This document shows, in pieces, positions 1 to 64,000 of a stretch of 64,000 bases of DNA; the stretch's first letter is position 1; each line of letters begins with the position of its first letter. Below the pieces are notes generated by a model. It ran no database searches and was not told the DNA's origin. It worked only from the letters and a program-made list of their open reading frames with translations. The stretch is from Pseudomonas svalbardensis (GTDB lineage Bacteria > Pseudomonadota > Gammaproteobacteria > Pseudomonadales > Pseudomonadaceae), in the NCBI RefSeq assembly GCF_030053115.1, contig NZ_CP125619.1, positions 2,429,501 to 2,493,500 of the forward strand. Reading direction: 5' to 3'. The translations under genes were made by a program, and so were the position numbers.

Positions 1-1
1 C

Positions 2-727
2 TCCCGCAAGCAATATGCTGTTTCGGTGGACGTCGTATCCCGACTGCCATTCCGCTACCTCAAGCACACCTCCAAACTGATCCGCAAACTCGGCAACTCC
101 GATCTTGCCCTGCAACACAACAAAGTCATCAACCTGAAACTGGCCGTCGCTTCGATGGACGGCGTCGTCATCGGCCCTGGCGAGTATTTTTCATTCTGCC
201 GCCTCGTGGGTCGACCCACCCGCAAACGCGGTTATGTCGAAGGCATGGAGCTGTCAATTGGTGAAGCCCGCAGCGGCATTGGTGGCGGGATCTGCCAACT
301 GAGCAACCTGATTCACTGGATGGCGATTCACTCGCCATTGGTCGTGGTTGAGCGGTCGAACCACAGCTTCGATCCCTTTCCTGACGAGGGGCGGGTACTG
401 CCATTCGGCTCGGGTGCAGCGATCTTTTACAACTACATTGACCTGGTGCTGCATAACCCTACCGATCGTTATTTTCAGTTGAAGCTCAATGTCGTCGAGC
501 AACAGTTGGAAGGGGAGTTGTTATGCGATCAGGCGAGAGGGTTTCGGTATCACGTTTATCAACTTGGGTATCGGTTTGTGCGAGACGGTGGACGGGTTTT
601 TCGGGAGAACGAGATATGGCGGGAGGTCAGGAGCAAGGGGCAGGAGAGTCAGGTGCTGAAGAGTGAGCGGCTTTATAAGAATCAGGTGGTGGTTAAGTAT
701 GAGGTTGAGGAAAGTGTGCTGACTTGA
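2..727 (+). CDS. VanW family protein (5' end outside window)
   Basis: The reading frame is open from base 2, so the gene starts left of the window; an internal GTG at 26 is only the first possible start codon seen here. The visible ~241 residues match the VanW family: the motif GGGICQLSN near residue 95 and the later FYNYIDLVLHNPT segment are typical. VanW-like proteins occur in vancomycin-resistance clusters of Gram-positives, but most chromosomal copies in Pseudomonas have no known function, and nothing here links it to resistance. A strong hairpin follows the stop. Family call is firm, function unknown. Confidence 0.8.
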   Translation, partial: SRKQYAVSVDVVSRLPFRYLKHTSKLIRKLGNSDLALQHNKVINLKLAVASMDGVVIGPGEYFSFCRLVGRPTRKRGYVEGMELSIGEARSGIGGGICQLSNLIHWMAIHSPLVVVERSNHSFDPFPDEGRVLPFGSGAAIFYNYIDLVLHNPTDRYFQLKLNVVEQQLEGELLCDQARGFRYHVYQLGYRFVRDGGRVFRENEIWREVRSKGQESQVLKSERLYKNQVVVKYEVEESVLT

Positions 728-734
728 AATGCAT

Positions 735-767
735 AAAACGGGCGATCATTGGATTGCCCGTTTTTTT
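735..767 (+). terminator. Rho-independent terminator after vanW-like gene
   Basis: AAAACGGGC and GCCCGTTTT form a 9-bp stem with a 12-nt loop followed by a T run, only 8 bases after the vanW-like stop. The A/T-flanked stem could work in both directions, but only the plus-strand gene abuts it. Confidence 0.85.
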
Positions 768-913
768 GGGGGGGCGGCGGGTGGAAAATTTTTCATGGTG
801 AAGCTCTTGAATCAACGGAACCGCAAGGCGGCATTTGCATGCCTTGATCGTGCTCGGTCTGTCAAAACTGATCGCTGAGATTGCAGCGGCAGTATTGCAA
901 CAATATTGACGGT
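768..913. other. Intergenic stretch, nothing recognised
   Basis: No reading frame with convincing coding character, repeat or regulatory site was seen between the terminator and the leftward ORF remnant. Overlapping short ORFs here have poor composition and no ribosome-binding site. Confidence 0.4.
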
Positions 914-1045
914 TCAATTCCTGAAATAAAGTTCATCCAGTTGTCGTCTCCGAATCAGCAGGTATTCCTCCCAGACCTTGGGGAAATCCTCATCCTTGGT
1001 GAATGGGAACGTCAGATAAATATGCTTGCCTGTCACGATTTTCCC
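914..1045 (-). pseudogene. C-terminal ORF remnant downstream of T6SS island
   Basis: A leftward frame of about 43 codons closes at 914 and is cut by an in-frame TGA at 1046-1048, about 45 bp before the IS4 copy 1 boundary. The peptide has a natural-looking C-terminus (YLTFPFTKDEDFPKVWEEY followed by a basic stretch ending ELYFRN). It lacks its own start and ribosome-binding site, so it is probably the tail of a gene otherwise lost during IS4 and effector-module rearrangement. The family is not recognised. It could be a third immunity-type gene of the island, but that is a guess from position only. Confidence 0.35.
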
Positions 1046-1090
1046 TCAGAAGTAGATCTGCCCCCTTTAAAGCAAAAAGGGGACAGATTT

Positions 1091-2604
1091 GAATGGCACT
1101 TACTTAACATGTTTTGCGTGCCCATTTTTCCTGACATCTGCCCTTGCTGACCGACGCGGTTTGGTCAGTAAGGGGTAGGCTTGAGGTCTTCGTTTTATGG
1201 CTCGCGGCTCGATACGACCAGGCCGATTCCCGACGCGCCTCTGAGCAATCAACATCAATAAATTCGACAGGCCATCCTCGTCTTCGGGGCTGCCATATTG
1301 TCGCAAAGCCAGCCATAGCTGAAGGCTGTGTTTGAAGCTCAGTTCGCGAGGCAAGCAATCCGCTAACAGAGCCGATTGCGCCATGAGCATTCGGATCAGA
1401 TTGTGTGCCAACAGATAGACCCATAACTCCTTGACTGCCATGCCTGGGGTTTTGCAGCTTAACTTTCCAAGTCCTAGCGTAGCTTTGAGATTGCGCAGAT
1501 CCAACTCGACATGCCATCGACCCTTGTACAGCGATTTGAGAGCTGTTTTGGGTGTCTGCTTCGGGCAATGCAACGTGGTGACCAAAGTCTTTCCACCCGC
1601 CTTCAGCTCTCGCACTGTCAGTCTTTCAGGCGCCTGTTCGTAATGCGTTTGACTCATCCACGGCGGTCTTCTTGCAGGCTTTTTCAATTCGATCAGGTGA
1701 TCTTCCGAACCCAGACTTTGCCCTAGGCGAAAGTCCGTGCTGCGCCGTCGAGCACCGTATTGTTCGAACACGCCATCGACACCTCTTCGTTGCAACTCAC
1801 ACAGCAAGAAGTAGGTAGCGTAGTAAGCGTCGCCCAATAAAATGTCGCCTGTTTTCAGCGTGTCGAGCATTGATCTGAGCAGCGTTTGCTCATCGCCGCC
1901 TTTGCCTCGGAAGCGCCCAAGGGCGGCATCCAAGACGGCGCCGCTGGAAAGGCAAACGATGCCAACCACGCGACACAGGGGAAAACCAAGACCGACTTTC
2001 TGGCCGCGTGACTGCGGATAGGCACCCTGATTGGCCGCAGTGTCGGGCATGCTGACCGTCGTGCCGTCCACCAACCGTACAGGCCGTCCCATCCAGCGCC
2101 ACGACGAGGGTGCGTTATCACTTATCGAAGCACCGGTGTGCCTGACCAGCGTAGAAACCATTTCCACAGGTAGGCGTTTTCTGGCTTTGCAGTAGGCGCC
2201 CGTGCGAGTGCTACTGGGCTTCATGCCGCCACATGACCGTTTAATCGACAAGTCGTTGACGGCGTTCTGGCAGGAACGGTCGGCACTCATTGCTTGAGCC
2301 AGAAACATGGACAGCGTTTCAGTCGGCGGAAACAGACGCTCCCGATATTCCGGCAGTGCAGACTCGACGCGCTGTAAGAGCTCGGGAGACGTGAGGAGAT
2401 TGAAAAACGCATAGGCATCACAGTCCGAAGCGTGTCGATGAAAACGTTGCTGTTGATGCTGGAGAATTTCACGTCTACGATTCATTTGGGGCTGTGTCCT
2501 TGGTTCGTCGGGGTGTGTTCGCAACTATCACCGTAGACCAAGACCAGCCCTTCTTCATTTTTTGCTTTCAGCTCAAGTGGTTAGCAGCTAAGTAAGTGCC
2601 ATTC
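1091..2604 (-). mobile_element. IS4-family element, copy 1 (1514 bp)
   Basis: Bounded by inverted ends GAATGGCACTTACTTA (1091-1106 and 2589-2604). Comparison with copy 2 (3829-5342) gives identical length and an identical transposase, and the two lie in opposite orientation. Unlike copy 2 there is no direct target duplication. Instead the immediate flanks are a perfect 12-bp inverted pair, GGGGACAGATTT on the left and AAATCTGTCCCC on the right, so this copy may sit at a rearranged junction or in a palindromic target. Left of it, 1055-1090 forms a longer imperfect palindrome (AGATCTGCCCCCTTT facing AAAGGGGACAGATTT). Confidence 0.9.
1100..2485 (-). CDS. IS4-family transposase (copy 1)
   Basis: DDE transposase of 461 residues from the ATG at 2485; the frame is open to a TTG at 2524, but the ATG has an AAGGA-like site upstream. 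The first Asp lies in LVDGTTVSMPD, the second in LLGDAYYATY, and the signature Y-(2)-R-(3)-E-(6)-K is met exactly by YKGRWHVELDLRNLK, which defines the IS4 family. The protein is identical to that of copy 2, showing recent duplication. Frame is intact, so it should be active. Confidence 0.93.
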   Translation of the reverse strand: MNRRREILQHQQQRFHRHASDCDAYAFFNLLTSPELLQRVESALPEYRERLFPPTETLSMFLAQAMSADRSCQNAVNDLSIKRSCGGMKPSSTRTGAYCKARKRLPVEMVSTLVRHTGASISDNAPSSWRWMGRPVRLVDGTTVSMPDTAANQGAYPQSRGQKVGLGFPLCRVVGIVCLSSGAVLDAALGRFRGKGGDEQTLLRSMLDTLKTGDILLGDAYYATYFLLCELQRRGVDGVFEQYGARRRSTDFRLGQSLGSEDHLIELKKPARRPPWMSQTHYEQAPERLTVRELKAGGKTLVTTLHCPKQTPKTALKSLYKGRWHVELDLRNLKATLGLGKLSCKTPGMAVKELWVYLLAHNLIRMLMAQSALLADCLPRELSFKHSLQLWLALRQYGSPEDEDGLSNLLMLIAQRRVGNRPGRIEPRAIKRRPQAYPLLTKPRRSARADVRKNGHAKHVK

Positions 2605-2635
2605 AAATCTGTCCCCTATTTTGGTTCTGTAAATT

Positions 2636-3701
2636 TCACATTGAAACGTTTGCTTTGAAGTACGACATGAAGTCTTGCCCGTTGGAGAAAGCTTTTTGAA
2701 TTTTCAAACTTTGTTCTTTTAGTTCTAAACTAGGTTTCGACCAATGTTCGGCTGGCAGCGGCGTAGACCATTCAGTAATACTTTCCGGCATAGCCTTCAT
2801 ACTGTATTTATGATCCCACTCTGCTATCCAGTACGGGATCTTCCACCAAGAAACAATGTGTGTGAGCACCCACCAATATTTTCCAATTAAACTTCTTTCC
2901 CCTGCATCGACTTCTTCTTGCATGCCGGCGCGTTCTTTTTCGAAAGTATGTCGGCCTTCATGGACTGCTTTTGCCGGGCAATGCTCAACGCCATTTTCCA
3001 TGTAGCTTCGTATGGCCTCCCACTGTCCTAGCCCATGAAACGGAGACGGAACAGTATCGTTAAGGTAGTAGGCTATTCCATTGGCTTTATCTTCTATGGC
3101 GATTCCAAGGGTAAAGGTTTTAAGGACTCCAACCCCGGTTGTGCCTGTTCCTGCTGATAGCCAGGCTATTGTTTCTTCCCAAGGACGAGTTATCGGTGTG
3201 TCTGATTTTTCAAGAAAGTAGCAAACTTCACGTCGTTGACGATTAAATCGAACTGGCCTTGTTTTGGATTTTTTAAGGGTTGTGCCCGCTACTACGTAAA
3301 TCGCAATTAAAGCGGTGGCTCCTGTTAATCCAAGTGCTAGATAAAAAAACATAATCAAATACGACTTCTGCTCTAGACCAGAAGGTCACTCCGTAGGGGT
3401 TTCCCCACGCTGTTGTACCCGCTATAAACGGCGCAAATATAAAAAAGAAAAATGCAATGAACATGGTGTTGGCTATCATGATTCGCGCTTGAAACGCTTT
3501 TCCGGAATTACTGGTTCCGATGTCAAGATAGGTGTCATTGACTTCGATAAATTTTCCGCCTAAATCCACCGACAATTGACCTGTGGGGACTGGCAGTGGC
3601 GAAAGAAAAAGTGCCTCTCCCGTGGGCATTACCCTCTTGGCTCCAGCTTTTGGACGCTGGCTATTTATGTCGAGATCATTGTGTTTGCTCTTGGAGAACA
3701 T
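2636..3701 (-). pseudogene. Frameshifted DUF6708 membrane protein (second immunity-like copy)
   Basis: Two leftward frames (residues 1 to ~130 ending after 3273, and a second frame from about 3349 to 2636) together align along the full length of the intact protein at 5429-6523: TGEALFLSPLPVPTGQ, EVNDTYLD, RFNRQRREVCYF, PFHGLG.WEAIR.YME and FPYW.AEWDH.SMK are shared. The break lies at a run of seven A on the plus strand (3343-3349), seven T in the coding strand; one extra T would restore DYVFFYLALGL in frame. The ATG (3699-3701) overlaps the stop of the effector remnant upstream (TGATG). The gene is clearly more AT-rich than the neighbouring core genes. It may be a dead gene, a phase-variable one or a sequencing error. 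Confidence 0.85.
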
Positions 3702-3811
3702 CAAATTTTACCAGTGGTGGCAGCGGTTTCCGCAAGGCTTAAAATGTCGCTTGATACTATGACCCAAGGTGCATCTGCTTTTTGCGCTCGAAACGCGATC
3801 ACTTCCGACAA
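3701..3811 (-). pseudogene. C-terminal remnant of a second VasX-like effector
   Basis: Reading leftward, a frame ending in TGA at 3701-3703 encodes about 36 residues including VIAFRAQKADAPWVIVSSD. This lines up with the last residues of the intact effector at 6560-9880 (VSVLRTRTTDAPWLLVTSD). Its stop overlaps the ATG of the DUF6708 pseudogene, mirroring the effector-then-DUF6708 order of the intact pair. Everything upstream is missing: the frame runs into an A-rich tract and then the IS4 copy 2 target. IS4 copy 2 has an intact target duplication, so the loss of the effector body predates that insertion. Identification rests on a short but position-consistent match. Confidence 0.65.
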
Positions 3812-3817
3812 AAAAAT

Positions 3818-3828
3818 AAATCACTCCC
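3818..3828. repeat. Target duplication of IS4 copy 2, left
   Basis: AAATCACTCCC directly abuts the left end of IS4 copy 2 and is repeated exactly at 5343-5353. An 11-bp duplication fits the 10-13 bp usual for IS4 elements. Confidence 0.9.
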
Positions 3829-5342
3829 GAATGGCACTTACTTAGCTGCTAACCACTTGAGCTGAAAGCAAAAAATGAAGAAGGGCTGGTCTTGGTCTAC
3901 GGTGATAGTTGCGAACACACCCCGACGAACCAAGGACACAGCCCCAAATGAATCGTAGACGTGAAATTCTCCAGCATCAACAGCAACGTTTTCATCGACA
4001 CGCTTCGGACTGTGATGCCTATGCGTTTTTCAATCTCCTCACGTCTCCCGAGCTCTTACAGCGCGTCGAGTCTGCACTGCCGGAATATCGGGAGCGTCTG
4101 TTTCCGCCGACTGAAACGCTGTCCATGTTTCTGGCTCAAGCAATGAGTGCCGACCGTTCCTGCCAGAACGCCGTCAACGACTTGTCGATTAAACGGTCAT
4201 GTGGCGGCATGAAGCCCAGTAGCACTCGCACGGGCGCCTACTGCAAAGCCAGAAAACGCCTACCTGTGGAAATGGTTTCTACGCTGGTCAGGCACACCGG
4301 TGCTTCGATAAGTGATAACGCACCCTCGTCGTGGCGCTGGATGGGACGGCCTGTACGGTTGGTGGACGGCACGACGGTCAGCATGCCCGACACTGCGGCC
4401 AATCAGGGTGCCTATCCGCAGTCACGCGGCCAGAAAGTCGGTCTTGGTTTTCCCCTGTGTCGCGTGGTTGGCATCGTTTGCCTTTCCAGCGGCGCCGTCT
4501 TGGATGCCGCCCTTGGGCGCTTCCGAGGCAAAGGCGGCGATGAGCAAACGCTGCTCAGATCAATGCTCGACACGCTGAAAACAGGCGACATTTTATTGGG
4601 CGACGCTTACTACGCTACCTACTTCTTGCTGTGTGAGTTGCAACGAAGAGGTGTCGATGGCGTGTTCGAACAATACGGTGCTCGACGGCGCAGCACGGAC
4701 TTTCGCCTAGGGCAAAGTCTGGGTTCGGAAGATCACCTGATCGAATTGAAAAAGCCTGCAAGAAGACCGCCGTGGATGAGTCAAACGCATTACGAACAGG
4801 CGCCTGAAAGACTGACAGTGCGAGAGCTGAAGGCGGGTGGAAAGACTTTGGTCACCACGTTGCATTGCCCGAAGCAGACACCCAAAACAGCTCTCAAATC
4901 GCTGTACAAGGGTCGATGGCATGTCGAGTTGGATCTGCGCAATCTCAAAGCTACGCTAGGACTTGGAAAGTTAAGCTGCAAAACCCCAGGCATGGCAGTC
5001 AAGGAGTTATGGGTCTATCTGTTGGCACACAATCTGATCCGAATGCTCATGGCGCAATCGGCTCTGTTAGCGGATTGCTTGCCTCGCGAACTGAGCTTCA
5101 AACACAGCCTTCAGCTATGGCTGGCTTTGCGACAATATGGCAGCCCCGAAGACGAGGATGGCCTGTCGAATTTATTGATGTTGATTGCTCAGAGGCGCGT
5201 CGGGAATCGGCCTGGTCGTATCGAGCCGCGAGCCATAAAACGAAGACCTCAAGCCTACCCCTTACTGACCAAACCGCGTCGGTCAGCAAGGGCAGATGTC
5301 AGGAAAAATGGGCACGCAAAACATGTTAAGTAAGTGCCATTC
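3829..5342 (+). mobile_element. IS4-family element, copy 2 (1514 bp)
   Basis: Same terminal inverted repeat (GAATGGCACTTACTTA) and exact length as copy 1, opposite orientation, with a clean 11-bp target duplication on both sides. It separates the intact effector-DUF6708 pair from the decayed second module. The target AAATCACTCCCC resembles the AAATCTGTCCCC beside copy 1, suggesting a preferred insertion motif. Confidence 0.95.
3948..5333 (+). CDS. IS4-family transposase (copy 2)
   Basis: Identical in protein sequence to the copy at 1100-2485, with the same three catalytic regions (VDGTTVSMPD, LGDAYY, and the YREK motif in YKGRWHVELDLRNLK). Start placed at the ATG preceded by CCAAGGACAC. The stop lies 9 bases from the element end, so the gene fills the IS. 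Intact. Confidence 0.93.
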   Translation: MNRRREILQHQQQRFHRHASDCDAYAFFNLLTSPELLQRVESALPEYRERLFPPTETLSMFLAQAMSADRSCQNAVNDLSIKRSCGGMKPSSTRTGAYCKARKRLPVEMVSTLVRHTGASISDNAPSSWRWMGRPVRLVDGTTVSMPDTAANQGAYPQSRGQKVGLGFPLCRVVGIVCLSSGAVLDAALGRFRGKGGDEQTLLRSMLDTLKTGDILLGDAYYATYFLLCELQRRGVDGVFEQYGARRRSTDFRLGQSLGSEDHLIELKKPARRPPWMSQTHYEQAPERLTVRELKAGGKTLVTTLHCPKQTPKTALKSLYKGRWHVELDLRNLKATLGLGKLSCKTPGMAVKELWVYLLAHNLIRMLMAQSALLADCLPRELSFKHSLQLWLALRQYGSPEDEDGLSNLLMLIAQRRVGNRPGRIEPRAIKRRPQAYPLLTKPRRSARADVRKNGHAKHVK

Positions 5343-5353
5343 AAATCACTCCC
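5343..5353. repeat. Target duplication of IS4 copy 2, right
   Basis: Second copy of AAATCACTCCC, immediately after the right inverted end. The 75 bases between here and the DUF6708 stop hold no recognisable gene. Confidence 0.9.
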
Positions 5354-5428
5354 CTTTTTTCCACAAAGTCTCCCGCACGGGGTAGTCGACTGTATTCACG
5401 TATCGTGGACACGGCTGATCAGTTCCAT

Positions 5429-6523
5429 TCAATCATTTGTTGATTCTTCTGCCTTGGTTTCGTTTAGGTTGGCCTTAAAGTACGTCATGAAATCCTGTCC
5501 CTGAGTAAAGGCTTTTTCGATCTTCATGCTTTGCTCTTTCAGAGCGGCGCTTGGTTTGGCCCATTGTTCCGAGGGTAAAGGTTTGGACCACTCAGCAATG
5601 GATTCAGGTAGAGATTTCATGCTGAAACGGTGGTCCCATTCCGCTACCCAGTACGGAAAACGCCACCAAGTGATCAGGTGTGTCAGGTACCACCAACCAA
5701 CTCCTAAAGCGGAACGTTCGTTGTGCTGGTATTCCTCGTGCATGTCCTGTCGTTCTTGATCGAAAGTGTGGCGACCCTCGTAGGGTGCTTTACCAGGGCA
5801 AAACTCCGGTCCTTTTTCCATGTAGACACGTATGGCTTCCCATTTGCCTAGTCCATGAAAAGGAGTCATGACCTCCTGTGTAAGAAAGTGCACCGTATCG
5901 GCCTCGGGATTATCTATGGCCATGCCAAAGGTGTAGCTACTGATTACGCCTACTCCGGTGAATCCGGTGCTGACTGAGATCCACGCAACCGTGTCTTCCC
6001 AAGGCTGGATCACGGGTTCGTCGGAGCCATTCGGGAAGTAACAGACCTCACGGCGTTGACGGTTAAATCGGATGGGGCGGGCGCGGGCTTTGCTTCTTGT
6101 GGTGCTGATAATCGCGTACAGGCCGATCAGCGCTGCTCCCCCTCCACACCAGAGCGCTAGTGATATTCCGAACTCAAAAAAATCGTTGAAGTAAAACCAA
6201 AAGCTTCTGCCGAATGGATTTATGAATGCTGCGAAGCCCATCAAGGTTGGGAGAACAAATAGACAAACGATAACTACGACTGTAGGGAGTGACACAGCTA
6301 ATCGTGCTTGGAAAGACTTGGTGAGATTGCTGCTACCCAGGTCCAGGTAGGTGTCGTTGACTTCAACAAAACTTCCGCCGAGATCCATTGGGATTTGCCC
6401 GGTAGGAACTGGCAACGGTGACAAGAATAATGCTTCACCTGTGGCAAAACGACGTGTTTCACCCGCCGTGGGGCGGTGATTTTTGAGGTCAAGTTCGACT
6501 TGCTGTTCAGGTTTGGATGGCAT
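5429..6523 (-). CDS. DUF6708 membrane protein, probable T6SS immunity protein
   Basis: A protein of 364 residues from the ATG at 6523. The frame stays open to a TTG touching the effector stop, but alignment with the second copy (which begins MFSKSKH) supports MPSKPEQ as the start. Two hydrophobic segments near residues 75-100 and 120-145 predict an inner-membrane protein with most of the chain cytoplasmic, including the conserved RFNRQRREVCYF motif. It lies directly after the effector gene in the same direction, the usual place for an immunity gene, and the same order recurs in the decayed second module. Immunity to a pore-forming effector fits a membrane location, as for TsiV2 and VasX, but is inferred from context. 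Confidence 0.75.
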   Translation of the reverse strand: MPSKPEQQVELDLKNHRPTAGETRRFATGEALFLSPLPVPTGQIPMDLGGSFVEVNDTYLDLGSSNLTKSFQARLAVSLPTVVVIVCLFVLPTLMGFAAFINPFGRSFWFYFNDFFEFGISLALWCGGGAALIGLYAIISTTRSKARARPIRFNRQRREVCYFPNGSDEPVIQPWEDTVAWISVSTGFTGVGVISSYTFGMAIDNPEADTVHFLTQEVMTPFHGLGKWEAIRVYMEKGPEFCPGKAPYEGRHTFDQERQDMHEEYQHNERSALGVGWWYLTHLITWWRFPYWVAEWDHRFSMKSLPESIAEWSKPLPSEQWAKPSAALKEQSMKIEKAFTQGQDFMTYFKANLNETKAEESTND

Positions 6524-6559
6524 GCAATTCAACCGAAAAAATGTAGGCGGGTTAGGCAA

Positions 6560-9500
6560 CTACAGGGAGTCGCTAGTTACTAGCAACCAAGGGGCATCCG
6601 TGGTACGCGTTCTTAACACAGATACTGATTGAAGCAGCTTGCCATTCTGCGCGTTTAGGGTCGTGGTTTCGAATCGCTTCTCTCGGAAAGATTTATCACC
6701 GGCTACGGGGTGGTAGCGTAAAACGACGGCAAGGCCATGCTGGGCGTTAGCTTCGTGTTGGAATATTTCCAAGCCAAGCTTGAGAGGTTCGCCCGGGGCA
6801 CCTAGCAGATTGAGTTGATACAGCAACGGTTCGCTCCACGCTTCCCAGTCATTGCGCTGATGGTTAGTTAGCCAGTAAGCACTGAGGCCGAGACTGACAT
6901 CCTCCAGATCATTGGCTGTCATCCCCGGCACGCTCAAGACGGCCATGGGCTTGCTGTTTATTTGTTGTAGGGCTATCTGCGGAGCGGCAGTAATATTTGC
7001 TAGCATCAAACGCTCCTCCGCAAGACTTCGGTTTGCGCTCTGCTTGCCCCAAGGACCTTTAAGCAACCATTTATCCAGTTCGGTCTTGTTATTACGGTTG
7101 TATAGCCATTCACCACCCAATTGGAGTCCTGTCAGGACTAGGCCAATCAGGTTGGCCCGTGCGGCGACGCTGAGCAACTTACCACCAGCCGTAACCCACG
7201 CAAGAGCGCGCGCCTGGCTTACATTCGTCATAGCTTCAAACGTATATTGAACTGTTCGTGCGGTCGCCCAGCCATTGACAACTAGTTGGCCGGAGTCTCC
7301 AGCTAGCGTCATGCTAGCCCCAGCTAGCTTGGCGCCATCGCCTGACCGTAAAGCTTCGGTCCACCTAGCAGCAGACCCTTTTTCACCGTACAAACCGGTG
7401 CCTGCGGCAATAGCGCCAAAAAGGTATGAAAACGGCCCCAATACGCCTGTAATTTTGCCTAACTTGGCGGCTAATCCGATTTTAGCTGCAGCACTCGCAT
7501 AGTTTTCAATTGCGACAGAAAGGCCGGTAATGGCAATTCCTTGGGCAGCGGCAATAGTCCCCCCAATCATTGAAAAAAGAGCATTTGCTACAGCTAATTT
7601 ATCGGAGAAATCCGCCTCTTTTTTTCTAGCAAATTCACTATAAACAGCTGTAAAGCTGATAATTTGCAGAATCGCTGCAGCTGAAGAAAACAAATCCCCT
7701 CCAGCTGATGCGAAAACCGCCTTGCTTATTCCTTTGGAAGGACGCTTGAGCCGATAGTCATCGGCCATCCGCTCAAACTCAAGCACCTGAGCATTGTTAA
7801 GCCCTTTGATCTTGAAGGCAGCCTTACCCGGTCCGTCACCAACAGGACTCATGGCCTGAGCTACCCGCCCTTCAAGTGGAGCGACAGTTTGTTGAATGGC
7901 TTTGCGGCGAGATACCAAGGTTTTGTAACCGCCTTTAGGTGACCGGCCTTTACGTTCATCAGCCAGGGTTTGCCGAATCTGTTTTTTCAGCGAAGTCATT
8001 TGCTGGCGCAGATCTGTCAGTTTGGCCATATCAGCTTTGAACGCGGCAATTTGATTTGCAGAGGCAAACTCCAACGTAATACCCCCCTTACCAAAGGCAC
8101 GCAGAACATCTATCCAGGCCGAGCCAGGAATTCGGCGCAATACTTTTGCTGGATCTAGCGGCTGGCCACTACGTAGCGCTTGCATGGCCTCATCCAGCGC
8201 TCCTGCCAGGCGCAATTGCTTTGCCGGCTCATATGCCGTGTCGCGCAACTGACCGAGCACAATGCCGTTTTCACTCAATTGCATTGCTGCTGCGAGATTC
8301 TGAGTGAGCAAATTGCCAAATTTTCCGCTGAGTGCCTGGGCACCCTGGTAGTCGTCCTTGACCATATAGGTATCGCGCAGGGACTTGATGAAAGATGTGA
8401 CCTTGGCGTGCATGTCCTTCTGATCAGTCAAGCTCAATGTGAAGAAGGTAGGTACGGTAAAACCCGGCTGTTTCTCCATCAGATCGGCAAGCTTTTCAGT
8501 CGCTTTATCTGTCCGGCAAATGTCTCTCATACAGGCGTATTCAGTAGCGAGAGTTGTGTTGAGTTGATCGCCAAATTTGGGGTCGAAATACCAGGCTGAG
8601 CGTTGGAAGCGTTCTTCACTGATCAGATTCGCGCGATCGTCACTGATCAGATCTAGACGTTTGTTCCAACGACTGAGTTGAGCGCGTTGCTGTTTCAGGA
8701 AGGCTTCCATAGCGGGCCGATCGATCAGATCGTTGATGCCCTGTTGTCCCATTTTCGCGCCGTCGAGCGCGTCATCCGCGTTGTCTTCGATGGTCTCGAT
8801 CAGGTCTTCATACTTGGAATGCAAAGGTCCAAGACTCGTACGCATTCGCGACTTTGAAGCTGCAATAGCCCCACGATGCGTACCTGCACCGGAATATTGG
8901 GTTTGATTTTTAACGTTGACGTAATCGACGATCGATTGCCGCTGGTCCTCGCTTGTTTCGTCCTTGAGTTTGGCAAAACGAGGGTCGCCTTGGGCGGCAT
9001 TCAGAATGGTTTCGCCGGTTACGGTGTACAACGATTCGATGTAGCAACCAAACACATACTTCTTTTGATTGGCTTCAGCGTCACTCCAGTTACTGATCCA
9101 GCCAGTGACCAAATCCTGATGCTCTGCGAGATCGCGCAGCACGCCCAGGTCATCCTGTATGACCAAGTACAGATGGTCACGCTCATTTTCTGCCTTGACT
9201 TGCTTTTTGAGCGCGCCCAACTGAGTTTTCTTGAAGTGCGACGCTTGCTCCCAGAGATAGTCCTGGCTTTCCTCAGGCTTGGCACCCGTAACCGCCGGCT
9301 CTTTACTCGGCTGCTCCGCAACCTCCGCAATCCATTTTTCCGCCTGACTTGGCGTCAACAGATTAGCCGCGCCTTTCTCCGGATCAGTGTTGGTCAGGTC
9401 CACTGCCTGCATGAAGTATTCACGCTCGGATTTGTGCTTGATGACCTGCGCGCATTTGGCGGCGGTCCATTGCACTTCGGAGTAGTTGACGTAGAGCTTG

Positions 9501-9880
9501 CTCAAACGCGGGAAGACCAGCACGGCTTCGCCCACGTTGCTTTCGCGTTTGTTGGCGGTGATTTCGCATTTTTCCCACAGCAGTTGGGTCACGATGCCGT
9601 TCTGGATTCGGTATTCGTGCATGACGGCTTGAGGTTTCTTGTCGACGATGACGTAGAGCCAGCCGTCGCGGATCAAGCGAATTCCCAGAGGACGTGAGGT
9701 GGTTTTGTACGGCATGGCCAGTGCACTGGATGGGTCGAGTCGTTCAACCAGGCCATAACGGAGAGGGATGAGCTGGATTTTGGCCTTCATCAGCGAGCAG
9801 CCGCTCAGGGCACACTTGCCGTCGTCCCGGCTTTTTGCAACGTTGTTCGGGCTTTTGCCGGTCGATGTGGGCGTTGTCAT
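6560..9880 (-). CDS. VasX-like MIX T6SS effector (BTH_I2691-type)
   Basis: A protein of 1106 residues. The N-terminus resembles the VasX N-terminal region: a Cys-containing start, LIPLRYGLVE at ~37-46 and IRLIRDGWLYVIV at ~67-79, which fits the MIX core hRxGhhYhh. The middle is charged and helical (~200-680). The C-terminal third holds several hydrophobic stretches (about 745-775, 785-815, 825-860 and 930-950) of the sort that insert into membranes, as in colicin-like VasX. VasX-type effectors are delivered by VgrG and depolarise the target inner membrane. The start overlaps the DUF4123 stop by four bases (ATGA), and the stop abuts the DUF6708 gene. Family call good; pore formation inferred. 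Confidence 0.85.
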   Translation of the reverse strand: MTTPTSTGKSPNNVAKSRDDGKCALSGCSLMKAKIQLIPLRYGLVERLDPSSALAMPYKTTSRPLGIRLIRDGWLYVIVDKKPQAVMHEYRIQNGIVTQLLWEKCEITANKRESNVGEAVLVFPRLSKLYVNYSEVQWTAAKCAQVIKHKSEREYFMQAVDLTNTDPEKGAANLLTPSQAEKWIAEVAEQPSKEPAVTGAKPEESQDYLWEQASHFKKTQLGALKKQVKAENERDHLYLVIQDDLGVLRDLAEHQDLVTGWISNWSDAEANQKKYVFGCYIESLYTVTGETILNAAQGDPRFAKLKDETSEDQRQSIVDYVNVKNQTQYSGAGTHRGAIAASKSRMRTSLGPLHSKYEDLIETIEDNADDALDGAKMGQQGINDLIDRPAMEAFLKQQRAQLSRWNKRLDLISDDRANLISEERFQRSAWYFDPKFGDQLNTTLATEYACMRDICRTDKATEKLADLMEKQPGFTVPTFFTLSLTDQKDMHAKVTSFIKSLRDTYMVKDDYQGAQALSGKFGNLLTQNLAAAMQLSENGIVLGQLRDTAYEPAKQLRLAGALDEAMQALRSGQPLDPAKVLRRIPGSAWIDVLRAFGKGGITLEFASANQIAAFKADMAKLTDLRQQMTSLKKQIRQTLADERKGRSPKGGYKTLVSRRKAIQQTVAPLEGRVAQAMSPVGDGPGKAAFKIKGLNNAQVLEFERMADDYRLKRPSKGISKAVFASAGGDLFSSAAAILQIISFTAVYSEFARKKEADFSDKLAVANALFSMIGGTIAAAQGIAITGLSVAIENYASAAAKIGLAAKLGKITGVLGPFSYLFGAIAAGTGLYGEKGSAARWTEALRSGDGAKLAGASMTLAGDSGQLVVNGWATARTVQYTFEAMTNVSQARALAWVTAGGKLLSVAARANLIGLVLTGLQLGGEWLYNRNNKTELDKWLLKGPWGKQSANRSLAEERLMLANITAAPQIALQQINSKPMAVLSVPGMTANDLEDVSLGLSAYWLTNHQRNDWEAWSEPLLYQLNLLGAPGEPLKLGLEIFQHEANAQHGLAVVLRYHPVAGDKSFREKRFETTTLNAQNGKLLQSVSVLRTRTTDAPWLLVTSDSL

Positions 9881-10776
9881 CCTTGGCTCCTTAGCAGGGT
9901 TTCAGCCCGTTCCTGGGCAATATCAGCGACCTGTTCGAGTCGCTGCGCGGGCGTTTGTTCCGAAGGGGTCTTCAGTATTGCATCCAGGTCCGGATGCTCC
10001 TCCAGCGCTCGCTCACCGAGAAACCCGTGAATGTTGGCGTAGAGGGTGATGTCTAGCTCGGTGTTGAAGCCTCGATCATATGAAGTCGAAGCCAATGCAT
10101 GCAGGTGTTCCCAGCGTTGCAGAGGGGTCGCTTGTACCTGATAGGACGGAAAGTATTCGTGCATGTGTTGGTCGAGGCGCAGGACGATGCTGCGGAAATT
10201 CACTTCGTCCAGTTGGCTGAGTTGTTCGTCGCTCAAGCGGTAGCGTTTGCTGTGGTTGGGCTCGGGAGCTTTGCCCGGTCGCTGGTTGATGTGCCAGCAG
10301 CCCAGAGCCGCGTCGGCGGTGACCATCTGCGAGCACGGGCCGAACAGGGTAGGGTCCTTGATGCTCTCGGCGTGGCTGAGCAATGCGTGGGCCACGGCAG
10401 GGTCGGCGACGCGCAGCAGGACTTCTTCACCCTGAGGGTGCATGACGCTGGTCAGCCAGCGGAAGTGCTCGACCATTTGTGCCCAGGGTTGATCGCTGAA
10501 CACCAGGTAGCCCCACTCCTGGCGGGGCTCAGCCAGAAACTTCGCGAGAATGGGATTGTTCTGGGTGTTTATCTGGACAAGGCACGGCGAAACGTCACCC
10601 AGTTCAGCCCACGGGGTGCCAAGGTAGAGTGGCTCGAAAACCGGATTATCCGACCATTGATAAAGGTGTTGAGGCAGTTTCTCGACGCTGACGCCATCCA
10701 GTAGCAAACCGACGGTGCCATTCCACGGCAGGCCTTGAGGCAACCCATTTTCCAGCGGCCAATCTGACTTAAGCAT
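9877..10776 (-). CDS. DUF4123 T6SS adaptor/chaperone (Tap/TEC type)
   Basis: A 299-residue cytosolic protein with the DUF4123 pattern: an N-terminal LLLDGVSVEKLPQHLYQW, then PLYLGTPWAELGDVSPCLV and WGYLVFSDQPWAQMVEHFRWL, followed by the conserved LLRVADPAVAHALL region. DUF4123 proteins load a specific effector onto the cognate VgrG tip and are encoded between the two, exactly as here. It overlaps vgrG by eight bases and the effector by four, so translation is probably coupled. No signal peptide. Confidence 0.88.
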   Translation of the reverse strand: MLKSDWPLENGLPQGLPWNGTVGLLLDGVSVEKLPQHLYQWSDNPVFEPLYLGTPWAELGDVSPCLVQINTQNNPILAKFLAEPRQEWGYLVFSDQPWAQMVEHFRWLTSVMHPQGEEVLLRVADPAVAHALLSHAESIKDPTLFGPCSQMVTADAALGCWHINQRPGKAPEPNHSKRYRLSDEQLSQLDEVNFRSIVLRLDQHMHEYFPSYQVQATPLQRWEHLHALASTSYDRGFNTELDITLYANIHGFLGERALEEHPDLDAILKTPSEQTPAQRLEQVADIAQERAETLLRSQG

Positions 10777-12811
10777 TTTGCGCCTCCAGTTTGGCCTTCT
10801 CGCAGATCGCGCAGATTGGCTTCTTCTGCATCAACGCTTGCCGCTGAGCGGGCACCAACAATTGGCCGGCCTTATCCGCATCCGCCTGCTTCAACGGCCC
10901 CGGCAACAATGGCGCCGCCCCCGTCCCATTTCCCGGACTCCCGCCGGAGTTCATGTTGATCACCGGCCCGCTCAACGTCACACCGCTGCCATCAATCTTG
11001 ATGAAGCTGCCGCCGCCCTTGAGGGTCAGTTCGCTGCCGGCTTCGAGCACGACTTTCATGCCGCTGCTCAGGTGGATTTCCTGGCCGGCTTCGATGAACT
11101 GGCCGGTGCCGACTTTGATGTGCTGGTTGACGCCCACGGTGAGGTGGTCGTTGGCGCGGGTTTCGACTTTGCGGTCGGCGTAGACGGTGTGGTGTTCTTC
11201 GGCTTTGAATTCGCTGTAGCTGTTCTTCTCGACGGTGTCGTGGCGTTCGTTGCCGACGCGGATTTTCTGGTCGTGTTCGACGTTTTCGTCCCAGTCGCGC
11301 TGGGCGTGCAGGAAGATTTGTTCCTGGCCCTTTTTGTCTTCGATGCGCAGTTCGTTGTAACCGCCGCCACCGGGGGAGCTCAGGGTTTTGAAGGTGCTGC
11401 GGGTTTTGTTCGCCGGCAGGGCGTACGGGACGACGTTTTCCTTGTGGTACAGGCAGCCGCTGATCAGCGGTTGGTCGGGGTCGCCTTCGAGGAAGGTGAC
11501 GAGCACTTCCATGCCGATGCGCGGGATGGCGATGCCGCCGTAATGGGCGCCGGCCCAGGCGGAGGAGACGCGCAGCCAGCAGCTGGTCTTGTCGTCGGCC
11601 TGACCTTCGCGGTCCCAGTGGAATTGCACTTTGACGCGACCGTATTGGTCGCAGTGGATCTCTTCACCCTTGGGCCCGGTGACCACGGCGCTTTGGCTGC
11701 CGAGGATGCGCGGTTTCTTTTGCGTCAGGGGCGGACGGTTCGGCACATCCCACGGGGTGGCCTGGAAGCGGTTGCGGTAGCCCTGGTGGAAATCATCTTT
11801 CAGATTGGTGGTGTCGCTGGTGACCGACTCTTCCAGCACTTGCGGCTGTTTGCCTTCGTGGAGGATTTCGGTCAGCAGCCACAGGTCGTTCCATTTGGCT
11901 TTCGGGTGTTGGGTCAGGGCCAGGAAGTGGCCGCTGACCAGCAACGGCTGATCGCTTTTGCCTTCGGCGAGCCGGAAGTCACTGCGGTGGCGTTCGAGGG
12001 CGCGTTTGGCCAGGTGCTTGCCGCGTTCGCGGTCGATGAAGCGGCCGGGGTAGTCGTAGTCTTCGAGGTCGGGCAGGGCGTCGCCACGGTTTTCGCTTTC
12101 CAGCGTCAGGCGCGGTTTTTCGAAGTCGTAGTCGCGGCGGGTGGTGCGGCTGGTGCGGGTTTCCAGGCGCAGGTCGAAGCGCTTGATCACCGGGTCGTTG
12201 GCGACCATGCCGGAGTCTTGCTGGTAGGCCACAGGGGCGAGTTTCGGGAACACCGTCTGGTCATCGCCGAACACCAGTTTGTGGGCCGTGGCGCTGTGCT
12301 GAAAGTGGTAGTGGATACCTTCTTCCTCGCACAGACGCTGGACGAACTGCAGGTCCGATTCATCGTACTGAACGCAGTAGATGCGCTCGGGATAAATCGC
12401 CCCGACTTTGAATTCGTAGGCGTTGCTTTGGATGCCGTGCTCTTCGAGGACGCTGCCGATGATTTTCGGCACGCTGAGGTTCTGGAAGATGCGTTGGTTG
12501 ATGCGGTGCGCCAGGTAAGACAGTTGCGGGCGCAGGGTCACCGCGTAGCGGGTCAGGCGCTTGCCGGAATCACCCTGGGCGGCGCGGTAGATCTGGCCAT
12601 GGATGCCGCTGCCGTCAGGCGAGAGCTGCAAAAAGGCTGGTTTGTGCAGCAGGGTCTCGAGGTCCAGGGACGGCTGTTCACTGACCAGCTCCACCTCAAA
12701 CACAAAAGGCTGGCTGATGGCTTCCCGACCTTGCAGGGAGAAAACCTGGAAGTCGCTGGAAAGACCTTCGATGGTCAGGGCAAAGTGAGTTTGATTGGCC
12801 GGCGCGAACAT
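10769..12811 (-). CDS. vgrG: T6SS spike protein VgrG
   Basis: Start chosen at the ATG at 12811 (MFAPANQTHF), which follows GAGGAACAAGGG; the frame is open further to 12901 but that part lacks family similarity. The 680-residue product has the gp27-like N-terminus (FVFEVELVSE), the conserved QYDESDLQFVQRLCEEEGI, a gp5-like OB region (DQYGRVKVQFHWDREGQ, SCWLRVSSAWAG, IPRIGMEVLVTFLEGDPDQP) and C-terminal beta-prism repeats up to about residue 620. The short tail with two Cys (KPICAICEKAK) may bind the adaptor or effector. No C-terminal toxin domain. Confidence 0.95.
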   Translation of the reverse strand: MFAPANQTHFALTIEGLSSDFQVFSLQGREAISQPFVFEVELVSEQPSLDLETLLHKPAFLQLSPDGSGIHGQIYRAAQGDSGKRLTRYAVTLRPQLSYLAHRINQRIFQNLSVPKIIGSVLEEHGIQSNAYEFKVGAIYPERIYCVQYDESDLQFVQRLCEEEGIHYHFQHSATAHKLVFGDDQTVFPKLAPVAYQQDSGMVANDPVIKRFDLRLETRTSRTTRRDYDFEKPRLTLESENRGDALPDLEDYDYPGRFIDRERGKHLAKRALERHRSDFRLAEGKSDQPLLVSGHFLALTQHPKAKWNDLWLLTEILHEGKQPQVLEESVTSDTTNLKDDFHQGYRNRFQATPWDVPNRPPLTQKKPRILGSQSAVVTGPKGEEIHCDQYGRVKVQFHWDREGQADDKTSCWLRVSSAWAGAHYGGIAIPRIGMEVLVTFLEGDPDQPLISGCLYHKENVVPYALPANKTRSTFKTLSSPGGGGYNELRIEDKKGQEQIFLHAQRDWDENVEHDQKIRVGNERHDTVEKNSYSEFKAEEHHTVYADRKVETRANDHLTVGVNQHIKVGTGQFIEAGQEIHLSSGMKVVLEAGSELTLKGGGSFIKIDGSGVTLSGPVINMNSGGSPGNGTGAAPLLPGPLKQADADKAGQLLVPAQRQALMQKKPICAICEKAKLEAQNA

Positions 12812-12943
12812 CCCTTGTTCCTCGTGCAGTGCAGCGGCGCTCGCCGGCCCCCGTGCAGGGAGCTTGCGGACGCGAAAATTCTGGAAGGGCGAAAACAACA
12901 TCGACCAGCAGAGCTGGCCGATGCTTGAGACGGTCGGCCTGAG

Positions 12944-13459
12944 TTAGGCGACCGGCTGACGCCAGTCATCGGAACCCGAAGTACCGGATACTTCGTGGGT
13001 CCAGGTGATTTTGCGGTAGGTGAATTGCACTTCTTCCAGGTGAGTGAAGTGCGAGTTCGACGGGTCCTGGCAGTTGTGCATTTTGTTGTTGATGGCGACG
13101 ATGATCGCGTCTTCCAGTTTGGTGGTGTAGTAGTGCTCTTGGGTACCTTGAGCCGAAGTGCGGTACCACTGGATAACGATTTCGCTCATGCGCTCGCCGG
13201 AGGTCAGAGCCGCCTGCAGCAGTGGCGAAGCCTTGTCGTAGACCTTGGTGATCACGACTGGCTTGTGGACGCGCTGACCGGTCGGTTGGCCGGACTGCGG
13301 GTCACGCGGGATGATCACGTCGTGGCTGAAAGCCTGAACCATGACCTGGTCTTCGTGACCTTCCTGGTAGGTGTTGCCAACCGAGTCGGCGGTGAAGGCG
13401 CCGGCAGTGATCAGACCTTGTTTTTCGCCAGTGACGGACATGTACGCTGGTGTAGCCAT
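12944..13459 (-). CDS. hcp: T6SS tube protein Hcp
   Basis: A 171-residue Hcp-family protein (MATPAYMSVTGEKQGLITAG, HKPVVITKVYDKASPLLQAALTSGE, YYTTKLEDAIIVAI). Hcp hexamers stack into the T6SS inner tube and carry small effectors. AGGAG lies 10 bases before the ATG. It is the first gene of the leftward hcp-vgrG-adaptor-effector-immunity unit. No core T6SS genes (tss/tag) occur in the window, so this is an orphan hcp/vgrG island served by an apparatus elsewhere. Confidence 0.95.
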   Translation of the reverse strand: MATPAYMSVTGEKQGLITAGAFTADSVGNTYQEGHEDQVMVQAFSHDVIIPRDPQSGQPTGQRVHKPVVITKVYDKASPLLQAALTSGERMSEIVIQWYRTSAQGTQEHYYTTKLEDAIIVAINNKMHNCQDPSNSHFTHLEEVQFTYRKITWTHEVSGTSGSDDWRQPVA

Positions 13460-13526
13460 GGATGTGCTCCTTGCTAAAAGTTAGGGTGCCCGGGAGGCGG
13501 TATCGCCCGGTGGGTGCCTGACTGTT

Positions 13527-13542
13527 ATCAAGGACCGTGCCA
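13527..13542 (-). promoter_or_regulatory. Sigma54-like -24/-12 promoter for hcp
   Basis: On the minus strand TGGCACGGTCCTTGAT matches the sigma54 consensus TGGCACGN4TTGCW except for A in place of C in the -12 GC. It ends 67 bases before the hcp start codon. Many hcp/vgrG operons need sigma54 and an enhancer-binding protein. The imperfect -12 element keeps this a candidate. Confidence 0.55.
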
Positions 13543-13627
13543 TAAACGGTTAAGACTATATAAATCAGTAGGTTGGGAGGATTTTCAGCGCTCGCGAAGA
13601 ATGTTCGGCAGTGATCGCCTGTGAATG

Positions 13628-13749
13628 TGCGCAAGAAGTTGCGCAGTACTGCGCAACTTCTTGCGCACTTGGCTGGAGCGCCTGCCAGGCCGGGCGATCA
13701 GCGCCCCGGGAAGGGCTTTCGCAGCGTTGAGTGCGCAACTTCTTGCGCA
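13628..13749. promoter_or_regulatory. Three palindromic enhancer-like sites upstream of hcp
   Basis: TGCGCAAGAAGTTGCGCA at 13628-13645, then TGCGCAACTTCTTGCGCA at 13650-13667 and again at 13732-13749. Each is TGCGCAA-N4-TTGCGCA. The first two sit back to back and make one perfect 42-bp palindrome (13627-13668). They lie 85-207 bp upstream of the sigma54-like promoter, the distance expected of binding sites for a sigma54 activator. The region also faces the PfpI gene start, which they could affect. Bases 13460-13526 and 13750-13903 show nothing else clear. Confidence 0.6.
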
Positions 13750-13903
13750 TCAAGGCGGTTAGCCATCATTCGGTGCCCCATCGTCTGATTTGCCGAAAAC
13801 CGGCAGCAGAACCGCTAGGGTGACAGGTGCAACGAATGCTGCAGCCTGAAGGTCAAACTCAGCGCCGAGATGAATGAACATCTGCGAACTCAAGGAGAAC
13901 GAC

Positions 13904-14581
13904 ATGAAAATCCTGATGGTTCTAACGTCACACGATCAATTGGGTGACACGGGTAAGAAAACCGGCTTTTGGCTGGAGGAATTCGCCGCACCGTATTTCG
14001 CCTTCAAGGACGCCGGCGCCCAGTTGACCCTGGCCTCGCCCAAGGGTGGTCAACCACCGCTGGACCCAAAAAGCGACGAGCCCGACGCGCAAACCGCAGC
14101 CACCGAGCGCTTTCGCAAAGACCCCGCCGCCCAGTCCGCATTGGCGTCTACCGCTCTGCTGAGCAGCGCGAGAGCTGAAGATTACGACGCTATTTTCTAC
14201 CCGGGCGGCCATGGCCCGCTGTGGGATTTGGTCGAAGACAAAATTTCGATTGCTCTGATCGAGGCGTTTTCCCAGGCGGGCAAACCGGTCGCGGCCGTCT
14301 GCCACGCACCGGGTGTGTTGCGTCACGTCAAGGGCGCGGACGGTCAGCCGCTGGTCAAAGGCAAGCGCGTGACGGGGTTTACCAATTCTGAGGAGGAGGC
14401 TGTGCAACTGACGAATGTCGTGCCGTTTTTGGTGGAGGACATGCTTAAGGAGAAGGGTGGTGTCTATTCCAAAGGTGCTGACTGGGCGAGTTATGTGCTC
14501 ACTGATGGTTTGCTGATTACCGGTCAGAATCCGGCTTCCTCTGAAGCAGCGGCACAAGAACTGTTGGCGAAGCTCCGCTAA
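13904..14581 (+). CDS. DJ-1/PfpI family protein, class I glutamine-amidotransferase fold
   Basis: Start at the ATG preceded by CAAGGAGAACGAC; an in-frame ATG 30 bases upstream lacks a site. The 225-residue protein has the Hsp31/DJ-1 layout: KTGFWLEEFAAPY near residue 20, FYPGGHGPLWDL near 98, and the nucleophile elbow AVCHAPGVL with Cys near 131. Members are glyoxalase III-like hydratases, chaperones or proteases; this length and the EEF and GGHG motifs fit the type 1 glutamine amidotransferase-like group with glyoxalase III-type activity. Monocistronic, with IS110 right behind. Confidence 0.85.
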   Translation: MKILMVLTSHDQLGDTGKKTGFWLEEFAAPYFAFKDAGAQLTLASPKGGQPPLDPKSDEPDAQTAATERFRKDPAAQSALASTALLSSARAEDYDAIFYPGGHGPLWDLVEDKISIALIEAFSQAGKPVAAVCHAPGVLRHVKGADGQPLVKGKRVTGFTNSEEEAVQLTNVVPFLVEDMLKEKGGVYSKGADWASYVLTDGLLITGQNPASSEAAAQELLAKLR

Positions 14582-14599
14582 GTCTGACGTGTAATTGAA

Positions 14600-16027
14600 T
14601 GGACTCGCCCACGCCGAGGCGTCAATGCGCCACGGTGGCAGTCTAAACAGCCAACGACAGCGAGGGCGAGTCCATGAAAAAGCATACTTCGATTGATCAA
14701 TCTTTGTCTTCTGCCGATTTATCGGCCTGCACTACCGTGGCGGTCGACCTGGCCAAGCATGTTTTCCAGCTCGCCGGCGAAGACGCCCTCGGCAAGGTGC
14801 ATTATGAGCAGCGGATCAAGTCGCGCGAGGCGTTCTACGAGTTTCTCCGCCAGCTGCCGCCTCATGTCGTGGTCCTGATGGAGACCGGCCCGGGCGCTCA
14901 AGCTTGGGCCCGGCAGTTGCAGGATCAAGGCAACCTGGCGCGGATCCTTCCTGCCGGTCTGGTGGCCAAGCATCGCAGCGGCCCTAAAAATGATCGTAAC
15001 GATGCGCTGGCAATCCTGCGTGCCGGTCGCGACGAAAAGATCTGCGCAGTGCCGGTCAAAAGTGTCGCAGCGCTGGCCATGCAGGCACTGCATCGCGCTC
15101 GTCAAGGTTACGTGCGTCGCCGCACCGCCGTGAGTAATCAGATGCGCGGCCTGCTGCTTGAGCACGGGATTGCGCTGGCACAGGGCGACGTCGCGATCAG
15201 CCAGAGAATCCCGCGGATATTGGAGGATGCCACTCAGCCGGTGCCTGCCATGTTGCGCGAACTGATCGACGAACTGTTGGCCGAGTGGCGCCATTTGGGC
15301 GAGCGCATCAACGTCCTGACGGGACGCCTGGAAGTGGCCGCGAACGCCGACAAGACAGCCAAACGGTTGATGACTGTGCGCGGTATCGGCCCAATCACCG
15401 CTACGGCGCTGGTGGCCAAGGAAACCAAGCCTGAGCGTTTTCCCAATGCTCGCATGTTCGCCGCGTACTTCGGCATGGTCCCTGATCAGCACAGCAGCGG
15501 GAAGACGATTCAACTGGGGGACATGACCAAGCGAGGCGATAGCTATTTGCGCAGCCTGATGATCCAGGGTGCCCACGCGGTATTGCAGCAGTTGCGACCT
15601 GATTCCCAACAGCCCGACGACCGCCGTTTGTTGCGCTGGATGAGCCGATTGGGCCGCAAGGACGCAGCGGTCAGGTTGGCCAATCGCAACCTGCGCATCG
15701 TCTGGGTGCTTTTACAGAATGACCAGACTTATCGTCGCCAGCCCGCCGACGGCCAGCAAGCGACGATGAGCCACTGATCCACCGAGTTCTGCCACCGAGG
15801 TACCTACTGACCAACCTGTTGCTGAAAAAACATTGACCCCTGGTAAGACCGGCGTGGATAGATGCCTAAGCTGCTAGTGGCCTTCGAGGCCTGACTGTAA
15901 TCGGCATGCCACGAGCTCTTCCAATTTTGGCCAGAAGCCGACGACGGCTTCCTCGAGTAGGCCTAATACATAGATGCAACGGGGCGGCAGTTTTTTTAAA
16001 AGCGGGTAGACAGTGGGGGCGAGTCCA
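14600..16027 (+). mobile_element. IS110-family element
   Basis: Short inverted ends TGGACTCGCCC (14600-14610) and GGGCGAGTCCA (16017-16027) enclose one transposase gene. A further copy of the right-end sequence GGGCGAGTCCA sits at 14664-14674, touching the transposase ATG. No target duplication is visible, as usual for IS110. About 240 bases lie between the transposase stop and the right end; a short leftward frame there (15874-15980) is unassigned. The right edge abuts a chromosomal palindromic repeat. Confidence 0.75.
14674..15777 (+). CDS. IS110-family transposase (IS1111-like)
   Basis: A 367-residue DEDD transposase. The N-terminal RuvC-like domain starts TVAVDLAKHVFQLAGED, continues with VVLMETGPGAQAW and KNDRNDALAI, and the C-terminal transposase_20 domain has LMTVRGIGPITATALVA and PNARMFAAYFGMVP with the serine region QHSSGKTIQLGDMTKRGDSY. 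These enzymes work through a circular intermediate guided by sequences flanking the gene. Full length, no frameshift. Confidence 0.93.
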   Translation: MKKHTSIDQSLSSADLSACTTVAVDLAKHVFQLAGEDALGKVHYEQRIKSREAFYEFLRQLPPHVVVLMETGPGAQAWARQLQDQGNLARILPAGLVAKHRSGPKNDRNDALAILRAGRDEKICAVPVKSVAALAMQALHRARQGYVRRRTAVSNQMRGLLLEHGIALAQGDVAISQRIPRILEDATQPVPAMLRELIDELLAEWRHLGERINVLTGRLEVAANADKTAKRLMTVRGIGPITATALVAKETKPERFPNARMFAAYFGMVPDQHSSGKTIQLGDMTKRGDSYLRSLMIQGAHAVLQQLRPDSQQPDDRRLLRWMSRLGRKDAAVRLANRNLRIVWVLLQNDQTYRRQPADGQQATMSH

Positions 16028-16031
16028 TACA

Positions 16032-16161
16032 TAGCAGCTGGCGGAGCCTGCGTTCGGCTGCGAAGCAGTCGTTGTATCCGCCGCCGTGGTCTTCCAGACA
16101 AACCGTGTTTGCCGGTTTTACGACTGCTGCGCAGCCGAACGCAGGCTGCGCCAGCTGCTAT
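16032..16161. repeat. Large palindromic intergenic repeat (type B) pair
   Basis: Two arms (TAGCAGCTG...GCCTGCGTTCGGCTGCGAAGC and its complement) face each other around ~45 bases. The same paired repeat occurs at 17682-17827 and 48252-48383. It follows IS110 and may also act as a transcript end for the leftward hglS-type gene. Confidence 0.8.
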
Positions 16162-16175
16162 GTTCGTGCCACGCC

Positions 16176-17561
16176 TCAGACAGCGAGGCTCGACGTTGCG
16201 AAACATTCCTCGATCGAGCGCCGCTGTGTCTCGGCATACAACGCCAATTCATCAATCGTCGATCGCCCCAGCGCCTTCTCGAACACTTGCCGGTTCGACT
16301 GCACGCCATAGTGGGTTTGCGCCGCATCCCCCAGGTTTGACTGAAAAATCCCCGCAGCGCTGACTGGCAGGAAATCTTCGTACACCAACGGTTCAACCCG
16401 CAAGTACCCGCCGCTGAGCAGATCTTCCAGCGACCACGATTTCAACTCGTCGGCTCCCAACCCTTTTTCCGTGACGAAGTAGCGAAAGTACGCCAGTTCC
16501 TGTTGGCGCATGCCCTCAACGGTGTCAGGGAATTCTGCAAAGTGCTGCGCCATCAGCGCGTTGTAACGTGCGGCATTGCCCTCATTGGGGAAGTCTTTCA
16601 ATTCATCCCGGGCAGCGTTGAGCAAACGGTCGTAAAGCGCCCGGCCTTTGGGGGTGAGCGCGGCGCCGCGTTGTTCGATTTCGCCGAAACGGGCGCTGTG
16701 GCTGCCACGATTCTCGGCTTGATCGGTGAAGGCGACAGGCTCGTCCAGGGCCTTGAAACTGGTCTGGCGCAGCAGGATCGGGCACTGACGGCGGGGCGGG
16801 CCTTCGATCACTGCTTTGGGGGTGATGCCGTGGGCAGGCATTTGCGCCTGGACGATGTCGATGTCCAGGGTGCGCGGCGTCAAGTGGTTGATATGGGGGC
16901 CGCTGAACGCCACCACGTCGGCGATCAGGCGATGCTGGGCGCTGAGTTTGCGGTACTGCTCGGCGGTAACGGTGGCGGTGTGATGCCAGCGGAACGTTTC
17001 CAGCGCCTGCTCGACGAAGTCCTGGGCCTCCTGTTCGGTGAGGCCTCCCCGGGTTTCGGCGCGCTCGATGAGAATCAGCGCAGTGGGCGTGAAGATCGAA
17101 CGCTTATCCAGCACCGACTGGGCGAACGCTCGCAGTTCCAGGTCTTCGATCAGTTCCAGGCGCAGCAGGGAGGTGAATACCCGGAATGGGCTGACCTCCA
17201 ACGCCGCTTCATGCACCGCGCGAAAAGCGGTGGAGTGCACCGGCACACCGGCCGGGGACAGGTCGTAATAACCCACCGGCTGCATGCCCATCACCGCAAA
17301 CAGCCGGGCGAGGGTGGCCAGTTCATCGGCGGTGCCAACACGGATCGCGCCATGCCGCTCCAGGTCCAGGCGCTGGATTTCACCGGTGCTGTTCAACTGT
17401 CGGGCGATCTGTGGATCGCCGTCCAGCACGTGGTTGTTGGTCTGCTCCACCAATTCCATCAGCGCGCCGTACAGCGGCACTTCTTCGCGGTACATGTCGG
17501 ACATCGCTTTGGAGAAGCGTTGGCGGATCAGGTCAGGGCTGACGAAGTTCGGGTGACTCAT
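16176..17561 (-). CDS. hglS: 2-oxoadipate dioxygenase/decarboxylase (HglS/YdcJ family, DUF1338)
   Basis: A 461-residue protein close to the usual ~464 of the VOC-fold DUF1338 family. Pseudomonas putida HglS converts 2-oxoadipate to D-2-hydroxyglutarate in the D-lysine/2-aminoadipate route using Fe(II) and O2. Candidate metal ligands are visible: His in VEQTNNHV (~44), His in AFSGPHINHLTPRTLDI (~220) and the Glu-rich AENRGSHSARFGEIEQRG (~290). No signal peptide, cytosolic. No lysine genes adjoin it here; it stands alone between repeats. Confidence 0.85.
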   Translation of the reverse strand: MSHPNFVSPDLIRQRFSKAMSDMYREEVPLYGALMELVEQTNNHVLDGDPQIARQLNSTGEIQRLDLERHGAIRVGTADELATLARLFAVMGMQPVGYYDLSPAGVPVHSTAFRAVHEAALEVSPFRVFTSLLRLELIEDLELRAFAQSVLDKRSIFTPTALILIERAETRGGLTEQEAQDFVEQALETFRWHHTATVTAEQYRKLSAQHRLIADVVAFSGPHINHLTPRTLDIDIVQAQMPAHGITPKAVIEGPPRRQCPILLRQTSFKALDEPVAFTDQAENRGSHSARFGEIEQRGAALTPKGRALYDRLLNAARDELKDFPNEGNAARYNALMAQHFAEFPDTVEGMRQQELAYFRYFVTEKGLGADELKSWSLEDLLSGGYLRVEPLVYEDFLPVSAAGIFQSNLGDAAQTHYGVQSNRQVFEKALGRSTIDELALYAETQRRSIEECFATSSLAV

Positions 17562-17681
17562 GAAAGAATTCCTGGTGCAGTGACGTAAAGGATGCGGAAA
17601 AAGATCGCAGCCTTGCGCGGTGCCGACAAACGAAGAATCTTACGGACTTCATTCTGCAAAGGACTGCTGGTTGTAGCAGCT

Positions 17682-17827
17682 TGTAGCAGCTGCCGAGCCC
17701 GCGAGGCTGCGTTCGGCTGCGAAGCAGTCGTGAAATCAGCCACTGTGGTGTGTCAGGAGGAACGTGCGTGCTGGACTTGCGACTGCTTCGCAGCCGAACG
17801 CAGCCTCGCAGGCTCGGCAGCTGCTAC
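17682..17827. repeat. Large palindromic intergenic repeat (type B) pair
   Basis: Inverted arms with GCTGCGTTCGGCTGCGAAGC in the left arm and its complement on the right, same family as at 16032 and 48252. Extra half copies of GTAGCAGC/CAGCTGCTAC flank it (17673-17690 and 17844-17854), so the repeat is partly nested. The 289 bases between genes hold nothing else. Confidence 0.8.
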
Positions 17828-17850
17828 AGGGACGCGGTGTTTGGCAGCTG

Positions 17851-18792
17851 CTACACAGGAAGTTCCGAACGTAGCGATGCCAAAAATTCCCGATACAGCC
17901 GCGCCGTGTTCGTCGGTTGTTCCACCATCGGCATATGGCCGGTGTGGTCCCAGACTTCCACTCGCAGATCGGCGATGCCTTTGCTCCAGATCGCCACGCT
18001 GCTGACATCGATCAAGCGGTCCTTGTGTCCCCACAGCAAAAGTGCCTGGCACTTGATGTCGGGCAGTTTCGGCTCCATCGGCGGGCTGGCGCGCAAGTCC
18101 TTGAAGATTTCTTCCAGCTCCTCGCATTGCTGTTCATAGCGTTGCGCGATGGCGTCCAGCATCACCTTGGGTACCCACGGCGGTTCGGCCATGGTCATGG
18201 CGTAGAAGCGCTGGAATTCTTCGCGTGAATGAATCAGGAACGGGTTGTGGCCCTTGGCCAAATGGCGCTCCAGGTCGCTGGCTTCGGGGGCGGTGACACC
18301 TGCCGGGTCGATCAGGGCCACCGAAACAATGCGATCCGGGTACGTGGCCGCCAGCCACGCTGCCATGTAACCGCCCATCGAGTTGCCGATCACATGGACT
18401 TTCTCGACGCCGCAGACATCGAGCAACTGGATCATCCGCTTGGCCTGCAAGGGAATGTCGTAGCCACCGCCCGCCTTGAAGCCGGTTTCGCCATGGCCGG
18501 CGATGTCGGGGATGATCACCCGATAGTTGCCGACAAAGTGCCGGGCAAAGCGCAGCCAGATGTTTTTGTCGGCGCTGAAACCGTGGAGCATCAGCACGCT
18601 GCTCGACGCTTCGTACGGCCCGCCTTGCCAGGTCGAGACGGTCATTTCGGCGATCGGCACGACAATTTTGTGCAGTCCATACAGCTTGGCCTCTATCGAC
18701 ATGTTCAAGTCATAGAGCCAATGACCGATGGCCGGGTAACTCAACCAGCTCCAGGCCACGAAAACTGCGATTGCGACAACCAACAAAAGCAT
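17851..18792 (-). CDS. Membrane-anchored alpha/beta hydrolase
   Basis: A 313-residue protein with an N-terminal hydrophobic anchor (residues 1-20), then an alpha/beta hydrolase: oxyanion HGF in LMLHGFSADKNIW (~70), nucleophile GNSMGG (Ser ~140), an acid in LLLWGHKDRLID (~240) and catalytic His in DHTGHMPMVEQP (~275). It is 22 bases downstream of the flavin monooxygenase gene in the same direction. Monooxygenase-esterase pairs of this kind turn ketones into esters and then acid plus alcohol, so this may be the ester hydrolase of that step; the substrate is unknown. Confidence 0.85.
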   Translation of the reverse strand: MLLLVVAIAVFVAWSWLSYPAIGHWLYDLNMSIEAKLYGLHKIVVPIAEMTVSTWQGGPYEASSSVLMLHGFSADKNIWLRFARHFVGNYRVIIPDIAGHGETGFKAGGGYDIPLQAKRMIQLLDVCGVEKVHVIGNSMGGYMAAWLAATYPDRIVSVALIDPAGVTAPEASDLERHLAKGHNPFLIHSREEFQRFYAMTMAEPPWVPKVMLDAIAQRYEQQCEELEEIFKDLRASPPMEPKLPDIKCQALLLWGHKDRLIDVSSVAIWSKGIADLRVEVWDHTGHMPMVEQPTNTARLYREFLASLRSELPV

Positions 18793-18814
18793 CAGGCATC
18801 TTCCTTTTACGTGA

Positions 18815-20269
18815 TCAGGACAGAATGTGATCAGCGGGTTTCAGCGCCCTGGTCAACCGGTGATAGCTGAAACTGAAGCCCGGAAACATAGCAATCACAT
18901 GACCGCTCTTGCTTTGATACCAACTGTGGCAGCCCCCGGACTTCCATACCGTGCGTTCCATCTCCCGGTGGATCATTTCAGTGTAGGTACGTTCTGCTTC
19001 GGGGCGTACCTCGATGCTGCGCAAACCGTGTTCTTTTAACGTACGGATGCAATCGAGAATGTAGTTCATCTGGGACTCGATGATGAACAGCGCCGAGGTG
19101 TGGCCTATGCCCGTGTTGGGCCCGGTGACGATAAACAGGTTGGGGAAGTCCGGCAGGCTGGTGCCGAGATAGGCCCGCGGATACTGGGCCCAGAAATCTT
19201 TGAGTTGTGTTCCGTTCTTGCCGGTGACCGGGTAGGAAATCACCCCGTCAGTGGCGTCGTAACCGGTGGACCAAACGATCAGGTCCAGGTCTATGTGTTG
19301 GCCGTCCTGGGTGACGATGCCGGTTTCATCGATGGAGGCGATGCCTTGCTCGCGGCTGTGCAGGCTTACATTACTGCGACCCAGCGCCGGATACAGGGTG
19401 CTTGAGATGATTATCCGTTTGCAGCCGATGGCATAGTCGGGCGTCAGTTTTTTTCGCAATTGTGGGTCGGGCACTTGCCGTTTGAGGAAGCGCAGGGCGT
19501 GTTGCTGGACCAAGCGGATCGCTGGTTTCGAATACTTGAAGGCAATCACCCGGGTTTCGAACTGCCAGTAGATCATCCAGCGCAACAGTTTGTAGGCCGG
19601 TTTTAGCCCCAGCAACCAACGCTGGAAAGGCCCAAAGGCGCGGTCGGCCCGAGGCAATACCCAGTGAGGCGTGCGCTGGAACACATGCAGATGCTCGACG
19701 TCCGGGGCAATCGTCGGAATCACCTGGGCCGCGCTGGCGCCGCTGCCAACGATGGCCACGCGTTTTTTCCGGTAATCGTAGGCGTGATCCCAGTTGTTGG
19801 TGTGAAAGGTCTTGCCCTGAAACCGCTCCTGGCCCTCGAAGTGCGGAATCACGGGTTGGCTCAGCGGCCCGGTGGCGTTGATCAGGAACTGCGCATGGAA
19901 CGTACCTTTGCTGGCGGTGTGCACCGCCCAGTGTTTGCCGTCGTCGTCCCATTCGATGCGCTCGACATTGGCCTGCAGTTCCACCTTGTCTCGCAGGCCG
20001 AAGTGCTCCACCACGTACTGGGTGTAGTGGTGCAGTTCAGCCTGTTCGGCGAACATTTGCGTCCAGCGGTAGGGCGCGAAGGACAGCGAATAGAGCGGCG
20101 AGGGCACGTCGACCGCGGCACCGGGGTAGGTGTTTTGGCACCAGGTGCCGCCGAAAAAGTCCCGTCGTTCCAGCAGGCGGAAATCGGTGATGCCTGCCTT
20201 GAGCAAATTGATCGCCGCGCACTGGCCGCCAAAACCGCTGCCGATGATCAACACTTGAAAGGTTTGCAT
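18815..20269 (-). CDS. Flavin-containing (Baeyer-Villiger type) monooxygenase
   Basis: A 484-residue FAD/NADPH monooxygenase. GSGFGG at residue ~11 binds FAD, GSGASA (~180) binds NADPH, and between them FQGKTFHTNNWDH fits the Baeyer-Villiger fingerprint FxGxxxHxxxW with Asp after Trp in place of Pro. LIVWSTGYDAT is the ATG-type motif. Such enzymes insert oxygen into ketones using NADPH. It leads a two-gene unit with the alpha/beta hydrolase. It could instead act on another soft nucleophile; no substrate evidence. Confidence 0.87.
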   Translation of the reverse strand: MQTFQVLIIGSGFGGQCAAINLLKAGITDFRLLERRDFFGGTWCQNTYPGAAVDVPSPLYSLSFAPYRWTQMFAEQAELHHYTQYVVEHFGLRDKVELQANVERIEWDDDGKHWAVHTASKGTFHAQFLINATGPLSQPVIPHFEGQERFQGKTFHTNNWDHAYDYRKKRVAIVGSGASAAQVIPTIAPDVEHLHVFQRTPHWVLPRADRAFGPFQRWLLGLKPAYKLLRWMIYWQFETRVIAFKYSKPAIRLVQQHALRFLKRQVPDPQLRKKLTPDYAIGCKRIIISSTLYPALGRSNVSLHSREQGIASIDETGIVTQDGQHIDLDLIVWSTGYDATDGVISYPVTGKNGTQLKDFWAQYPRAYLGTSLPDFPNLFIVTGPNTGIGHTSALFIIESQMNYILDCIRTLKEHGLRSIEVRPEAERTYTEMIHREMERTVWKSGGCHSWYQSKSGHVIAMFPGFSFSYHRLTRALKPADHILS

Positions 20270-20462
20270 GGGCCTCCTTTTTTATCGTTGTTGATCGAAC
20301 CCTCCTTTCATGTATAGCCAAACATTGGGCGCTCGCCTCATGGCTATGCCCTGGTATTCAGGCCGCCAGCCGGTGATGGCTATTTGCCGTTGCCCTGATA
20401 GACTCTCACCACACTTGAAACCCTTGTGTTTTCAGGTTCCGTTCAGTGGCGCAGAGGCCTCT

Positions 20463-21536
20463 ATGGGAAAAACGGGAGGAAAAGGACTTTCACTGGCCAG
20501 GAGGCTCTATACATCGCGAACCCTGGGTTTGGCTTTGGGGCTGTTGCTCGTGAGCGCGGCGATGTATCCACTCAACCCTGCACCGTGGGTCTGGGTGGCG
20601 ATGCTGCTCAACGGCTTACTCTGGCCGCACCTGGCTTATCAATGGGCGCGCCGCGCGCCAGTGCCTTATCACGCCGAACACCGCAACCTGCTGGTGGACG
20701 CCTTTCTCGGCGGCTTTTGGGTCGCTGCCATGCACTTCAATCCGCTGCCCGGCGCGACGACCCTGGCCATGATGGCGATGAACAATGTGGCCATTGGCGG
20801 TTTACGTTTCCTGTTGGCGGGAACCGTGGCGCAGATTCTCGGGATGGGCGTCGGACTGCTGATTTTCTCCCCCGCCTTCATCCCGCAAACCAGCCAACTG
20901 CAGATGTATGCCTGTTTGCCCTTGATGTGTTTGTATCCGCTGGCATTGGGCTGGATCTGCTTTCGCCAGGCCCACACCCTCGGTCGACAAAAGCGTGAAT
21001 TTCTGGCCCTGAGCCGCACCGATAGCCTCACCGGCCTGTTGAACCACGGCGCCTGGAAAGATCAGCTCGAAGTCGAATTCCAGCGTTGCAAACGTCAGCA
21101 GCAGGGCGGGGCGATTGCGCTGATCGACATCGACCATTTCAAATCCATAAACGATACCTACGGCCACGTTGCCGGAGACATCGTCCTGCGTCAGTTGAGC
21201 AAAATGCTCAAGCAGAACCTGCGCGCGGCGGATGTTGCCGGGCGCTACGGTGGCGACGAGTTCTGCGTGATCCTCCCGGACCTTCCGCTCACAAGCGCTG
21301 CGGCCGTGATGGATGCCCTGCGTGATCGCTTCGCCACCTTGGGCTATGAGCAGAGCCCGGCGCTGACAGTCAGCCTGAGCATCGGCCTGGCTGCCTTCAA
21401 CCCGGCCCACACCGACGCGACCCTGTGGCTCAACGACGCCGACCTGGCGCTCTACGAAGCCAAAGCCACCGGTCGCAACCGCGTCATCTGTTGCGGCGAG
21501 GACGAACCGCATCACGAATTGCTCGATTCGGTGTGA
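20463..21536 (+). CDS. MASE2-GGDEF diguanylate cyclase (AdrA/DgcC type)
   Basis: Start placed at the ATG at 20463 (MGKTGGKGLSLARRLYTSR), where MASE2 similarity begins; the frame runs further upstream without a site. The 357-residue protein has an N-terminal MASE2 membrane sensor of about five helices (residues ~20-170) and a GGDEF domain (~190-345). The catalytic loop reads YGGDEF, and DSLTGLLNHGAW and DIDHFKSINDTYGH are intact, so it should make c-di-GMP. No RxxD inhibitory site is seen five residues before GGDEF. Transcribed alone. Confidence 0.88.
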   Translation: MGKTGGKGLSLARRLYTSRTLGLALGLLLVSAAMYPLNPAPWVWVAMLLNGLLWPHLAYQWARRAPVPYHAEHRNLLVDAFLGGFWVAAMHFNPLPGATTLAMMAMNNVAIGGLRFLLAGTVAQILGMGVGLLIFSPAFIPQTSQLQMYACLPLMCLYPLALGWICFRQAHTLGRQKREFLALSRTDSLTGLLNHGAWKDQLEVEFQRCKRQQQGGAIALIDIDHFKSINDTYGHVAGDIVLRQLSKMLKQNLRAADVAGRYGGDEFCVILPDLPLTSAAAVMDALRDRFATLGYEQSPALTVSLSIGLAAFNPAHTDATLWLNDADLALYEAKATGRNRVICCGEDEPHHELLDSV

Positions 21537-21545
21537 AACGTGATC

Positions 21546-21571
21546 GTTCCCACGCTCCTGCGTGGGAATGC
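21546..21571. repeat. Short palindromic repeat (GTTCCCACGC type)
   Basis: GTTCCCACGCTCCTGCGTGGGAA is a near-perfect hairpin, 10 bases after the cyclase stop. A widespread intergenic repeat in this group; it may also end the cyclase transcript although there is no T run. Confidence 0.6.
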
Positions 21572-22635
21572 AACCATGGGCGCTCCGCGTCCGCTCTTCG
21601 CGTTGCAAGTGTCGCATTCGGTCTAGAGCCTTGCGCCGTAGTCAGGTAGGGTGTTTTTCACCCCCCGACACGAAACAAGGATCGATTCATGACGTTCAAT
21701 CTCCCTCGCTCCCTGCTGGCCACCAGCCTTGGCCTGACCCTCGTCCTCGGCGTTTTCGCTCCCGCAGTTTCCGCCGAACCGCACAAACAAGTCCTCGCCG
21801 ATTCCGAACAGTACAAGGGCGAAGCCCTGAAGTTACTGGAGCGTTTGGTGAACATCGACTCCGGTTCCGGCTATGAGCCGGGCCTGACGAAAGTCAGCGA
21901 CATCGCCATCGACGAACTGAAAAAACTCGGTGCGGCCATCGAGCTTGTGCCCAATACCCCGGACAAAAGCAGCCATGTGATCGCGACCCTGAAAGGCACC
22001 GGCAAGGCAAAAATCCTGCTGATGGCGCACATGGACACCGTCTTCAAGGAAGGTTCGGCCGCCGAGCGTCCGTTCCACATCAAGGAAGGCCGCGCCTACG
22101 GGCCGGGCGTGATGGATGACAAGGGCGGCATCGTTGCCGGGATCTACGCGCTGAAAGTCCTGAAAAACCTCGACTTCAAGGACTACGCGCAAATAACCTT
22201 CCTGCTCGATGCCAGCGAAGAAACCGGCTCGGACATCGCCACCGACCTGATCAAGAAAACCGCCAAGGCCCACGACGTCACCCTCAACCTCGAACCCGGC
22301 CGCCCGGCGGATGGTCTGGTGGTGTGGCGCAAAGGCAGTGCCACCGCCGTGGTCGAGGTCAAGGGCAAGGCGGCTCATGCCGGTGTCGCGCCAGAGCTGG
22401 GACGCAACGCCGCCATGGAAGCGGCGCACCAGATTTTGCAGCTCGGCAAACTGGGCGACGCGGAGAAGAAAACCACCATCAACTTCACCGTGCTCAAGGC
22501 CGGCGACCGCACCAACGTCATTCCGGATCAAGCCACCGCCAAGGCCGATGTGCGGGCGGCGGTGCCGGAGGAGTTTGACCGGATCGAGAAGGACCTGCGG
22601 CGTTTTTCAAGGTAGTTGTCGCGTCAACCGTCTAA

Positions 22636-23682
22636 CTATGCCGCTCTTTTCTCGACCTGCTGCTCTCGATCCGGGTTCAACAGCACGGTGCCGATCGGTT
22701 CCCAGTTACGTGTTCGACCCGACCACCGTTCCGGCTTTTGCTCCTTGGCTTGTTCGTACAGCTCATGTCGCCGGGCCAAGACCTGATGGTCCAGTCCTCG
22801 ATGCCGCTCAGCCGGCGTGACGAACCGGATACGGCTATGCCGGTGCTCGTTGTTGTACCAGCGCATGAAATCCCTCACCCACGCTCGTGCAGCGTCCAAA
22901 CTGGCAAAGCCATCTTGCGGCCATTGCGGGCAGTATTTCAGTGTTCTAAACAGCGACTCCGAGTAGGGATTGTCGTTGCTGACCCGCGGTCGGCCCCGCG
23001 AGGGCGTGATGCCCAGTTCGTACATCTTGCTCAACAGCGTCACCGATTTCATCGGCGCTCCGTTGTCCGAGTGCAGCACCAGCGGTTCATGTAAACACTG
23101 CTCGCCGATCACGCTGCGTTGCAGCAGCGCGGCGGCTTTCTCGCCGCTTTCCGCGTCGTAGACCTCCCAGCCCACGGCCTTGCGGCTGTAAATATCCTCG
23201 ATCAGATAGAGGTAGTAATACTTGCCGCGTATCGGCGACGGCAGGTACGTGATGTCCCAGGACCACACCTGATTGGGCGCTTTGGCCGCATGCGTTGTCG
23301 GTGCTGCGTACCGCTTGGGGCGCTGACTACGGCCTCGATGTTGCTGTTGACCCGTTGCTCGCAAGACGCGATAAAGCGTCGCCTCCGACGCCAGATAGCG
23401 CCCTTGATCGGCCAGGCGCGGCACGATCTGGCTCGGCGGCAGGTGGGCATACGCAGGGCTGTTGCACAGCGCCACGATCGTTTGTCGCTCAGCCTCGGTC
23501 AGCGCATTGCGCGGCGTTGGCCGTGTGACAGTCGTTCGGGCATCGGCCTGGATAACGTCTGTTTCAGTCCATCGCTGCAAAGTCCGCAGCGATAGACCGA
23601 TTTCCCGGCAGGCTCTGATTTTTCTGGCGCCTGCCGCGACCGCGCTACCTAGCCAGGCAACGAGCAACTGGCGCTCTGGCAA
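22636..23682 (-). CDS. IS3-family transposase OrfB (DDE integrase domain)
   Basis: A 348-residue product with an rve/DDE core: WSWDITYLPSPIRGKYYYLYLIED (first Asp), LHSDNGAPMKS (second Asp) and RVSNDNPYSESLFRTLKY (Glu), followed by RWYNNEHRHSRI. An N-terminal HTH segment (KIRACREIGLSLRTLQRW) precedes it. It starts at a TTG five bases after the orfA stop, so it is probably made by reinitiation or frameshifting from orfA. Confidence 0.9.
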   Translation of the reverse strand: MPERQLLVAWLGSAVAAGARKIRACREIGLSLRTLQRWTETDVIQADARTTVTRPTPRNALTEAERQTIVALCNSPAYAHLPPSQIVPRLADQGRYLASEATLYRVLRATGQQQHRGRSQRPKRYAAPTTHAAKAPNQVWSWDITYLPSPIRGKYYYLYLIEDIYSRKAVGWEVYDAESGEKAAALLQRSVIGEQCLHEPLVLHSDNGAPMKSVTLLSKMYELGITPSRGRPRVSNDNPYSESLFRTLKYCPQWPQDGFASLDAARAWVRDFMRWYNNEHRHSRIRFVTPAERHRGLDHQVLARRHELYEQAKEQKPERWSGRTRNWEPIGTVLLNPDREQQVEKRAA

Positions 23683-23687
23683 AGACG

Positions 23688-24191
23688 TTAGTTGTCCTCG
23701 TTGTCGTTCGTCCCCCAGTAGTCGTTGAGCTTTTTTCGCAGCACCAACAACGCGGCTGTTTCAGCGAGCGCCTTGTCTTTGCGACGCAGTTCGCGCTCAA
23801 GTTCCTGGATGCGTTTCTTATCTTTGCGAGACTGCTCCCGATCGTCTTTTTGCTGGGCCTTTTCCGATTTCTGGCCGGTGATGAAGGCTTGTCGCCAGGC
23901 CGTGATTTGCTCGGGGTAAAGGCCTTTGCGGCGGCAATACTCGCCCAGGTCGATCTCGGACAAACCGGCGGCTTCAAGGACGACAGCAAACTTGGTTTCG
24001 GCTGACCAGTTCTGAGTCGATTGCTTGTTTTCGGACACTGCACTTCCTTCAGAACTGAGCTGCTTGCGCCAGTTGGACAAAGACATTTCGCTGACCCCTT
24101 CGCGCCGGGAAACCTCGGCCATCGACAGGTTCAGCGGGGGAAGCAGCATCTTGAGTAATGCGGCTCTGCGTTCAGATGAATAATACGGCAC
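23688..24191 (-). CDS. IS3-family OrfA (DNA-binding subunit)
   Basis: About 167 residues from the GTG at 24191. Two HTH-like repeats are visible: LNLSMAEVSRREGVSEMSLSNWRK and IDLGEYCRRKGLYPEQITAWR. A highly charged coiled-coil follows (KDDREQSRKDKKRIQELERE). This is the leucine-zipper type OrfA of IS3 elements. The frame continues to a TTG at 24248 inside the terminal repeat, less likely to be used. Confidence 0.8.
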   Translation of the reverse strand: MPYYSSERRAALLKMLLPPLNLSMAEVSRREGVSEMSLSNWRKQLSSEGSAVSENKQSTQNWSAETKFAVVLEAAGLSEIDLGEYCRRKGLYPEQITAWRQAFITGQKSEKAQQKDDREQSRKDKKRIQELERELRRKDKALAETAALLVLRKKLNDYWGTNDNEDN

Positions 24192-24860
24192 GACCAGTCT
24201 CTTTCCGCCCCCGATGTGCTTTTTTAGGAAAATTCGGAGAGGCGACAACTATCCTGACACCGGGGGCCTGGCGCGGGTTTCGAAAGACAAGCTGATTGCT
24301 GACACAGAAGTCACCACCACACTTCAGCGTGGATTGCCGCCGATGCCGCAAACGCCAGAATCGGATCGGTTGATGGCCATGGCTCAGGGGATTTACGGGG
24401 AGATTGGCCGCAAGTTGACGGAAGAGGGTAGTGGTGGGGCGGCGGATGCCAGCCTGTCAGCGGGTGTGGGTACGCCGACGCTGGATGGGTTCGGGATCGT
24501 TGGCGGGAATATTCATACGCCGGAGGAATACGCGGAGGTTGAGAGTGTGGCGCCGCGGATTTATCTGTTGTCGCGGATGATTATGGAGTTGGCCAAGGCT
24601 CACTGAATTGCGTGCGGTTTGGGGGCTGTGGTGGGTCAGCTGGATCCGCCCCTCACCCCTAACCCTCCCGAAACGTCGGACCGCCCCAGAGGGGCGAGGG
24701 GACTGACCGAGTTGTTATTGCTATTTACTGCGACCTGAAAGTGCGTGTCGAACGCACATTTGGTTAATAACAAAGCGTTTTGCAGTTTGAGTTTAACTCG
24801 GTCGTTCATGTCGCCGTATCCTTCAAGAAACCCACGGTCAGTCCCCTCGCCCCTCTGGGG

Positions 24861-26156
24861 TGTTTGTACCGGACACATGGTGGACAGGTGTTCGGAGACA
24901 TGGTGGACACTTTTAAATAGACACATTGCTCATCTGAAAGGAGATGGTTTGTGTCTTGGGAAGAGGTGTCCACCATGCAGCTTCGTTCCGAATTTGTACT
25001 GTTAGCTCGGCAAGAAGGGGCCAATATCCGACAACTCTGCCGACGCTTTCATATCAGCCCAAGCACCGGATACAAATGGCTTGGCCGGTTCGAAACCTCT
25101 GGTGCAGACGGCTTGCACGACCAGTCTCGGCGCCCAAAACATTCACCCAAACGCTGCGCTGATACGGTTGAAAAGCAGATTCTGGCCTTGGGGGTGGAGC
25201 ACACGGCCTGGGGCGCCCGCAAGCTCAAACGCAATCTGGAGGATGAGGGGTATTTGATGCCCGCCGTCAGCACGGTGCATGCGATTTTGCAGCGTAATTC
25301 GCGAATCGACCCGCAGGCGGCAAATACCAAACCCTTTATCCGATTTGAGCATGAAGCCCCCAACGATCTTTGGCAGATGGACTTCAAGGGACATGTCGGC
25401 ATGCGCCATGGTCGCTGCCATCCCTTGACGGTATTGGACGACCATTCGCGGTTCTCGCTGTGCATCGCGGCCTGTGGCAACGAGCAGCGTCAGACCGTGC
25501 AGGAGCAGCTTATCCACGTGTTTCGGCGCTACGGCTTGCCGATGCGCATGACCATGGATAACGGTGCACCGTGGGGCGATCAGAGCGGGGTTTATACCGC
25601 GTTAGAGGTCTGGCTGATGAGCCAGGGCATCCGAGTGGGCCACTCCAGGCCTTATCACCCGCAGACTCAGGGCAAGCTTGAGCGTTTTCACCGCAGCCTC
25701 AAGGCTGAAGTTTTGCAAGGTCAGTGCTTCATCGACCTGCTTGGGGCACAGAACGCCTTCGATATCTGGCGCGATATCTACAACCAGAAACGCCCCCATC
25801 AAGCATTGGAAATGGAGGTTCCAGCGACTCGCTACAGCTGTAGTCCTCGTGAATACCAGGAGCATCGGCAAGCACTGGAGTACGCCGAAGGGGATTTGAT
25901 CAGAAAGGTTCAGGCCAATGGCGAGATGTACTGGAAAAGCCGCAAGTATGCGATTGGAAAGGCCTTCATCGGCGAGCACATAGCCATCAGAGAAACGACC
26001 GAGGATGGCATCTACGACATCTATTGGAGCAGACATCGCATTGCCAAAATTGACTTGAGCTTGCAGACCGTTGTATCAGGAAAGCGGCTTTGAAGACGTC
26101 CACCATGTCCCCGAACATGTGTCCACCATGTGTCCACCATGTGTCCGGTACAAACA
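24861..26156 (+). mobile_element. IS481-family element
   Basis: Inverted ends begin TGTTTGTACCGGACACATGG on both sides, with tandem ACATGGTGGAC units inside each end (several on the right). TGGGG is present directly on either side (24856-24860 and 26157-26161), a likely 5-bp target duplication. One intact transposase gene. Confidence 0.9.
24951..26093 (+). CDS. IS481-family transposase
   Basis: GTG start preceded by AAAGGAGATG. The 380-residue protein has an N-terminal HTH (NIRQLCRRFHISPSTGYKWL) and an rve/DDE core with LWQMDFKGHVGM, MTMDNGAPWG and HPQTQGKLERFHRSLKAEVL. Full length and undamaged. Confidence 0.92.
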   Translation: MSWEEVSTMQLRSEFVLLARQEGANIRQLCRRFHISPSTGYKWLGRFETSGADGLHDQSRRPKHSPKRCADTVEKQILALGVEHTAWGARKLKRNLEDEGYLMPAVSTVHAILQRNSRIDPQAANTKPFIRFEHEAPNDLWQMDFKGHVGMRHGRCHPLTVLDDHSRFSLCIAACGNEQRQTVQEQLIHVFRRYGLPMRMTMDNGAPWGDQSGVYTALEVWLMSQGIRVGHSRPYHPQTQGKLERFHRSLKAEVLQGQCFIDLLGAQNAFDIWRDIYNQKRPHQALEMEVPATRYSCSPREYQEHRQALEYAEGDLIRKVQANGEMYWKSRKYAIGKAFIGEHIAIRETTEDGIYDIYWSRHRIAKIDLSLQTVVSGKRL

Positions 26157-26359
26157 TGGGGAGAGGGTTAGGGTGAGGGGTGTTTCTCAAGCCAGACACC
26201 TCCGTCAAAACCACCCCACAACTTTCCAAGACGTTTCCTACGACGTACCCTGTTGCCGCGTTTCGGCATCGACCCTTATAGTTGCGTCTCGCGGCAACTC
26301 TGCGCGACGATCTTGGCCGGTCGAACACCAGGAAAACTCATTAGTAAGGAGCTACCAAT

Positions 26360-26662
26360 ATGTTCGACCAAGTCATGCCTCGTTACCTCCCCATCGACAC
26401 CTACGACGCCGAAACCCCGGTGCTCTTCATCAACACCCACAAAGAACTCAGCGACATCGCCGCTTGCGCTGCGCATCGCTTCACCGTGGTTCGCGATCTG
26501 GCGGACACCTTGTCCAGCCTGAACCTCAAAGACATTTCCGATTGCGATCTGACGCGCGTTACCCGGGCGGTTCATCTGTTGATGCGCGAAGGCTGCGCGA
26601 TGCTGAATGTGGTTCAGGCGTGGGCGTTGCAGCGGGAAAAGGGGTTCAAAGCCGCAGTTTAG
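26360..26662 (+). CDS. Small hypothetical protein (100 aa)
   Basis: ATG preceded by AGTAAGGAGCTACCAAT, a strong ribosome-binding site, and good codon use. Acidic N-terminus, then a mostly helical, hydrophobic-patterned chain (ELSDIAACAAHRFTVVRDLA, LTRVTRAVHLLMREGCAMLN). No signal peptide, membrane span or known motif. The pattern weakly recalls the DUF3077/DUF6124 group of small Pseudomonas proteins but is too weak to assign. The stop is followed by a REP pair. Confidence 0.65.
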   Translation: MFDQVMPRYLPIDTYDAETPVLFINTHKELSDIAACAAHRFTVVRDLADTLSSLNLKDISDCDLTRVTRAVHLLMREGCAMLNVVQAWALQREKGFKAAV

Positions 26663-26682
26663 TGGTGTGGCATCTGACGCTA

Positions 26683-26772
26683 TCGCGAGCAGGCTCGCTC
26701 CCACAGGGATTTTGGGTGAACACAAGATTCGTGAACACCGCCAATCCAATGTGGGAGCGAGCCTGCTCGCGA
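26683..26772. repeat. REP pair (GTGGGAGCGAGCCTGCTCGCGA)
   Basis: Two inverted 22-23 bp REP units at 26683-26705 and 26751-26772, facing each other across ~45 bases. They lie between convergent genes and may stabilise 3' ends. Confidence 0.9.
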
Positions 26773-26812
26773 AGGGGCCATTGCAGTCGCTACTTTGACG
26801 TCTGCTAAACCG

Positions 26813-27682
26813 CTATTCCTTAACACTCATAAACTCTTCCGCCCAACGGATGTATTCCTCAGGCTGCGTATAGGTGTGGGTCAATTCGGTCGCATTCAGG
26901 TCCGACGCTTGAGTAAAGATCTGCCGTTGTTCCCGCAGGCTGTCATACGTGGCCTTGATTGCGGCGAAGTAGGCGCCGTGACCATCAATCGTGACCCGCA
27001 CGCCCAGTTCGGCCAGGCGTTTGTCGTCGCGCAGCAACGGGTTGCCATAGGTGACCAGCATCAGCGGTACGCTCAGGTGCTCGGAGATTTGCTCGAGGTG
27101 GTCAAAGTCCCGCACGCCCACCATGCAAATCCCGTCCGCACCGGCCTGCTGGTAATGACAGGTACGGCTGATGACCTCCTGCACCGGCAGAATCCCGGCG
27201 TTGGTGCGGGCGATGATTGCCATTTCCGAATCGACCCGGGCTTCCAGTGCCGCACGAATCTTGCCGACGCCTTCCGCCACCCCGATCAGGTCGGTGGATT
27301 TGCGGCCGAACTGGGCTGGCAGCAACGTGTCTTCGATGGTCAGGGCGGCCACACCGGCACGTTCGAGTTCGACGATGGTGCGCATGACGTTGAGCGCGTT
27401 GCCGTAGCCGTGGTCGGCGTCGGCGATGACCGGCAATTGGGCCACGCGGCCAATACGAGTGGCCTGCTCGGCAAACTCGCTGAGGGTGATCAGGGCGAAG
27501 TCAGGCGCACCCAGTACCTGCAACGATGCGACCGAACCGCCCAGGATCCCCACTTCAAAACCCAGGTCAGCGGCAATGCGGGCCGACATCGGGTCGAAGA
27601 CCGACGCCGTGTGGTAGCAGGCGTTGGAAGCGAACAGCTCGCGAAAGTTGCGGCGCAAATCTTGATGAGAAAGCCTGGACAT
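26813..27682 (-). CDS. Oxaloacetate decarboxylase (PEP mutase/isocitrate lyase superfamily)
   Basis: Start at [10 protein letters not shown] (27682); this gives 289 residues, the length of Pseudomonas aeruginosa PA4872, a Mg-dependent oxaloacetate decarboxylase of this superfamily. Metal and substrate motifs are visible: [47 protein letters not shown], and the late [15 protein letters not shown] that in this clade carries a catalytic His. The KKCGH motif of true isocitrate lyases is absent. It lies 130 bases after the aruG-like gene and could be read from its own promoter. Confidence 0.85.
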
Positions 27683-27812
27683 ATGAGTTCCACCACTGCA
27701 ATGGGAATGGAAGGGCTTGAGCAAAAGTGTCAACGCCGAAGGAACAAAAGGCTATCACGCGAGCGGGGGAAGGATGATGACGAATTTGCAGAGGCGGACG
27801 GACCACCGTCGG

Positions 27813-28847
27813 TCACGCCGCCACCGACTGCTGTTGTTGATTGAGCAGCGGCACGGCGCGTACCGAGTTGCCGGGTTGCAGTTGCAGGCGTTTGGCGGTG
27901 AGGCGGTCGACGATCAGGCTGTTGCCCACCTGCCTGGCCTGGGCGGCGGTGATGCGGCAGTTTTCCAGGCGACGGTTGTGGATCAGCCACACCGGGGCCT
28001 GCTCGTCGGGTGTGCCGATGGCCAGCAGCAGCGGTTGGCTGTCGCGCACGGTGCGGATATTCGAGACCGGGGCTTCGATCACCGGGCCGGCGTCGAAGAT
28101 GTCGATGTAACCCTTATGGGCAAAGCCTTCGGCAGTGAGGATTTTCAGCGCCGGTTCCGTGTTCGGGTGCGCTTTGCCGATCACGGCCTGGGCCTGTTCG
28201 GTGAGCAGGCAGGTGTAGAGCGGTTGGCGTGGCATCAGTTCAGCGATGAACGACTTGCTGCCCAGGCCCGACAAGTGATCGGCGTGGCTGAAATCCATCT
28301 TGAAGAAGTGCCGGCCCAGGCTGTCCCAGAACGGTGAACAGCCCTGTTCGTCGGCGCTGCCACGCAATTCGGCGATGAGTTTGTCGCCGAACAGGTGCGG
28401 AAACTCGGCGACAAACAACAAACGCCCCAACGACAGCAATCGACCGTTACTGCCCTGGCGTTGATCGGGTCGCAGAAACAGCGAGCAAATCTCCGATTGG
28501 CCGGTCATTTCATTGTTCAGGAACAACGTCGGAATCTGTCGCCGGATGCCCAGGTCCGGTGACGAACTGACCGTGAGCCCGACCCGGTAGTTGTACCAGG
28601 GCTCGCGCAGGCCCACGGCGCCCACCAGGGCACTGACGCCCACCAGTTGCTGATCGTCGTCTTCGAGTACGAAGAGGTAATCGGCATCGGCGCGTTCGAC
28701 CTGTTCGGCGAAGGTTCGTTGGGCCCAGCGCACCCGGTGGGTCAGGCGTTCCTCGTTGGCCGGCAGGGTGGTGAAGCCGGGGCCAGCCTGGTGCACCAGG
28801 TTCAGCAAGGCGGGCAGGTCGGTGACGTGAACCGGGCGGACAATCAT
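27813..28847 (-). CDS. aruG: Arginine/ornithine N-succinyltransferase beta-subunit-like (AruG paralogue)
   Basis: A 344-residue AstA-family acyltransferase that resembles AruG at MIVRPV..ADLPAL, LREPWYNYRVGLTVSSS, SPFWDSLGRHFFKMDFS, LIAELRG and GYIDIFDAGP. AruF and AruG form the enzyme that succinylates arginine or ornithine at the alpha-amino group with succinyl-CoA. Here the pair lacks aruC, aruD, aruB and aruE and ends a cluster with a glutamine-synthetase-like gene, so it may act on another amine. 61 bases separate it from the aruF-like gene upstream. Confidence 0.85.
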   Translation of the reverse strand: MIVRPVHVTDLPALLNLVHQAGPGFTTLPANEERLTHRVRWAQRTFAEQVERADADYLFVLEDDDQQLVGVSALVGAVGLREPWYNYRVGLTVSSSPDLGIRRQIPTLFLNNEMTGQSEICSLFLRPDQRQGSNGRLLSLGRLLFVAEFPHLFGDKLIAELRGSADEQGCSPFWDSLGRHFFKMDFSHADHLSGLGSKSFIAELMPRQPLYTCLLTEQAQAVIGKAHPNTEPALKILTAEGFAHKGYIDIFDAGPVIEAPVSNIRTVRDSQPLLLAIGTPDEQAPVWLIHNRRLENCRITAAQARQVGNSLIVDRLTAKRLQLQPGNSVRAVPLLNQQQQSVAA

Positions 28848-28908
28848 GATGCAACTCCTTCTGCACGCCCGCTCGGGCGCTGTCGTTGGGCGCAGGGCCG
28901 GGTGACGC

Positions 28909-29925
28909 TCACAGGGCGATCAGCCGGATCGGGCTGCCTTCGGTCACGTTCAGGGCGGCGCACATCTCGGCGCTCAACCTCACAGGTTGGCCGGCCTGGT
29001 AATCCAGATCGGCGACGATGGCGCGATAGTCCTTCAGCGAATCGTTGCTCACCAGATAACTGCCAAGGGCATCAATGGACGCACCCGGTTTCGCCGTGCC
29101 GGTCTGGCTCTGGGCGATGGAGCGGATGCCAGGAGTGCGCGCATACAACGTCGGACCGCCGTCGAACAGGTCGATGTAGCTGTTGGTTTCGAAGCCTTCG
29201 CGCTCGAGGATATCGAAGGCCTCCTGGCCATCGGGGTGGATGCGGCCGATGCAGTCCTGCGCCGCCTTGGGCAGCATCGGCACGTAGATCGGGTATTGCG
29301 GCATCAGTTCGGCGAGGAAGGTTCGGCTTTCCAGGCCGCAAAGTCGCTCGGCCTCGGCGTAGGGCAGGTCGAAAAAGTGCTTGCCCACCGCATCCCAGAA
29401 CGGCGAGTGCCCTTCATCGCTGCTGAAGCCGACGATCTCGGTGATGACGGCTTCGGAAAAGCGCTGCGAATGGGCGGCGATGAACAATAGCCGCGCCCGG
29501 GACAGCAGTTCAGAGAACCGTGTTCGCACCAGCGCTGCATCAATGTGAAAACCCCGGAGCAAGGTATGGCCACTGAGGTCATGACACAACGACAACGCGG
29601 GCACGCCGTGCTCGATGTTCAGTTCCCGCGAGGCGCTGGTGAAGTGCCGGTTGCGCAGGCTGTAGAACGGCTCGCTGAAACCGGCGGTGGCAAGGATCTC
29701 CGAGCAGCCCACCAAACGCTCTCGGGTCAGATCTTCCAGCACGAAGAAATAATTCTCCGGACCGCGACCCGCAACGTCTTTTTCGAATGAGGCGCAGGAG
29801 TCGAGAATCTTCTCGCGCAGGCATTCGGTGTCGTCCGGCAAAGACGTGACGCCTACCAGACTGTCGCGCGCCAGTTGTTGCAACTGGGGCAGGTCGGTTA
29901 ACTCGACTGGGCGTAAGACCAGCAT
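28909..29925 (-). CDS. aruF: Arginine/ornithine N-succinyltransferase alpha-subunit-like (AruF paralogue)
   Basis: A 338-residue AstA-family protein, the length of AruF, with SLVGVTSLPDD near the N-terminus, AGFSEPFYSLRN, LSLCHDLSGHTLL, SPFWDAVGKHFFDLPYAEAE, RTFLAELMPQYPIYVP and YIDLFDGGPTLYARTPGIRSI. It should pair with the AruG-like product encoded next as a heteromer in the cytosol. Starts with ATG after AGGAGTACATCC. Context suggests a specialised copy rather than the housekeeping arginine pathway. Confidence 0.87.
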   Translation of the reverse strand: MLVLRPVELTDLPQLQQLARDSLVGVTSLPDDTECLREKILDSCASFEKDVAGRGPENYFFVLEDLTRERLVGCSEILATAGFSEPFYSLRNRHFTSASRELNIEHGVPALSLCHDLSGHTLLRGFHIDAALVRTRFSELLSRARLLFIAAHSQRFSEAVITEIVGFSSDEGHSPFWDAVGKHFFDLPYAEAERLCGLESRTFLAELMPQYPIYVPMLPKAAQDCIGRIHPDGQEAFDILEREGFETNSYIDLFDGGPTLYARTPGIRSIAQSQTGTAKPGASIDALGSYLVSNDSLKDYRAIVADLDYQAGQPVRLSAEMCAALNVTEGSPIRLIAL

Positions 29926-30044
29926 GGATGTACTCCTGTATCAAAGGGTTCGGCGGTTGGCACCGAACCTGACTATCACTGTCGGTTTCCACGCGTTAAA
30001 TCGGCGGTCGCCTGATTTTTTGTCAGACGCCGCTCTTTTTCTTG

Positions 30045-31394
30045 TCAGACGTTGCTTGGGTCGGGCAGTACCGTACGGGTGCCCAGCTTGTTGAGTACAA
30101 ACAGGTAGACCAGGCCCAGGGCAATCCAGATCAGGCCGAGTTTCTGTGCATCGACGCCCATGTTGTACATGATTGCCGCGACGATGATGAAGCCGATCAC
30201 CGGGCAGATCAGGTGACGGATCACCTGGCCGGATTTCTGCCGACGCCAGTAGTAGTTGATGACCGTCAGGTGCAGCAACATGAAACCGCTCAGTGCGCCG
30301 AAGTTCACCAGTGAGGTGAGGGTGTCCACCGAGTTGATGAACAGGTAGCAGATCACCAGCGACAGCACGGCTACCAGATAGATGCTCACGTACGGCGTGT
30401 TGTGTTTGGGGTGAACTTTGGCCAGTACCTTTGGCAGCTTGCCGTCTCGGGCCATGCCGAACAGCAGACGAGATACTGCCGCTTGGGAGGTGATTGCCAC
30501 CGCAACACCCCAGGCCAGCGCTGTCGCCACGGCGGTCAGGGTGGCTAGCCAGCTGCCGGCCGCGAGTTCAGCGATTTCATAAAAAGCCGTGTCAGCCGAT
30601 TTGAAACCCATGCCGGCCGCCAGATCCGTCGCAATCCAGGTCTGCACAACGAAGATCACGCCCATGACCACCAGCGTAATCAGCGCGGCCTTGCCGACAC
30701 TGCGGCCCGCGTCACCCTTGATCTCTTCGGCGAGGGTGGAAATCGCATCGAAACCGAGGAATGACAGCACCGCAATCGACACCGCTTGCATCAGCAGGGC
30801 GAAATTGAACGTCTCGGGGTTGTACAACGGCGCCAGTGTCAGCTGACCGTTACCGCCTCCACTGTGCAGCGCGTTCCAGGCGTAAAACAGGAAGATCCCC
30901 AGCACCACCAGTTGCGCCAGCAGAAAGATGATGTTCATCCGCGCGGTGAAGGTGATGCCCCGCAAGTTGACAAAGGTCGCGCTGACCAGGAAGGCCAGGA
31001 TGAAACCGACCTTCGGAATGTCCGGGTACAAATGATTCAGGGCCATCGCCGCGTACACATACAGCAGCGGCGGAATCAGCAGGTAATCGAGGAGCATCAG
31101 CCAGCCGGCGATAAACCCTACGTGTTGGTTCAGGCCCCGTTGCGCGTAGGAATAAACCGAACCGGCAATCGGAAAGGCCCGAGCCATGCTGCCGTAACTC
31201 AGGGCAGTGAAGAGCATCGCCACCATGCCGATGATGTAGGCCAGCGGTACCAGCCCCGGGGCCTCGGCGTTGACGTAGCCATAAACACCGAACGGTGCGA
31301 TGGGGATCATGAAGATCATCCCGTACACCACCAGGTCGGTCAGCGACAGGCTGCGTTTCAACTCTTGCTTGTAGCCGAATTCTTCTATTTCCAT
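30045..31394 (-). CDS. APC-family amino acid/polyamine permease
   Basis: A 449-residue membrane protein with about 12 hydrophobic helices and the APC pattern (GMIFMIPIAPFGVYGYV, GVALTALSYGSMARAFP-like helix 2, FLGFDAISTLAEEIKGD). It resembles PuuP/amine-type permeases. The position between the formylglutamate hydrolase-like and aruF-like genes marks it as the importer for the cluster's substrate. Preceded by GAGAAGGG-type Shine-Dalgarno. Substrate cannot be read from sequence. Confidence 0.88.
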   Translation of the reverse strand: MEIEEFGYKQELKRSLSLTDLVVYGMIFMIPIAPFGVYGYVNAEAPGLVPLAYIIGMVAMLFTALSYGSMARAFPIAGSVYSYAQRGLNQHVGFIAGWLMLLDYLLIPPLLYVYAAMALNHLYPDIPKVGFILAFLVSATFVNLRGITFTARMNIIFLLAQLVVLGIFLFYAWNALHSGGGNGQLTLAPLYNPETFNFALLMQAVSIAVLSFLGFDAISTLAEEIKGDAGRSVGKAALITLVVMGVIFVVQTWIATDLAAGMGFKSADTAFYEIAELAAGSWLATLTAVATALAWGVAVAITSQAAVSRLLFGMARDGKLPKVLAKVHPKHNTPYVSIYLVAVLSLVICYLFINSVDTLTSLVNFGALSGFMLLHLTVINYYWRRQKSGQVIRHLICPVIGFIIVAAIMYNMGVDAQKLGLIWIALGLVYLFVLNKLGTRTVLPDPSNV

Positions 31395-31451
31395 GAAGCC
31401 CTTCTCCTTGGGATGAAAGCAGCTGCAAGCTGCGAGTTTGAAGCGATTGTT

Positions 31452-32204
31452 TTACAACAGCGGTGCCAGGTAGTCGGTAAAGCGACTGACGTCTTCAGGC
31501 GTGCGCAGCAGGTCGTTGCGCACCTCGATCAACACCGATTCCAGGCCTCGTGCATCGCCGTGGACCGGCACGGTCATGTCGCCCAGCGGGTTGATTTTGT
31601 ACGGCTCATTACCGGCAACCTTCAATGGCTGCTGACTCAAGCCGTCGATCAAGCGCTGGGCATATTCCTTGGCCTCTCTATACAACACGCCAACTTCAAG
31701 CACGCGGGGCTGGCCGTGATAGACCGGCGTGAAGCTGTGAATCCCCACCACCCGCACCGGTCGTCCTTGAGCGACACGTTCGTCGATCAAGTCTGTCAGA
31801 CGCGAGTGAAACGGCTCGAACAGGGATTGCCGACGGTACTCGCGGGTGGCTTCGTCCAGGTCCCGGTTGCCCGGCACCTGATAAATTTCGCTCTGCGCCG
31901 GAATGCTGTCCGGGGCTTGGCGCGGTCGGTTGAGGTCAACCAACAGTCGCGAATAATTGGCCGCCAACAGGGTTGCGCCCAATGCTCGGGACAAGCCCTC
32001 GGCCAGCGCCAGGGCGCCGATGTCCCAGGCGATGTGCTCACGGGCCGCCTCGTGACTGAGGCCCAGGTCATTTAACCCGGCCGGAATAAAGCGGCTGGCG
32101 TGCTCGCAGACCAGAATCAGCGGGTGGCCGGAGTTTTCCCGGCTCAGGGCGTACGCGGGCCCGGTGTAAAGACCGAGCTCAGCAGATTCAGTACAGGCGC
32201 GCAT
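31452..32204 (-). CDS. N-formylglutamate amidohydrolase family protein
   Basis: About 250 residues. Matches the FGase family at LILVCEHASRFIPAGL, HIAWDIGALALAEGLS, NYSRLLVDLNRP and VGIHSFTPVYHGQPR, with His and Glu residues likely to hold zinc. Canonical family members release formate from N-formylglutamate, but family members outside hut operons act on other N-acyl glutamates or similar. The start (ATG 32204, or GTG 32213) overlaps the end of the glutamine-synthetase-like gene, so translation is coupled. Confidence 0.8.
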   Translation of the reverse strand: MRACTESAELGLYTGPAYALSRENSGHPLILVCEHASRFIPAGLNDLGLSHEAAREHIAWDIGALALAEGLSRALGATLLAANYSRLLVDLNRPRQAPDSIPAQSEIYQVPGNRDLDEATREYRRQSLFEPFHSRLTDLIDERVAQGRPVRVVGIHSFTPVYHGQPRVLEVGVLYREAKEYAQRLIDGLSQQPLKVAGNEPYKINPLGDMTVPVHGDARGLESVLIEVRNDLLRTPEDVSRFTDYLAPLL

Positions 32205-33519
32205 AGTGTTCACAGCGTTCGGCGGGCGACAGCTGTTCCGTCAGCGTCAGTTCCTCGGTTTTTAGGGCGAAGTAGGTGTCCAGCAACGCGCTCGGCAGGG
32301 CTTCAATCAGGGCCTCGCTGTTACGCAGGCAGTCCAGGGCCTGGGCAAGGGAAGCGGGCAGGGCGACGATGCCGCGCGCCTGGCGTTGTTCTTCGTTCAG
32401 GGAGTCGGGGACTTCATCGGTGACTGCGTTCAAGGCCAGGCGTTGCTCGATGCCCAGGCGGCCGGCAATCAGCAGCGCTGCCATGGCCAGATGCGGTGAG
32501 GACGTGGCGTCCATGGCGCGAAATTCCAGATTGTATTGCGACGCCACCGATTTGCCGCCCAGGCTTATTGTCGGGCAGATTCGCAGTGCCGCTTCGCGGT
32601 TGCGTTGGCCGAGGCACGCGTAGGACGCGCTCCAGTGATGAGGCTGCAAACGTTCGTAGGACACCGGCGTCGGCGCGGTAAACGCACAGAGTGCGGGCAG
32701 GTGATGCAGGATGCCGGCGGCCCAGTGCTGGCCGAGAGTCGACAAGCCATTGGTGGTGCCAGCGTCGTACATCACCGGTTGGCCGGCCAGGTCCAGCAGG
32801 CTGACGTGCAGGTGCACGCCGTTGCACACCGCGTGCTCCGAGGTCTTGGGCGCGAAGCTCAACGCCAGGCCCATTTGCCGGGCGATCTCGCGGGTGATTT
32901 CACGCACGTTCACCGCGCGGTCGGCAGCGGCCACACCCAGGGTCGGGCGACAGGTGATTTCGTATTGATGCTTGCCGTACTCGGGCAGGAACATTTCCGG
33001 CTCGACGCCCCCGGCACGCAGGGCGCTGAGCAGCCACCCGCCAAACTCGGCACCCTGACGCTGGGCTTGCAGAGAAAACGCCAGGTGTTCAACTTCACCG
33101 GTGTTCAAGTTGAATTCGTGCTCAAACGCCGCATTGATCTGCAAGCCCAACTCGGCGCGATAACGCTCTACCTCGTCGCGCAACATCGTACGCGGGCAGG
33201 CACCCCACGGGCGGCCATCGGTTTCGCGAATGTCGCTGTGAATAAAATCCAGCGCCGGAGCGTTGGCGTCCGGGCCGTTACTGACCGTCACTCGGCTGAC
33301 CGGATCGGGCATCAGCCGCAAATCGCCATAAGCGCCCCACGGGTTGGCGTAGGCGATGATGTCTTGCGGGGTCAGCGCGCTGTTGGCCGGCACCCAGCCA
33401 CAACCGGTCCTTTGATAGTGCTCGAGTTCGTCCGTGGGAAAGGAGCGCCCGCGTGTCACGCCGATCAGGTCGGTGGTGACGAGGGTGGTCATGGGCAGTG
33501 GCAACAGGCGCTCGCTCAT
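32188..33519 (-). CDS. Glutamine synthetase-like (gamma-glutamylamide ligase type)
   Basis: A 443-residue GS-fold enzyme: EHEFNLNTGEVEHL (metal site), GKHQYEITCRPT, NGVHLHVSLLDLAGQPV, GLSTLGQHWAAGILHHLPAL and NLEFRAMDATSSPHLAMAALLIAG. It lacks the adenylylation loop and has the shorter form of catabolic GS-like enzymes such as PuuA/GlnA3-type gamma-glutamyl-amine ligases. The start (GGAG eight bases upstream) overlaps the stop of the hydrolase gene by four bases. It probably glutamylates an amine imported by the permease; inferred. Confidence 0.82.
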   Translation of the reverse strand: MSERLLPLPMTTLVTTDLIGVTRGRSFPTDELEHYQRTGCGWVPANSALTPQDIIAYANPWGAYGDLRLMPDPVSRVTVSNGPDANAPALDFIHSDIRETDGRPWGACPRTMLRDEVERYRAELGLQINAAFEHEFNLNTGEVEHLAFSLQAQRQGAEFGGWLLSALRAGGVEPEMFLPEYGKHQYEITCRPTLGVAAADRAVNVREITREIARQMGLALSFAPKTSEHAVCNGVHLHVSLLDLAGQPVMYDAGTTNGLSTLGQHWAAGILHHLPALCAFTAPTPVSYERLQPHHWSASYACLGQRNREAALRICPTISLGGKSVASQYNLEFRAMDATSSPHLAMAALLIAGRLGIEQRLALNAVTDEVPDSLNEEQRQARGIVALPASLAQALDCLRNSEALIEALPSALLDTYFALKTEELTLTEQLSPAERCEHYARLY

Positions 33520-34160
33520 GGTTGCATCTCCTGCAACCGGCCGAGCACAGTCTGGGTGTCGGTGATCCAGCAGTAACCCTTGATTGCATTCAGGCAGGCC
33601 TGATGCCGCTCGGCTGTGTAGGTTGCGCAGGCATCTTCCACCAGCGTCACCAGATAACCGCGGTCGGCGGCGTCACGCACGGCCATGTCCACGCACTGGT
33701 CGGTGACGATGCCGGCGATGATCAAGTGCCGGGTTCCGAGGTTGCGCAGCACGTAGTCGATGTGAGTGGAGTTGAAGACTCCGGACGAGGTCTTGGGCAG
33801 CACGATTTCGTTTTCTGCCGGGGTCAGGTCGTCGATGATCCGCGCTTGCGGGCTGCCCTTGGGCAAGTGCATGTCCGAGAGCTTGTGGTCCAGCGAGCGG
33901 TCGCGGCCGTCGGCGGTGAGGCTTTCGATGATCGTGTGCAGCACGTTTTGCCGGGCGCTGCGAAAGGCGCTGAGCAACCGGCGTTGATTGGGCACCACTT
34001 GCATGTGGGTGCGGGTCAGGAAGTACTCGGCGTCCGGCCCGTTGAGGTGCGGGTCAAACTGCGGTTCAAGCCAGGCGCGTTGCATGTCCACCAGCAACAG
34101 CGCGGTGTGATCGGTGACGAATGGCAAATCCCGAGGCGAGTGGTGGGGGAGCGTGAACAT
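33516..34160 (-). CDS. Isochorismatase-like cysteine hydrolase
   Basis: A 214-residue protein with the isochorismatase-fold catalytic triad: Asp in LLLVDMQRAW (~25), Lys in IVLPKTSSGVFNST (~125) and Cys in IIAGIVTDQCVDMAVRDAADRGY (~160). The Cys marks the amidase branch (nicotinamidase, biuret, ureidoacrylate and N-carbamoyl amidases) rather than true isochorismatase. It overlaps the GS-like gene downstream and starts two bases after the regulator stop. It may release ammonia or a carbamoyl group from the pathway substrate. Confidence 0.83.
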   Translation of the reverse strand: MFTLPHHSPRDLPFVTDHTALLLVDMQRAWLEPQFDPHLNGPDAEYFLTRTHMQVVPNQRRLLSAFRSARQNVLHTIIESLTADGRDRSLDHKLSDMHLPKGSPQARIIDDLTPAENEIVLPKTSSGVFNSTHIDYVLRNLGTRHLIIAGIVTDQCVDMAVRDAADRGYLVTLVEDACATYTAERHQACLNAIKGYCWITDTQTVLGRLQEMQP

Positions 34161-34162
34161 CC

Positions 34163-35017
34163 TTATTTATCCTCCAGCAGGTGGGTGTCGAAGTCGGTCC
34201 GCAGGGCGTCGATGCCTTCCAGGCGATCGGCCAGATCCGGACTGCGCAGGGTCAGGCAGGCAATCAGTGCCTCGACCTGAGCCAGCGCCGGAACCAGGGA
34301 GTCGAAGGCCGACACCGATTCCACCGGCGCACTGATAATCAGGTCGGCCATTTCCCGCAACGGTGAAGCATAGATGTCGGTGAACAACACCACGCGTGCA
34401 TAGCGACTTTTCGCCGCATTGGCCACGCGTAGGGCCTGTGACTGGTAGCGGCGATAGTCGAACACCAGCACAACGTCCTGACGCTGCACGTCGAACAAAC
34501 GGTCGGGCAGTTGTGCATTGTCTTCCAGGGCGAAACAGCCCGGACGCAGCAAGCGCAGGTGATTGAGTAAATAACTGGCGAGGAAACTGCTGAAGCGCCC
34601 CCCGAAGCAATGCACCTGATGGCGGGTGTCGAGCAGCCATTCCACCAGAATCCGCACATCTTCGGGTTGGGTCAGCGCATGGGTGTCCACCAGCGCTCGA
34701 TGGCTGTGCGCCAGATATTGGCTCCAGGCGTCGCCTTTCTGAAGATGAGCACGAGGTTGCAACAGGGCGCTGGGAGAACGGAGGCGGTGGTCCATGTCGC
34801 TGAGCAGGGCATCCTGGAAATCGGCATAACCGCTGAAACCCAGTTTTTTGACCAGTCGCACGATGGTGGGATCGCTGACACCGGCATGTTCGGCCAAACG
34901 TGACATCGGGCCCAGTCCGTTACGCGGGTACTGGTCCAGCAAGGCACGGATGACTTTGCGTTCCGACGGCGTCAGTTCCAGGCCGGGATCGGTGAACAGG
35001 TCTCTGAGAGAAGGCAT
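34163..35017 (-). CDS. RpiR/MurR-family transcriptional regulator
   Basis: Start at the ATG at 35017, which follows AGCAGGAGCCCGG and begins MPSLRDLFTDPG; an ATG at 35056 lies in the probable operator. The 284-residue protein has an N-terminal HTH_6 (MSRLAEHAGVSDPTIVRLVKKLGFSGY) and a C-terminal SIS domain (VHCFGGRFSSFLASYL; RVVLFTDIYASPL). RpiR proteins sense phosphosugars or related metabolites. It leads the amine cluster and is cotranscribed, so it is likely its regulator. Confidence 0.87.
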   Translation of the reverse strand: MPSLRDLFTDPGLELTPSERKVIRALLDQYPRNGLGPMSRLAEHAGVSDPTIVRLVKKLGFSGYADFQDALLSDMDHRLRSPSALLQPRAHLQKGDAWSQYLAHSHRALVDTHALTQPEDVRILVEWLLDTRHQVHCFGGRFSSFLASYLLNHLRLLRPGCFALEDNAQLPDRLFDVQRQDVVLVFDYRRYQSQALRVANAAKSRYARVVLFTDIYASPLREMADLIISAPVESVSAFDSLVPALAQVEALIACLTLRSPDLADRLEGIDALRTDFDTHLLEDK

Positions 35018-35053
35018 CCGGGCTCCTGCTGGATGGATGTGTCGGTTTCGTTT

Positions 35054-35079
35054 CATAAATTGCTAAAACAGTATTTATG
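35054..35079. promoter_or_regulatory. Inverted repeat upstream of rpiR-type gene
   Basis: CATAAAT (35054-35060) and ATTTATG (35073-35079) form a perfect 7-bp inverted repeat with a 12-base spacer, 37 bases before the chosen start codon. The location suits an autoregulatory operator. The 280 bases from here to the phosphatase gene show nothing else recognisable; a cobalamin riboswitch was looked for and not seen. Confidence 0.45.
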
Positions 35080-35360
35080 TAGCGGACTCAACATGTCTAG
35101 TGAATTTTTCCCTGGTTTTTTTAAAACCCCAAAATGGGGCGAAAAGCCCGTGGGGCTTGGGCTACACGGAAGTCGACAGAGCTTGTAGGCCATCGCCCAT
35201 AGTGGTGTCGGATATCGCCGATTTTTTCAGGTGTATCAAGTTTTCGAACCTGCATGGCCGGAGCAAACGAAACGCCCTGGATCGCGCTTCTTGCGGCACA
35301 ATTGGGCAGTTATTCGTGGCGTGACGCCGTTTTCAATTTCCATCGACAGAGTGATCCTTC

Positions 35361-35933
35361 GTGCAGGCGACCCGTTTGACCTTGATGTGCCACGCTCGAA
35401 CCGTCGCACAAAAATTGGCGTGTTTTCCTACGAATGAGCCAATAGAGATGGATTGGCAATCGGCAAAGGGATCGCGTCGTGCTCAGTTCAAAGGGACGCG
35501 GCGACTGGTGTGTGGACCTGAACTGCGAACCCGGCAAACCGCCGAGTTGTTCGGCAGCGACATGGAGATTGTCGAGGCACTGAGGGATTGCGATTTCGGG
35601 CACTGGAACGGCGCGCGGATCGACGATCTGCAAAAATCCGCAGCCGAAGCGCTGCAGATCTGGCTCGATGATCCGAATTCGGCGCCCCACGGTGGCGAGT
35701 CGGTGGTGCAACTCGGTGAGCGGGTGGCCGCTTGGCTGAAAACGCTGGAGGCCACACCGGGACACATCGTTGCCATCACCCATCCGTTTGTCATTCGCGC
35801 CGCGCTGACGCAGGTGCTGCAAGGCGCAGCCTTCAACCTGATCGACGTTGAACCGCTGTCGGCCATCGAGTTGCGGTTCAATGGCCGCTGGCGCTTACGC
35901 TTGCTGGGCACTGACCCTGAAGGAGCACATTGA
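35361..35933 (+). CDS. Histidine phosphatase-family protein with degenerate RHG motif
   Basis: A 190-residue protein from a GTG start. It keeps the fold markers CGPELRTRQTAEL (~52), FGHWNG (~80), DPNSAPHGGESV (~105) and the second catalytic region VAITHPFVIRAALTQ (~140), but the usual N-terminal RHG reads LTLMCHART, so Arg is replaced by Cys. That Arg binds phosphate, so activity may be altered. The stop overlaps the cobF ATG (TGATG), suggesting a link to cobalamin synthesis, perhaps like CobC. Function uncertain. Confidence 0.7.
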   Translation: MQATRLTLMCHARTVAQKLACFPTNEPIEMDWQSAKGSRRAQFKGTRRLVCGPELRTRQTAELFGSDMEIVEALRDCDFGHWNGARIDDLQKSAAEALQIWLDDPNSAPHGGESVVQLGERVAAWLKTLEATPGHIVAITHPFVIRAALTQVLQGAAFNLIDVEPLSAIELRFNGRWRLRLLGTDPEGAH

Positions 35934-36688
35934 TGAAAAAACTTCTGGTCATCGGCATCGGCGCCGGCAACCCCGACTACATCACGATGCAAGCCGTGAA
36001 GGCGCTGAACCTCGTCGACGTGTTTTTCCTCATGGACAAGGGCCAGAGCAAAGACAAACTGATCGACCTGCGCCGCGAGATCTGCGAGCGCTACATCACC
36101 GATCGCGACTACCGCTTCGTCGAAGCCCACAGCCCGGAGCGCGAGCGCGGTGATGTGGACTACAAGGCCAGTGTGGAAGACCTGAACCAGGCCAAGCAGC
36201 AGACCTTCGAACGGTTGATCAGCGAGGAAATGACTGACGACCAGTGCGCCGGTTTTCTGGTGTGGGGCGATCCGGCGTTGTACGACAGTACGATCCGGAT
36301 CTTGCAGGCGATTCTGGCCTCGGGCCGCTGCGTCTTCGAATTTGAAGTGATCCCCGGCATCACCAGTGTCCAGGCGCTGGCGGCGCAGCATAAGATGCCG
36401 CTGAACCGCATTGGCCGCTCGATTGAAATCACTACCGGCCGGCGGCTGGCGGCGGGGCAGGTGAGCGATGCCGACAGCCTGGTGGTGATGCTGGATGCAG
36501 AAGATTCCTACCATCAGGTGGCAGATCAGGAGACAGAGATTTACTGGGGGGCCTACCTGGGGACGCCGGATGAAATCCTGATCAGCGGCAAGCTCAAGGA
36601 GGTGGCGGATGAGATCGAACGGGTGCGCAAGGCGGCCCGGTTGGCCAATGGGTGGATTATGGATACGTATCTGCTGCGCAAAACTTGA
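35933..36688 (+). CDS. cobF: Precorrin-6A synthase (deacetylating) CobF
   Basis: A 251-residue SAM-dependent tetrapyrrole methylase: LLVIGIGAGNPDYITMQAVKAL at the N-terminus, a central GFLVWGDPALYDST and VIPGITSVQALAAQHKMPLN. CobF methylates precorrin-5 at C1 with loss of the acetyl group in the aerobic vitamin B12 route. ATG preceded by AAGGAGCAC and overlapping the phosphatase stop. A two-gene unit; other cob genes are not in the window. Confidence 0.92.
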   Translation: MKKLLVIGIGAGNPDYITMQAVKALNLVDVFFLMDKGQSKDKLIDLRREICERYITDRDYRFVEAHSPERERGDVDYKASVEDLNQAKQQTFERLISEEMTDDQCAGFLVWGDPALYDSTIRILQAILASGRCVFEFEVIPGITSVQALAAQHKMPLNRIGRSIEITTGRRLAAGQVSDADSLVVMLDAEDSYHQVADQETEIYWGAYLGTPDEILISGKLKEVADEIERVRKAARLANGWIMDTYLLRKT

Positions 36689-36713
36689 GTGCAGCGGTGT
36701 CTGGGCTGACGCC

Positions 36714-36804
36714 TTCGCGAGCAAGCCCGCTCCACATTGAATCTCCTGTGTACACAAATCTTGTGACCGACAGAGATCAACTGTGGGAGCGGGCTTGCTC
36801 GCGA
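36714..36804. repeat. REP pair (GGGAGCGGGCTTGCTCGCGA variant)
   Basis: Inverted units at 36714-36736 and 36783-36804 between the convergent cobF and GlxA-type genes. Confidence 0.88.
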
Positions 36805-36823
36805 AGAGGCCCTAAAGAACACC

Positions 36824-37798
36824 TCAAGAAATCGCTTTTACCTCTCGGCCAAACCGCTCGCGATACACCGACGGCGGCACGCCGACCACGCTGCGAAACG
36901 CCACCCGAAAACTCTCCACCGAGCGATACCCACAGCGCTGGGCAATCTGGTCGGTGTTCTGGCTCGTACTCTCAAGCAGCTCGCGAGCCCGTCCCAGGCG
37001 TTCATGTTGCAACCAGGCTTTGGGCGGCATACCAGTGGCTTCAGTGAAGCGGCGCAGAAACGTCCGTTCACTCATCGCCGCCTCACTCGCCAGCTCGCGC
37101 ACCTCAAGCGGTTCATGCAAACGCTCGCGTGCCCACTGCATGACGCGCGACAAATCGCTACGCGGCGTAGGACTGACCGGTGTCGGAATGAACTGCGCCT
37201 GACCGCCGGTGCGTTGCGGCGACATCACCAGCCGCCGCGCCACCGAGTTGGCCACCTGCGTACCGAAGTCCCGCGCCACCAAATGCAGGCAGGCATCGAT
37301 ACCGGCAGCACTGCCGGCCGAGGTGATCAGCTGACCTGAATCGACATAGAGCACGTCCGGGTCCATCAGAATGTTCGGAAAACGCTCGGCCAACTCAGCG
37401 GTGTAGCGCCAGTGCGTGGTGGCGCCGCGACCGTCGAGCAAACCAGTGGCCGCCAGCACGAACACACCCGAGCAGATCGATAACAACCTCGCACCCCGTG
37501 CATGGGCTTGGCGCAGGGCCGCGATCAATGCCTCAGGAACCGGGGCGCTGCGATCACGCCAGCCGGGAATGATGATGGTCCGGGCGTCCTCGAGCAGCTC
37601 CATGCCGCCATCGACCAGCACCTGAATGCCGCCCATGGCGCGCATCGGGCCTTGATCCACGGCGGCGATTCGGTGCTCGTACCAAGGGAAGTCGAACTCC
37701 GGACGAGCCAGGCCGAAGATCTCCACGGCGATGCCGAACTCGAACGTACAAAGGCCGTCGTAGGCCAGAATCGCGACCAATCCAGGGGTGGGCTGCAT
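36824..37798 (-). CDS. GlxA/FtrA-type AraC regulator
   Basis: Start at MQPTPGLVAILAYDG (37798); the frame extends 138 bases further without family similarity. The 324-residue protein has an N-terminal DJ-1/PfpI-like domain (IIIPGWRD, LLSICSGVFVLAATGLL with the Cys retained) and a C-terminal AraC HTH pair (LEVRELASEAAMSERTFLRRF; TDQIAQRCGYRSVESFRVAF). FtrA-type regulators are often divergent from a rhodanese gene, as here, and probably control it. Confidence 0.87.
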   Translation of the reverse strand: MQPTPGLVAILAYDGLCTFEFGIAVEIFGLARPEFDFPWYEHRIAAVDQGPMRAMGGIQVLVDGGMELLEDARTIIIPGWRDRSAPVPEALIAALRQAHARGARLLSICSGVFVLAATGLLDGRGATTHWRYTAELAERFPNILMDPDVLYVDSGQLITSAGSAAGIDACLHLVARDFGTQVANSVARRLVMSPQRTGGQAQFIPTPVSPTPRSDLSRVMQWARERLHEPLEVRELASEAAMSERTFLRRFTEATGMPPKAWLQHERLGRARELLESTSQNTDQIAQRCGYRSVESFRVAFRSVVGVPPSVYRERFGREVKAIS

Positions 37799-37899
37799 TT
37801 GGCGGAAAGTTCCCGGTGAGTGTCTTGTGCGCCACTGTAGCCGCAAGCGTCGGGCGGATAAAGTCTTCTCACACCCACCGAGACTTTGGAGTACAGCCC

Positions 37900-38334
37900 A
37901 TGACCAGCCTGGTCCGCGAGATTCCCGCCGCCCCATCGGCCATCGCCCTGATGCATTTCAGCAACCGTCTGACCTTCGAAACCGACTGTTCCGACGTCCA
38001 CGGCAGCCAACAGGCCGGTGAAGTGGATTTTGTCCTGGTGGACGTGCGCGGCCCGCTCGCGTTCGAACGTGGCCATGTGCCGGGGGCGATCAACATTCCG
38101 GGGCGATTGCTGACTGCTGAAAGTCTGGCGGCCTACCCGAAAACCAGCGTGTTCGTGGTGTATTGCGCCGGGCCCCACTGCAACGGTGCCAACAAGGCTG
38201 CCGTGAAACTGGCGGCGCTGGGTTACCCGGTGAAGGAAATGATCGGCGGAGTGACCGGGTGGCTGGATGAAGGGTTTGAGTTGAGTGTGAGGGTGCAACA
38301 GTCAGTGAGTGCCGTGATCGGTTGTGAGTGCTGA
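37900..38334 (+). CDS. Rhodanese-like sulfurtransferase
   Basis: Start at the ATG preceded by GGAGTACAGCCC, giving 144 residues. Single rhodanese domain: FVLVDVRGPLAFERGHVPGAINIPG and the active-site loop VVYCAGPHCNGANKAAVKLA. The loop Cys is present, but the CX5R basic residue is not, so the donor may be other than thiosulfate. Divergent from the FtrA-type regulator. Its 3' end overlaps the convergent amidotransferase gene by 33 bases. Confidence 0.85.
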   Translation: MTSLVREIPAAPSAIALMHFSNRLTFETDCSDVHGSQQAGEVDFVLVDVRGPLAFERGHVPGAINIPGRLLTAESLAAYPKTSVFVVYCAGPHCNGANKAAVKLAALGYPVKEMIGGVTGWLDEGFELSVRVQQSVSAVIGCEC

Positions 38335-38976
38335 TCGGGCCGAGACCTGCGCTGACCACCAAGCATCCAGCGTCGCCTGCAACCACTCGAACACGGTTGC
38401 ATAGGCGGCGCTGTCCTGTTGACCCCGGGGCAGCGGTGACTCGTCGGCAAAGTGTTCATTGAGCGTGGCCACCGATTCAGCCGTCCACTCCGGATGAAAC
38501 TGCAAACCCACCCGCGTCGGCCCGGCGCAATACATCTGCTGCTCGCACTGGTCACTGCTGGCCAGCAACTGCGTGTTTGGCGGAAGGTCGATGGCGTCTT
38601 CGTGCCATTCCAGCACGTTCAGATGCTGACCATCGACGAACGTCACGCGGGTCCAACCGGTTTCGGTTCGATCCATCCGCCGCACATTCCCGCCCAGACT
38701 CAGCGCCAGCAACTGCGCCCCCAGACAAATCGCAAACACCGGCGCGCCTTGATCTAGGCTGCCCGCCAACCACCGACGTTCAGCTTCCAGCCACGCTGGC
38801 CCGGCGTTGGACTCATAAGGCCCGCCCAACAGGATCACGGGTACTGCACTCACTGGCGGCAACTGGCCGAGGTCGGCGCGAAACACGTTCAGGGTCAAAC
38901 CTCGGGACGCAGCCCACGTGGCAATGGCGCCGGGACCTTCGGCGGGGTGGTGCTGGATCAGGTTCAACGTGGGCAT
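38302..38976 (-). CDS. Class I glutamine amidotransferase (GMP synthase-like)
   Basis: Start at MPTLNLIQHHPAEGPGAI (38976), 224 residues. The triad is in place: nucleophile in FAICLGAQLLALSLGG (~80), His and Glu in GLQFHPEWTAES (~160). Stand-alone GATase1 proteins of this size are often GuaA-N-like or gamma-glutamyl hydrolases. Convergent overlap with the rhodanese gene. Substrate unknown. Confidence 0.83.
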   Translation of the reverse strand: MPTLNLIQHHPAEGPGAIATWAASRGLTLNVFRADLGQLPPVSAVPVILLGGPYESNAGPAWLEAERRWLAGSLDQGAPVFAICLGAQLLALSLGGNVRRMDRTETGWTRVTFVDGQHLNVLEWHEDAIDLPPNTQLLASSDQCEQQMYCAGPTRVGLQFHPEWTAESVATLNEHFADESPLPRGQQDSAAYATVFEWLQATLDAWWSAQVSARSALTTDHGTH

Positions 38977-39009
38977 CACGCTTCTCTCGTGGGACAGGTT
39001 GGCGGTCAA

Positions 39010-39305
39010 TGTGCCGTAAATACCGGTTCATCGCCAGTCAGACTATTCAGTCGGATTAGCACCTGAACCCTGTAGGTTTTGTCTCAAACCAGTGATTGTC
39101 TGACAGTCCTTGTACCGCCTTGGCGCACGCGTGCAAACAGCGCAATCCGTCGGCCACTTTTCTATAACTATTTGTCGCTTAAACACAATTTACCCTCTTT
39201 GAGCCGCTCTAGACTGCCGACCACTTCGGTGCTCTCCAATCGGAAGGCGCAACCGAATGCCAATCGAAAGCTGCCAATAAAAGTCTCCGCACACAGGAGT
39301 TATAA
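39010..39305. other. Upstream region of the binding-protein gene
   Basis: About 296 bases that become AT-rich toward the gene (TTTTCTATAACTATTTG near 39160). A long leader would fit, but no promoter or operator can be placed with confidence. CACAGGAGTTATAA just before the gene is its ribosome-binding site. Confidence 0.4.
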
Positions 39306-40085
39306 ATGAAGAAGCTAGTGATGTTCGGTGCCCTGGCACTGTCGATGTTGTCCCTGACGGCTGTGGCCGAAGACGCCAAGCCGATCCGCCTGGGTATCGA
39401 AGCCGGTTACCCGCCATTCTCGATGAAAACCCCTGACGGCAAACTCACCGGTTTCGACGTGGACATCGGCGACGCGCTGTGCGAGCAGATGAAAGTGAAG
39501 TGCACCTGGGTCGAGCAAGAGTTCGACGGCCTGATCCCGGCGCTGAAGGTCAAGAAAATCGACGCGATCCTGTCGTCCATGACCATCACCGACGATCGCA
39601 AAAAGAACGTCGACTTCACCATCAAGTACTACCACACTCCGGCGCGCTTCGTGATGAAGGCAGGCACCGACATCAAAGACCCGCTGACCGAACTCAAAGG
39701 CAAGAAAGTCGGTGTGCTGCGCGCCAGTACCCACGACCGCTTCGCTACTGAAGTGCTGGTGCCGGCCGGTATCAATCTGGTTCGCTACGGCTCGCAGCAG
39801 GAAGCCAACCTGGACATAGTCGCCGGTCGTCTCGACGCGATGCTGGCCGACTCGGTCAACCTGGACGACGGTTTCCTGAAAACCGACGCCGGTAAAGGCT
39901 TTGCTTTCGTTGGCCCGACCTACGAAGACGCCAAGTACTTCGGCGGCGGCGCCGGTATTGCTGTGCGCAAGGGCGATACTGCCCTGGCAGAGAAATTCAA
40001 CACCGCCATCACCGAAATCCGCGCCAATGGCAAGTACAAGCAAGTGCAAGACAAGTACTTCGACTTTGACGTTTACGGCCAGTAA
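39306..40085 (+). CDS. Periplasmic basic amino acid-binding protein (ArgT/AotJ type)
   Basis: A 259-residue SBP_bac_3 protein with a signal peptide ([21 protein letters not shown], cleaved about residue 21). Ligand-site motifs are clear: [52 protein letters not shown] and [16 protein letters not shown]. Typical of lysine/arginine/ornithine/histidine binders. No permease or ATPase genes follow; instead a terminator and an AotO-like gene, so it must share a transporter encoded elsewhere or be an added receptor. Confidence 0.9.
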
Positions 40086-40096
40086 TCACGCCGTTC

Positions 40097-40137
40097 AAAA
40101 AAGTGGCAACCGTTGACGCGGTTGCCACTTTTTTTAT
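40097..40137 (+). terminator. Rho-independent terminator after binding protein gene
   Basis: AAAAAAGTGGCAACCG pairs with CGGTTGCCACTTTTTT around a short TTGACG loop, 12 bases after the stop, with a T run. One of the clearest terminators in the window. Confidence 0.92.
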
Positions 40138-40164
40138 GTTCTTTCTGTTGAAATGAGATCCCTG

Positions 40165-40251
40165 TGGGAGCGAGCCTGCTCGCGAAAGCGGTGTGTCAGG
40201 CAAAAAACTTTCCACTGGAAAATCGCATTCGCGAGCAGGCTCGCTCCCACA
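40165..40251. repeat. REP pair (GTGGGAGCGAGCCTGCTCGCGA)
   Basis: Inverted units at 40165-40187 and 40229-40251, between the terminator and the AotO-like gene. Confidence 0.9.
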
Positions 40252-40286
40252 GGTGATTGTCGCCGTTCAGATACTCAGGAGTTTCC

Positions 40287-41399
40287 ATGCAACGCATCGA
40301 TCATTCACTGCCCTGGAGCCACCTGGGCACCGAACGCACCCTCAGCGTGTTTCGTTATGGCGCGGGCACTCGCAAGGTCTACATCCAGGCCAGCCTGCAC
40401 GCTGATGAACTGCCGGGCATGCGCACGGCGTGGGAACTGAAAAAGCGTCTGAGCGAACTCGAAGCCCAAGGTCAGTTGCAGGGCGTGATCGAACTGGTCC
40501 CGGTGGCCAATCCCATTGGCCTCGATCAGCACCTGCAAGGCAGCCACATGGGCCGCTTCGAGCTGGGCAGCGGCAAGAACTTCAACCGCTCCTTCGTCGA
40601 ACTCAGCGCACCGGTGGCCGAGTTGATTGGTGATCGCTTGGGCAGTGATGCGGCTGCCAACATTACGTTGATTCGCCAGACCATGGGCCAGGTACTCGAC
40701 GATTTGCCGGCACCGACCTCGCAGCTTGAAGCCATGCACCGCTTGCTGCTGCGTCACGCCTGTGATGCCGATATCACCCTCGATCTGCATTGTGATTTTG
40801 ACGCGGCGATTCATCTGTATGCCTTGCCGCAACACTGGCCGCAGTGGCAATCCCTGGCGGCGCGTTTGAAGGCTGGGGTGGCGTTGCTCTGTGAAGATTC
40901 CGGCGGCAGCTCATTCGATGAATCGTGTTCAACGCCGTGGATGCGTCTGGCAAGGGCTTTCCCTGAGGCCGCGATCCCGCCGGCCAACCTGGCGACGACG
41001 CTGGAGTTGGGCAGCATGGGTGATACGCGAGTCGATCAGGCTCAGGCCAATTGCGAGGCGATTCTCGGCTTCCTCGCCGAGCAGGGTTTCATCAAAGGCA
41101 CTTGGCCTGCGGCACCGAGCGGATGCTGTGAAGGCATGCCGTTCGAAGGCACCCAATACCTGTTCGCGCCGCATCACGGGGTCGTCAGTTTCCTGCGTGA
41201 TTCGGGTGAATGGGTGGAGAAGGGTGATGCGCTGTTTGAAGTGGTCGATCCGCTGAATGATCGAGTTACCACGGTTTGCGCCGGGACCAGTGGCGTGTTG
41301 TTTGCCATCGATCGTGGGCGCTATACGCAGCCGGGCACCTGGCAGGCGAAGGTCGCGGGGCGTGAGCCGATTCGGGTCGGGAAACTCATCAACGACTAA
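40287..41399 (+). CDS. AotO-like succinylglutamate desuccinylase/aspartoacylase-family protein
   Basis: Start at the ATG preceded by CAGGAGTTTCC, 370 residues. Zinc carboxypeptidase-like fold: IQASLHADELPGMRTAWELKKRL (His and Glu ligands), GKNFNRSFVEL (~95), LDLHCDFDAAIHLY (~165) and LGSMGDTR (~245), then a C-terminal lipoyl-like barrel (VVSFLRDSGEWVEKGDALFEVVDP). The family and length match AotO of the arginine/ornithine transport operon. Here it sits behind only a binding protein. The acyl-amino-acid substrate is unknown. Confidence 0.82.
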   Translation: MQRIDHSLPWSHLGTERTLSVFRYGAGTRKVYIQASLHADELPGMRTAWELKKRLSELEAQGQLQGVIELVPVANPIGLDQHLQGSHMGRFELGSGKNFNRSFVELSAPVAELIGDRLGSDAAANITLIRQTMGQVLDDLPAPTSQLEAMHRLLLRHACDADITLDLHCDFDAAIHLYALPQHWPQWQSLAARLKAGVALLCEDSGGSSFDESCSTPWMRLARAFPEAAIPPANLATTLELGSMGDTRVDQAQANCEAILGFLAEQGFIKGTWPAAPSGCCEGMPFEGTQYLFAPHHGVVSFLRDSGEWVEKGDALFEVVDPLNDRVTTVCAGTSGVLFAIDRGRYTQPGTWQAKVAGREPIRVGKLIND

Positions 41400-41431
41400 T
41401 CTCGGAATCGTCGGTGTCGCATCGGGCCGCT

Positions 41432-41494
41432 TCGCGAGCAGGCTCGCTCCCACAGGGGAATGCATTTCAAATGTGGGAGCGAGCCTGCTCGCGA
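41432..41494. repeat. REP pair (GTGGGAGCGAGCCTGCTCGCGA)
   Basis: Inverted units at 41432-41454 and 41472-41494, closely spaced, after the AotO-like gene. Confidence 0.9.
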
Positions 41495-41581
41495 AGCGGC
41501 ATTAGCCACACCTGAAATCCCCCGGCAAGCTTCACAGTGTTAGGCTCTTCCCCCGAATCCTGCACTTGTGAAGGAAGGTTT

Positions 41582-42298
41582 ATGTTGAAGTATCTCGCTC
41601 TGCTGACACTCCTGGCGTCCGCCGCCGTCCACGCTCAAACCCCGCTGCAAACCGATCTGCCGCTCAAGTACCTGGAGCAGGCCAACCCCGAATCGCGCAA
41701 TCAGCCCTTGGTGATTTTCCTCCACGGTTACGGCAGTAACGAACAGGATTTGTTCGACATCAAGGATGAACTGCCCGCGTCATACAACTACCTGTCGGTA
41801 CGCGCACCGATGGTGATGGAGGAGGGCAGTTACAAGTGGTTTCGCGAGAAAGGTAACGCTGCCTACAACGGTGAGACAGATGATCTGAAGTCCAGCGGCC
41901 AGGTGCTGCAGGATTTCGTCGCACAGGCGGCGAAGAAATATCACACCGAACCGAACAAGGTATTCCTGGTGGGTTTCAGCCAGGGCGCGATCATGTCCTA
42001 CGAGGTGGCCCTGCGTCACCCCGAGGCGGTGGGCGGGATTGCGGCGTTGAGCGGGCGGATTCTGCCGGTGCTCCAGTCCGAACTGAAACCGGATGAAAAG
42101 CGCCAGAAGCTGGCGATTTTCATCGGTCATGGCACGGCGGACAAACGCCTTCCGTACATTGACGGTACGGACGCCGACAGCCTGTTGCAGAGCCTGTCAC
42201 TCAAGCCTGAATTTCATGCCTACCCTGGCGTCGGTCACAGCATCAGTGCTGTCGAATTGCAGGACTTGAGCGCCTGGTTGCAGCGTCTCAATCCCTGA
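41582..42298 (+). CDS. Exported alpha/beta hydrolase (carboxylesterase/phospholipase family)
   Basis: Start at MLKYLALLTLLASAAVHAQ (41582, AAGGAAGG upstream), 238 residues with a signal peptide cleaved near residue 19. Catalytic features: FLHGYGSNEQDLF (oxyanion), GFSQGAIMSYEVAL (Ser), GHGTADKRLPY (Asp) and GVGHSISA (His). This is the abhydrolase_2 type of small esterases acting on short acyl esters or lysophospholipids, here periplasmic. No operon partner: the next gene is convergent with a 3-base gap. Confidence 0.88.
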   Translation: MLKYLALLTLLASAAVHAQTPLQTDLPLKYLEQANPESRNQPLVIFLHGYGSNEQDLFDIKDELPASYNYLSVRAPMVMEEGSYKWFREKGNAAYNGETDDLKSSGQVLQDFVAQAAKKYHTEPNKVFLVGFSQGAIMSYEVALRHPEAVGGIAALSGRILPVLQSELKPDEKRQKLAIFIGHGTADKRLPYIDGTDADSLLQSLSLKPEFHAYPGVGHSISAVELQDLSAWLQRLNP

Positions 42299-42301
42299 TG
42301 C

Positions 42302-42889
42302 TTACTTGCCGGTGACGATCTGTTTGACCAGTGTCTCGTGGCCAGCATTGTCACTGAGGCGGGAAATCACCTGAACGATCGCCATGCGCGTGTTGGACGC
42401 GGCCATCAGTGTGGTGTCGAGGGTTTTGCCGCCGCCCTGGGTGGCGGTGCTGTCAATCTGCCGCAACCCCAGGCCGGTGCCTTTCTGGGTCAGGCTTTTT
42501 TCACTGAGCTTGGTGAAGTCTGGCAGCGCCGCGGCTTGTTCGGTGGCGAAGTCGGACGCCGCGGAGTCGAGGAACTGACCGTCGTTGTCTTTGACGTTGA
42601 GGCCGCCGGGGATGGTGTTTTCAGCGGCGATCACGACGGTTTTAGTCGCCTGATTGGTGTACATGGTGCCCGTTGCCCCGGCGGTGCCGGTGGCCGCGTC
42701 GCCGGCGGGCAACGGGTTGGCGACGAAGCCTTTTGGCAGGGTGAACGTGAACTTGCCGCCAAGCATCGAGACTTTCTGTGCTGGCGCGGTATCGCTGGCA
42801 GTGGCCTTGGCGGCCTGCGCATTCAGCGCTCCCAGACTGGCAACCGCCGTCAACAACAGGACAGCGGCTTTTTTACTTAACAATGACAT
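42302..42889 (-). CDS. Exported hypothetical protein (195 aa)
   Basis: Signal peptide MSLLSKKAAVLLLTAVASLG cleaved near AQAA, then a region with LGGKFTFTLPKGFVANPLP and alternating strands (TKTVVIAAENTIP; TRMAIVQVISRL), reminiscent of the DcrB/DUF1795-type periplasmic fold. No catalytic motif. Likely a periplasmic or lipid-facing protein; function unknown. Confidence 0.75.
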   Translation of the reverse strand: MSLLSKKAAVLLLTAVASLGALNAQAAKATASDTAPAQKVSMLGGKFTFTLPKGFVANPLPAGDAATGTAGATGTMYTNQATKTVVIAAENTIPGGLNVKDNDGQFLDSAASDFATEQAAALPDFTKLSEKSLTQKGTGLGLRQIDSTATQGGGKTLDTTLMAASNTRMAIVQVISRLSDNAGHETLVKQIVTGK

Positions 42890-43069
42890 TCAGAAACTCC
42901 AGGGGATGGTCGGTCTCGCGGTGGGGGGCGATCATCCCATGGAGGTTGCGGCGCATTCCAGCGCAGTCTAACGGACGGTCATGTTCCTTTGGTCAGCGTT
43001 AGGGACCAGATATCAACGTCCTGCTAAACACCATATTTGCAATAACCCACCAATGCGAAGTTGCATTCC
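42890..43069. other. Intergenic stretch before the IR-bounded unit
   Basis: No gene seen. The promoter of the exported hypothetical should lie here. Near its right end TTGCATTC at 43061 begins a set of TTGCAT repeats that continue into the unit. Confidence 0.4.
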
Positions 43070-43312
43070 ACTTGCCCACCCGTTTGCATTCGGCCTGACC
43101 AGTCATTTGCATTCGTTCTGATCACCGATTGCATCGGATTTGGCCAGCACGCTTTGTAACCATGATCGGCAGAGAACGGCCAAAAGCAGACCATGGACAC
43201 GCAGCTAATACTTCAGTAGTGTGCAAAAAATATGCCGCTTTCCCCCTTCTTGATGTCGCGTTTACAGACTCGATTTTTTGATTGTTCAAGGGATTACACA
43301 TGGACATGGAGT

Positions 43313-43351
43313 GTTATGCGACATCGCATGCCGCAAAATTAATTGTTATGC
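43313..43351 (+). repeat. Two attC/attI-like core sites (GTTATGC) before the GNAT gene
   Basis: GTTATGC occurs at 43313-43319 and 43345-43351. Both fit the integron core GTTRRRY where cassettes are joined, and the second precedes the GNAT gene by 46 bases, as in a cassette leader. Confidence 0.5.
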
Positions 43352-43396
43352 CAAAAGCCGTACGGCACCTCAAAGTTGAATGGTCGGAGCAATAAA

Positions 43397-43834
43397 GTGG
43401 AAATCAAGATTGATATATTGGATTCTCCAACAGAAAAAGATCAGGGAGTTCTGAATAATAGGTTCTCAGAATATCTTCGAATTCAATATCCAAATCTACC
43501 GCCAGAATCGGAAGATAAAATATTTATGGTGGTTGCACACGATGAAGTAGGCGACTACATCGGTGCAATAAGCTGTAATTGTTACTGGGATGGCTTAGAA
43601 ATTGATACCTTTTGGGTTAAGGAATCTCATCGCGGTAGAAAAATCGGTTCTATGCTATTGGAAAAAGCAGAAACGATTGGCGCCAACAATGGGGCAGTAG
43701 TTGCATTCTTAAAAACCGTTGATGCTAAACAGTTCTATGAGCAGCATGGGTATGAGATTTATGGTGTTCTTGAGGATCGACCAATCGGGACTAACTTGTA
43801 TCATTTAAAGAAACGGCTAGTAAAACATGCATAA
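43397..43834 (+). CDS. GNAT-family N-acetyltransferase (cassette gene)
   Basis: A 145-residue protein from a GTG start with GGAG ten bases upstream. GNAT core: FMVVAHDEVGDYIGAISCN (strand 2-3), DTFWVKESHRGRKIGSMLLEKAE (acetyl-CoA loop RGRKIG) and AKQFYEQHGYEIYG (C-terminal motif B). GC content is far below the flanking Pseudomonas genes and codons such as ATA and AGA are frequent, showing foreign origin. The stop lies inside GCATAAC, the start of an attC-like site. The substrate is unknown; it has no specific similarity to aminoglycoside acetyltransferases that I can see. Confidence 0.88.
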   Translation: MEIKIDILDSPTEKDQGVLNNRFSEYLRIQYPNLPPESEDKIFMVVAHDEVGDYIGAISCNCYWDGLEIDTFWVKESHRGRKIGSMLLEKAETIGANNGAVVAFLKTVDAKQFYEQHGYEIYGVLEDRPIGTNLYHLKKRLVKHA

Positions 43835-43899
43835 CAACTGGTTCAAACCGTTCGCTTCGCTCACTGGGACGGGCTAAAGCCCGCCCCTTAACCAAATGC
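43829..43899 (+). repeat. attC-like site behind the GNAT gene
   Basis: Begins GCATAAC (R'' core, overlapping the stop codon), then AACTGGTTCAAACC, an imperfect hairpin with GGGACGGGCTAAAGCCCGCCCC, and TTAACCAAATGC. The arms pair as in an integron attC (GCAT..TGGTT with AACCAAATGC), but the expected right core GTTRRRY is reduced to ATGC, so the site seems damaged. No integrase gene is nearby. Confidence 0.6.
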
Positions 43900-44007
43900 T
43901 GGTCAGCGTCCGCATTGGGTCGTTCTCTGCCGGTTTTGTCCACGAAGCGTCCTGGTAGAATCCGACGCAAATAGCTGGTCAGGTCGAATGCAAATGGGTG
44001 GGCAAGT

Positions 44008-44423
44008 ATGTGTAATCACCCAGCCAAAAAACGGGCGAAGAAATTCTCGGCTTTTGATGCGCATAAACACGTTTCAGGGAGCGCGTTTAAAGACACTCGG
44101 TGTTACGTCCTAACGGCTACAACGCCTTGCGTCGTTACCTACGCGTGCGCCAGAATCCGCTGGCTTGTGCGCCTGTGGTGCGGGCTATATCGTTTCCCTG
44201 TCACTGAAAAACAGTGACCGGGTTTGGTAGACCCGTAGCATCGACGCATAGCGTCACCTTTGGCGGTCCTTTCCCAGGGCTGCGGTTTCATGGTGGCCAT
44301 GCGTAGGGCTCCTCCGGGGGCGCCGGTTCCGATGCCCGGTCTACCAACCTCCGTATGGCCGCCACCCTCCGTTTGGTAGCGAGATGGTGATGGCTCCAAT
44401 TAATCAGCATCGGAGTTCCATCT
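44008..44423 (+). other. Structured leader region upstream of DUF6124 gene
   Basis: No credible gene. GTCACTG-AAAAA-CAGTGAC forms a perfect hairpin (44201-44219). TTTGGTAGACC (44223-44233) is complementary to GGTCTACCAA (44338-44347), and a third half, TTTGGTAG, follows at 44372-44379, so alternative pairings are possible. This looks like a structured 5' leader or a mobile repeat attached to DUF6124 genes. The DUF6124 start follows ATCGGAGTTCCATCT. Confidence 0.45.
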
Positions 44424-44688
44424 ATGTTCAAAGTTACGCCCAACCCCCCGAATACCGGTCCGGTACCCTACGACGTCTTTCGTGATCTTGACCCCAAGAA
44501 AATGACAGAGGCGGCCGACCGCGCCCTCAGTTTCTACCTCAACCCCGGGGCGTCGAAAACGCAGATACCGCCCCCTCACCGACTTGACGGACGGCCCACG
44601 ACGCCAAACGATGCTGGTGCTGCAACGGGTCATCATGTTGGGTGAGTTAGCGGTCAATCGCGTACTGGATAACCACAAGCCTGGGTAG
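44424..44688 (+). pseudogene. DUF6124-family gene with internal deletion and frameshift
   Basis: Starts MFKVTPNPPNTGPVPYDVF, the conserved start of the DUF6124 family of Pseudomonas, and continues LDPKKMTEAADRALSFYLNP. The original frame then runs into unrelated residues and stops at 44645, while the frame shifted by one encodes the typical C-terminus (TMLVLQRVIMLGELAVNRVLD) up to a TAG at 44686-44688. The middle ~30 codons of the usual ~120-residue protein are missing. Probably inactive. Confidence 0.8.
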
Positions 44689-44701
44689 TCGCCAGGCGGG
44701 T

Positions 44702-44725
44702 AGCGAGGGCGCTTGCGCCCTCGCT
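44702..44725 (+). terminator. Hairpin after the DUF6124 pseudogene
   Basis: AGCGAGGGCG-CTTG-CGCCCTCGCT is a perfect 10-bp stem with a 4-base loop. Only a weak T tract (TGTTT) follows, so termination is likely but not certain. Confidence 0.65.
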
Positions 44726-44876
44726 GTTTAGCAGCATTCAAAGGTCGCAACCGCGACGCGCTTCCTTATTGTTTTTTGGTAATGCCACCGACGTAGAACC
44801 GCAGATGCGGGCGCGCGGCGCTCTCTGCGCTCAGGCCACGCAGTTCTGTTGCTCGTGGTCACGCTGGAAGGTCCGT

Positions 44877-45203
44877 TCAGCCCCCACGTCGCACCGGATA
44901 GCTCTTGATCACATCCAGAAACTCAATGCGACGTTCGCTGACCAGCAGCTGCGGGAGCAGCAGTTCATACGCCTGTCGATACGGCTTGCTCAGGTGACGC
45001 GTGATGAAGTCGTCCTTGCTGCAGGTCCAGGTTTCGTAGAGCACCAGGGTGTTCGGGTCGTCCTGGAGTTGGTGGACCCAGGTGTTGACGAAGTCCGGCT
45101 CGGCCGACATCTGGTGCACCACGTCCAGCAGCCGTTCTTTCATTTCGGCGAAACGTTCCGGTTTGGCCGGCAGGTAAACAATAAACGCGACTTGATCACT
45201 CAT
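44877..45203 (-). CDS. ABM-domain (antibiotic biosynthesis monooxygenase-like) protein
   Basis: A 108-residue dimeric alpha+beta barrel protein: VAFIVYLPAKPERFAEMKERLLDVV, then NTLVLYETWTCSKDDFITRHLSKPY. Proteins of this type are quinol monooxygenase-like (YgiN). ATG preceded by AAGGTGATGA. It follows the GST gene by 28 bases in the same direction, so the two were probably cotranscribed in a detoxification role. Confidence 0.85.
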   Translation of the reverse strand: MSDQVAFIVYLPAKPERFAEMKERLLDVVHQMSAEPDFVNTWVHQLQDDPNTLVLYETWTCSKDDFITRHLSKPYRQAYELLLPQLLVSERRIEFLDVIKSYPVRRGG

Positions 45204-45231
45204 TTCATCACCTTCGCACGCTGGGATTGGG

Positions 45232-45906
45232 TTACTGCGCCTGGTTCTGCGGGAACAGGTTGCGACGGGTTTCTTCGTCGAACTCTGTCTTCAGCACCAG
45301 TTTCTCTTTAAGACCGTGGGCACGTTGGGCGGCCGGACGGGCGCTGATTTCATCGAATAGGCGCTTGACGTTCGGGTACGCCGCCAGGCCGTTCTCGCCG
45401 AGGATGTACGGTGCCTAATTGGCCCAGCCCCAGAGCGCCATGTCGGCGATGCTGTAGGAGTCGCCGGCCAGGTACTGATGGTCGGCCAGTCGCTGATCGA
45501 GCACGCGGTAGTGACGTTCGACTTCTTTGAGGTAGCGGTTTTTCGCATACGCCAGGTCTTCCGGCGCGTGGTGCAGGAAATGCACCGCCTGGCCGGAAAA
45601 TGGCGACAGGCCGGTGGCGATGAACATCAGCCAGGACAGTAGCTCGGCTTGCCCGGCCACCGAGGTCGGCAGGAAGCGCTGATGTTTTTGCGCCAGGTGC
45701 AGCAGGATCGCCTGGGAGTCGAAGACGGTCGCGTCGCCATCGACCAAGGCCGGCACCTTGGCGTTCGGGTTGATCGCCAAAAAGGCCGGCAGGTGTTGCT
45801 CACCCTTGAAGGTGTCGACGCCGATCAATTCGTAGGGCGTTTGCAGTTCTTCAAGCAGCAGGGCGACTTTCATCGGGTTGGGCGAAGGGTGGAAAAAAAA
45901 CTTCAT
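45232..45906 (-). pseudogene. Glutathione S-transferase with internal amber codon
   Basis: The full frame of 224 residues is a GST: FFFHPSPNPMKVALLLEEL at the N-terminal thioredoxin fold, AKVPALVDGDATVFDSQAILLHLAQ (~48-72), and the C-terminal helical domain. Codon 164 is TAG (45415-45417) in LWGWAN-stop-APYILGENGLAAYPNVKR. The downstream part keeps frame and similarity to the end at 45232 (FPQNQAQ). A single C to T change of CAG would explain it. Truncation removes the last quarter of the protein. Recent mutation, or an assembly error. Confidence 0.85.
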
Positions 45907-45990
45907 GGTGTAGGCCTCAGTCAGTGGTTGGTTTTGAACTGAGGCTGATGTTGAAGTAAACCCGTTCGAATGACGTGCGAGCTATTTGCT

Positions 45991-46902
45991 TTACTCGTTC
46001 GAAACTATCGAACGTGTTATCGGCACTTTGGCGGTTGATCGCGACGTGGCGATGACTGCACCGGCGATAATCAGCAGCGCGGGGACGATCAGAATCGGGC
46101 TGGCATGGCTGCGCCCCACGGTGATCAGCAACAACGTGGAAATCAACGGCGCCAGGTAGGAAAGCGCCCCCAGCGTCGCCAGACTGCCGTGTTTGGTGGC
46201 GTGGTCCCAGGCAAAAAACGCCAGTCCGACCGGTCCAAGCCCGAGGACGACAATTGCGGTCCATTGGCTGAAGTCGGGCTTTACCGTGGTTTCGAACGCC
46301 AGGTGGCAGACCAGTCCGGCCACGGCGACCAAGCCGCAGATGCCGCCAATGATGCTGCTCGGTACTTCGCTGAACCGGCGGTTGATCACCGAGTAAACCG
46401 ACCAGATCAGCGCACAACCGAACGCCGCGAGATAACCGGCGATGGGCATCGCGACATCAGCATTCGGGGCACGCTGCTGCATGATGAAGGCCGTGCCGGC
46501 CAGGCCCAGCAGTGCGCCGAGCAATTGCCGTTTGTGCAGCTTTTCTCCGGCCGAGAACGCCGACAGCAACACCAGCAACAGCGGCCAAAGGTAGTTGATC
46601 AGACTGGCTTCGGCCGCCGGGGCGGCTTTGAGCGCGAAAAAGTACAGCGCGTGATAAACGAAAATTCCGACGAACCCGGTCGCCCACACGGCCCAGGGCT
46701 GGCGCCAACTGGTGAACCCGGCGAGCCCGCGTCGGCCCAGAATCACCAGGCTCGCCGCGAACGCCGCGCCGAAACCCAGTGTCAGCAGTTCAAACGGTGG
46801 AATGCCTTCGGTGAGGGTGGTCAGCAAAGCCAGGGAGGACCAGAGCACTATCGCAATCACGCCGACGGCCGTCGCGCTGTGGCTGTTTCGAAGCGGAGTC
46901 AT
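45991..46902 (-). CDS. EamA/DMT transporter (YddG-like exporter)
   Basis: A 303-residue inner-membrane protein with ten hydrophobic segments and two EamA repeats (GVIAIVLWSSLALLTTLTEGIPPFELL; GYLAAFGCALIWSVYSVINRRF). The N-terminal pattern and LKAAPAAEASLINYLWPLLLVLLSAF match the aromatic amino acid exporter YddG. Transport direction and substrate are inferred from family. Separate from neighbours by 57 and 84 bases. Confidence 0.85.
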   Translation of the reverse strand: MTPLRNSHSATAVGVIAIVLWSSLALLTTLTEGIPPFELLTLGFGAAFAASLVILGRRGLAGFTSWRQPWAVWATGFVGIFVYHALYFFALKAAPAAEASLINYLWPLLLVLLSAFSAGEKLHKRQLLGALLGLAGTAFIMQQRAPNADVAMPIAGYLAAFGCALIWSVYSVINRRFSEVPSSIIGGICGLVAVAGLVCHLAFETTVKPDFSQWTAIVVLGLGPVGLAFFAWDHATKHGSLATLGALSYLAPLISTLLLITVGRSHASPILIVPALLIIAGAVIATSRSTAKVPITRSIVSNE

Positions 46903-46959
46903 GTCTGTTCCTTCAGCGCGATGAGCGGGCGAAATCCTGGCCCGATGACATCAAGCAGC

Positions 46960-47754
46960 TTAGCGTTTGATCGCCGTACGTCCAGCGTCCGGTGCCGCGC
47001 TCACCGGTTTGGCCAACAAGCGCTTGGTCACCCCGAGCATACCCACTGACACCGCGACGCCCAGGGCGAACGCGGTCAGCCCCATGCCTGGCAAGGCCAA
47101 CGCCAACACCAGGCAAAACGCGGCGAACGAATACATCCCCGTAGCAGTGGCCCGCAACAACGCAGCGGTAAAGGCCGGACCGCGAGTTTGCTGGGAGAAC
47201 ACCGCCATCACGCTGCCCAGCACCGGGAACACCGCGAGCAGACCGCTCCAGCGTTCGCCGACGGTGCTGGCCAACAACGTGACTGCGAGGGTGAGCAGGG
47301 CGCCGGCAATCATGCGCAACAGCAATTTGTCGGACTTCGGCGCCGGGCCTGAAACGATTGGCTGTACCGAGGGAAACAGAAACGGCGCCGCCAGCAGGGC
47401 GGTTGCGGCGGCGATCACCGAGAACACGAGGGACGGGGGAATCAACGACAGCACAACGGCCGTGGTGGCCCAGACCAACAGCGAAATCACCAGCGCCCAC
47501 GGCCACTTCGCGCGTTGTGCAACCTGAGCGTAGGTCACGCAAAAGGCAATCATCGCGAACATCGCCGACAGCGCTGCCGTCGCCGATTGAGCAGCGAACT
47601 CCGGACCCTGTTCGACGGCGAGAAAGAACAGAATCGGCCCGACCACCACCGGCAACCCCGACAGCCAGCCGGCGACACTCGGTCCCCAGCGTTTACCGGC
47701 CAGGGAAATCAGCAAGAGAAATCCTGGGATGACCAGCAGTTTGAGTATCAGCAC
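46960..47754 (-). CDS. Hypothetical inner-membrane protein (264 aa)
   Basis: Eight or so hydrophobic helices ([79 protein letters not shown]). [14 protein letters not shown] and a related second half suggest two repeats of a four-helix unit, as in small-molecule exporters. No charged catalytic motif. Function not recognised. Confidence 0.75.
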
Positions 47755-47871
47755 GCACGCACCTCCGACCTGAGTGAGGCGGCAACGTTAGCATTGCGGA
47801 CGGTTGATTGCTCTATGGATTGCTGCGTTTTGTATACAAAGTTGCTGCTACCGAGCGTGTTGGCGCGGTTG

Positions 47872-47991
47872 CACCTGGCCATCGGTATTCTTGGGGCCAC
47901 CGTGATGCCGCATAACGTGTACCTGCATGCCTCCATCGTGCAGACCCGGATGATCGGCAAGGACCTGCACAGTAAGCAGGACGCGGAGCGG
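47872..47991 (+). pseudogene. Internal fragment of an Nramp/MntH transporter gene
   Basis: In frame: [20 protein letters not shown] and [13 protein letters not shown], the helix 6 metal-binding MPH region of Nramp divalent-metal transporters. No start, no continuation; similarity ends in both directions within ~40 codons. A relic of a deleted mntH. Confidence 0.75.
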
Positions 47992-48095
47992 GGCGAACAG
48001 CGGGTTGATCTTACAGTTCGTAGCCTGAGCCTGAAGCTGTGTTGCCTGGCCGAGCCTCTTCGCGAGCAGGCTCGCTTGTATGTTTAGACTTAAGG

Positions 48096-48230
48096 GGTGC
48101 GCGGGTGGTGAAGGCGTTCAATCACCTTCAGGCGCGTTTTCTGGAAAGCGATCCGGCGGCGGAGGGCGGGCGGCGGGTGCAGTTTCCAGGCGGTCCGCTG
48201 CCGGTGCTGAATCTGGTGAAATTTGCCTGA
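48096..48230 (+). pseudogene. Fragment of an NADPH:F420-type/NAD(P)-binding oxidoreductase gene
   Basis: In frame: GARVVKAFNHLQARFLESDP (the region after the dinucleotide fold in F420-dependent NADP reductase-like proteins) runs directly into PGGPLPVLNLVKFA, a normal C-terminus of the same family. The stretch between is deleted and the N-terminal Rossmann part is absent; a partial REP (48059-48077) sits at the left break. Confidence 0.6.
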
Positions 48231-48251
48231 CTCTTCATTCCCCGCACTCGG

Positions 48252-48383
48252 CGTAGCAGCTGGCGAAGCCTGCGTTCGGCTGCGAAGCAGTCGTCAAACC
48301 TGAGCACGCGGTCTGCCTGAAACACCCTATCGTCTGATTTCACGACTGCTTCGCAGCCGAACGCAGGCTTCGCCAGCTGCTAC
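48252..48383. repeat. Large palindromic intergenic repeat (type B) pair
   Basis: GTAGCAGCTGGCGAAGCCTG and its complement flank ~50 bases. Third member of the family seen at 16032 and 17682. Confidence 0.85.
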
Positions 48384-48427
48384 AAAGTGAGCGTTGTGAC
48401 AGAAATTGGTTTCAGAGATGTGGATAG

Positions 48428-48453
48428 CCCGGTGCGACGTGAGTCGCACCGGG
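48428..48453. terminator. Hairpin downstream of atoB
   Basis: CCCGGTGCGA and TCGCACCGGG form a perfect 10-bp stem with a 6-base loop, 58 bases past the atoB stop. TGTTTT follows on the plus strand only, so it may act mainly as a 3' end stabiliser for the leftward dhc transcript. Confidence 0.5.
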
Positions 48454-48510
48454 TGTTTTGCCAGACGGCGAACGGATATTCGTGGGTCCCCGCGCCGTCT
48501 GTTGAACGCT

Positions 48511-49692
48511 TTACGCCCGTTCGATCGCCAGTGCCACGCCCTGACCACCACCGATGCACAGGGTGGCGAGGCCTTTCTTGGCGTCACGCTTGATCATCTC
48601 ATGCAGCAGAGTCACCAGTACTCGGCAACCCGACGCACCGATCGGGTGGCCCAGGGCGATGGCGCCGCCGTTGACGTTGACCTTGTTCAGGTCCCATTCC
48701 AGGTCCTTGGCCACCGCCAAAGATTGCGCAGCGAAGGCTTCGTTGGCTTCGATCAGGTCCAACTGGTCGATGGACCAGCCGGCCTTGTCCAGGCAACGAC
48801 GAGTCGCGCTGACCGGGCCGATGCCCATGATCGCCGGGTCTACGCCCGCATTGGCGTAAGCCGCGATTTTCGCCAGCACGGGCAGGCCGAGGGCCTTGGC
48901 TTTTTCCGCGCTCATCAGGATTACGGCGGCGGCACCGTCGTTCAGGGACGAGGCGTTACCGGCGGTCACCGAACCGTCCTTTTTGAAGGCGGCTTTCAGT
49001 TTGCCCAGGGAGTCGGCGGTGGTCCCGGCCCGTGGTTGTTCGTCAACCTGGAAGGCGACCGGATCGCCCTTGCGCTGAGGAATCAGGATCGGCGTGATCT
49101 CGTCGGCAAAACGCCCGGCTTCGATGGCGGCCGTGGCTTTCTGCTGCGAGGCCGCGGCGAAGGCATCTTGCTGTTCGCGGGTCAGGTTGTACTTGTCAGC
49201 CAGGTTCTCGGCGGTGATGCCCATGTGGTAATCGTTGAACGCATCCCACAGGCCGTCGCTGATCATGGTGTCGACAATCTGGGCATGACCCATGCGCAGA
49301 CCGGTGCGCGCACCGGGCATGACGTAATTGGACAGGCTCATGTTTTCCTGGCCGCCGGCAATGATCACGTCGGCATCGCCGCAGCGAATTGCCTGAGTGG
49401 CCAGATGCAGCGCTTTGAGGCCCGAGCCGCAGACCTTGTTCAGGGTCATCGCAGGCACGGTGAAGGGCAGGCCGGCCTTGATCGCGGACTGGCGCGCAGG
49501 GTTTTGCCCGGCGCCGGCGGTCAACACCTGGCCCATGATCACTTCATCGACTTCAGCTACGTCCAGACCGGTTTGCGCCAGCAACTGGCGGATCACCGCA
49601 GCGCCGAGGTCAACGGCGGAAACATTCGCCAAGGCACCCTGGAAACTGCCGATGGCGGTGCGGGTGGCGGCGACAATGACGACTTCTTGCAT
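48511..49692 (-). CDS. atoB: Acetyl-CoA acetyltransferase (thiolase) AtoB
   Basis: A 393-residue thiolase from the ATG at 49692. Acylated Cys in [15 protein letters not shown] (~88), [24 protein letters not shown] (His) and the second Cys in [13 protein letters not shown]. It cleaves acetoacetyl-CoA, the last step after dehydrocarnitine is converted by the Dhc CoA transferase and loses glycine betaine. Eleven bases downstream of dhcB. Confidence 0.93.
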
Positions 49693-49703
49693 GGAATGAT
49701 TCC

Positions 49704-50369
49704 TCACTGGGCAGCGAACTGCATTTCCGGAACGTGATCCGGCACGATCAGTTTACCGGCGGTCTTGGCGACAATCTCCTCGACGCTGACGCCCGGTGCG
49801 CGTTCCTTGAGAATGAACGCGCCGTTTTCGATTTCCAGGTAAGCCAGGTCGGTCAGCACACGCTTGATGCAGCCGGCACCGGTCAGCGGCAGGCTGCATT
49901 TGGACAACAGCTTGGACTCACCGTCCTTGGACGCGTGGGTCATGATAACGATGATGTTGTCTGCACCGGCCACCAGGTCCATGGCGCCGCCCATGCCCTT
50001 GACCAGTTTGCCGGGAATCATCCACGAGGCGATATTGCCTTGGACGTCTACTTCAAAGGCGCCCAGCACGGTCAGGTCGACATGACCACCGCGGATCATC
50101 GCGAAGGACTCGGCCGAGGAAAAGATCGACGCGCCGATACGTGCGGTCACGGTTTGTTTGCCGGCGTTGATCATGTCGGCATCGATGGTTTCTTCAGTAG
50201 GAAAGGGGCCCATGCCCAGCAGGCCGTTTTCCGACTGCAGCATGACTTCCATGCCTTCTGGGATGTAGTTGGCGACCAGGGTCGGAATGCCGATGCCCAG
50301 GTTCACGTAGAAGCCGTCCTGCATTTCGCGGGCGACGCGTTGAGCCATTTGTTCGCGGGAAAGTGCCAT
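49704..50369 (-). CDS. dhcB: 3-Oxoacid/dehydrocarnitine CoA-transferase subunit B
   Basis: A 221-residue class I CoA-transferase beta subunit: [37 protein letters not shown] contains the catalytic Glu (~51, in SENG). CITKRVLTDL-like [17 protein letters not shown] and [19 protein letters not shown] are typical. With DhcA it transfers CoA to 3-dehydrocarnitine or acetoacetate. Gene order dhcR-dhcA-dhcB-atoB matches the P. aeruginosa PA1998-PA2001 locus. Confidence 0.9.
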
Positions 50370-50405
50370 TGTTGTTATTCCTTCATTCGGTCCGGGGGCA
50401 GGAGA

Positions 50406-51104
50406 TCACTTACGCACGGTGCGCTGTTCGATGCGCTTCTCGAACGTGCCGCAAATGACCCGGTCGACGTAGATGCCAGGGGTGTGGATCTGCGACGGGT
50501 CCAGCTCGCCGGGTTCGACGATTTCTTCGACTTCGACCACGGTGATCTTGCCGGCAGTGGCGGCCAGCGGATTGAAGTTCTGGGCGGTGTGGCGATAGAT
50601 GACGTTGCCGAAATGGTCGGCTTTCCAGCCTTTGACGATGGCGAAGTCACCGGTGATGGATTCTTCCATCAGGTACTGGCGGCCATGGAATTCGCGGACT
50701 TCCTTGCCTTCGGCCACTGGGGTGCCAACGCCGGTGGCGGTGAAGAAAGCGGGGATGCCGGCGCCGCCTGCGCGCATTTTTTCGGCGAGGGTGCCCTGGG
50801 GGGTCAGGACGACTTCGATTTCGCCTTTCAGCAGCTGGTCTTCGAACAGTTTGTTCTCACCGACGTAGGAGGCCACCACCTTGCGGATCTGCCGGTCTTC
50901 CAGCAGCACGCCGAGGCCGAAACCGTCGACGCCGCAGTTGTTGGAGACGACGGTGAGGTCCCGGGTGCCTTTGCGCTTGATCTCGGCGATGAGGTTTTCC
51001 GGGATCCCGCACAGACCGAAGCCGCCGGCGATCACGGTCATGCCGTCTTCAAGACCTGCAAGGGCTTCCTCGTAGGAACTCACGCGCTTGTCGAAACCTG
51101 CCAT
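50406..51104 (-). CDS. dhcA: 3-Oxoacid/dehydrocarnitine CoA-transferase subunit A
   Basis: Start at [21 protein letters not shown] (51104, AGAGGTGCATAT upstream); 232 residues. Alpha-subunit motifs [22 protein letters not shown] (CoA binding) and [19 protein letters not shown]. First gene of the leftward operon; the 185-base gap to divergent dhcR holds the control region and one REP unit. Confidence 0.9.
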
Positions 51105-51230
51105 ATGCACCTCTTTTATTCTTTGTGGGCGGCTGGCTAGCCGTATGGGGATGGAGTGTCTCGCCGCAGTATTCATTTGTTAAGTTGATTTTTAAGGTTG
51201 ATTGATAGATAAAACTCACCAATTAATCCT

Positions 51231-51253
51231 GTGGGAGCGAGCCTGCTCGCGAA
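51231..51253. repeat. Single REP unit in dhcA-dhcR intergenic region
   Basis: GTGGGAGCGAGCCTGCTCGC, unpaired, 37 bases before dhcR. A REP inside a divergent promoter region is less usual than at gene ends. Confidence 0.85.
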
Positions 51254-51289
51254 TGGAGCGCCTGCGCTCATTACTGGAGCAATTCGAAC

Positions 51290-52192
51290 ATGACAGTCAA
51301 GCAGATCAGGGCATTTTTGGCCGTGGCCCAGAGTTTGAGTTTTGCCGTGGCCTGCGAGCGGTTGCACCTGTCGCAATCGGCCTTGAGCCTGACCATCAAG
51401 GCGCTGGAGGAGGGGCTGGGCGGGCGGCTGTTCACCCGCAACACGCGCAACGTGGCGCTGACCGCAGAGGGAGAATCGCTGGTGCCACTGGCACGTCGCC
51501 TTATCGCTGACTGGGACAATGCCGAGGATGAGTTGCGCCAACGCTTTACCCTCCAGCGCGGGCGCGTGACGCTGGCGGCGATGCCCTCATTTGCCGGTAA
51601 CCTGCTGCCGCCGATCCTGAAAACCTTCCGCGCGCGCTATCCCAAGGTCAATGTCACGGTGAATGACGTGATCAACGAGCAGGTGCTGGAGATGGTGCGT
51701 GACCGGCAGGTTGAGCTGGGGGTGGCGTTTGAACCGACTCAGAGTTCGTCGCTGGCATTCACGCCGTTGTACATGGACCGTTTCGTTGCGGTGGTGCCAA
51801 AAGATTCTCCTTTTGCCGAACGGGAAGACATCGATTGGCAGACCCTGCTCAAGGAACCGTTCATCACCTTGCAGCGTCCGTCGACGGTTCGGGTGATGCT
51901 CGAAGAACACTTGCAGGCGCGTGGGATGAAATTGCCGGTGGAGTTTGAAAGCCATCAGTTGGCGACAGTTGGACGGATGGTGGCCAGCGGGTTGGGAGTG
52001 AGCGCGGTGCCGGCGTTGTGTGTCGGGCAGATGCTGGAACTGGGCGCGCGGTGCATTACCTTGCGCGACCCGGTGGTGGAGCGGGCGATCGGGGTGTTGA
52101 CCAAGCCAGGGATTGAGCTGTCGGCAGCGGCTCAGGCGTTGTTCGATATCCTGAAAGCCGAAAACCTGGGCCAACGAGTTTCTCTGCCCTGA
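51290..52192 (+). CDS. dhcR: LysR-type regulator of the dhc operon
   Basis: A 300-residue LTTR: N-terminal wHTH (MTVKQIRAFLAVAQSLSFAVACERLHLSQSALSLTIK is the typical pattern; key part LHLSQSALSLTIKALEE) and a LysR_substrate domain from residue ~90 (VTLAAMPSFAGNLLPPILKTF). Divergent from dhcA as in P. aeruginosa, where DhcR activates dhcAB on dehydrocarnitine. Confidence 0.88.
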   Translation: MTVKQIRAFLAVAQSLSFAVACERLHLSQSALSLTIKALEEGLGGRLFTRNTRNVALTAEGESLVPLARRLIADWDNAEDELRQRFTLQRGRVTLAAMPSFAGNLLPPILKTFRARYPKVNVTVNDVINEQVLEMVRDRQVELGVAFEPTQSSSLAFTPLYMDRFVAVVPKDSPFAEREDIDWQTLLKEPFITLQRPSTVRVMLEEHLQARGMKLPVEFESHQLATVGRMVASGLGVSAVPALCVGQMLELGARCITLRDPVVERAIGVLTKPGIELSAAAQALFDILKAENLGQRVSLP

Positions 52193-52203
52193 TCACGGTC
52201 ACC

Positions 52204-52293
52204 TGTGGGAGCGAGCCTGCTCGCGAAGAGGCCGGCACATCCGACATCAGTGTTGACTGATACTCCGCTATCGCGAGCAGGCTCGCTCCCACA
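52204..52293. repeat. REP pair (GTGGGAGCGAGCCTGCTCGCGA)
   Basis: Inverted units at 52204-52226 and 52271-52293, between the convergent dhcR and sirtuin genes. Confidence 0.9.
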
Positions 52294-52307
52294 GGGTTTT
52301 AGGTTGA

Positions 52308-53150
52308 TCAGGACGAGCGGTGCTGGGCCAGTAAGGGCAAAAGCTGCTCGCATGAAGCCTCTATTTTCAAATCAAGGAGGTCATCCGCCCGAGTCTTCCC
52401 CAAATTAATTGCAATCAACGGTTTCCCCTGATCCGCCACCGCCCGGCACAATCGAAACGCCGAATACGCCATCAACGAAGACCCGACCACGAGCAACCCC
52501 GCAGCCTTTTCGACCGCCGCCATTGCTTTGGTCGCCGTGACCTGCGCCACATTCTCGCCAAAAAACACCACGTCCGGCTTCATCCGTTCACCTGCGCAGT
52601 GCGGGCAATGCGGTACCTGAAACCGCGCCTCAAACGCCGCATCCAGCAGCGTGTCGCCATCCGGGGCTTGCACCGCATCCACGCCGGCCAGATACGGATT
52701 CTGCGCTTCCATCAGTTGCTGGATCGAATCCCGTTCGCTGCGCGTCCCGCAGTCCAGGCACAACACCCGGTGCAGGCTGCCGTGAAGTTCGATGACGTCA
52801 TGGCTGCCGGCCTGGTCGTGCAGGGTGTCGACGTTTTGAGTGATCAGCCCGCTGATCTGCTGCGAACTTTGCAAACTGGCCAAGGCCTCGTGGGCCACGT
52901 TCGGCTGGGCCTGGCGCACACGCGGCCAACCGAGCATCGCTCGCGCCCAATAGCGCCGCCGGGATTCGGGGGCGGAGAGGAATTCCTGATACATCATCGG
53001 TTGCCGCCCACGCCGCACTCCCTGGTTGTCGCGGTAGTCCGGAATGCCCGACGGAGTGCTGATGCCGGCGCCGGTCAGGACCACAAACGGCTGCTCGGCC
53101 ATTAACTGCTGAAGGTGGTCGAGTTGTTCGCGGATGAGGCTGTCGAGCAT
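52308..53150 (-). CDS. Sir2-family NAD-dependent protein deacylase
   Basis: Start at MLDSLIREQLDHLQQLM (53150); 280 residues. NAD site LTGAGISTPSGIPDYRDNQG, QNVDTLHDQAG and catalytic His in IELHGSLHRVLC; zinc Cys in CLDCGTR and CPHCAGE; VVFFGENV and VVGSSLMAYSAFRLC close the fold. Longer than CobB by an insert around the zinc module. It removes acyl groups from protein lysines. Single gene. Confidence 0.9.
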   Translation of the reverse strand: MLDSLIREQLDHLQQLMAEQPFVVLTGAGISTPSGIPDYRDNQGVRRGRQPMMYQEFLSAPESRRRYWARAMLGWPRVRQAQPNVAHEALASLQSSQQISGLITQNVDTLHDQAGSHDVIELHGSLHRVLCLDCGTRSERDSIQQLMEAQNPYLAGVDAVQAPDGDTLLDAAFEARFQVPHCPHCAGERMKPDVVFFGENVAQVTATKAMAAVEKAAGLLVVGSSLMAYSAFRLCRAVADQGKPLIAINLGKTRADDLLDLKIEASCEQLLPLLAQHRSS

Positions 53151-53205
53151 GTTCAACACTCCGGTGGACCATGAGTATTTGCAGGGTAGCATTTGCCAAT
53201 CACCC

Positions 53206-53273
53206 TGTAGGAGCACGGCTTGCCGGCGATGGCGATCTTAAGGACGCCATCGCCGGCAAGCCGTGCTCCTACA
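53206..53273. repeat. Inverted repeat (TGTAGGAGCACGGCTTGCCG type)
   Basis: TGTAGGAGCACGGCTTGCCG and its complement enclose a near-perfect ~68-base hairpin (CGCCATCGCCGGCAAGCCGT on the right arm). A different repeat class from the GTGGGAGCGAG REPs. Confidence 0.88.
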
Positions 53274-53283
53274 TGTGCGATGG

Positions 53284-54333
53284 TTACTTACGCGCCTCCA
53301 GAATCAGGTTGAACGGCGTTTCCGTGGCCCGTCGGAACGTCTTGAACCCCGCCTCGGTGAAGACCTTGCGCAGCCGCGCCTCGCCAGCCTGGGCGCCGAG
53401 GCCGAGGCCGACCTCCTGGGACAGCGAGTTCGGGGTGCAGATGAAGGTCGAGGCGGCGTAGAACAAGCGGCCAACCGGGGTGACGTTGTCGTCGAGCGAG
53501 TCGTTGGCGAACGGTTCTACCAGCAGCACCGTGCCGTCCGGTTTTAGCGCGTCATAAGCGTGCCGCGCCGCGCCGACTGGATCGCCCATGTCGTGCAGGC
53601 AGTCGAAGTAGCAGACCAGGTCATAGTCGTCACCGGGGAAGCTTTTTGCCGTGCCCTGGAAGAACCGCGCACGCCCGGACACGCCACCGGCTTCAGCGCG
53701 CTGGGTGGCGACGGTGACGGAGGGCGCGTGGTAGTCGAAACCGACGAACCGCGAATCCGGAAACGACTGGGCCATGATCACGGTGGATGCGCCGTGGCCG
53801 CAGCCGATATCCGCCACTTTGGCGCCAGCCTCCAGTTTGGCGACCACGCCTTCGAGCGCCGGTAGCCATTCGGCGACCAAGTGCGCTTTATAACCTGGTC
53901 GGAAGAACCGCTCCGTGCCGCTGAACATGCACGGATGGTGATCGCCCCAGGCGAGGGCACCGTCGCCGCGCATGGCGTTGACCAGTTTGTCCTTGTCATG
54001 GAAAAACGATGCAACCACCCCGACGCCACCCGCGATATAGACCGGGGAGTCTTCGATTGCCAATGCCAGGGCCTGCTCTTCGGGCAGCCGGAACTGGCCG
54101 TCGCGGTGTTCCATGTAACCGGAAGCGGCGTGGGCGCTGAGCCATTCGCGCAGCAGGCGGGTGTTGCAGCCGGTTTTGTCAGCGAGGGCTTCCGGGGTGA
54201 CTGGCTGACTGTCGGCCATGGCCCGGTACAGTCCGAGCTCTTCGCCGAGGATGACGTTGGCGAGCATCGCCGCGCCGCCCATGTCGTTCACCAGTTTGCC
54301 CATGAAATCATTGAGTCTGGCCTCGTCCATCAC
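53284..54333 (-). CDS. SAM-dependent methyltransferase with winged-helix N-terminus
   Basis: A 349-residue protein: an N-terminal dimerisation/winged-helix domain (LGLYRAMADSQPVTPEALADKTGCNTRLLREWLS) and a Rossmann methyltransferase domain with motif I KVADIGCGHGASTVIM (~170), acidic loop FVGFDYHAPSV and motif DLVCYFDCLHDMGDP (~240). Family resembles Rv2258c-type methyltransferases. The substrate is unknown. Stop lies next to an inverted repeat. Confidence 0.85.
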   Translation of the reverse strand: MMDEARLNDFMGKLVNDMGGAAMLANVILGEELGLYRAMADSQPVTPEALADKTGCNTRLLREWLSAHAASGYMEHRDGQFRLPEEQALALAIEDSPVYIAGGVGVVASFFHDKDKLVNAMRGDGALAWGDHHPCMFSGTERFFRPGYKAHLVAEWLPALEGVVAKLEAGAKVADIGCGHGASTVIMAQSFPDSRFVGFDYHAPSVTVATQRAEAGGVSGRARFFQGTAKSFPGDDYDLVCYFDCLHDMGDPVGAARHAYDALKPDGTVLLVEPFANDSLDDNVTPVGRLFYAASTFICTPNSLSQEVGLGLGAQAGEARLRKVFTEAGFKTFRRATETPFNLILEARK

Positions 54334-54506
54334 GTGTGCTCCTTCAGCAGGATCACAGTCCAGGGGCCTTGTTTTTCGAGGCGTTCACCTCTGGACGGTG
54401 GTCGTGGGAATGAACAGGACGATAAGCACGCCCTGCGTGCACTAAGTTTAGTCCGGGGGCCGTGCACCGCTGCCTTGAGCGACGAAAGTTACCTTGCCTA
54501 CCCCTC

Positions 54507-54613
54507 TGTAGGAGCGAGCGGTGCGGCGATCCGACTTGCCCGCGAAGGCGGCGTGTCAGTCGACGAGGATGTTGCCTGACACGCCGCCTTCGCGGGCAAG
54601 CCTCGCTCCTACA
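54507..54613. repeat. Long inverted repeat (GTAGGAGCGAG / GGCGGCGTGTCAG type)
   Basis: TGTAGGAGCGAG and TGCCCGCGAAGGCGGCGTGTCAG on the left are mirrored by CTGACACGCCGCCTTCGCGGGCA and CTCGCTCCTACA on the right, a ~107-base structure between the methyltransferase promoter region and the MNIO locus. Confidence 0.85.
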
Positions 54614-54635
54614 AGGGATTTGTGGCGTCTATTTC

Positions 54636-54664
54636 ACTGTATCTAACAGGCTTCCCGATACAGT
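54636..54664. promoter_or_regulatory. Operator-like inverted repeat upstream of MNIO locus
   Basis: ACTGTATC (54636-54643) and GATACAGT (54657-54664) are perfect 8-bp inverted halves with a 13-base spacer. Further GATACA or TATACA copies follow at 54701, 54742, 54864 and 54907. The factor is unknown. Confidence 0.5.
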
Positions 54665-54764
54665 TTCCCCCAATACCGTGGCACTGCCGAACACAGGCGA
54701 GATACAAACCTGCGATGAACTGCGTAGGCCATTTGGCACCCTATACACCGTGAAGGGGACAACA

Positions 54765-54962
54765 ATGACCACGCTCCTGGCTGAAACCGACCTGAAATCT
54801 ACCCCCGTCAATCGCCTGCGCGTCGACCATTACCTGTACCACAGTGTGTACAGACCCGCCGGCGATACAACCGCCGCGATTTTCTGCCGGAGCGGAACAC
54901 AGACCCGATACACCCTTTCGGTTAACTGTGATTCCGCTCTGACAATCATTGAGATCGACATC
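54765..54962 (+). other. In-frame upstream extension (leader ORF) of the MNIO gene
   Basis: An ATG at 54765 with a better ribosome-binding site (GAAGGGG six bases upstream) than the one before 54963 opens 66 codons that run without a stop into the MNIO gene in the same frame. It reads [20 protein letters not shown] at the start and contains two Cys (FCRSGTQT and VNCDSALT). It has no similarity to MNIO enzymes or to bufferins that I can recognise. It may be an N-terminal extension, a leader peptide region, or simply untranslated. Confidence 0.35.
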
Positions 54963-55802
54963 ATGCAAACTCCCACCCTCTCAGCGAAGGCGACCGTCGG
55001 GCTCGGTTTGCGTCGCGGTTTAATGAAGGACCTTCAAGCAGCCCGTGTGGGCGATTTCGATTTTCTGGAAGTTGCACCGGAAAACTGGATCGGCATCGGT
55101 GGCGCTCATGGCCATGCGTTACGTGCCTTGGCCGAGCGTTATCCGTTGTCCTGTCATGGCTTGTCACTGTCATTGGGCGGCCCGGCACCGTTGGACGTCG
55201 AGTTTCTGCAGGAGGTCCGGGTTTTCCTCGATCAATACAATGTGCCGCTGTACAGCGAACACTTGAGCTACTGCAGCGATGACGGTCACCTTTACGACTT
55301 GCTGCCGTTGCCCTTTACCGAAGAAGCAGTGCATCACGTCGCCGCGCGAATTCGCCAGGCTCAGGACATTCTTGGTCGGCGTCTGGCGGTGGAAAACGTC
55401 TCCTACTACGCCGCGCCACAACAGGATATGGACGAGCTGACCTTCATCAACGCGGTGCTGCGCGAAGCCGATTGCGACCTGCTGCTGGACGTCAACAACG
55501 TCTACGTCAACTCAATCAATCACGGTTTCGATCCGCAGACCTTTCTGGCCGGCATCGATTCTGGCCGGGTGGTGGCCATGCACGTCGCTGGGCATTTCGA
55601 TGAGTCCGACACCTTGAAAATCGACACCCACGGCGCTTCGGTCAAACCGGTGGTCTGGTCGTTGCTGGCTGAGGCTTACGCTCGCTTCGGAGCGCAGCCG
55701 ACGCTGCTGGAACGGGATTTCAACTTTCCGGCATTTTCCGAACTGCTGGCCGAGTTGCAGACCATTCGACGCCTGCAAACCGAGGGGGTGAACCGTGGAT
55801 AA
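54963..55802 (+). CDS. MNIO (DUF692) multinuclear iron oxygenase, BufB-type
   Basis: A 279-residue TIM-barrel protein from the ATG at 54963: [27 protein letters not shown] (Glu), [11 protein letters not shown] (His), [23 protein letters not shown] (Glu, His), AVENVSYYA (Glu/Asn), [18 protein letters not shown] (Asp, Asn, His) and [11 protein letters not shown]. These residues bind two or three irons in the family. MNIO enzymes (MbnB, TglH, BufB) modify Cys of ribosomal peptides, usually with a partner protein encoded next, which is present here. No bufferin precursor (DUF2282) gene is visible upstream. Confidence 0.9.
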
Positions 55803-56550
55803 GCCGAGTCTATTTCAGCAGCAAAACACCCTGGGCCTTTACCTGCGCGATCCCGATCATTGCGCGCCACCGGCCGGGATGGACGTGACACGGGCGCAAG
55901 TTTACCGCGACCTGATTTTCGCGAACCTGTCGTCGTTGCTCAGTGGGACTTTTCCGGTGCTGATCAAGATTCTCGGTGATGAACACTGGCGTTCACTGGT
56001 ACGGGTTTTCCTGCGCGACTACCGCGCGCACACGCCGAAATTCGGCGAGATCGCCCAGGAGTTTGTCGAGTTCCTGGCCTCGGAACCGCAAGCGTTGGCC
56101 GAAGGGGCGTGGCCGCCGTTCATGGTGGAACTGGCGCATTACGAGTGGATCGAGATGGCGTTGCAGCAGTCCGAGGCCGAACCGTTGCCGCTGAGCGATG
56201 CCGGATTGTTGCTGGACCGACCGTTGCAGGTTTCGCCGCTGGCCTGGTCGTTGGCGTATGCCTGGCCGGTGCAGTTGGTGGGGCCGGATTATCAACCGGA
56301 GACAGCGCCCACTCAGCCGACATTGTTGCTGGTGCGTCGGGCTGAGGACTGGAGTGTGAAGTTTTCTGCACTGAGCCCGTTGGCCTGGCGGCTGTTGCAG
56401 CGGATTGAGGAATTTCCACAACTGGACGGTCGTGAGCAACTGGAAGGATTGGCGGTGGAGGCGGGGATGGCTGGGTCGCCCGAGTTTATGGAAAGTGGGG
56501 CAGTGTTGTTGCGGCAGATGCAGGAAGAAGGCGTGGTGGGCTTAGCATGA
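55795..56550 (+). CDS. DUF2063 partner protein of MNIO (BufC/HvfC type)
   Basis: A 251-residue protein starting inside the MNIO gene end (8-base overlap): [57 protein letters not shown] is the family's DNA-binding-like N-terminal domain (key piece [20 protein letters not shown]), then [12 protein letters not shown] (~110) and a C-terminal domain. In MNIO systems this partner binds the precursor peptide for the oxygenase. The stop is directly followed by the stop of the convergent kinase gene, no gap. Confidence 0.87.
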
Positions 56551-57945
56551 TCAATCGGGGGGAATCAAGCTTTGCCGGCAGTCGAGCACTAGCCGCGCCC
56601 CTCCAAGTTCACTGGTGCCCACCTCAAGCGCAAACCCATGCAAGCTCACAATCGCCGCAACGATCGACAGCCCTAGCCCGAACCCGCTTTTCTGGTTGCC
56701 GCCGTCGGCACGATAAAAGCGCTGGAACACTGCCTCCCGCTCTGCCTCCGGAATCCCGGACCCCGAGTCGAGCACTTCAATCCGCGTATGTCCCCCTTCA
56801 TTGATCCCCCGCAAAATCACCTCGCCACCCGGCGGCGTGAACTTGATCGAGTTGCTCAGCAGGTTCGCCACCGCCTCAAACAACAACGCTCGATCACCGT
56901 TCAGCGAAGGCAACGACTCAGGCAGTTGCAGCTTGAAAACCAGTTCGTCTTCTTCCGCCAACGGCAGATAAAACTCGTGCAGTTCCTGCAACAACGGCAC
57001 CGGATCCAGCTGCACAAATCCGGAACGCCGCTGACGATCTTCCAGCTCGGAAATCCGCAACAACCCTCGAAAGCGCGCCATTAAGGTGTCCGCTTCACCG
57101 AGCACTGAGTCCAGTTGCACCGCCAGCGTCGAACCCTCATCAGCCTGTTGCTGAATCCGGTACAGCTGCGCCCGCAGGCGCGTCAGCGGCGTGCGCAGGT
57201 CGTGGGCGATGTTGTCGCAGACGCCCTTGACCTCGTTCATCAAGCGTTCAATACGTTCGAGCATGGCGTTGACGATGGCGGCGAGCATGTCCAGCTCATC
57301 GCGGCGATTGGACAGTGGCAGGCGGCGGGTCAGGTCGCCGGCGACGATGGCTTCGGCGCTGGCCTGGATAGCACGAATCCGCCGCAACGGACGCCGCCGC
57401 AACAGGTGCCAACCAGCGATACCGGGCAAGATGGTCAGCGTCACACCCCAGAACAATGCGTGAAGAATGATCCGGGTCACGGCAAACAATGAACCGTTAT
57501 CCCGCACCAGCACGAGCCAGCGACCATCCTTCGTCTGGGTCGCTATCGCGTCGCAGCTGTCGGCGGGCAGGCTTGGGTCGTCAGAATCGGCGCAGTCGCC
57601 AAGCATGTGAATCTTGCCATCCAGCGGCAGGCCTTCGGGCATGTGGCGCAGCGCACCGCTGAGGTAGCGGTGCTGAGTATCGAACAGGCCATAAGCGTCG
57701 ATGCCGCGAATGTCGAAGGTCATGCTGACGGCGAGGGCGTCTGCCAATTGTTCGCCTTGAAAGTGCGAAAACAGATGCTGACGTTGCATCAGCGAGTGTT
57801 TGGCCAGGTTGTCCAGGTAGGCGGAAACCTCGTAGTACATGACCCCCATGAGAATCCCGCTCCAGAGCACGAACAGCGAACTGTAGAGCGCCAGCAAACG
57901 GCTGCTGGATGAACGCCAGCCGTTAGAGGGGTTCAGCAATGACAT
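56551..57945 (-). CDS. Two-component sensor histidine kinase
   Basis: A 464-residue inner-membrane kinase: TM1 ~17-37, periplasmic sensor ~38-158 with two Cys (LGDCADSDDP; ADSCDAIATQ) that could form a disulfide, TM2 ~160-180, HAMP, HisKA with NIAHDLRTPLTRLR (phospho-His ~246) and HATPase_c (NLLSNSIKFTPPGG; DSGSGIP; GFGLGLSIV). The start overlaps the regulator gene by 23 bases. It faces the MNIO operon; a link between the two is not shown by sequence. Confidence 0.9.
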   Translation of the reverse strand: MSLLNPSNGWRSSSSRLLALYSSLFVLWSGILMGVMYYEVSAYLDNLAKHSLMQRQHLFSHFQGEQLADALAVSMTFDIRGIDAYGLFDTQHRYLSGALRHMPEGLPLDGKIHMLGDCADSDDPSLPADSCDAIATQTKDGRWLVLVRDNGSLFAVTRIILHALFWGVTLTILPGIAGWHLLRRRPLRRIRAIQASAEAIVAGDLTRRLPLSNRRDELDMLAAIVNAMLERIERLMNEVKGVCDNIAHDLRTPLTRLRAQLYRIQQQADEGSTLAVQLDSVLGEADTLMARFRGLLRISELEDRQRRSGFVQLDPVPLLQELHEFYLPLAEEDELVFKLQLPESLPSLNGDRALLFEAVANLLSNSIKFTPPGGEVILRGINEGGHTRIEVLDSGSGIPEAEREAVFQRFYRADGGNQKSGFGLGLSIVAAIVSLHGFALEVGTSELGGARLVLDCRQSLIPPD

Positions 57946-58606
57946 AACCCGAGCCTCGCACGGTTCGAATCAGTGGGGCATTGCCTGGCGGGTCGATTTT
58001 CTTGCGCAGCCGGCCGATGTGCACGTCGATCAGGTTGGTGCCGGGGTCGAAGTGGTAACCCCAGACCTCTTCGAAAATCATCATCCGCGACAGAATCTGC
58101 CCGGTGTTGCGCATCAGGAATTCCAGCAGCTTGTACTCGGTGGGCAACAGCGTCAGCAACTGACCGTCGCGGCTGGCTTCATGGCTGATCAGGTTCAGCT
58201 CCAGATCCGCCAACCGCAATGTGGTGGCCTGGGCGGTCACGGTGTTCTGCCGGCGCAGCAGGACTTCGACCCGGGCGGCCATTTCATCGGTGGCGAACGG
58301 TTTGGTCAGGTAATCGTCACCGCCCGCGCGCAAGCCGCGCACACGCTCATCGACGTCGGAGAGGGCGCTGATCATCAGAATCGGCGTGGCCACGCCCATG
58401 GTCCGCAACGTGGTGACAATCGCCAGACCATCGAGCTCAGGCAGCATGCGGTCGAGGGTGATCAGGTCGTAGTTGCCGCTGACTGCGCGCGCCAGACCTT
58501 CGCGGCCGTTGTCGACCCAATCCACGTCGAGGCCGTGGCTGCTCAGTTCGGCGACGATTTCCCGGGCGGTCACGGCGTCGTCTTCGATGGTCAAGATGCG
58601 GGTCAT
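57923..58606 (-). CDS. OmpR-family response regulator
   Basis: Start at MTRILTIEDDAVTAREIVAEL (58606); 227 residues. Receiver with acidic pair at 9-10, phospho-Asp in LITLDRMLPELDG (~52) and Lys in YLTKPFA; C-terminal winged helix with TLLPTEYKLLEFLMRNTGQILSR and TNLIDVHIGRLRKKID. Partner of the overlapping kinase. Targets not evident. Confidence 0.92.
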   Translation of the reverse strand: MTRILTIEDDAVTAREIVAELSSHGLDVDWVDNGREGLARAVSGNYDLITLDRMLPELDGLAIVTTLRTMGVATPILMISALSDVDERVRGLRAGGDDYLTKPFATDEMAARVEVLLRRQNTVTAQATTLRLADLELNLISHEASRDGQLLTLLPTEYKLLEFLMRNTGQILSRMMIFEEVWGYHFDPGTNLIDVHIGRLRKKIDPPGNAPLIRTVRGSGYVIAEPL

Positions 58607-58907
58607 AGGGCGGGCCTGATTAGGAGTACTCAACGTTGAGCGGCATTTTGCCAAGAAATGAGGGCAGGCTTTTTAAATAAAACTTCATGCGATCTTTTGA
58701 TTTTTCCATTGAAAACGCCGCTCCTGGTCAATGCATAAAACCCGCCGCTACAGACAGTTCCTTGCAAATTGCATGGATATAGGAAGTTCAAACTTTCTAA
58801 ATCATTGAAATCTTGAGATTTATTTAAAGTTGGCGACTGGCACGGTGACTGCAATTCCTCCTTTGAAGAGTTGTAACACCATCTTTCCTGCCTGGAGCGA
58901 TATAACA
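58607..58907. other. Divergent intergenic region
   Basis: About 300 AT-rich bases between the response-regulator gene and the membrane-protein gene. They must hold both promoters. TTGAAATCTTGAGATTTATT near 58805 is AT-rich but no clear -35/-10 can be assigned, and no operator was recognised. Confidence 0.4.
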
Positions 58908-59846
58908 ATGAATAGATCCTCTGATGGTTTCTCTCCTGCCTTCGAAGAAACGAGCACGCTTTCTGGCGTGTCCTGGGGGGCGATATTCGCAGGGGCCGCA
59001 GCGGCGGCAGCGTTGTCGCTGATCCTCGTGTTGCTCGGCTTTGGCCTGGGTTTTTCGGCGGTGTCGCCGTGGGCCCATGAAGGGGTGAGCGCCAAGGGCC
59101 TGGGTATTTCAACGATTGTCTGGCTGGCAGCGACGCAAATCGTGGCTTCCGGGCTTGGCGGTTATATCGCCGGTCGTCTGCGGGTGAGATGGGCGTACAT
59201 GCACGGTGATGAGGTTTACTTCCGTGACACCGCCCATGGTTTTCTCGCCTGGTGCGTGGCGACGCTGGTGACGGCGACGCTGGTGGTCGGCTCGGTCAGC
59301 AGCATTGTCAGCGGTGGCGTGCAGGCTGGGGCTAGTGTGTTCGGTGGCGCCGCGAGTGCCGCGACTCAAGCCGCTGGCGCGGCTGCCGGCAACACTGACA
59401 GTGACCAGTATGGTTACTTCGTCGACAGCCTGTTCCGCGATGATCGCCCGACTGCGGTCAGTGATGACGCCGTTCATGGCACCGTGACGCGCATCTTCGT
59501 GCGCAGTCTGAGCAATGACGGTCAACTGGCTGCCGAAGATCGCACCTATCTGGCGCAACTGGTGGCTCAACGGACCAACCTCACTCAAGCGGACGCTGAA
59601 CGTCGCGTTGATGAAGTGTATGCCCGCACGCAAAAAGCCGTGGCCGACGCCAAACTCGCCGCCAAACAAGCGGCGGACACCGCCGCCAAAGTCGCTGCCT
59701 GGACTTCGCTGTGGATGTTCATCGCGCTGCTGATCGGTGCGTTTTTCGCCAGCCTTGCTGCAACTTTCGGTGGCCGTCGTCGGGATGCGGTCGAGTACCT
59801 CGAAACCGACGCTTATGTATCCACCACTTCAGTACCTGTTCGTTAA
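58908..59846 (+). CDS. Hypothetical membrane protein (312 aa)
   Basis: Start at MNRSSDGFSPAFEE (58908; CTGGAGCGATATAAC upstream). TM segments at about 21-48 (WGAIFAGAAAAAALSLILVL), 66-90 and 108-135, then an Ala/Gly-rich linker, a cytosolic or periplasmic acidic helical region (LVAQRTNLTQADAERRVDEV and an Ala/Lys-rich coiled helix), and a final TM near 275-300 (LWMFIALLIGAFFASLAATFGG). Similar proteins are annotated as stress-related or hypothetical membrane proteins in Pseudomonas. It is followed by a tiny hydrophobic peptide gene. Confidence 0.8.
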   Translation: MNRSSDGFSPAFEETSTLSGVSWGAIFAGAAAAAALSLILVLLGFGLGFSAVSPWAHEGVSAKGLGISTIVWLAATQIVASGLGGYIAGRLRVRWAYMHGDEVYFRDTAHGFLAWCVATLVTATLVVGSVSSIVSGGVQAGASVFGGAASAATQAAGAAAGNTDSDQYGYFVDSLFRDDRPTAVSDDAVHGTVTRIFVRSLSNDGQLAAEDRTYLAQLVAQRTNLTQADAERRVDEVYARTQKAVADAKLAAKQAADTAAKVAAWTSLWMFIALLIGAFFASLAATFGGRRRDAVEYLETDAYVSTTSVPVR

Positions 59847-59861
59847 CCCAGGAGAACTCTC

Positions 59862-59933
59862 ATGCGCTCACTACTGCTGTTCTTTCTTGGCATACCCATC
59901 CCGATCATCATCCTGATCGCTCTGTTTACCTGA
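59862..59933 (+). CDS. 23-residue hydrophobic membrane peptide
   Basis: ATG at 59862, eight bases after AGGAGA, ending TGA 59931-59933. The peptide is nearly all hydrophobic (MRSLLLFFLGIPIPIIILIA then LFT) with one Arg at residue 2, a single membrane helix. It lies 15 bases behind the membrane-protein gene and before a terminator, so it is the last gene of that transcript. Similar short peptides are found in many Proteobacteria without known function. Confidence 0.7.
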   Translation: MRSLLLFFLGIPIPIIILIALFT

Positions 59934-59951
59934 TACCCCTGGGGCTCATCT

Positions 59952-59984
59952 GCCGCTTCTGCCTCTGGTGGAAGCGGCGTTTTT
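59952..59984 (+). terminator. Rho-independent terminator after the small peptide gene
   Basis: GCCGCTTC and GAAGCGGC form an 8-bp stem with an 11-base loop followed by GTTTTT, 19 bases after the peptide stop. Confidence 0.88.
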
Positions 59985-60053
59985 GTGTGAATGATATTTA
60001 CAATGATGTTGACTGGTAGTCCGCCATATCGCGAGCAGGCACAACAAACCTGT

Positions 60054-60665
60054 CTACTCAATCGGTGTACTGACAAAATCCTCAAGCCCTTCGGCATATT
60101 CGGTAAACGCACTGATCTGTGGAAACCGATTCACATCCACCTGATCCGGCACCACCAGATTGGTGAAACTCCAGGCCACTGCCAACGTAATCCCGTCTTG
60201 AGCAATCGTCCCGTCAGTCTTCAGCGGCTGCATTTCCAGCTCCCGCTCCAGCGCCGAATAGGCGGCCGCCAATTGCCCTTCAACCCGCTCCACCCACGGT
60301 TCAAACTGAATCTCCGCTGGCCGCAGGTTGCGTTCGTAGTAGAGCTGCACGGACTTTTCGCACGCTGCCAGTGCCAGGCCGATCAGGCGCAATGAGCGCA
60401 GGCGTTGATCGAGATCGTCGGGCATCAGGCTGTTGCCAGGACCGGCCAAGGCTTCCAGGTAATCGATGATCAGCGTCGAGTCGATCAACACCTCACCGTC
60501 GTCGAGCACCAGGGTGGGCGCCTTGACCACCGGGTTGATCTGCTGGAATTGCTCGAAATGCCGAAACACCGAAACCGACTGGTGTTCCAGTGGGATGCCA
60601 AGGCGTTTGGCGGAGATGGCGACGCGCCGCACGTACGGCGAATCCAGCATGCCGATCAGCTTCAT
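60054..60665 (-). CDS. Glutathione S-transferase
   Basis: A 203-residue GST: N-terminal MKLIGMLDSPYVRRVAISAKRLGIPLEHQ (Ser of the SPYVRR motif activates glutathione), INPVVKAPTLVLDDGEVLIDSTLIIDYLE (~44-72) and an all-helical C-domain. Resembles YibF/beta-class-like GSTs. Cytosolic, single gene. Confidence 0.88.
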   Translation of the reverse strand: MKLIGMLDSPYVRRVAISAKRLGIPLEHQSVSVFRHFEQFQQINPVVKAPTLVLDDGEVLIDSTLIIDYLEALAGPGNSLMPDDLDQRLRSLRLIGLALAACEKSVQLYYERNLRPAEIQFEPWVERVEGQLAAAYSALERELEMQPLKTDGTIAQDGITLAVAWSFTNLVVPDQVDVNRFPQISAFTEYAEGLEDFVSTPIE

Positions 60666-60736
60666 AGAACCGCTCCTTCAGATGTCCATTTTGGACTACC
60701 TTAGCTGAGGTTCAGCGAGCTGGAAACGGCGTGCTG

Positions 60737-61657
60737 CTAATCTTCGAAGCCGACCTGTTCGTGAATCTCATCGACCTTCAATTCCAGCCGATAGGCCACG
60801 GCGATAAACAGCGCCTGGCACAGGCACAGCGTCGCACTCAACGAACGGAAGGCAAACGAACTGCCTTCGTTGACCAGCAGCACGGTGTTGGCGCGTTTTG
60901 CCAGAGGCGAGAGGTTGCTGTCGGTAATGATCAGGGTTTTTGCCTGATTATGCTGGGCGATTCGCAGGCAATGCTGGGTTTCCTTGCCGTAGGGCGTGAA
61001 GCTGATGGCGATCACCAGGTCATTGGCGCGCACGCTGCGCATCTGCTCGCGGTAGCTGCCGCCGAGCCCCGAGACCAGATGGATACGCTTGTTGGTGTGT
61101 TGCAGGTTGTAGACCAGGTAGTCGGCTACCGCGAACGAACGACGCACCCCGACCACGTAGATGTTGTCGGCGTTCACCACCAGGTCGACGGCCTTGTCGA
61201 AGGCCTGATCATCGAGTTCCAGCCCCAGCCGTTCGATGCCTGAGAGGGTCGCATTGATGCACTCGCGCGCCAGGTCGCCGCCGCTGGCCTTCTGCGACTT
61301 GTTGGCGATCATGCTGCGAATGCGCTGCTGGTAGTTCTGAACCGGCGTGGTCTTGTGGGTATAGGCCTCGCGGAACAGCGCCTGCATTTCGCTGAAGCCG
61401 CTGAACCCGAAACGCTGGGAAAACCGCACGATCGCCGAGGGGTGCACTTCGCACTCGCGGGCGATGTCGCTGATGCGGTCGACCATGATCCGGTCGCTCT
61501 GCTGGCTCATGTAACTGGCGATGCGCTTGAGCTGACGCGGCAGGCTTTCGTATTCGTGGGTGATCAGTTGCAGCAGACGCTCGGCATTGATCGGGGGGCT
61601 GGCGAGATCGCTGTCGGGCGTGCTCTCGGTCGTCGCCGGCTGATCGGTGCGGGTCAT
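60737..61657 (-). CDS. iolR: RpiR-family regulator of the inositol operon
   Basis: Start at MTRTDQPATTESTPDSD (61657, AAGGATTC-like site upstream); 306 residues. N-terminal HTH_6 (ISDIARECEVHPSAIVRFSQRFGFSGFSEMQ) and SIS domain (IYVVGVRRSFAVADYLVYNL; LVIAISFTPYGKET; TLIITDSNLSPLA). It is divergent from iolC, the arrangement of IolR repressors in Pseudomonas and rhizobia that respond to an inositol breakdown product. Confidence 0.88.
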   Translation of the reverse strand: MTRTDQPATTESTPDSDLASPPINAERLLQLITHEYESLPRQLKRIASYMSQQSDRIMVDRISDIARECEVHPSAIVRFSQRFGFSGFSEMQALFREAYTHKTTPVQNYQQRIRSMIANKSQKASGGDLARECINATLSGIERLGLELDDQAFDKAVDLVVNADNIYVVGVRRSFAVADYLVYNLQHTNKRIHLVSGLGGSYREQMRSVRANDLVIAISFTPYGKETQHCLRIAQHNQAKTLIITDSNLSPLAKRANTVLLVNEGSSFAFRSLSATLCLCQALFIAVAYRLELKVDEIHEQVGFED

Positions 61658-61830
61658 AAGGAATCCTTCTGGCTTGTTCTTATAGGGAGGACGGATGGCG
61701 TCATCCCCTGACAATAGGTTGGCTGTGCGCAGTCTACAGGGTAGGCCGGAATAAAATCTTGAGCTTGCGGTCAGTACGAGGTGTGCTGAAACGATGCACT
61801 GCCGCTGAAACGCCTGTATCAAAGTTTATT

Positions 61831-61844
61831 GGAAAAAATATTCC
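61831..61844. promoter_or_regulatory. Candidate IolR operator GGAA-N6-TTCC
   Basis: GGAAAAAATATTCC lies in the AT-rich iolR-iolC intergenic region, 125 bases before iolC and 174 before iolR. GGAA-N6-TTCC is the motif I recall as proposed for rhizobial IolR. Confidence 0.6.
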
Positions 61845-61968
61845 ACGTAAAAAATATTTAGAATAATTATTGATTGTTCGGTCCCGTACGTTTTAGTCTG
61901 CATCCACCAAGAGTGTTCGGCGCGGCCATCGCCCCGAACGCAGGATGATAAAAATAACAGGAGCCAGC

Positions 61969-63906
61969 ATGGGCCAGACTCGTTTTGCCAGTGGGCGTCA
62001 ATTGGATCTGATTTGCCTGGGGCGCCTGGGCGTCGACCTCTATGCGCAGCAAGTCGGGGCGCGGTTGGAAGATGTTTCAAGCTTCGCCAAATACCTCGGT
62101 GGATCGTCCGCCAACATCGCCTTCGGCACGGCTCGGCTGGGCCTGAAGTCGGCGATGCTGAGCCGGGTAGGGGACGACCACATGGGCCGCTTCCTGGTGG
62201 AATCCCTGGCCCGCGAAGGTTGCGACGTCAGCGGGATCAAGGTCGATCCGGAGCGCCTGACCGCCATGGTCCTGCTGGGCCTCAAGGATCGCGAAACCTT
62301 TCCTTTGGTCTTCTACCGCGAAAACTGCGCCGACATGGCGCTGCGGGCCGAAGACATCAGCGAAGCCTTCATTGCTTCCAGCAAAGCCTTGCTGATCACC
62401 GGCACCCATTTCTCCACCGATGGCGTCTACAAGGCGAGCATCCAGGCGCTGGATTACGCCGAGAAGCACAACGTCAAACGGGTGCTGGACATCGACTATC
62501 GCCCAGTACTCTGGGGCCTGGCCGGCAAGGCCGACGGCGAAACCCGTTTCGTCGCCGACCAGAACGTCAGCCAGCATGTGCAGAAAATCCTCCCGCGTTT
62601 CGACCTGATCGTCGGCACGGAAGAAGAATTCCTGATTGCCGGCGGTTCCGAGGACTTGCTCACCGCGCTGCGCAATGTGCGGCGCCTGAGCGCGGCGACC
62701 CTGGTGGTCAAGCTCGGCCCGCAGGGCTGCACGGTGATTCACGGGGTGATTCCGGTACGTCTTGAAGACGGCGCCATTTACCCCGGCGTGCGGGTGGAAG
62801 TGTTGAATGTGCTGGGCGCCGGCGATGCATTCATGTCCGGTTTCTTGAGCGGCTGGCTCGAGGATGCGAGCGACGAGCGCTGCTGCCAGTTGGCCAATGC
62901 CTGCGGCGGTCTGGTGGTGTCGCGCCACGCCTGCGCACCGGCCATGCCGACCCGTGCCGAACTCGATTATCTGTTTAACAGTCCGGTGCCGATTACCCGG
63001 CCGGATCAGGACGCGGTGTTGCAGCGTCTGCATCAGGTCAGCGTGCCGCGCAAACAGTGGAAGCAGCTGTTCATTTTTGCCTTCGACCATCGCGGGCAAC
63101 TGGTGGAACTGGCCCAAAAGGGCGGTCGCGACCTGAACGCCATCGGCGAACTCAAGCAACTGTTTATCAAGGCTGTGGAACGGGTCGAAGCCGATTTGCG
63201 CGAGCAGGGCATCGAGGCCGATGTCGGGCTGCTGGCCGATCAACGCTTCGGCCAGGACTCGCTGAACGCCGCCACCGGTCGCGGCTGGTGGGTGGCGCGT
63301 CCGGTGGAAGTGCAGGGTTCGCGACCATTGGCGTTCGAACATGGGCGCTCCATCGGCAGCAACCTGATCGCCTGGCCGCAGGAACAAATCATCAAGTGCC
63401 TGGTGCAATTCCACCCCGACGACGAGCCGTTGCTGCGTCTGGAACAGGAAGCGCAGATCAAGGGTTTGTACCAGGCATCCCAAGTCAGCGGTCATGAGCT
63501 GCTGCTGGAAATCATCCCGCCCAAGGATCATCCATCGACCCATCCGGACGTTCTGTATCGCGCCCTGAAACGCCTCTACAACCTGGGCATTTACCCGGCG
63601 TGGTGGAAGATCGAAGCGCAGAGCGCCGAGGAGTGGAAGCAACTCGACAAACTGATTCAGGAGCGTGATCCGTACTGCCGAGGCGTGGTGTTGCTGGGGC
63701 TGAATGCACCGGCATCGGCACTGGCCGAAGGGTTTCAACAGGCCAGACAGAGCCAGACTTGCCGCGGGTTTGCAGTCGGTCGGACGATTTTCCAGGAGCC
63801 GAGCCGCGCGTGGATGGCCGGTGAAATCGACGATGAAGCGCTGATCCGTCAAGTGCAGGGCACGTTCGTTGAATTGATCGATGCCTGGCGCACGGCGCGC
63901 GCTTGA
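61969..63906 (+). CDS. iolC: 5-dehydro-2-deoxygluconokinase with C-terminal DUF2090 domain
   Basis: Start at MGQTRFASGRQLDLICLGRLG (61969; AACAGGAGCCAGC upstream); 645 residues. PfkB kinase domain (1-~330): LGGSSANIAFGTARLGL, SRVGDDHMGRFLVESL and NVLGAGDAFMSGFLSGW with the catalytic Asp. The C-terminal half (~350-640; FIFAFDHRGQLVELA, KCLVQFHPDDEP, EIIPPKDHPSTHPD, GVVLLGLNAP) is DUF2090, an aldolase-like domain considered to act on 5-dehydro-2-deoxy-phosphogluconate. This fused IolC is usual in proteobacterial iol operons. Remaining iol genes lie beyond the window. Confidence 0.92.
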   Translation: MGQTRFASGRQLDLICLGRLGVDLYAQQVGARLEDVSSFAKYLGGSSANIAFGTARLGLKSAMLSRVGDDHMGRFLVESLAREGCDVSGIKVDPERLTAMVLLGLKDRETFPLVFYRENCADMALRAEDISEAFIASSKALLITGTHFSTDGVYKASIQALDYAEKHNVKRVLDIDYRPVLWGLAGKADGETRFVADQNVSQHVQKILPRFDLIVGTEEEFLIAGGSEDLLTALRNVRRLSAATLVVKLGPQGCTVIHGVIPVRLEDGAIYPGVRVEVLNVLGAGDAFMSGFLSGWLEDASDERCCQLANACGGLVVSRHACAPAMPTRAELDYLFNSPVPITRPDQDAVLQRLHQVSVPRKQWKQLFIFAFDHRGQLVELAQKGGRDLNAIGELKQLFIKAVERVEADLREQGIEADVGLLADQRFGQDSLNAATGRGWWVARPVEVQGSRPLAFEHGRSIGSNLIAWPQEQIIKCLVQFHPDDEPLLRLEQEAQIKGLYQASQVSGHELLLEIIPPKDHPSTHPDVLYRALKRLYNLGIYPAWWKIEAQSAEEWKQLDKLIQERDPYCRGVVLLGLNAPASALAEGFQQARQSQTCRGFAVGRTIFQEPSRAWMAGEIDDEALIRQVQGTFVELIDAWRTARA

Positions 63907-63923
63907 TGGAACACCGCAATACC

Positions 63924-64000
63924 TGTGGGAGTGAGCCTGCTCGCGATAGCTGACTGACAGTCAACATTGAAGGCGCCTGATACACCGCTATCGCGAGCAG
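63924..64000. repeat. REP pair, right unit cut by window edge
   Basis: TGTGGGAGTGAGCCTGCTCG at 63924-63946 (one base off the common form) and the start of an inverted unit, TCGCGAGCAG, at 63991-64000. A REP pair directly behind iolC suggests the next iol gene is not immediately adjacent. Confidence 0.8.

Follow-up and report, generated by a model that had tools for sequence, protein, structure and literature searches.

How does a single integron-like cassette come to lie in a Pseudomonas chromosome, enclosed by inverted repeats and with no enzyme of its own to move it? The question is raised by a locus in the 64,000-nucleotide stretch of the Pseudomonas svalbardensis genome analyzed here (hereafter, the window), which belongs to a genome of 6.36 Mb in a single contig (G000); its relatives are likewise Pseudomonas. 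The explanation that we consider probable is that positions 43054–44022 (approximately 969 bp) constitute a non-autonomous IS21-type element, which resembles a mobile insertion cassette in combining IS ends with passenger DNA and lacking istA/istB, and which carries an integrase-less integron dock with a GNAT cassette, both presumably moved in trans.

The element is delimited by tips of the form TG..CA, and each end contains several degenerate repeats of approximately 23 bp. Alignment of 27 termini distinguished two end types, an L type with four such repeats and an R type with three, the usual tips being TGCG.. and TGGG.., respectively. According to this alignment, the left end of the window element (43054–43176, forward strand) is of the L type, with the tip TGCGAAGTTGCA and repeats at 43060–43081, 43082–43104, 43105–43127, and 43128–43150, and the right end (43932–44022, reverse strand) is of the R type, with the tip TGGGTGATTACA (reverse complement) and repeats within 43996–44022, 43973–43995, and 43949–43972. 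A repeat search paired 43070–43110 with 43967–44007 as inverted repeats of 41 nt with 90% complementarity, the outer 33 bp of which matched at 31 of 33 positions, compared with a best terminal match of 19/33 in 20,000 shuffles of the region. The earlier note had taken these 33-bp inverted repeats for the termini of the unit; the repeats are real, but they are sub-terminal, the tips lying at 43054 and 44022. Such ends are not confined to this locus. A search with the R end, in which two candidate stretches were scored per genome and L ends were also picked up, gave matches in 180 of 398 Pseudomonas genomes, and two unannotated phage records hold part of an L end.

Between the ends, the ORF listing (at least 60 aa) contained only the GNAT frame (43343–43834) and one 61-aa ORF on the opposite strand; istA/istB and intI were absent from the element in this listing, in agreement with the earlier note, which had seen neither integrase nor transposase. 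The order of the passenger DNA is palindrome arm, a segment designated LE, attI left half, GNAT cassette with attC, attI right half, and palindrome arm. The left arm (PR; 43167–43191, forward strand; CGGCAGAGAACGGCCAAAAGCAGAC) lies at the junction of end and cargo, and the right arm (43908–43932, reverse strand) is its inverted partner. A second, inner unit (approximately 43168–43931) is the piece that most relatives have in common. The arm was rejected as a search pattern because it was uninformative (matches in 8 of 19 genomes, 1–4 each, with 0–1 per genome and strand for a control pattern). A short repeat with ends like CCGACTTTTTCAACAGAATCGG was observed inserted in palindrome arms (L050 5100–5200, L063, and L087), and the arms may be a favored target.

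The cassette cargo is a GNAT acetyltransferase gene with a GTG start encoding 145 aa (43397–43834, forward strand; Pfam Acetyltransf_7, E = 7.5e-14). The low GC content ascribed to it was borne out, with 44.7% at 43001–44000 versus 61.1% and 58.4% in the adjoining kilobases. The dN/dS between the window copy and 10 others ranged from 0.05 to 0.22 (10 pairwise comparisons; L043 was excluded for an internal stop, and L009 was not included), and by this measure the gene is under purifying selection. A promoter consensus scan, a weak method for Pseudomonas, found one promoter-like site, within the GNAT gene, and none upstream. The GTTATGC cores described before the gene and the GCATAAC over its stop codon were recovered at 43313–43319, 43345–43351, and 43829–43835, the last being the R'' box of an attC (43829–43904, forward strand) with the G at 43898 as the cassette end and a hybrid R' box, GCTGGTC (43898–43904). 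Window 43827–43896 matched attC repeats of other Pseudomonas with best identities of 95–97% over 65–70 bp (G008, G014, G013, and G001); beyond these were many weaker matches to attC arrays (examples span 83–97%), and some matching repeats sit in arrays adjoining intI, full in G014 and split in G001. Judged by this similarity to array repeats, the site previously called attC-like is a genuine attC. Folding alone was weak evidence, as 9 and 5 of 200 shuffles folded equally well. A reading of the site as an attC without an R' box was dropped, the right side having turned out to be part of the dock.

The surroundings of the cassette departed from the earlier picture of a bare cassette beside stray cores, as the gene appears to sit in a remnant integron dock without intI. 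The left half of the dock (43232–43323, forward strand) is attI-like; alignment with L073 shows its homology to the stretch that lies immediately upstream of the intI gene in other Pseudomonas. The window leader (43228–43330) scored 54, 42, and 38 against the intI-adjacent attI of L073, L074, and L075, the maxima of 1000 dinucleotide shuffles being 30.5, 31, and 30.5, and the leader of L062 matched the attI of L074, at another place in the same genome, over 147 bp at 80% identity (E = 6e-30), directly upstream of the divergent intI start. The homology between leaders and intI regions begins at or beside the intI start codon; upstream lies the different segment of approximately 55 bp, LE (43177–43231, forward strand), which is found in many leaders and occupies the place of the intI gene start in complete integrons, homology to intI-adjacent attI starting only past it. 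Because the homology starts at the intI start and LE lies upstream, the dock looks like an attI without its intI. The leader, which forms the left part of the unit, also precedes other cassettes and had matches in 20 of 398 Pseudomonas genomes; a second leader used as query had matches in 46 of the 398, attI regions adjoining intI included. No phage record with the leader was found.

The two GTTATGC cores (43313–43351, forward strand) are 32 bp apart, and the cassette begins at one of them. The window, L037, L038, L046, and L053 have the 32-bp stretch between the cores, and the others (L009, L039–L041, L043, and L057) lack it and keep one core (altered in L010); this pattern could reflect either a deletion between direct repeats or the trace of an integrase.

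The right half of the dock reads TTGGTCAGCG.. and corresponds in the window to RE (43899–43922, forward strand), which follows the GNAT attC as G|CTGGTCAGCGTCCGCATTGGGTCG. In G126 (L098) and G241 (L099), a different cassette, a 142-aa ORF beginning MNTFET that is the same in both genomes, is followed by G|TTGGTCAGC[G/A]TCCGC..TGGGTC. Since one right boundary stands behind two cassettes, the right half belongs to the dock, and the R' box of the last attC is a hybrid, as insertion by an integrase predicts. The sharing of both dock halves by two different cassettes likewise points to integrase insertion, and the presence of an attI is supported by homology for its left half and by sharing between cassettes for its right half. 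Only two different fillings of a complete dock were seen, because both platforms with another cassette carry the same one. Searching for an empty dock with the right half as a pattern (at most three mismatches) gave matches in 36 of 398 genomes, and no empty dock was present among the 21 loci inspected. Four of these were known dock/GNAT loci (L257, L274, L276, and L281), L268 (G107) showed by eye what looks like a further attC and then the right half, with no leader in the stretch examined, and the rest looked unrelated.

The dock-plus-GNAT unit was present at 12 loci in 11 genomes, namely the window, G029, G019, Irchel s3h17 (twice), P. moorei, P. arsenicoxydans (G249), P. quercus (G167), P. 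frederiksbergensis (G074), P. laurylsulfatiphila, G129, and G296; GNAT copies in which no leader was detected (L042, L044, L045, and L281) were not counted. All or most of the inner unit occurs in L009, L010, L037–L041, L043, and L046 with unrelated flanks. The right half was kept at 11 of the 12 loci, each time with C for the first T, and the P. frederiksbergensis locus is rearranged there. Only the window copy has IS21-type ends on both sides of the unit. L038 has one on one side only, at the loci of P. frederiksbergensis and G296 the nearest one is 1.4–1.6 kb away, and the stretches scanned at the other eight loci held no IS21-type end, only palindrome-arm pieces or a distant fragment. Because the window copy alone has both, IS21-type ends cannot account for all of the spread of the unit.

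A possible source of the missing transposase emerged in other Pseudomonas genomes, in line with the earlier suggestion to look for one with matching ends. In L182 (G355), genes for IstA and IstB are followed by an end that matched the L profile at E = 5e-15, and an L end lies 1.8 kb upstream of istA; the left ends of the window element and of this IS21-family element are identical at 81 of 101 positions. Thirty IstA loci were fetched. Behind istB, such an end is present at the three complete ones with 71–100% identity to L182 (L198, which is identical to L182; L199; and L200); the fourth copy (L201) is split by a contig end, and two pieces from its genome (L231/L232) show one end each. The 26 other loci (36–43% identity) have no such end, save a 7.4-bit match inside istA of L226. 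An upstream end was found in L182, L228, L230, and L231, and no left end was found at L229, which has the IS21 genes and a right end. The GNAT gene is not native to this IS; what the IS carries is a 346-aa ORF without a Pfam match. The ends are thus likely to belong with one clade of IS21 (istA/istB), which is the predicted helper candidate within the genus. A search of G000 limited to this IstA gave no match, and no intI exceeded the TIGR02249 family cut-off there (the best match, at E = 3.2e-23, covered part of the model); for these reasons, the window copy looks stranded at present.

The proposal of the earlier note that the unit is a non-autonomous carrier of cassettes predicted other contents between the same termini, and these occur elsewhere in the genus with varied cargo. 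Inward end pairs enclose other cargo at 19 further loci, including L050, L098, L145–L147, L155, L178, L179, L191, and L195. Two of them, L050 and L098, hold another attI and cassette, to which extent the proposal stood. L050 (P. fragi plasmid pAd12) is a 1.3-kb unit between an end pair, with an attI of which 43 bp match the L074 attI at 86% (E = 2.8e-10) and a cargo gene whose end looks attC-like by eye, and L098 (G126) has the dock with the MNTFET cassette between an end pair, its sister L099 having one end beside the leader. The proposal was too narrow in that other carriers often hold non-integron cargo, and most dock-plus-GNAT loci lack the end pair. Such cargo includes an Avs3a defence homologue (L146), a DUF2971 protein together with a further large ORF (L145), metabolic operons named by eye from sequence (L147 and L155), an AAA_13 ATPase gene (L179), and, in G005 (L148/L149), a stretch of up to about 26 kb that closely resembles a plasmid region in which chromate, nickel, and mercury genes are annotated.

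Several further settings of these ends were observed. The carriers with an AAA ATPase gene in L162, L165, and L179 begin right after a recombinase gene cluster that is similar to the ginABCD genes of GInts in gene order and gene sizes. CBASS-type genes (with the annotations SAVED, ThiF, and DncV-like) adjoin an L-type end in L164, the record of a small plasmid from P. aeruginosa. A segment of approximately 7 kb with merRTPCAB and IS66 transposase genes has an L-type end 81 bp inward of its left edge (L161, 12001; L166–L169, 9001); the segment is common (99–100%) to pQBR57, pQBR103, pQBR55, p716811-VIM, and pF045_1. This mer transposon, which we take to be Tn5042-like, was considered as an autonomous partner on account of its L-type end and was rejected because of the internal position of that end in the shared segment; the mer operon looks as if it was once cargo of such a carrier.

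The flanks of the end pairs carried a signal of target duplication. Five of an initial six pairs agreed at 4 of 5 flanking bases, and among the 720 pairings only the true one reached so high a score. A larger run, overlapping this set, started from 23 loci, 20 of which had an inward pair and 15 of which had both tips found (L162, L165, and L179, among the five dropped because a tip was not found, have the same flank). In these 15 pairs, 40 of 75 positions were equal, compared with a mean of 20.5 for shuffled pairings, and none of 20,000 shuffles scored as high. Eight pairs matched at 4 or 5 of 5 bases and seven at 0–2 of 5, and two are R/R pairs; L050 and L185 have perfect 6-bp duplications despite low 5-base scores, and L146 scored 1/5 when paired with an inner end (larger run) and 4/5 with the outer end (six-pair set). 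The window copy is flanked by ACCAA/GCCAA (4/5), and its own insertion is not clean, because the left flank 43004–43053 is common to a second carrier in the same genome. Three genomes (G283, G420, and G421) join window 42964–42987 to 44879–44895 with 27–137 bp between; there is no exact empty site, because relatives without the element also lack the neighboring C4-RNA module. This module (44187–44645) comprises a C4 antisense RNA (44286–44369), its a1/b1 target (44187–44239) just under the gathering score, and, downstream of both, a small ORF (44424–44645); further copies occur in relatives (at least seven matches in G070), and G283, G420, and G421 lack the module at this locus.

These distributions bear on other explanations. 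An unlikely one is that the locus is a passive remnant, a decayed chromosomal integron fragment lying by chance between dispersed repeats and spread only by homologous recombination at palindrome arms and transfer of flanking DNA. It would fit the 11 of 12 dock-plus-GNAT loci without a full IS21-type end pair in the stretches scanned, the half or whole palindrome arm found at each intact boundary of the unit, and the finding of neither enzyme in G000; the inward end pairs with a duplication signal that hold other attI-cassette cargo in L050 and L098 argue against it. That an integrase placed the cassette at a non-integron genomic site of the attG type, the surrounding repeats being unrelated, seems very improbable. 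A lone single cassette without intI is what such an event would leave, but the left flank is attI-derived, the right flank is common to a different cassette, and both flanks are common to 11 of the 12 loci, so that the shared dock halves already contradict it.

The ends themselves might instead be those of a different transposase that binds several sites in each end. Tn7-like elements have TG..CA tips, several repeats of approximately 23 bp, and duplications of approximately 5 bp, all compatible with what was found here, as is cargo of up to about 26 kb. We nevertheless consider this assignment improbable, given that matching ends stand beside istA/istB of one IS21 clade and not beside the 26 other IstA loci (the single 7.4-bit match aside), and given the 81/101 identity of the window and L182 left ends.

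For the non-autonomous IS21-type element with an integrase-less dock, a course of events can be proposed. Loss of intI from a Pseudomonas integron would have left attI beside LE, in keeping with the homology described above. IntI acting in trans would then insert cassettes into the dock at G|TT, as the two cassettes with common dock halves suggest. In the GNAT lineage, the crossover GTT has become GCT or TCT, a change that probably fixed the cassette. IstA/IstB of one IS21 clade could bind the repeats of approximately 23 bp and move dock and cassette with a target duplication of 5–6 bp; the similarity of the ends and the duplication signal are consistent with such transposition in trans. Copies without such ends probably spread by palindrome-arm exchange or lost their ends, which is the weakest step. 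A wider reading, which we offer only tentatively, is that transposase-less IS21-type vehicles throughout the genus move many kinds of genes (defence, metal resistance, and metabolic operons) and exchange cargo by way of their conserved palindromic arms; among the cargo would be the integrase-less dock as one class, filled in trans and then travelling as a unit, in a two-stage relay from integron to transposon.

Several known systems share parts of this organization. A mobile insertion cassette (MIC) consists of IS-type ends and a passenger gene without a transposase and is presumed to move in trans. The window element is like MICs and other transposase-less IS derivatives in these components, and it differs from MICs in its multi-repeat IS21-type ends, its integron-dock passenger, and its membership in a family with many cargo types. 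An integron mobilization unit (IMU) lies between two copies of a MITE-like unit; it likewise places an integron part without its own integrase between ends that a transposase could use in trans, whereas the ends here are the L and the R end of one IS21-type element, and a chromosomal Pseudomonas attI with a GNAT cassette takes the place of a class 1 resistance integron. A CALIN, defined by at least two attC without intI, also lacks the integrase, but the window unit has a single attC and keeps both attI halves. The end repeats and TG tips are those of the IS21-family elements in L182, L228, and L230, from which the window element differs in lacking istA/istB. attG insertion places a cassette outside a complete integron (PMC12901181), unlike the attI-derived site here. 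GInts are cargo-carrying Pseudomonas islands with ginABCD and site-specific integration (PMC5385486); the window element has no ginABCD-type genes, although three carriers with its ends (L162, L165, and L179) adjoin gin-like genes.

No description of IS21-type ends around an integron dock was recognised in searches of the open-access literature, which is no proof of absence. Because the ends match in so many Pseudomonas genomes and in one case enclose an Avs3a homologue, the family may be an overlooked general vehicle. With the IstA/IstB clade, a candidate helper enzyme is now testable. An integrase-less dock between transposase-less ends would offer cassettes a possible route out of integrons and into chromosomes and plasmids, where they would settle as single genes.
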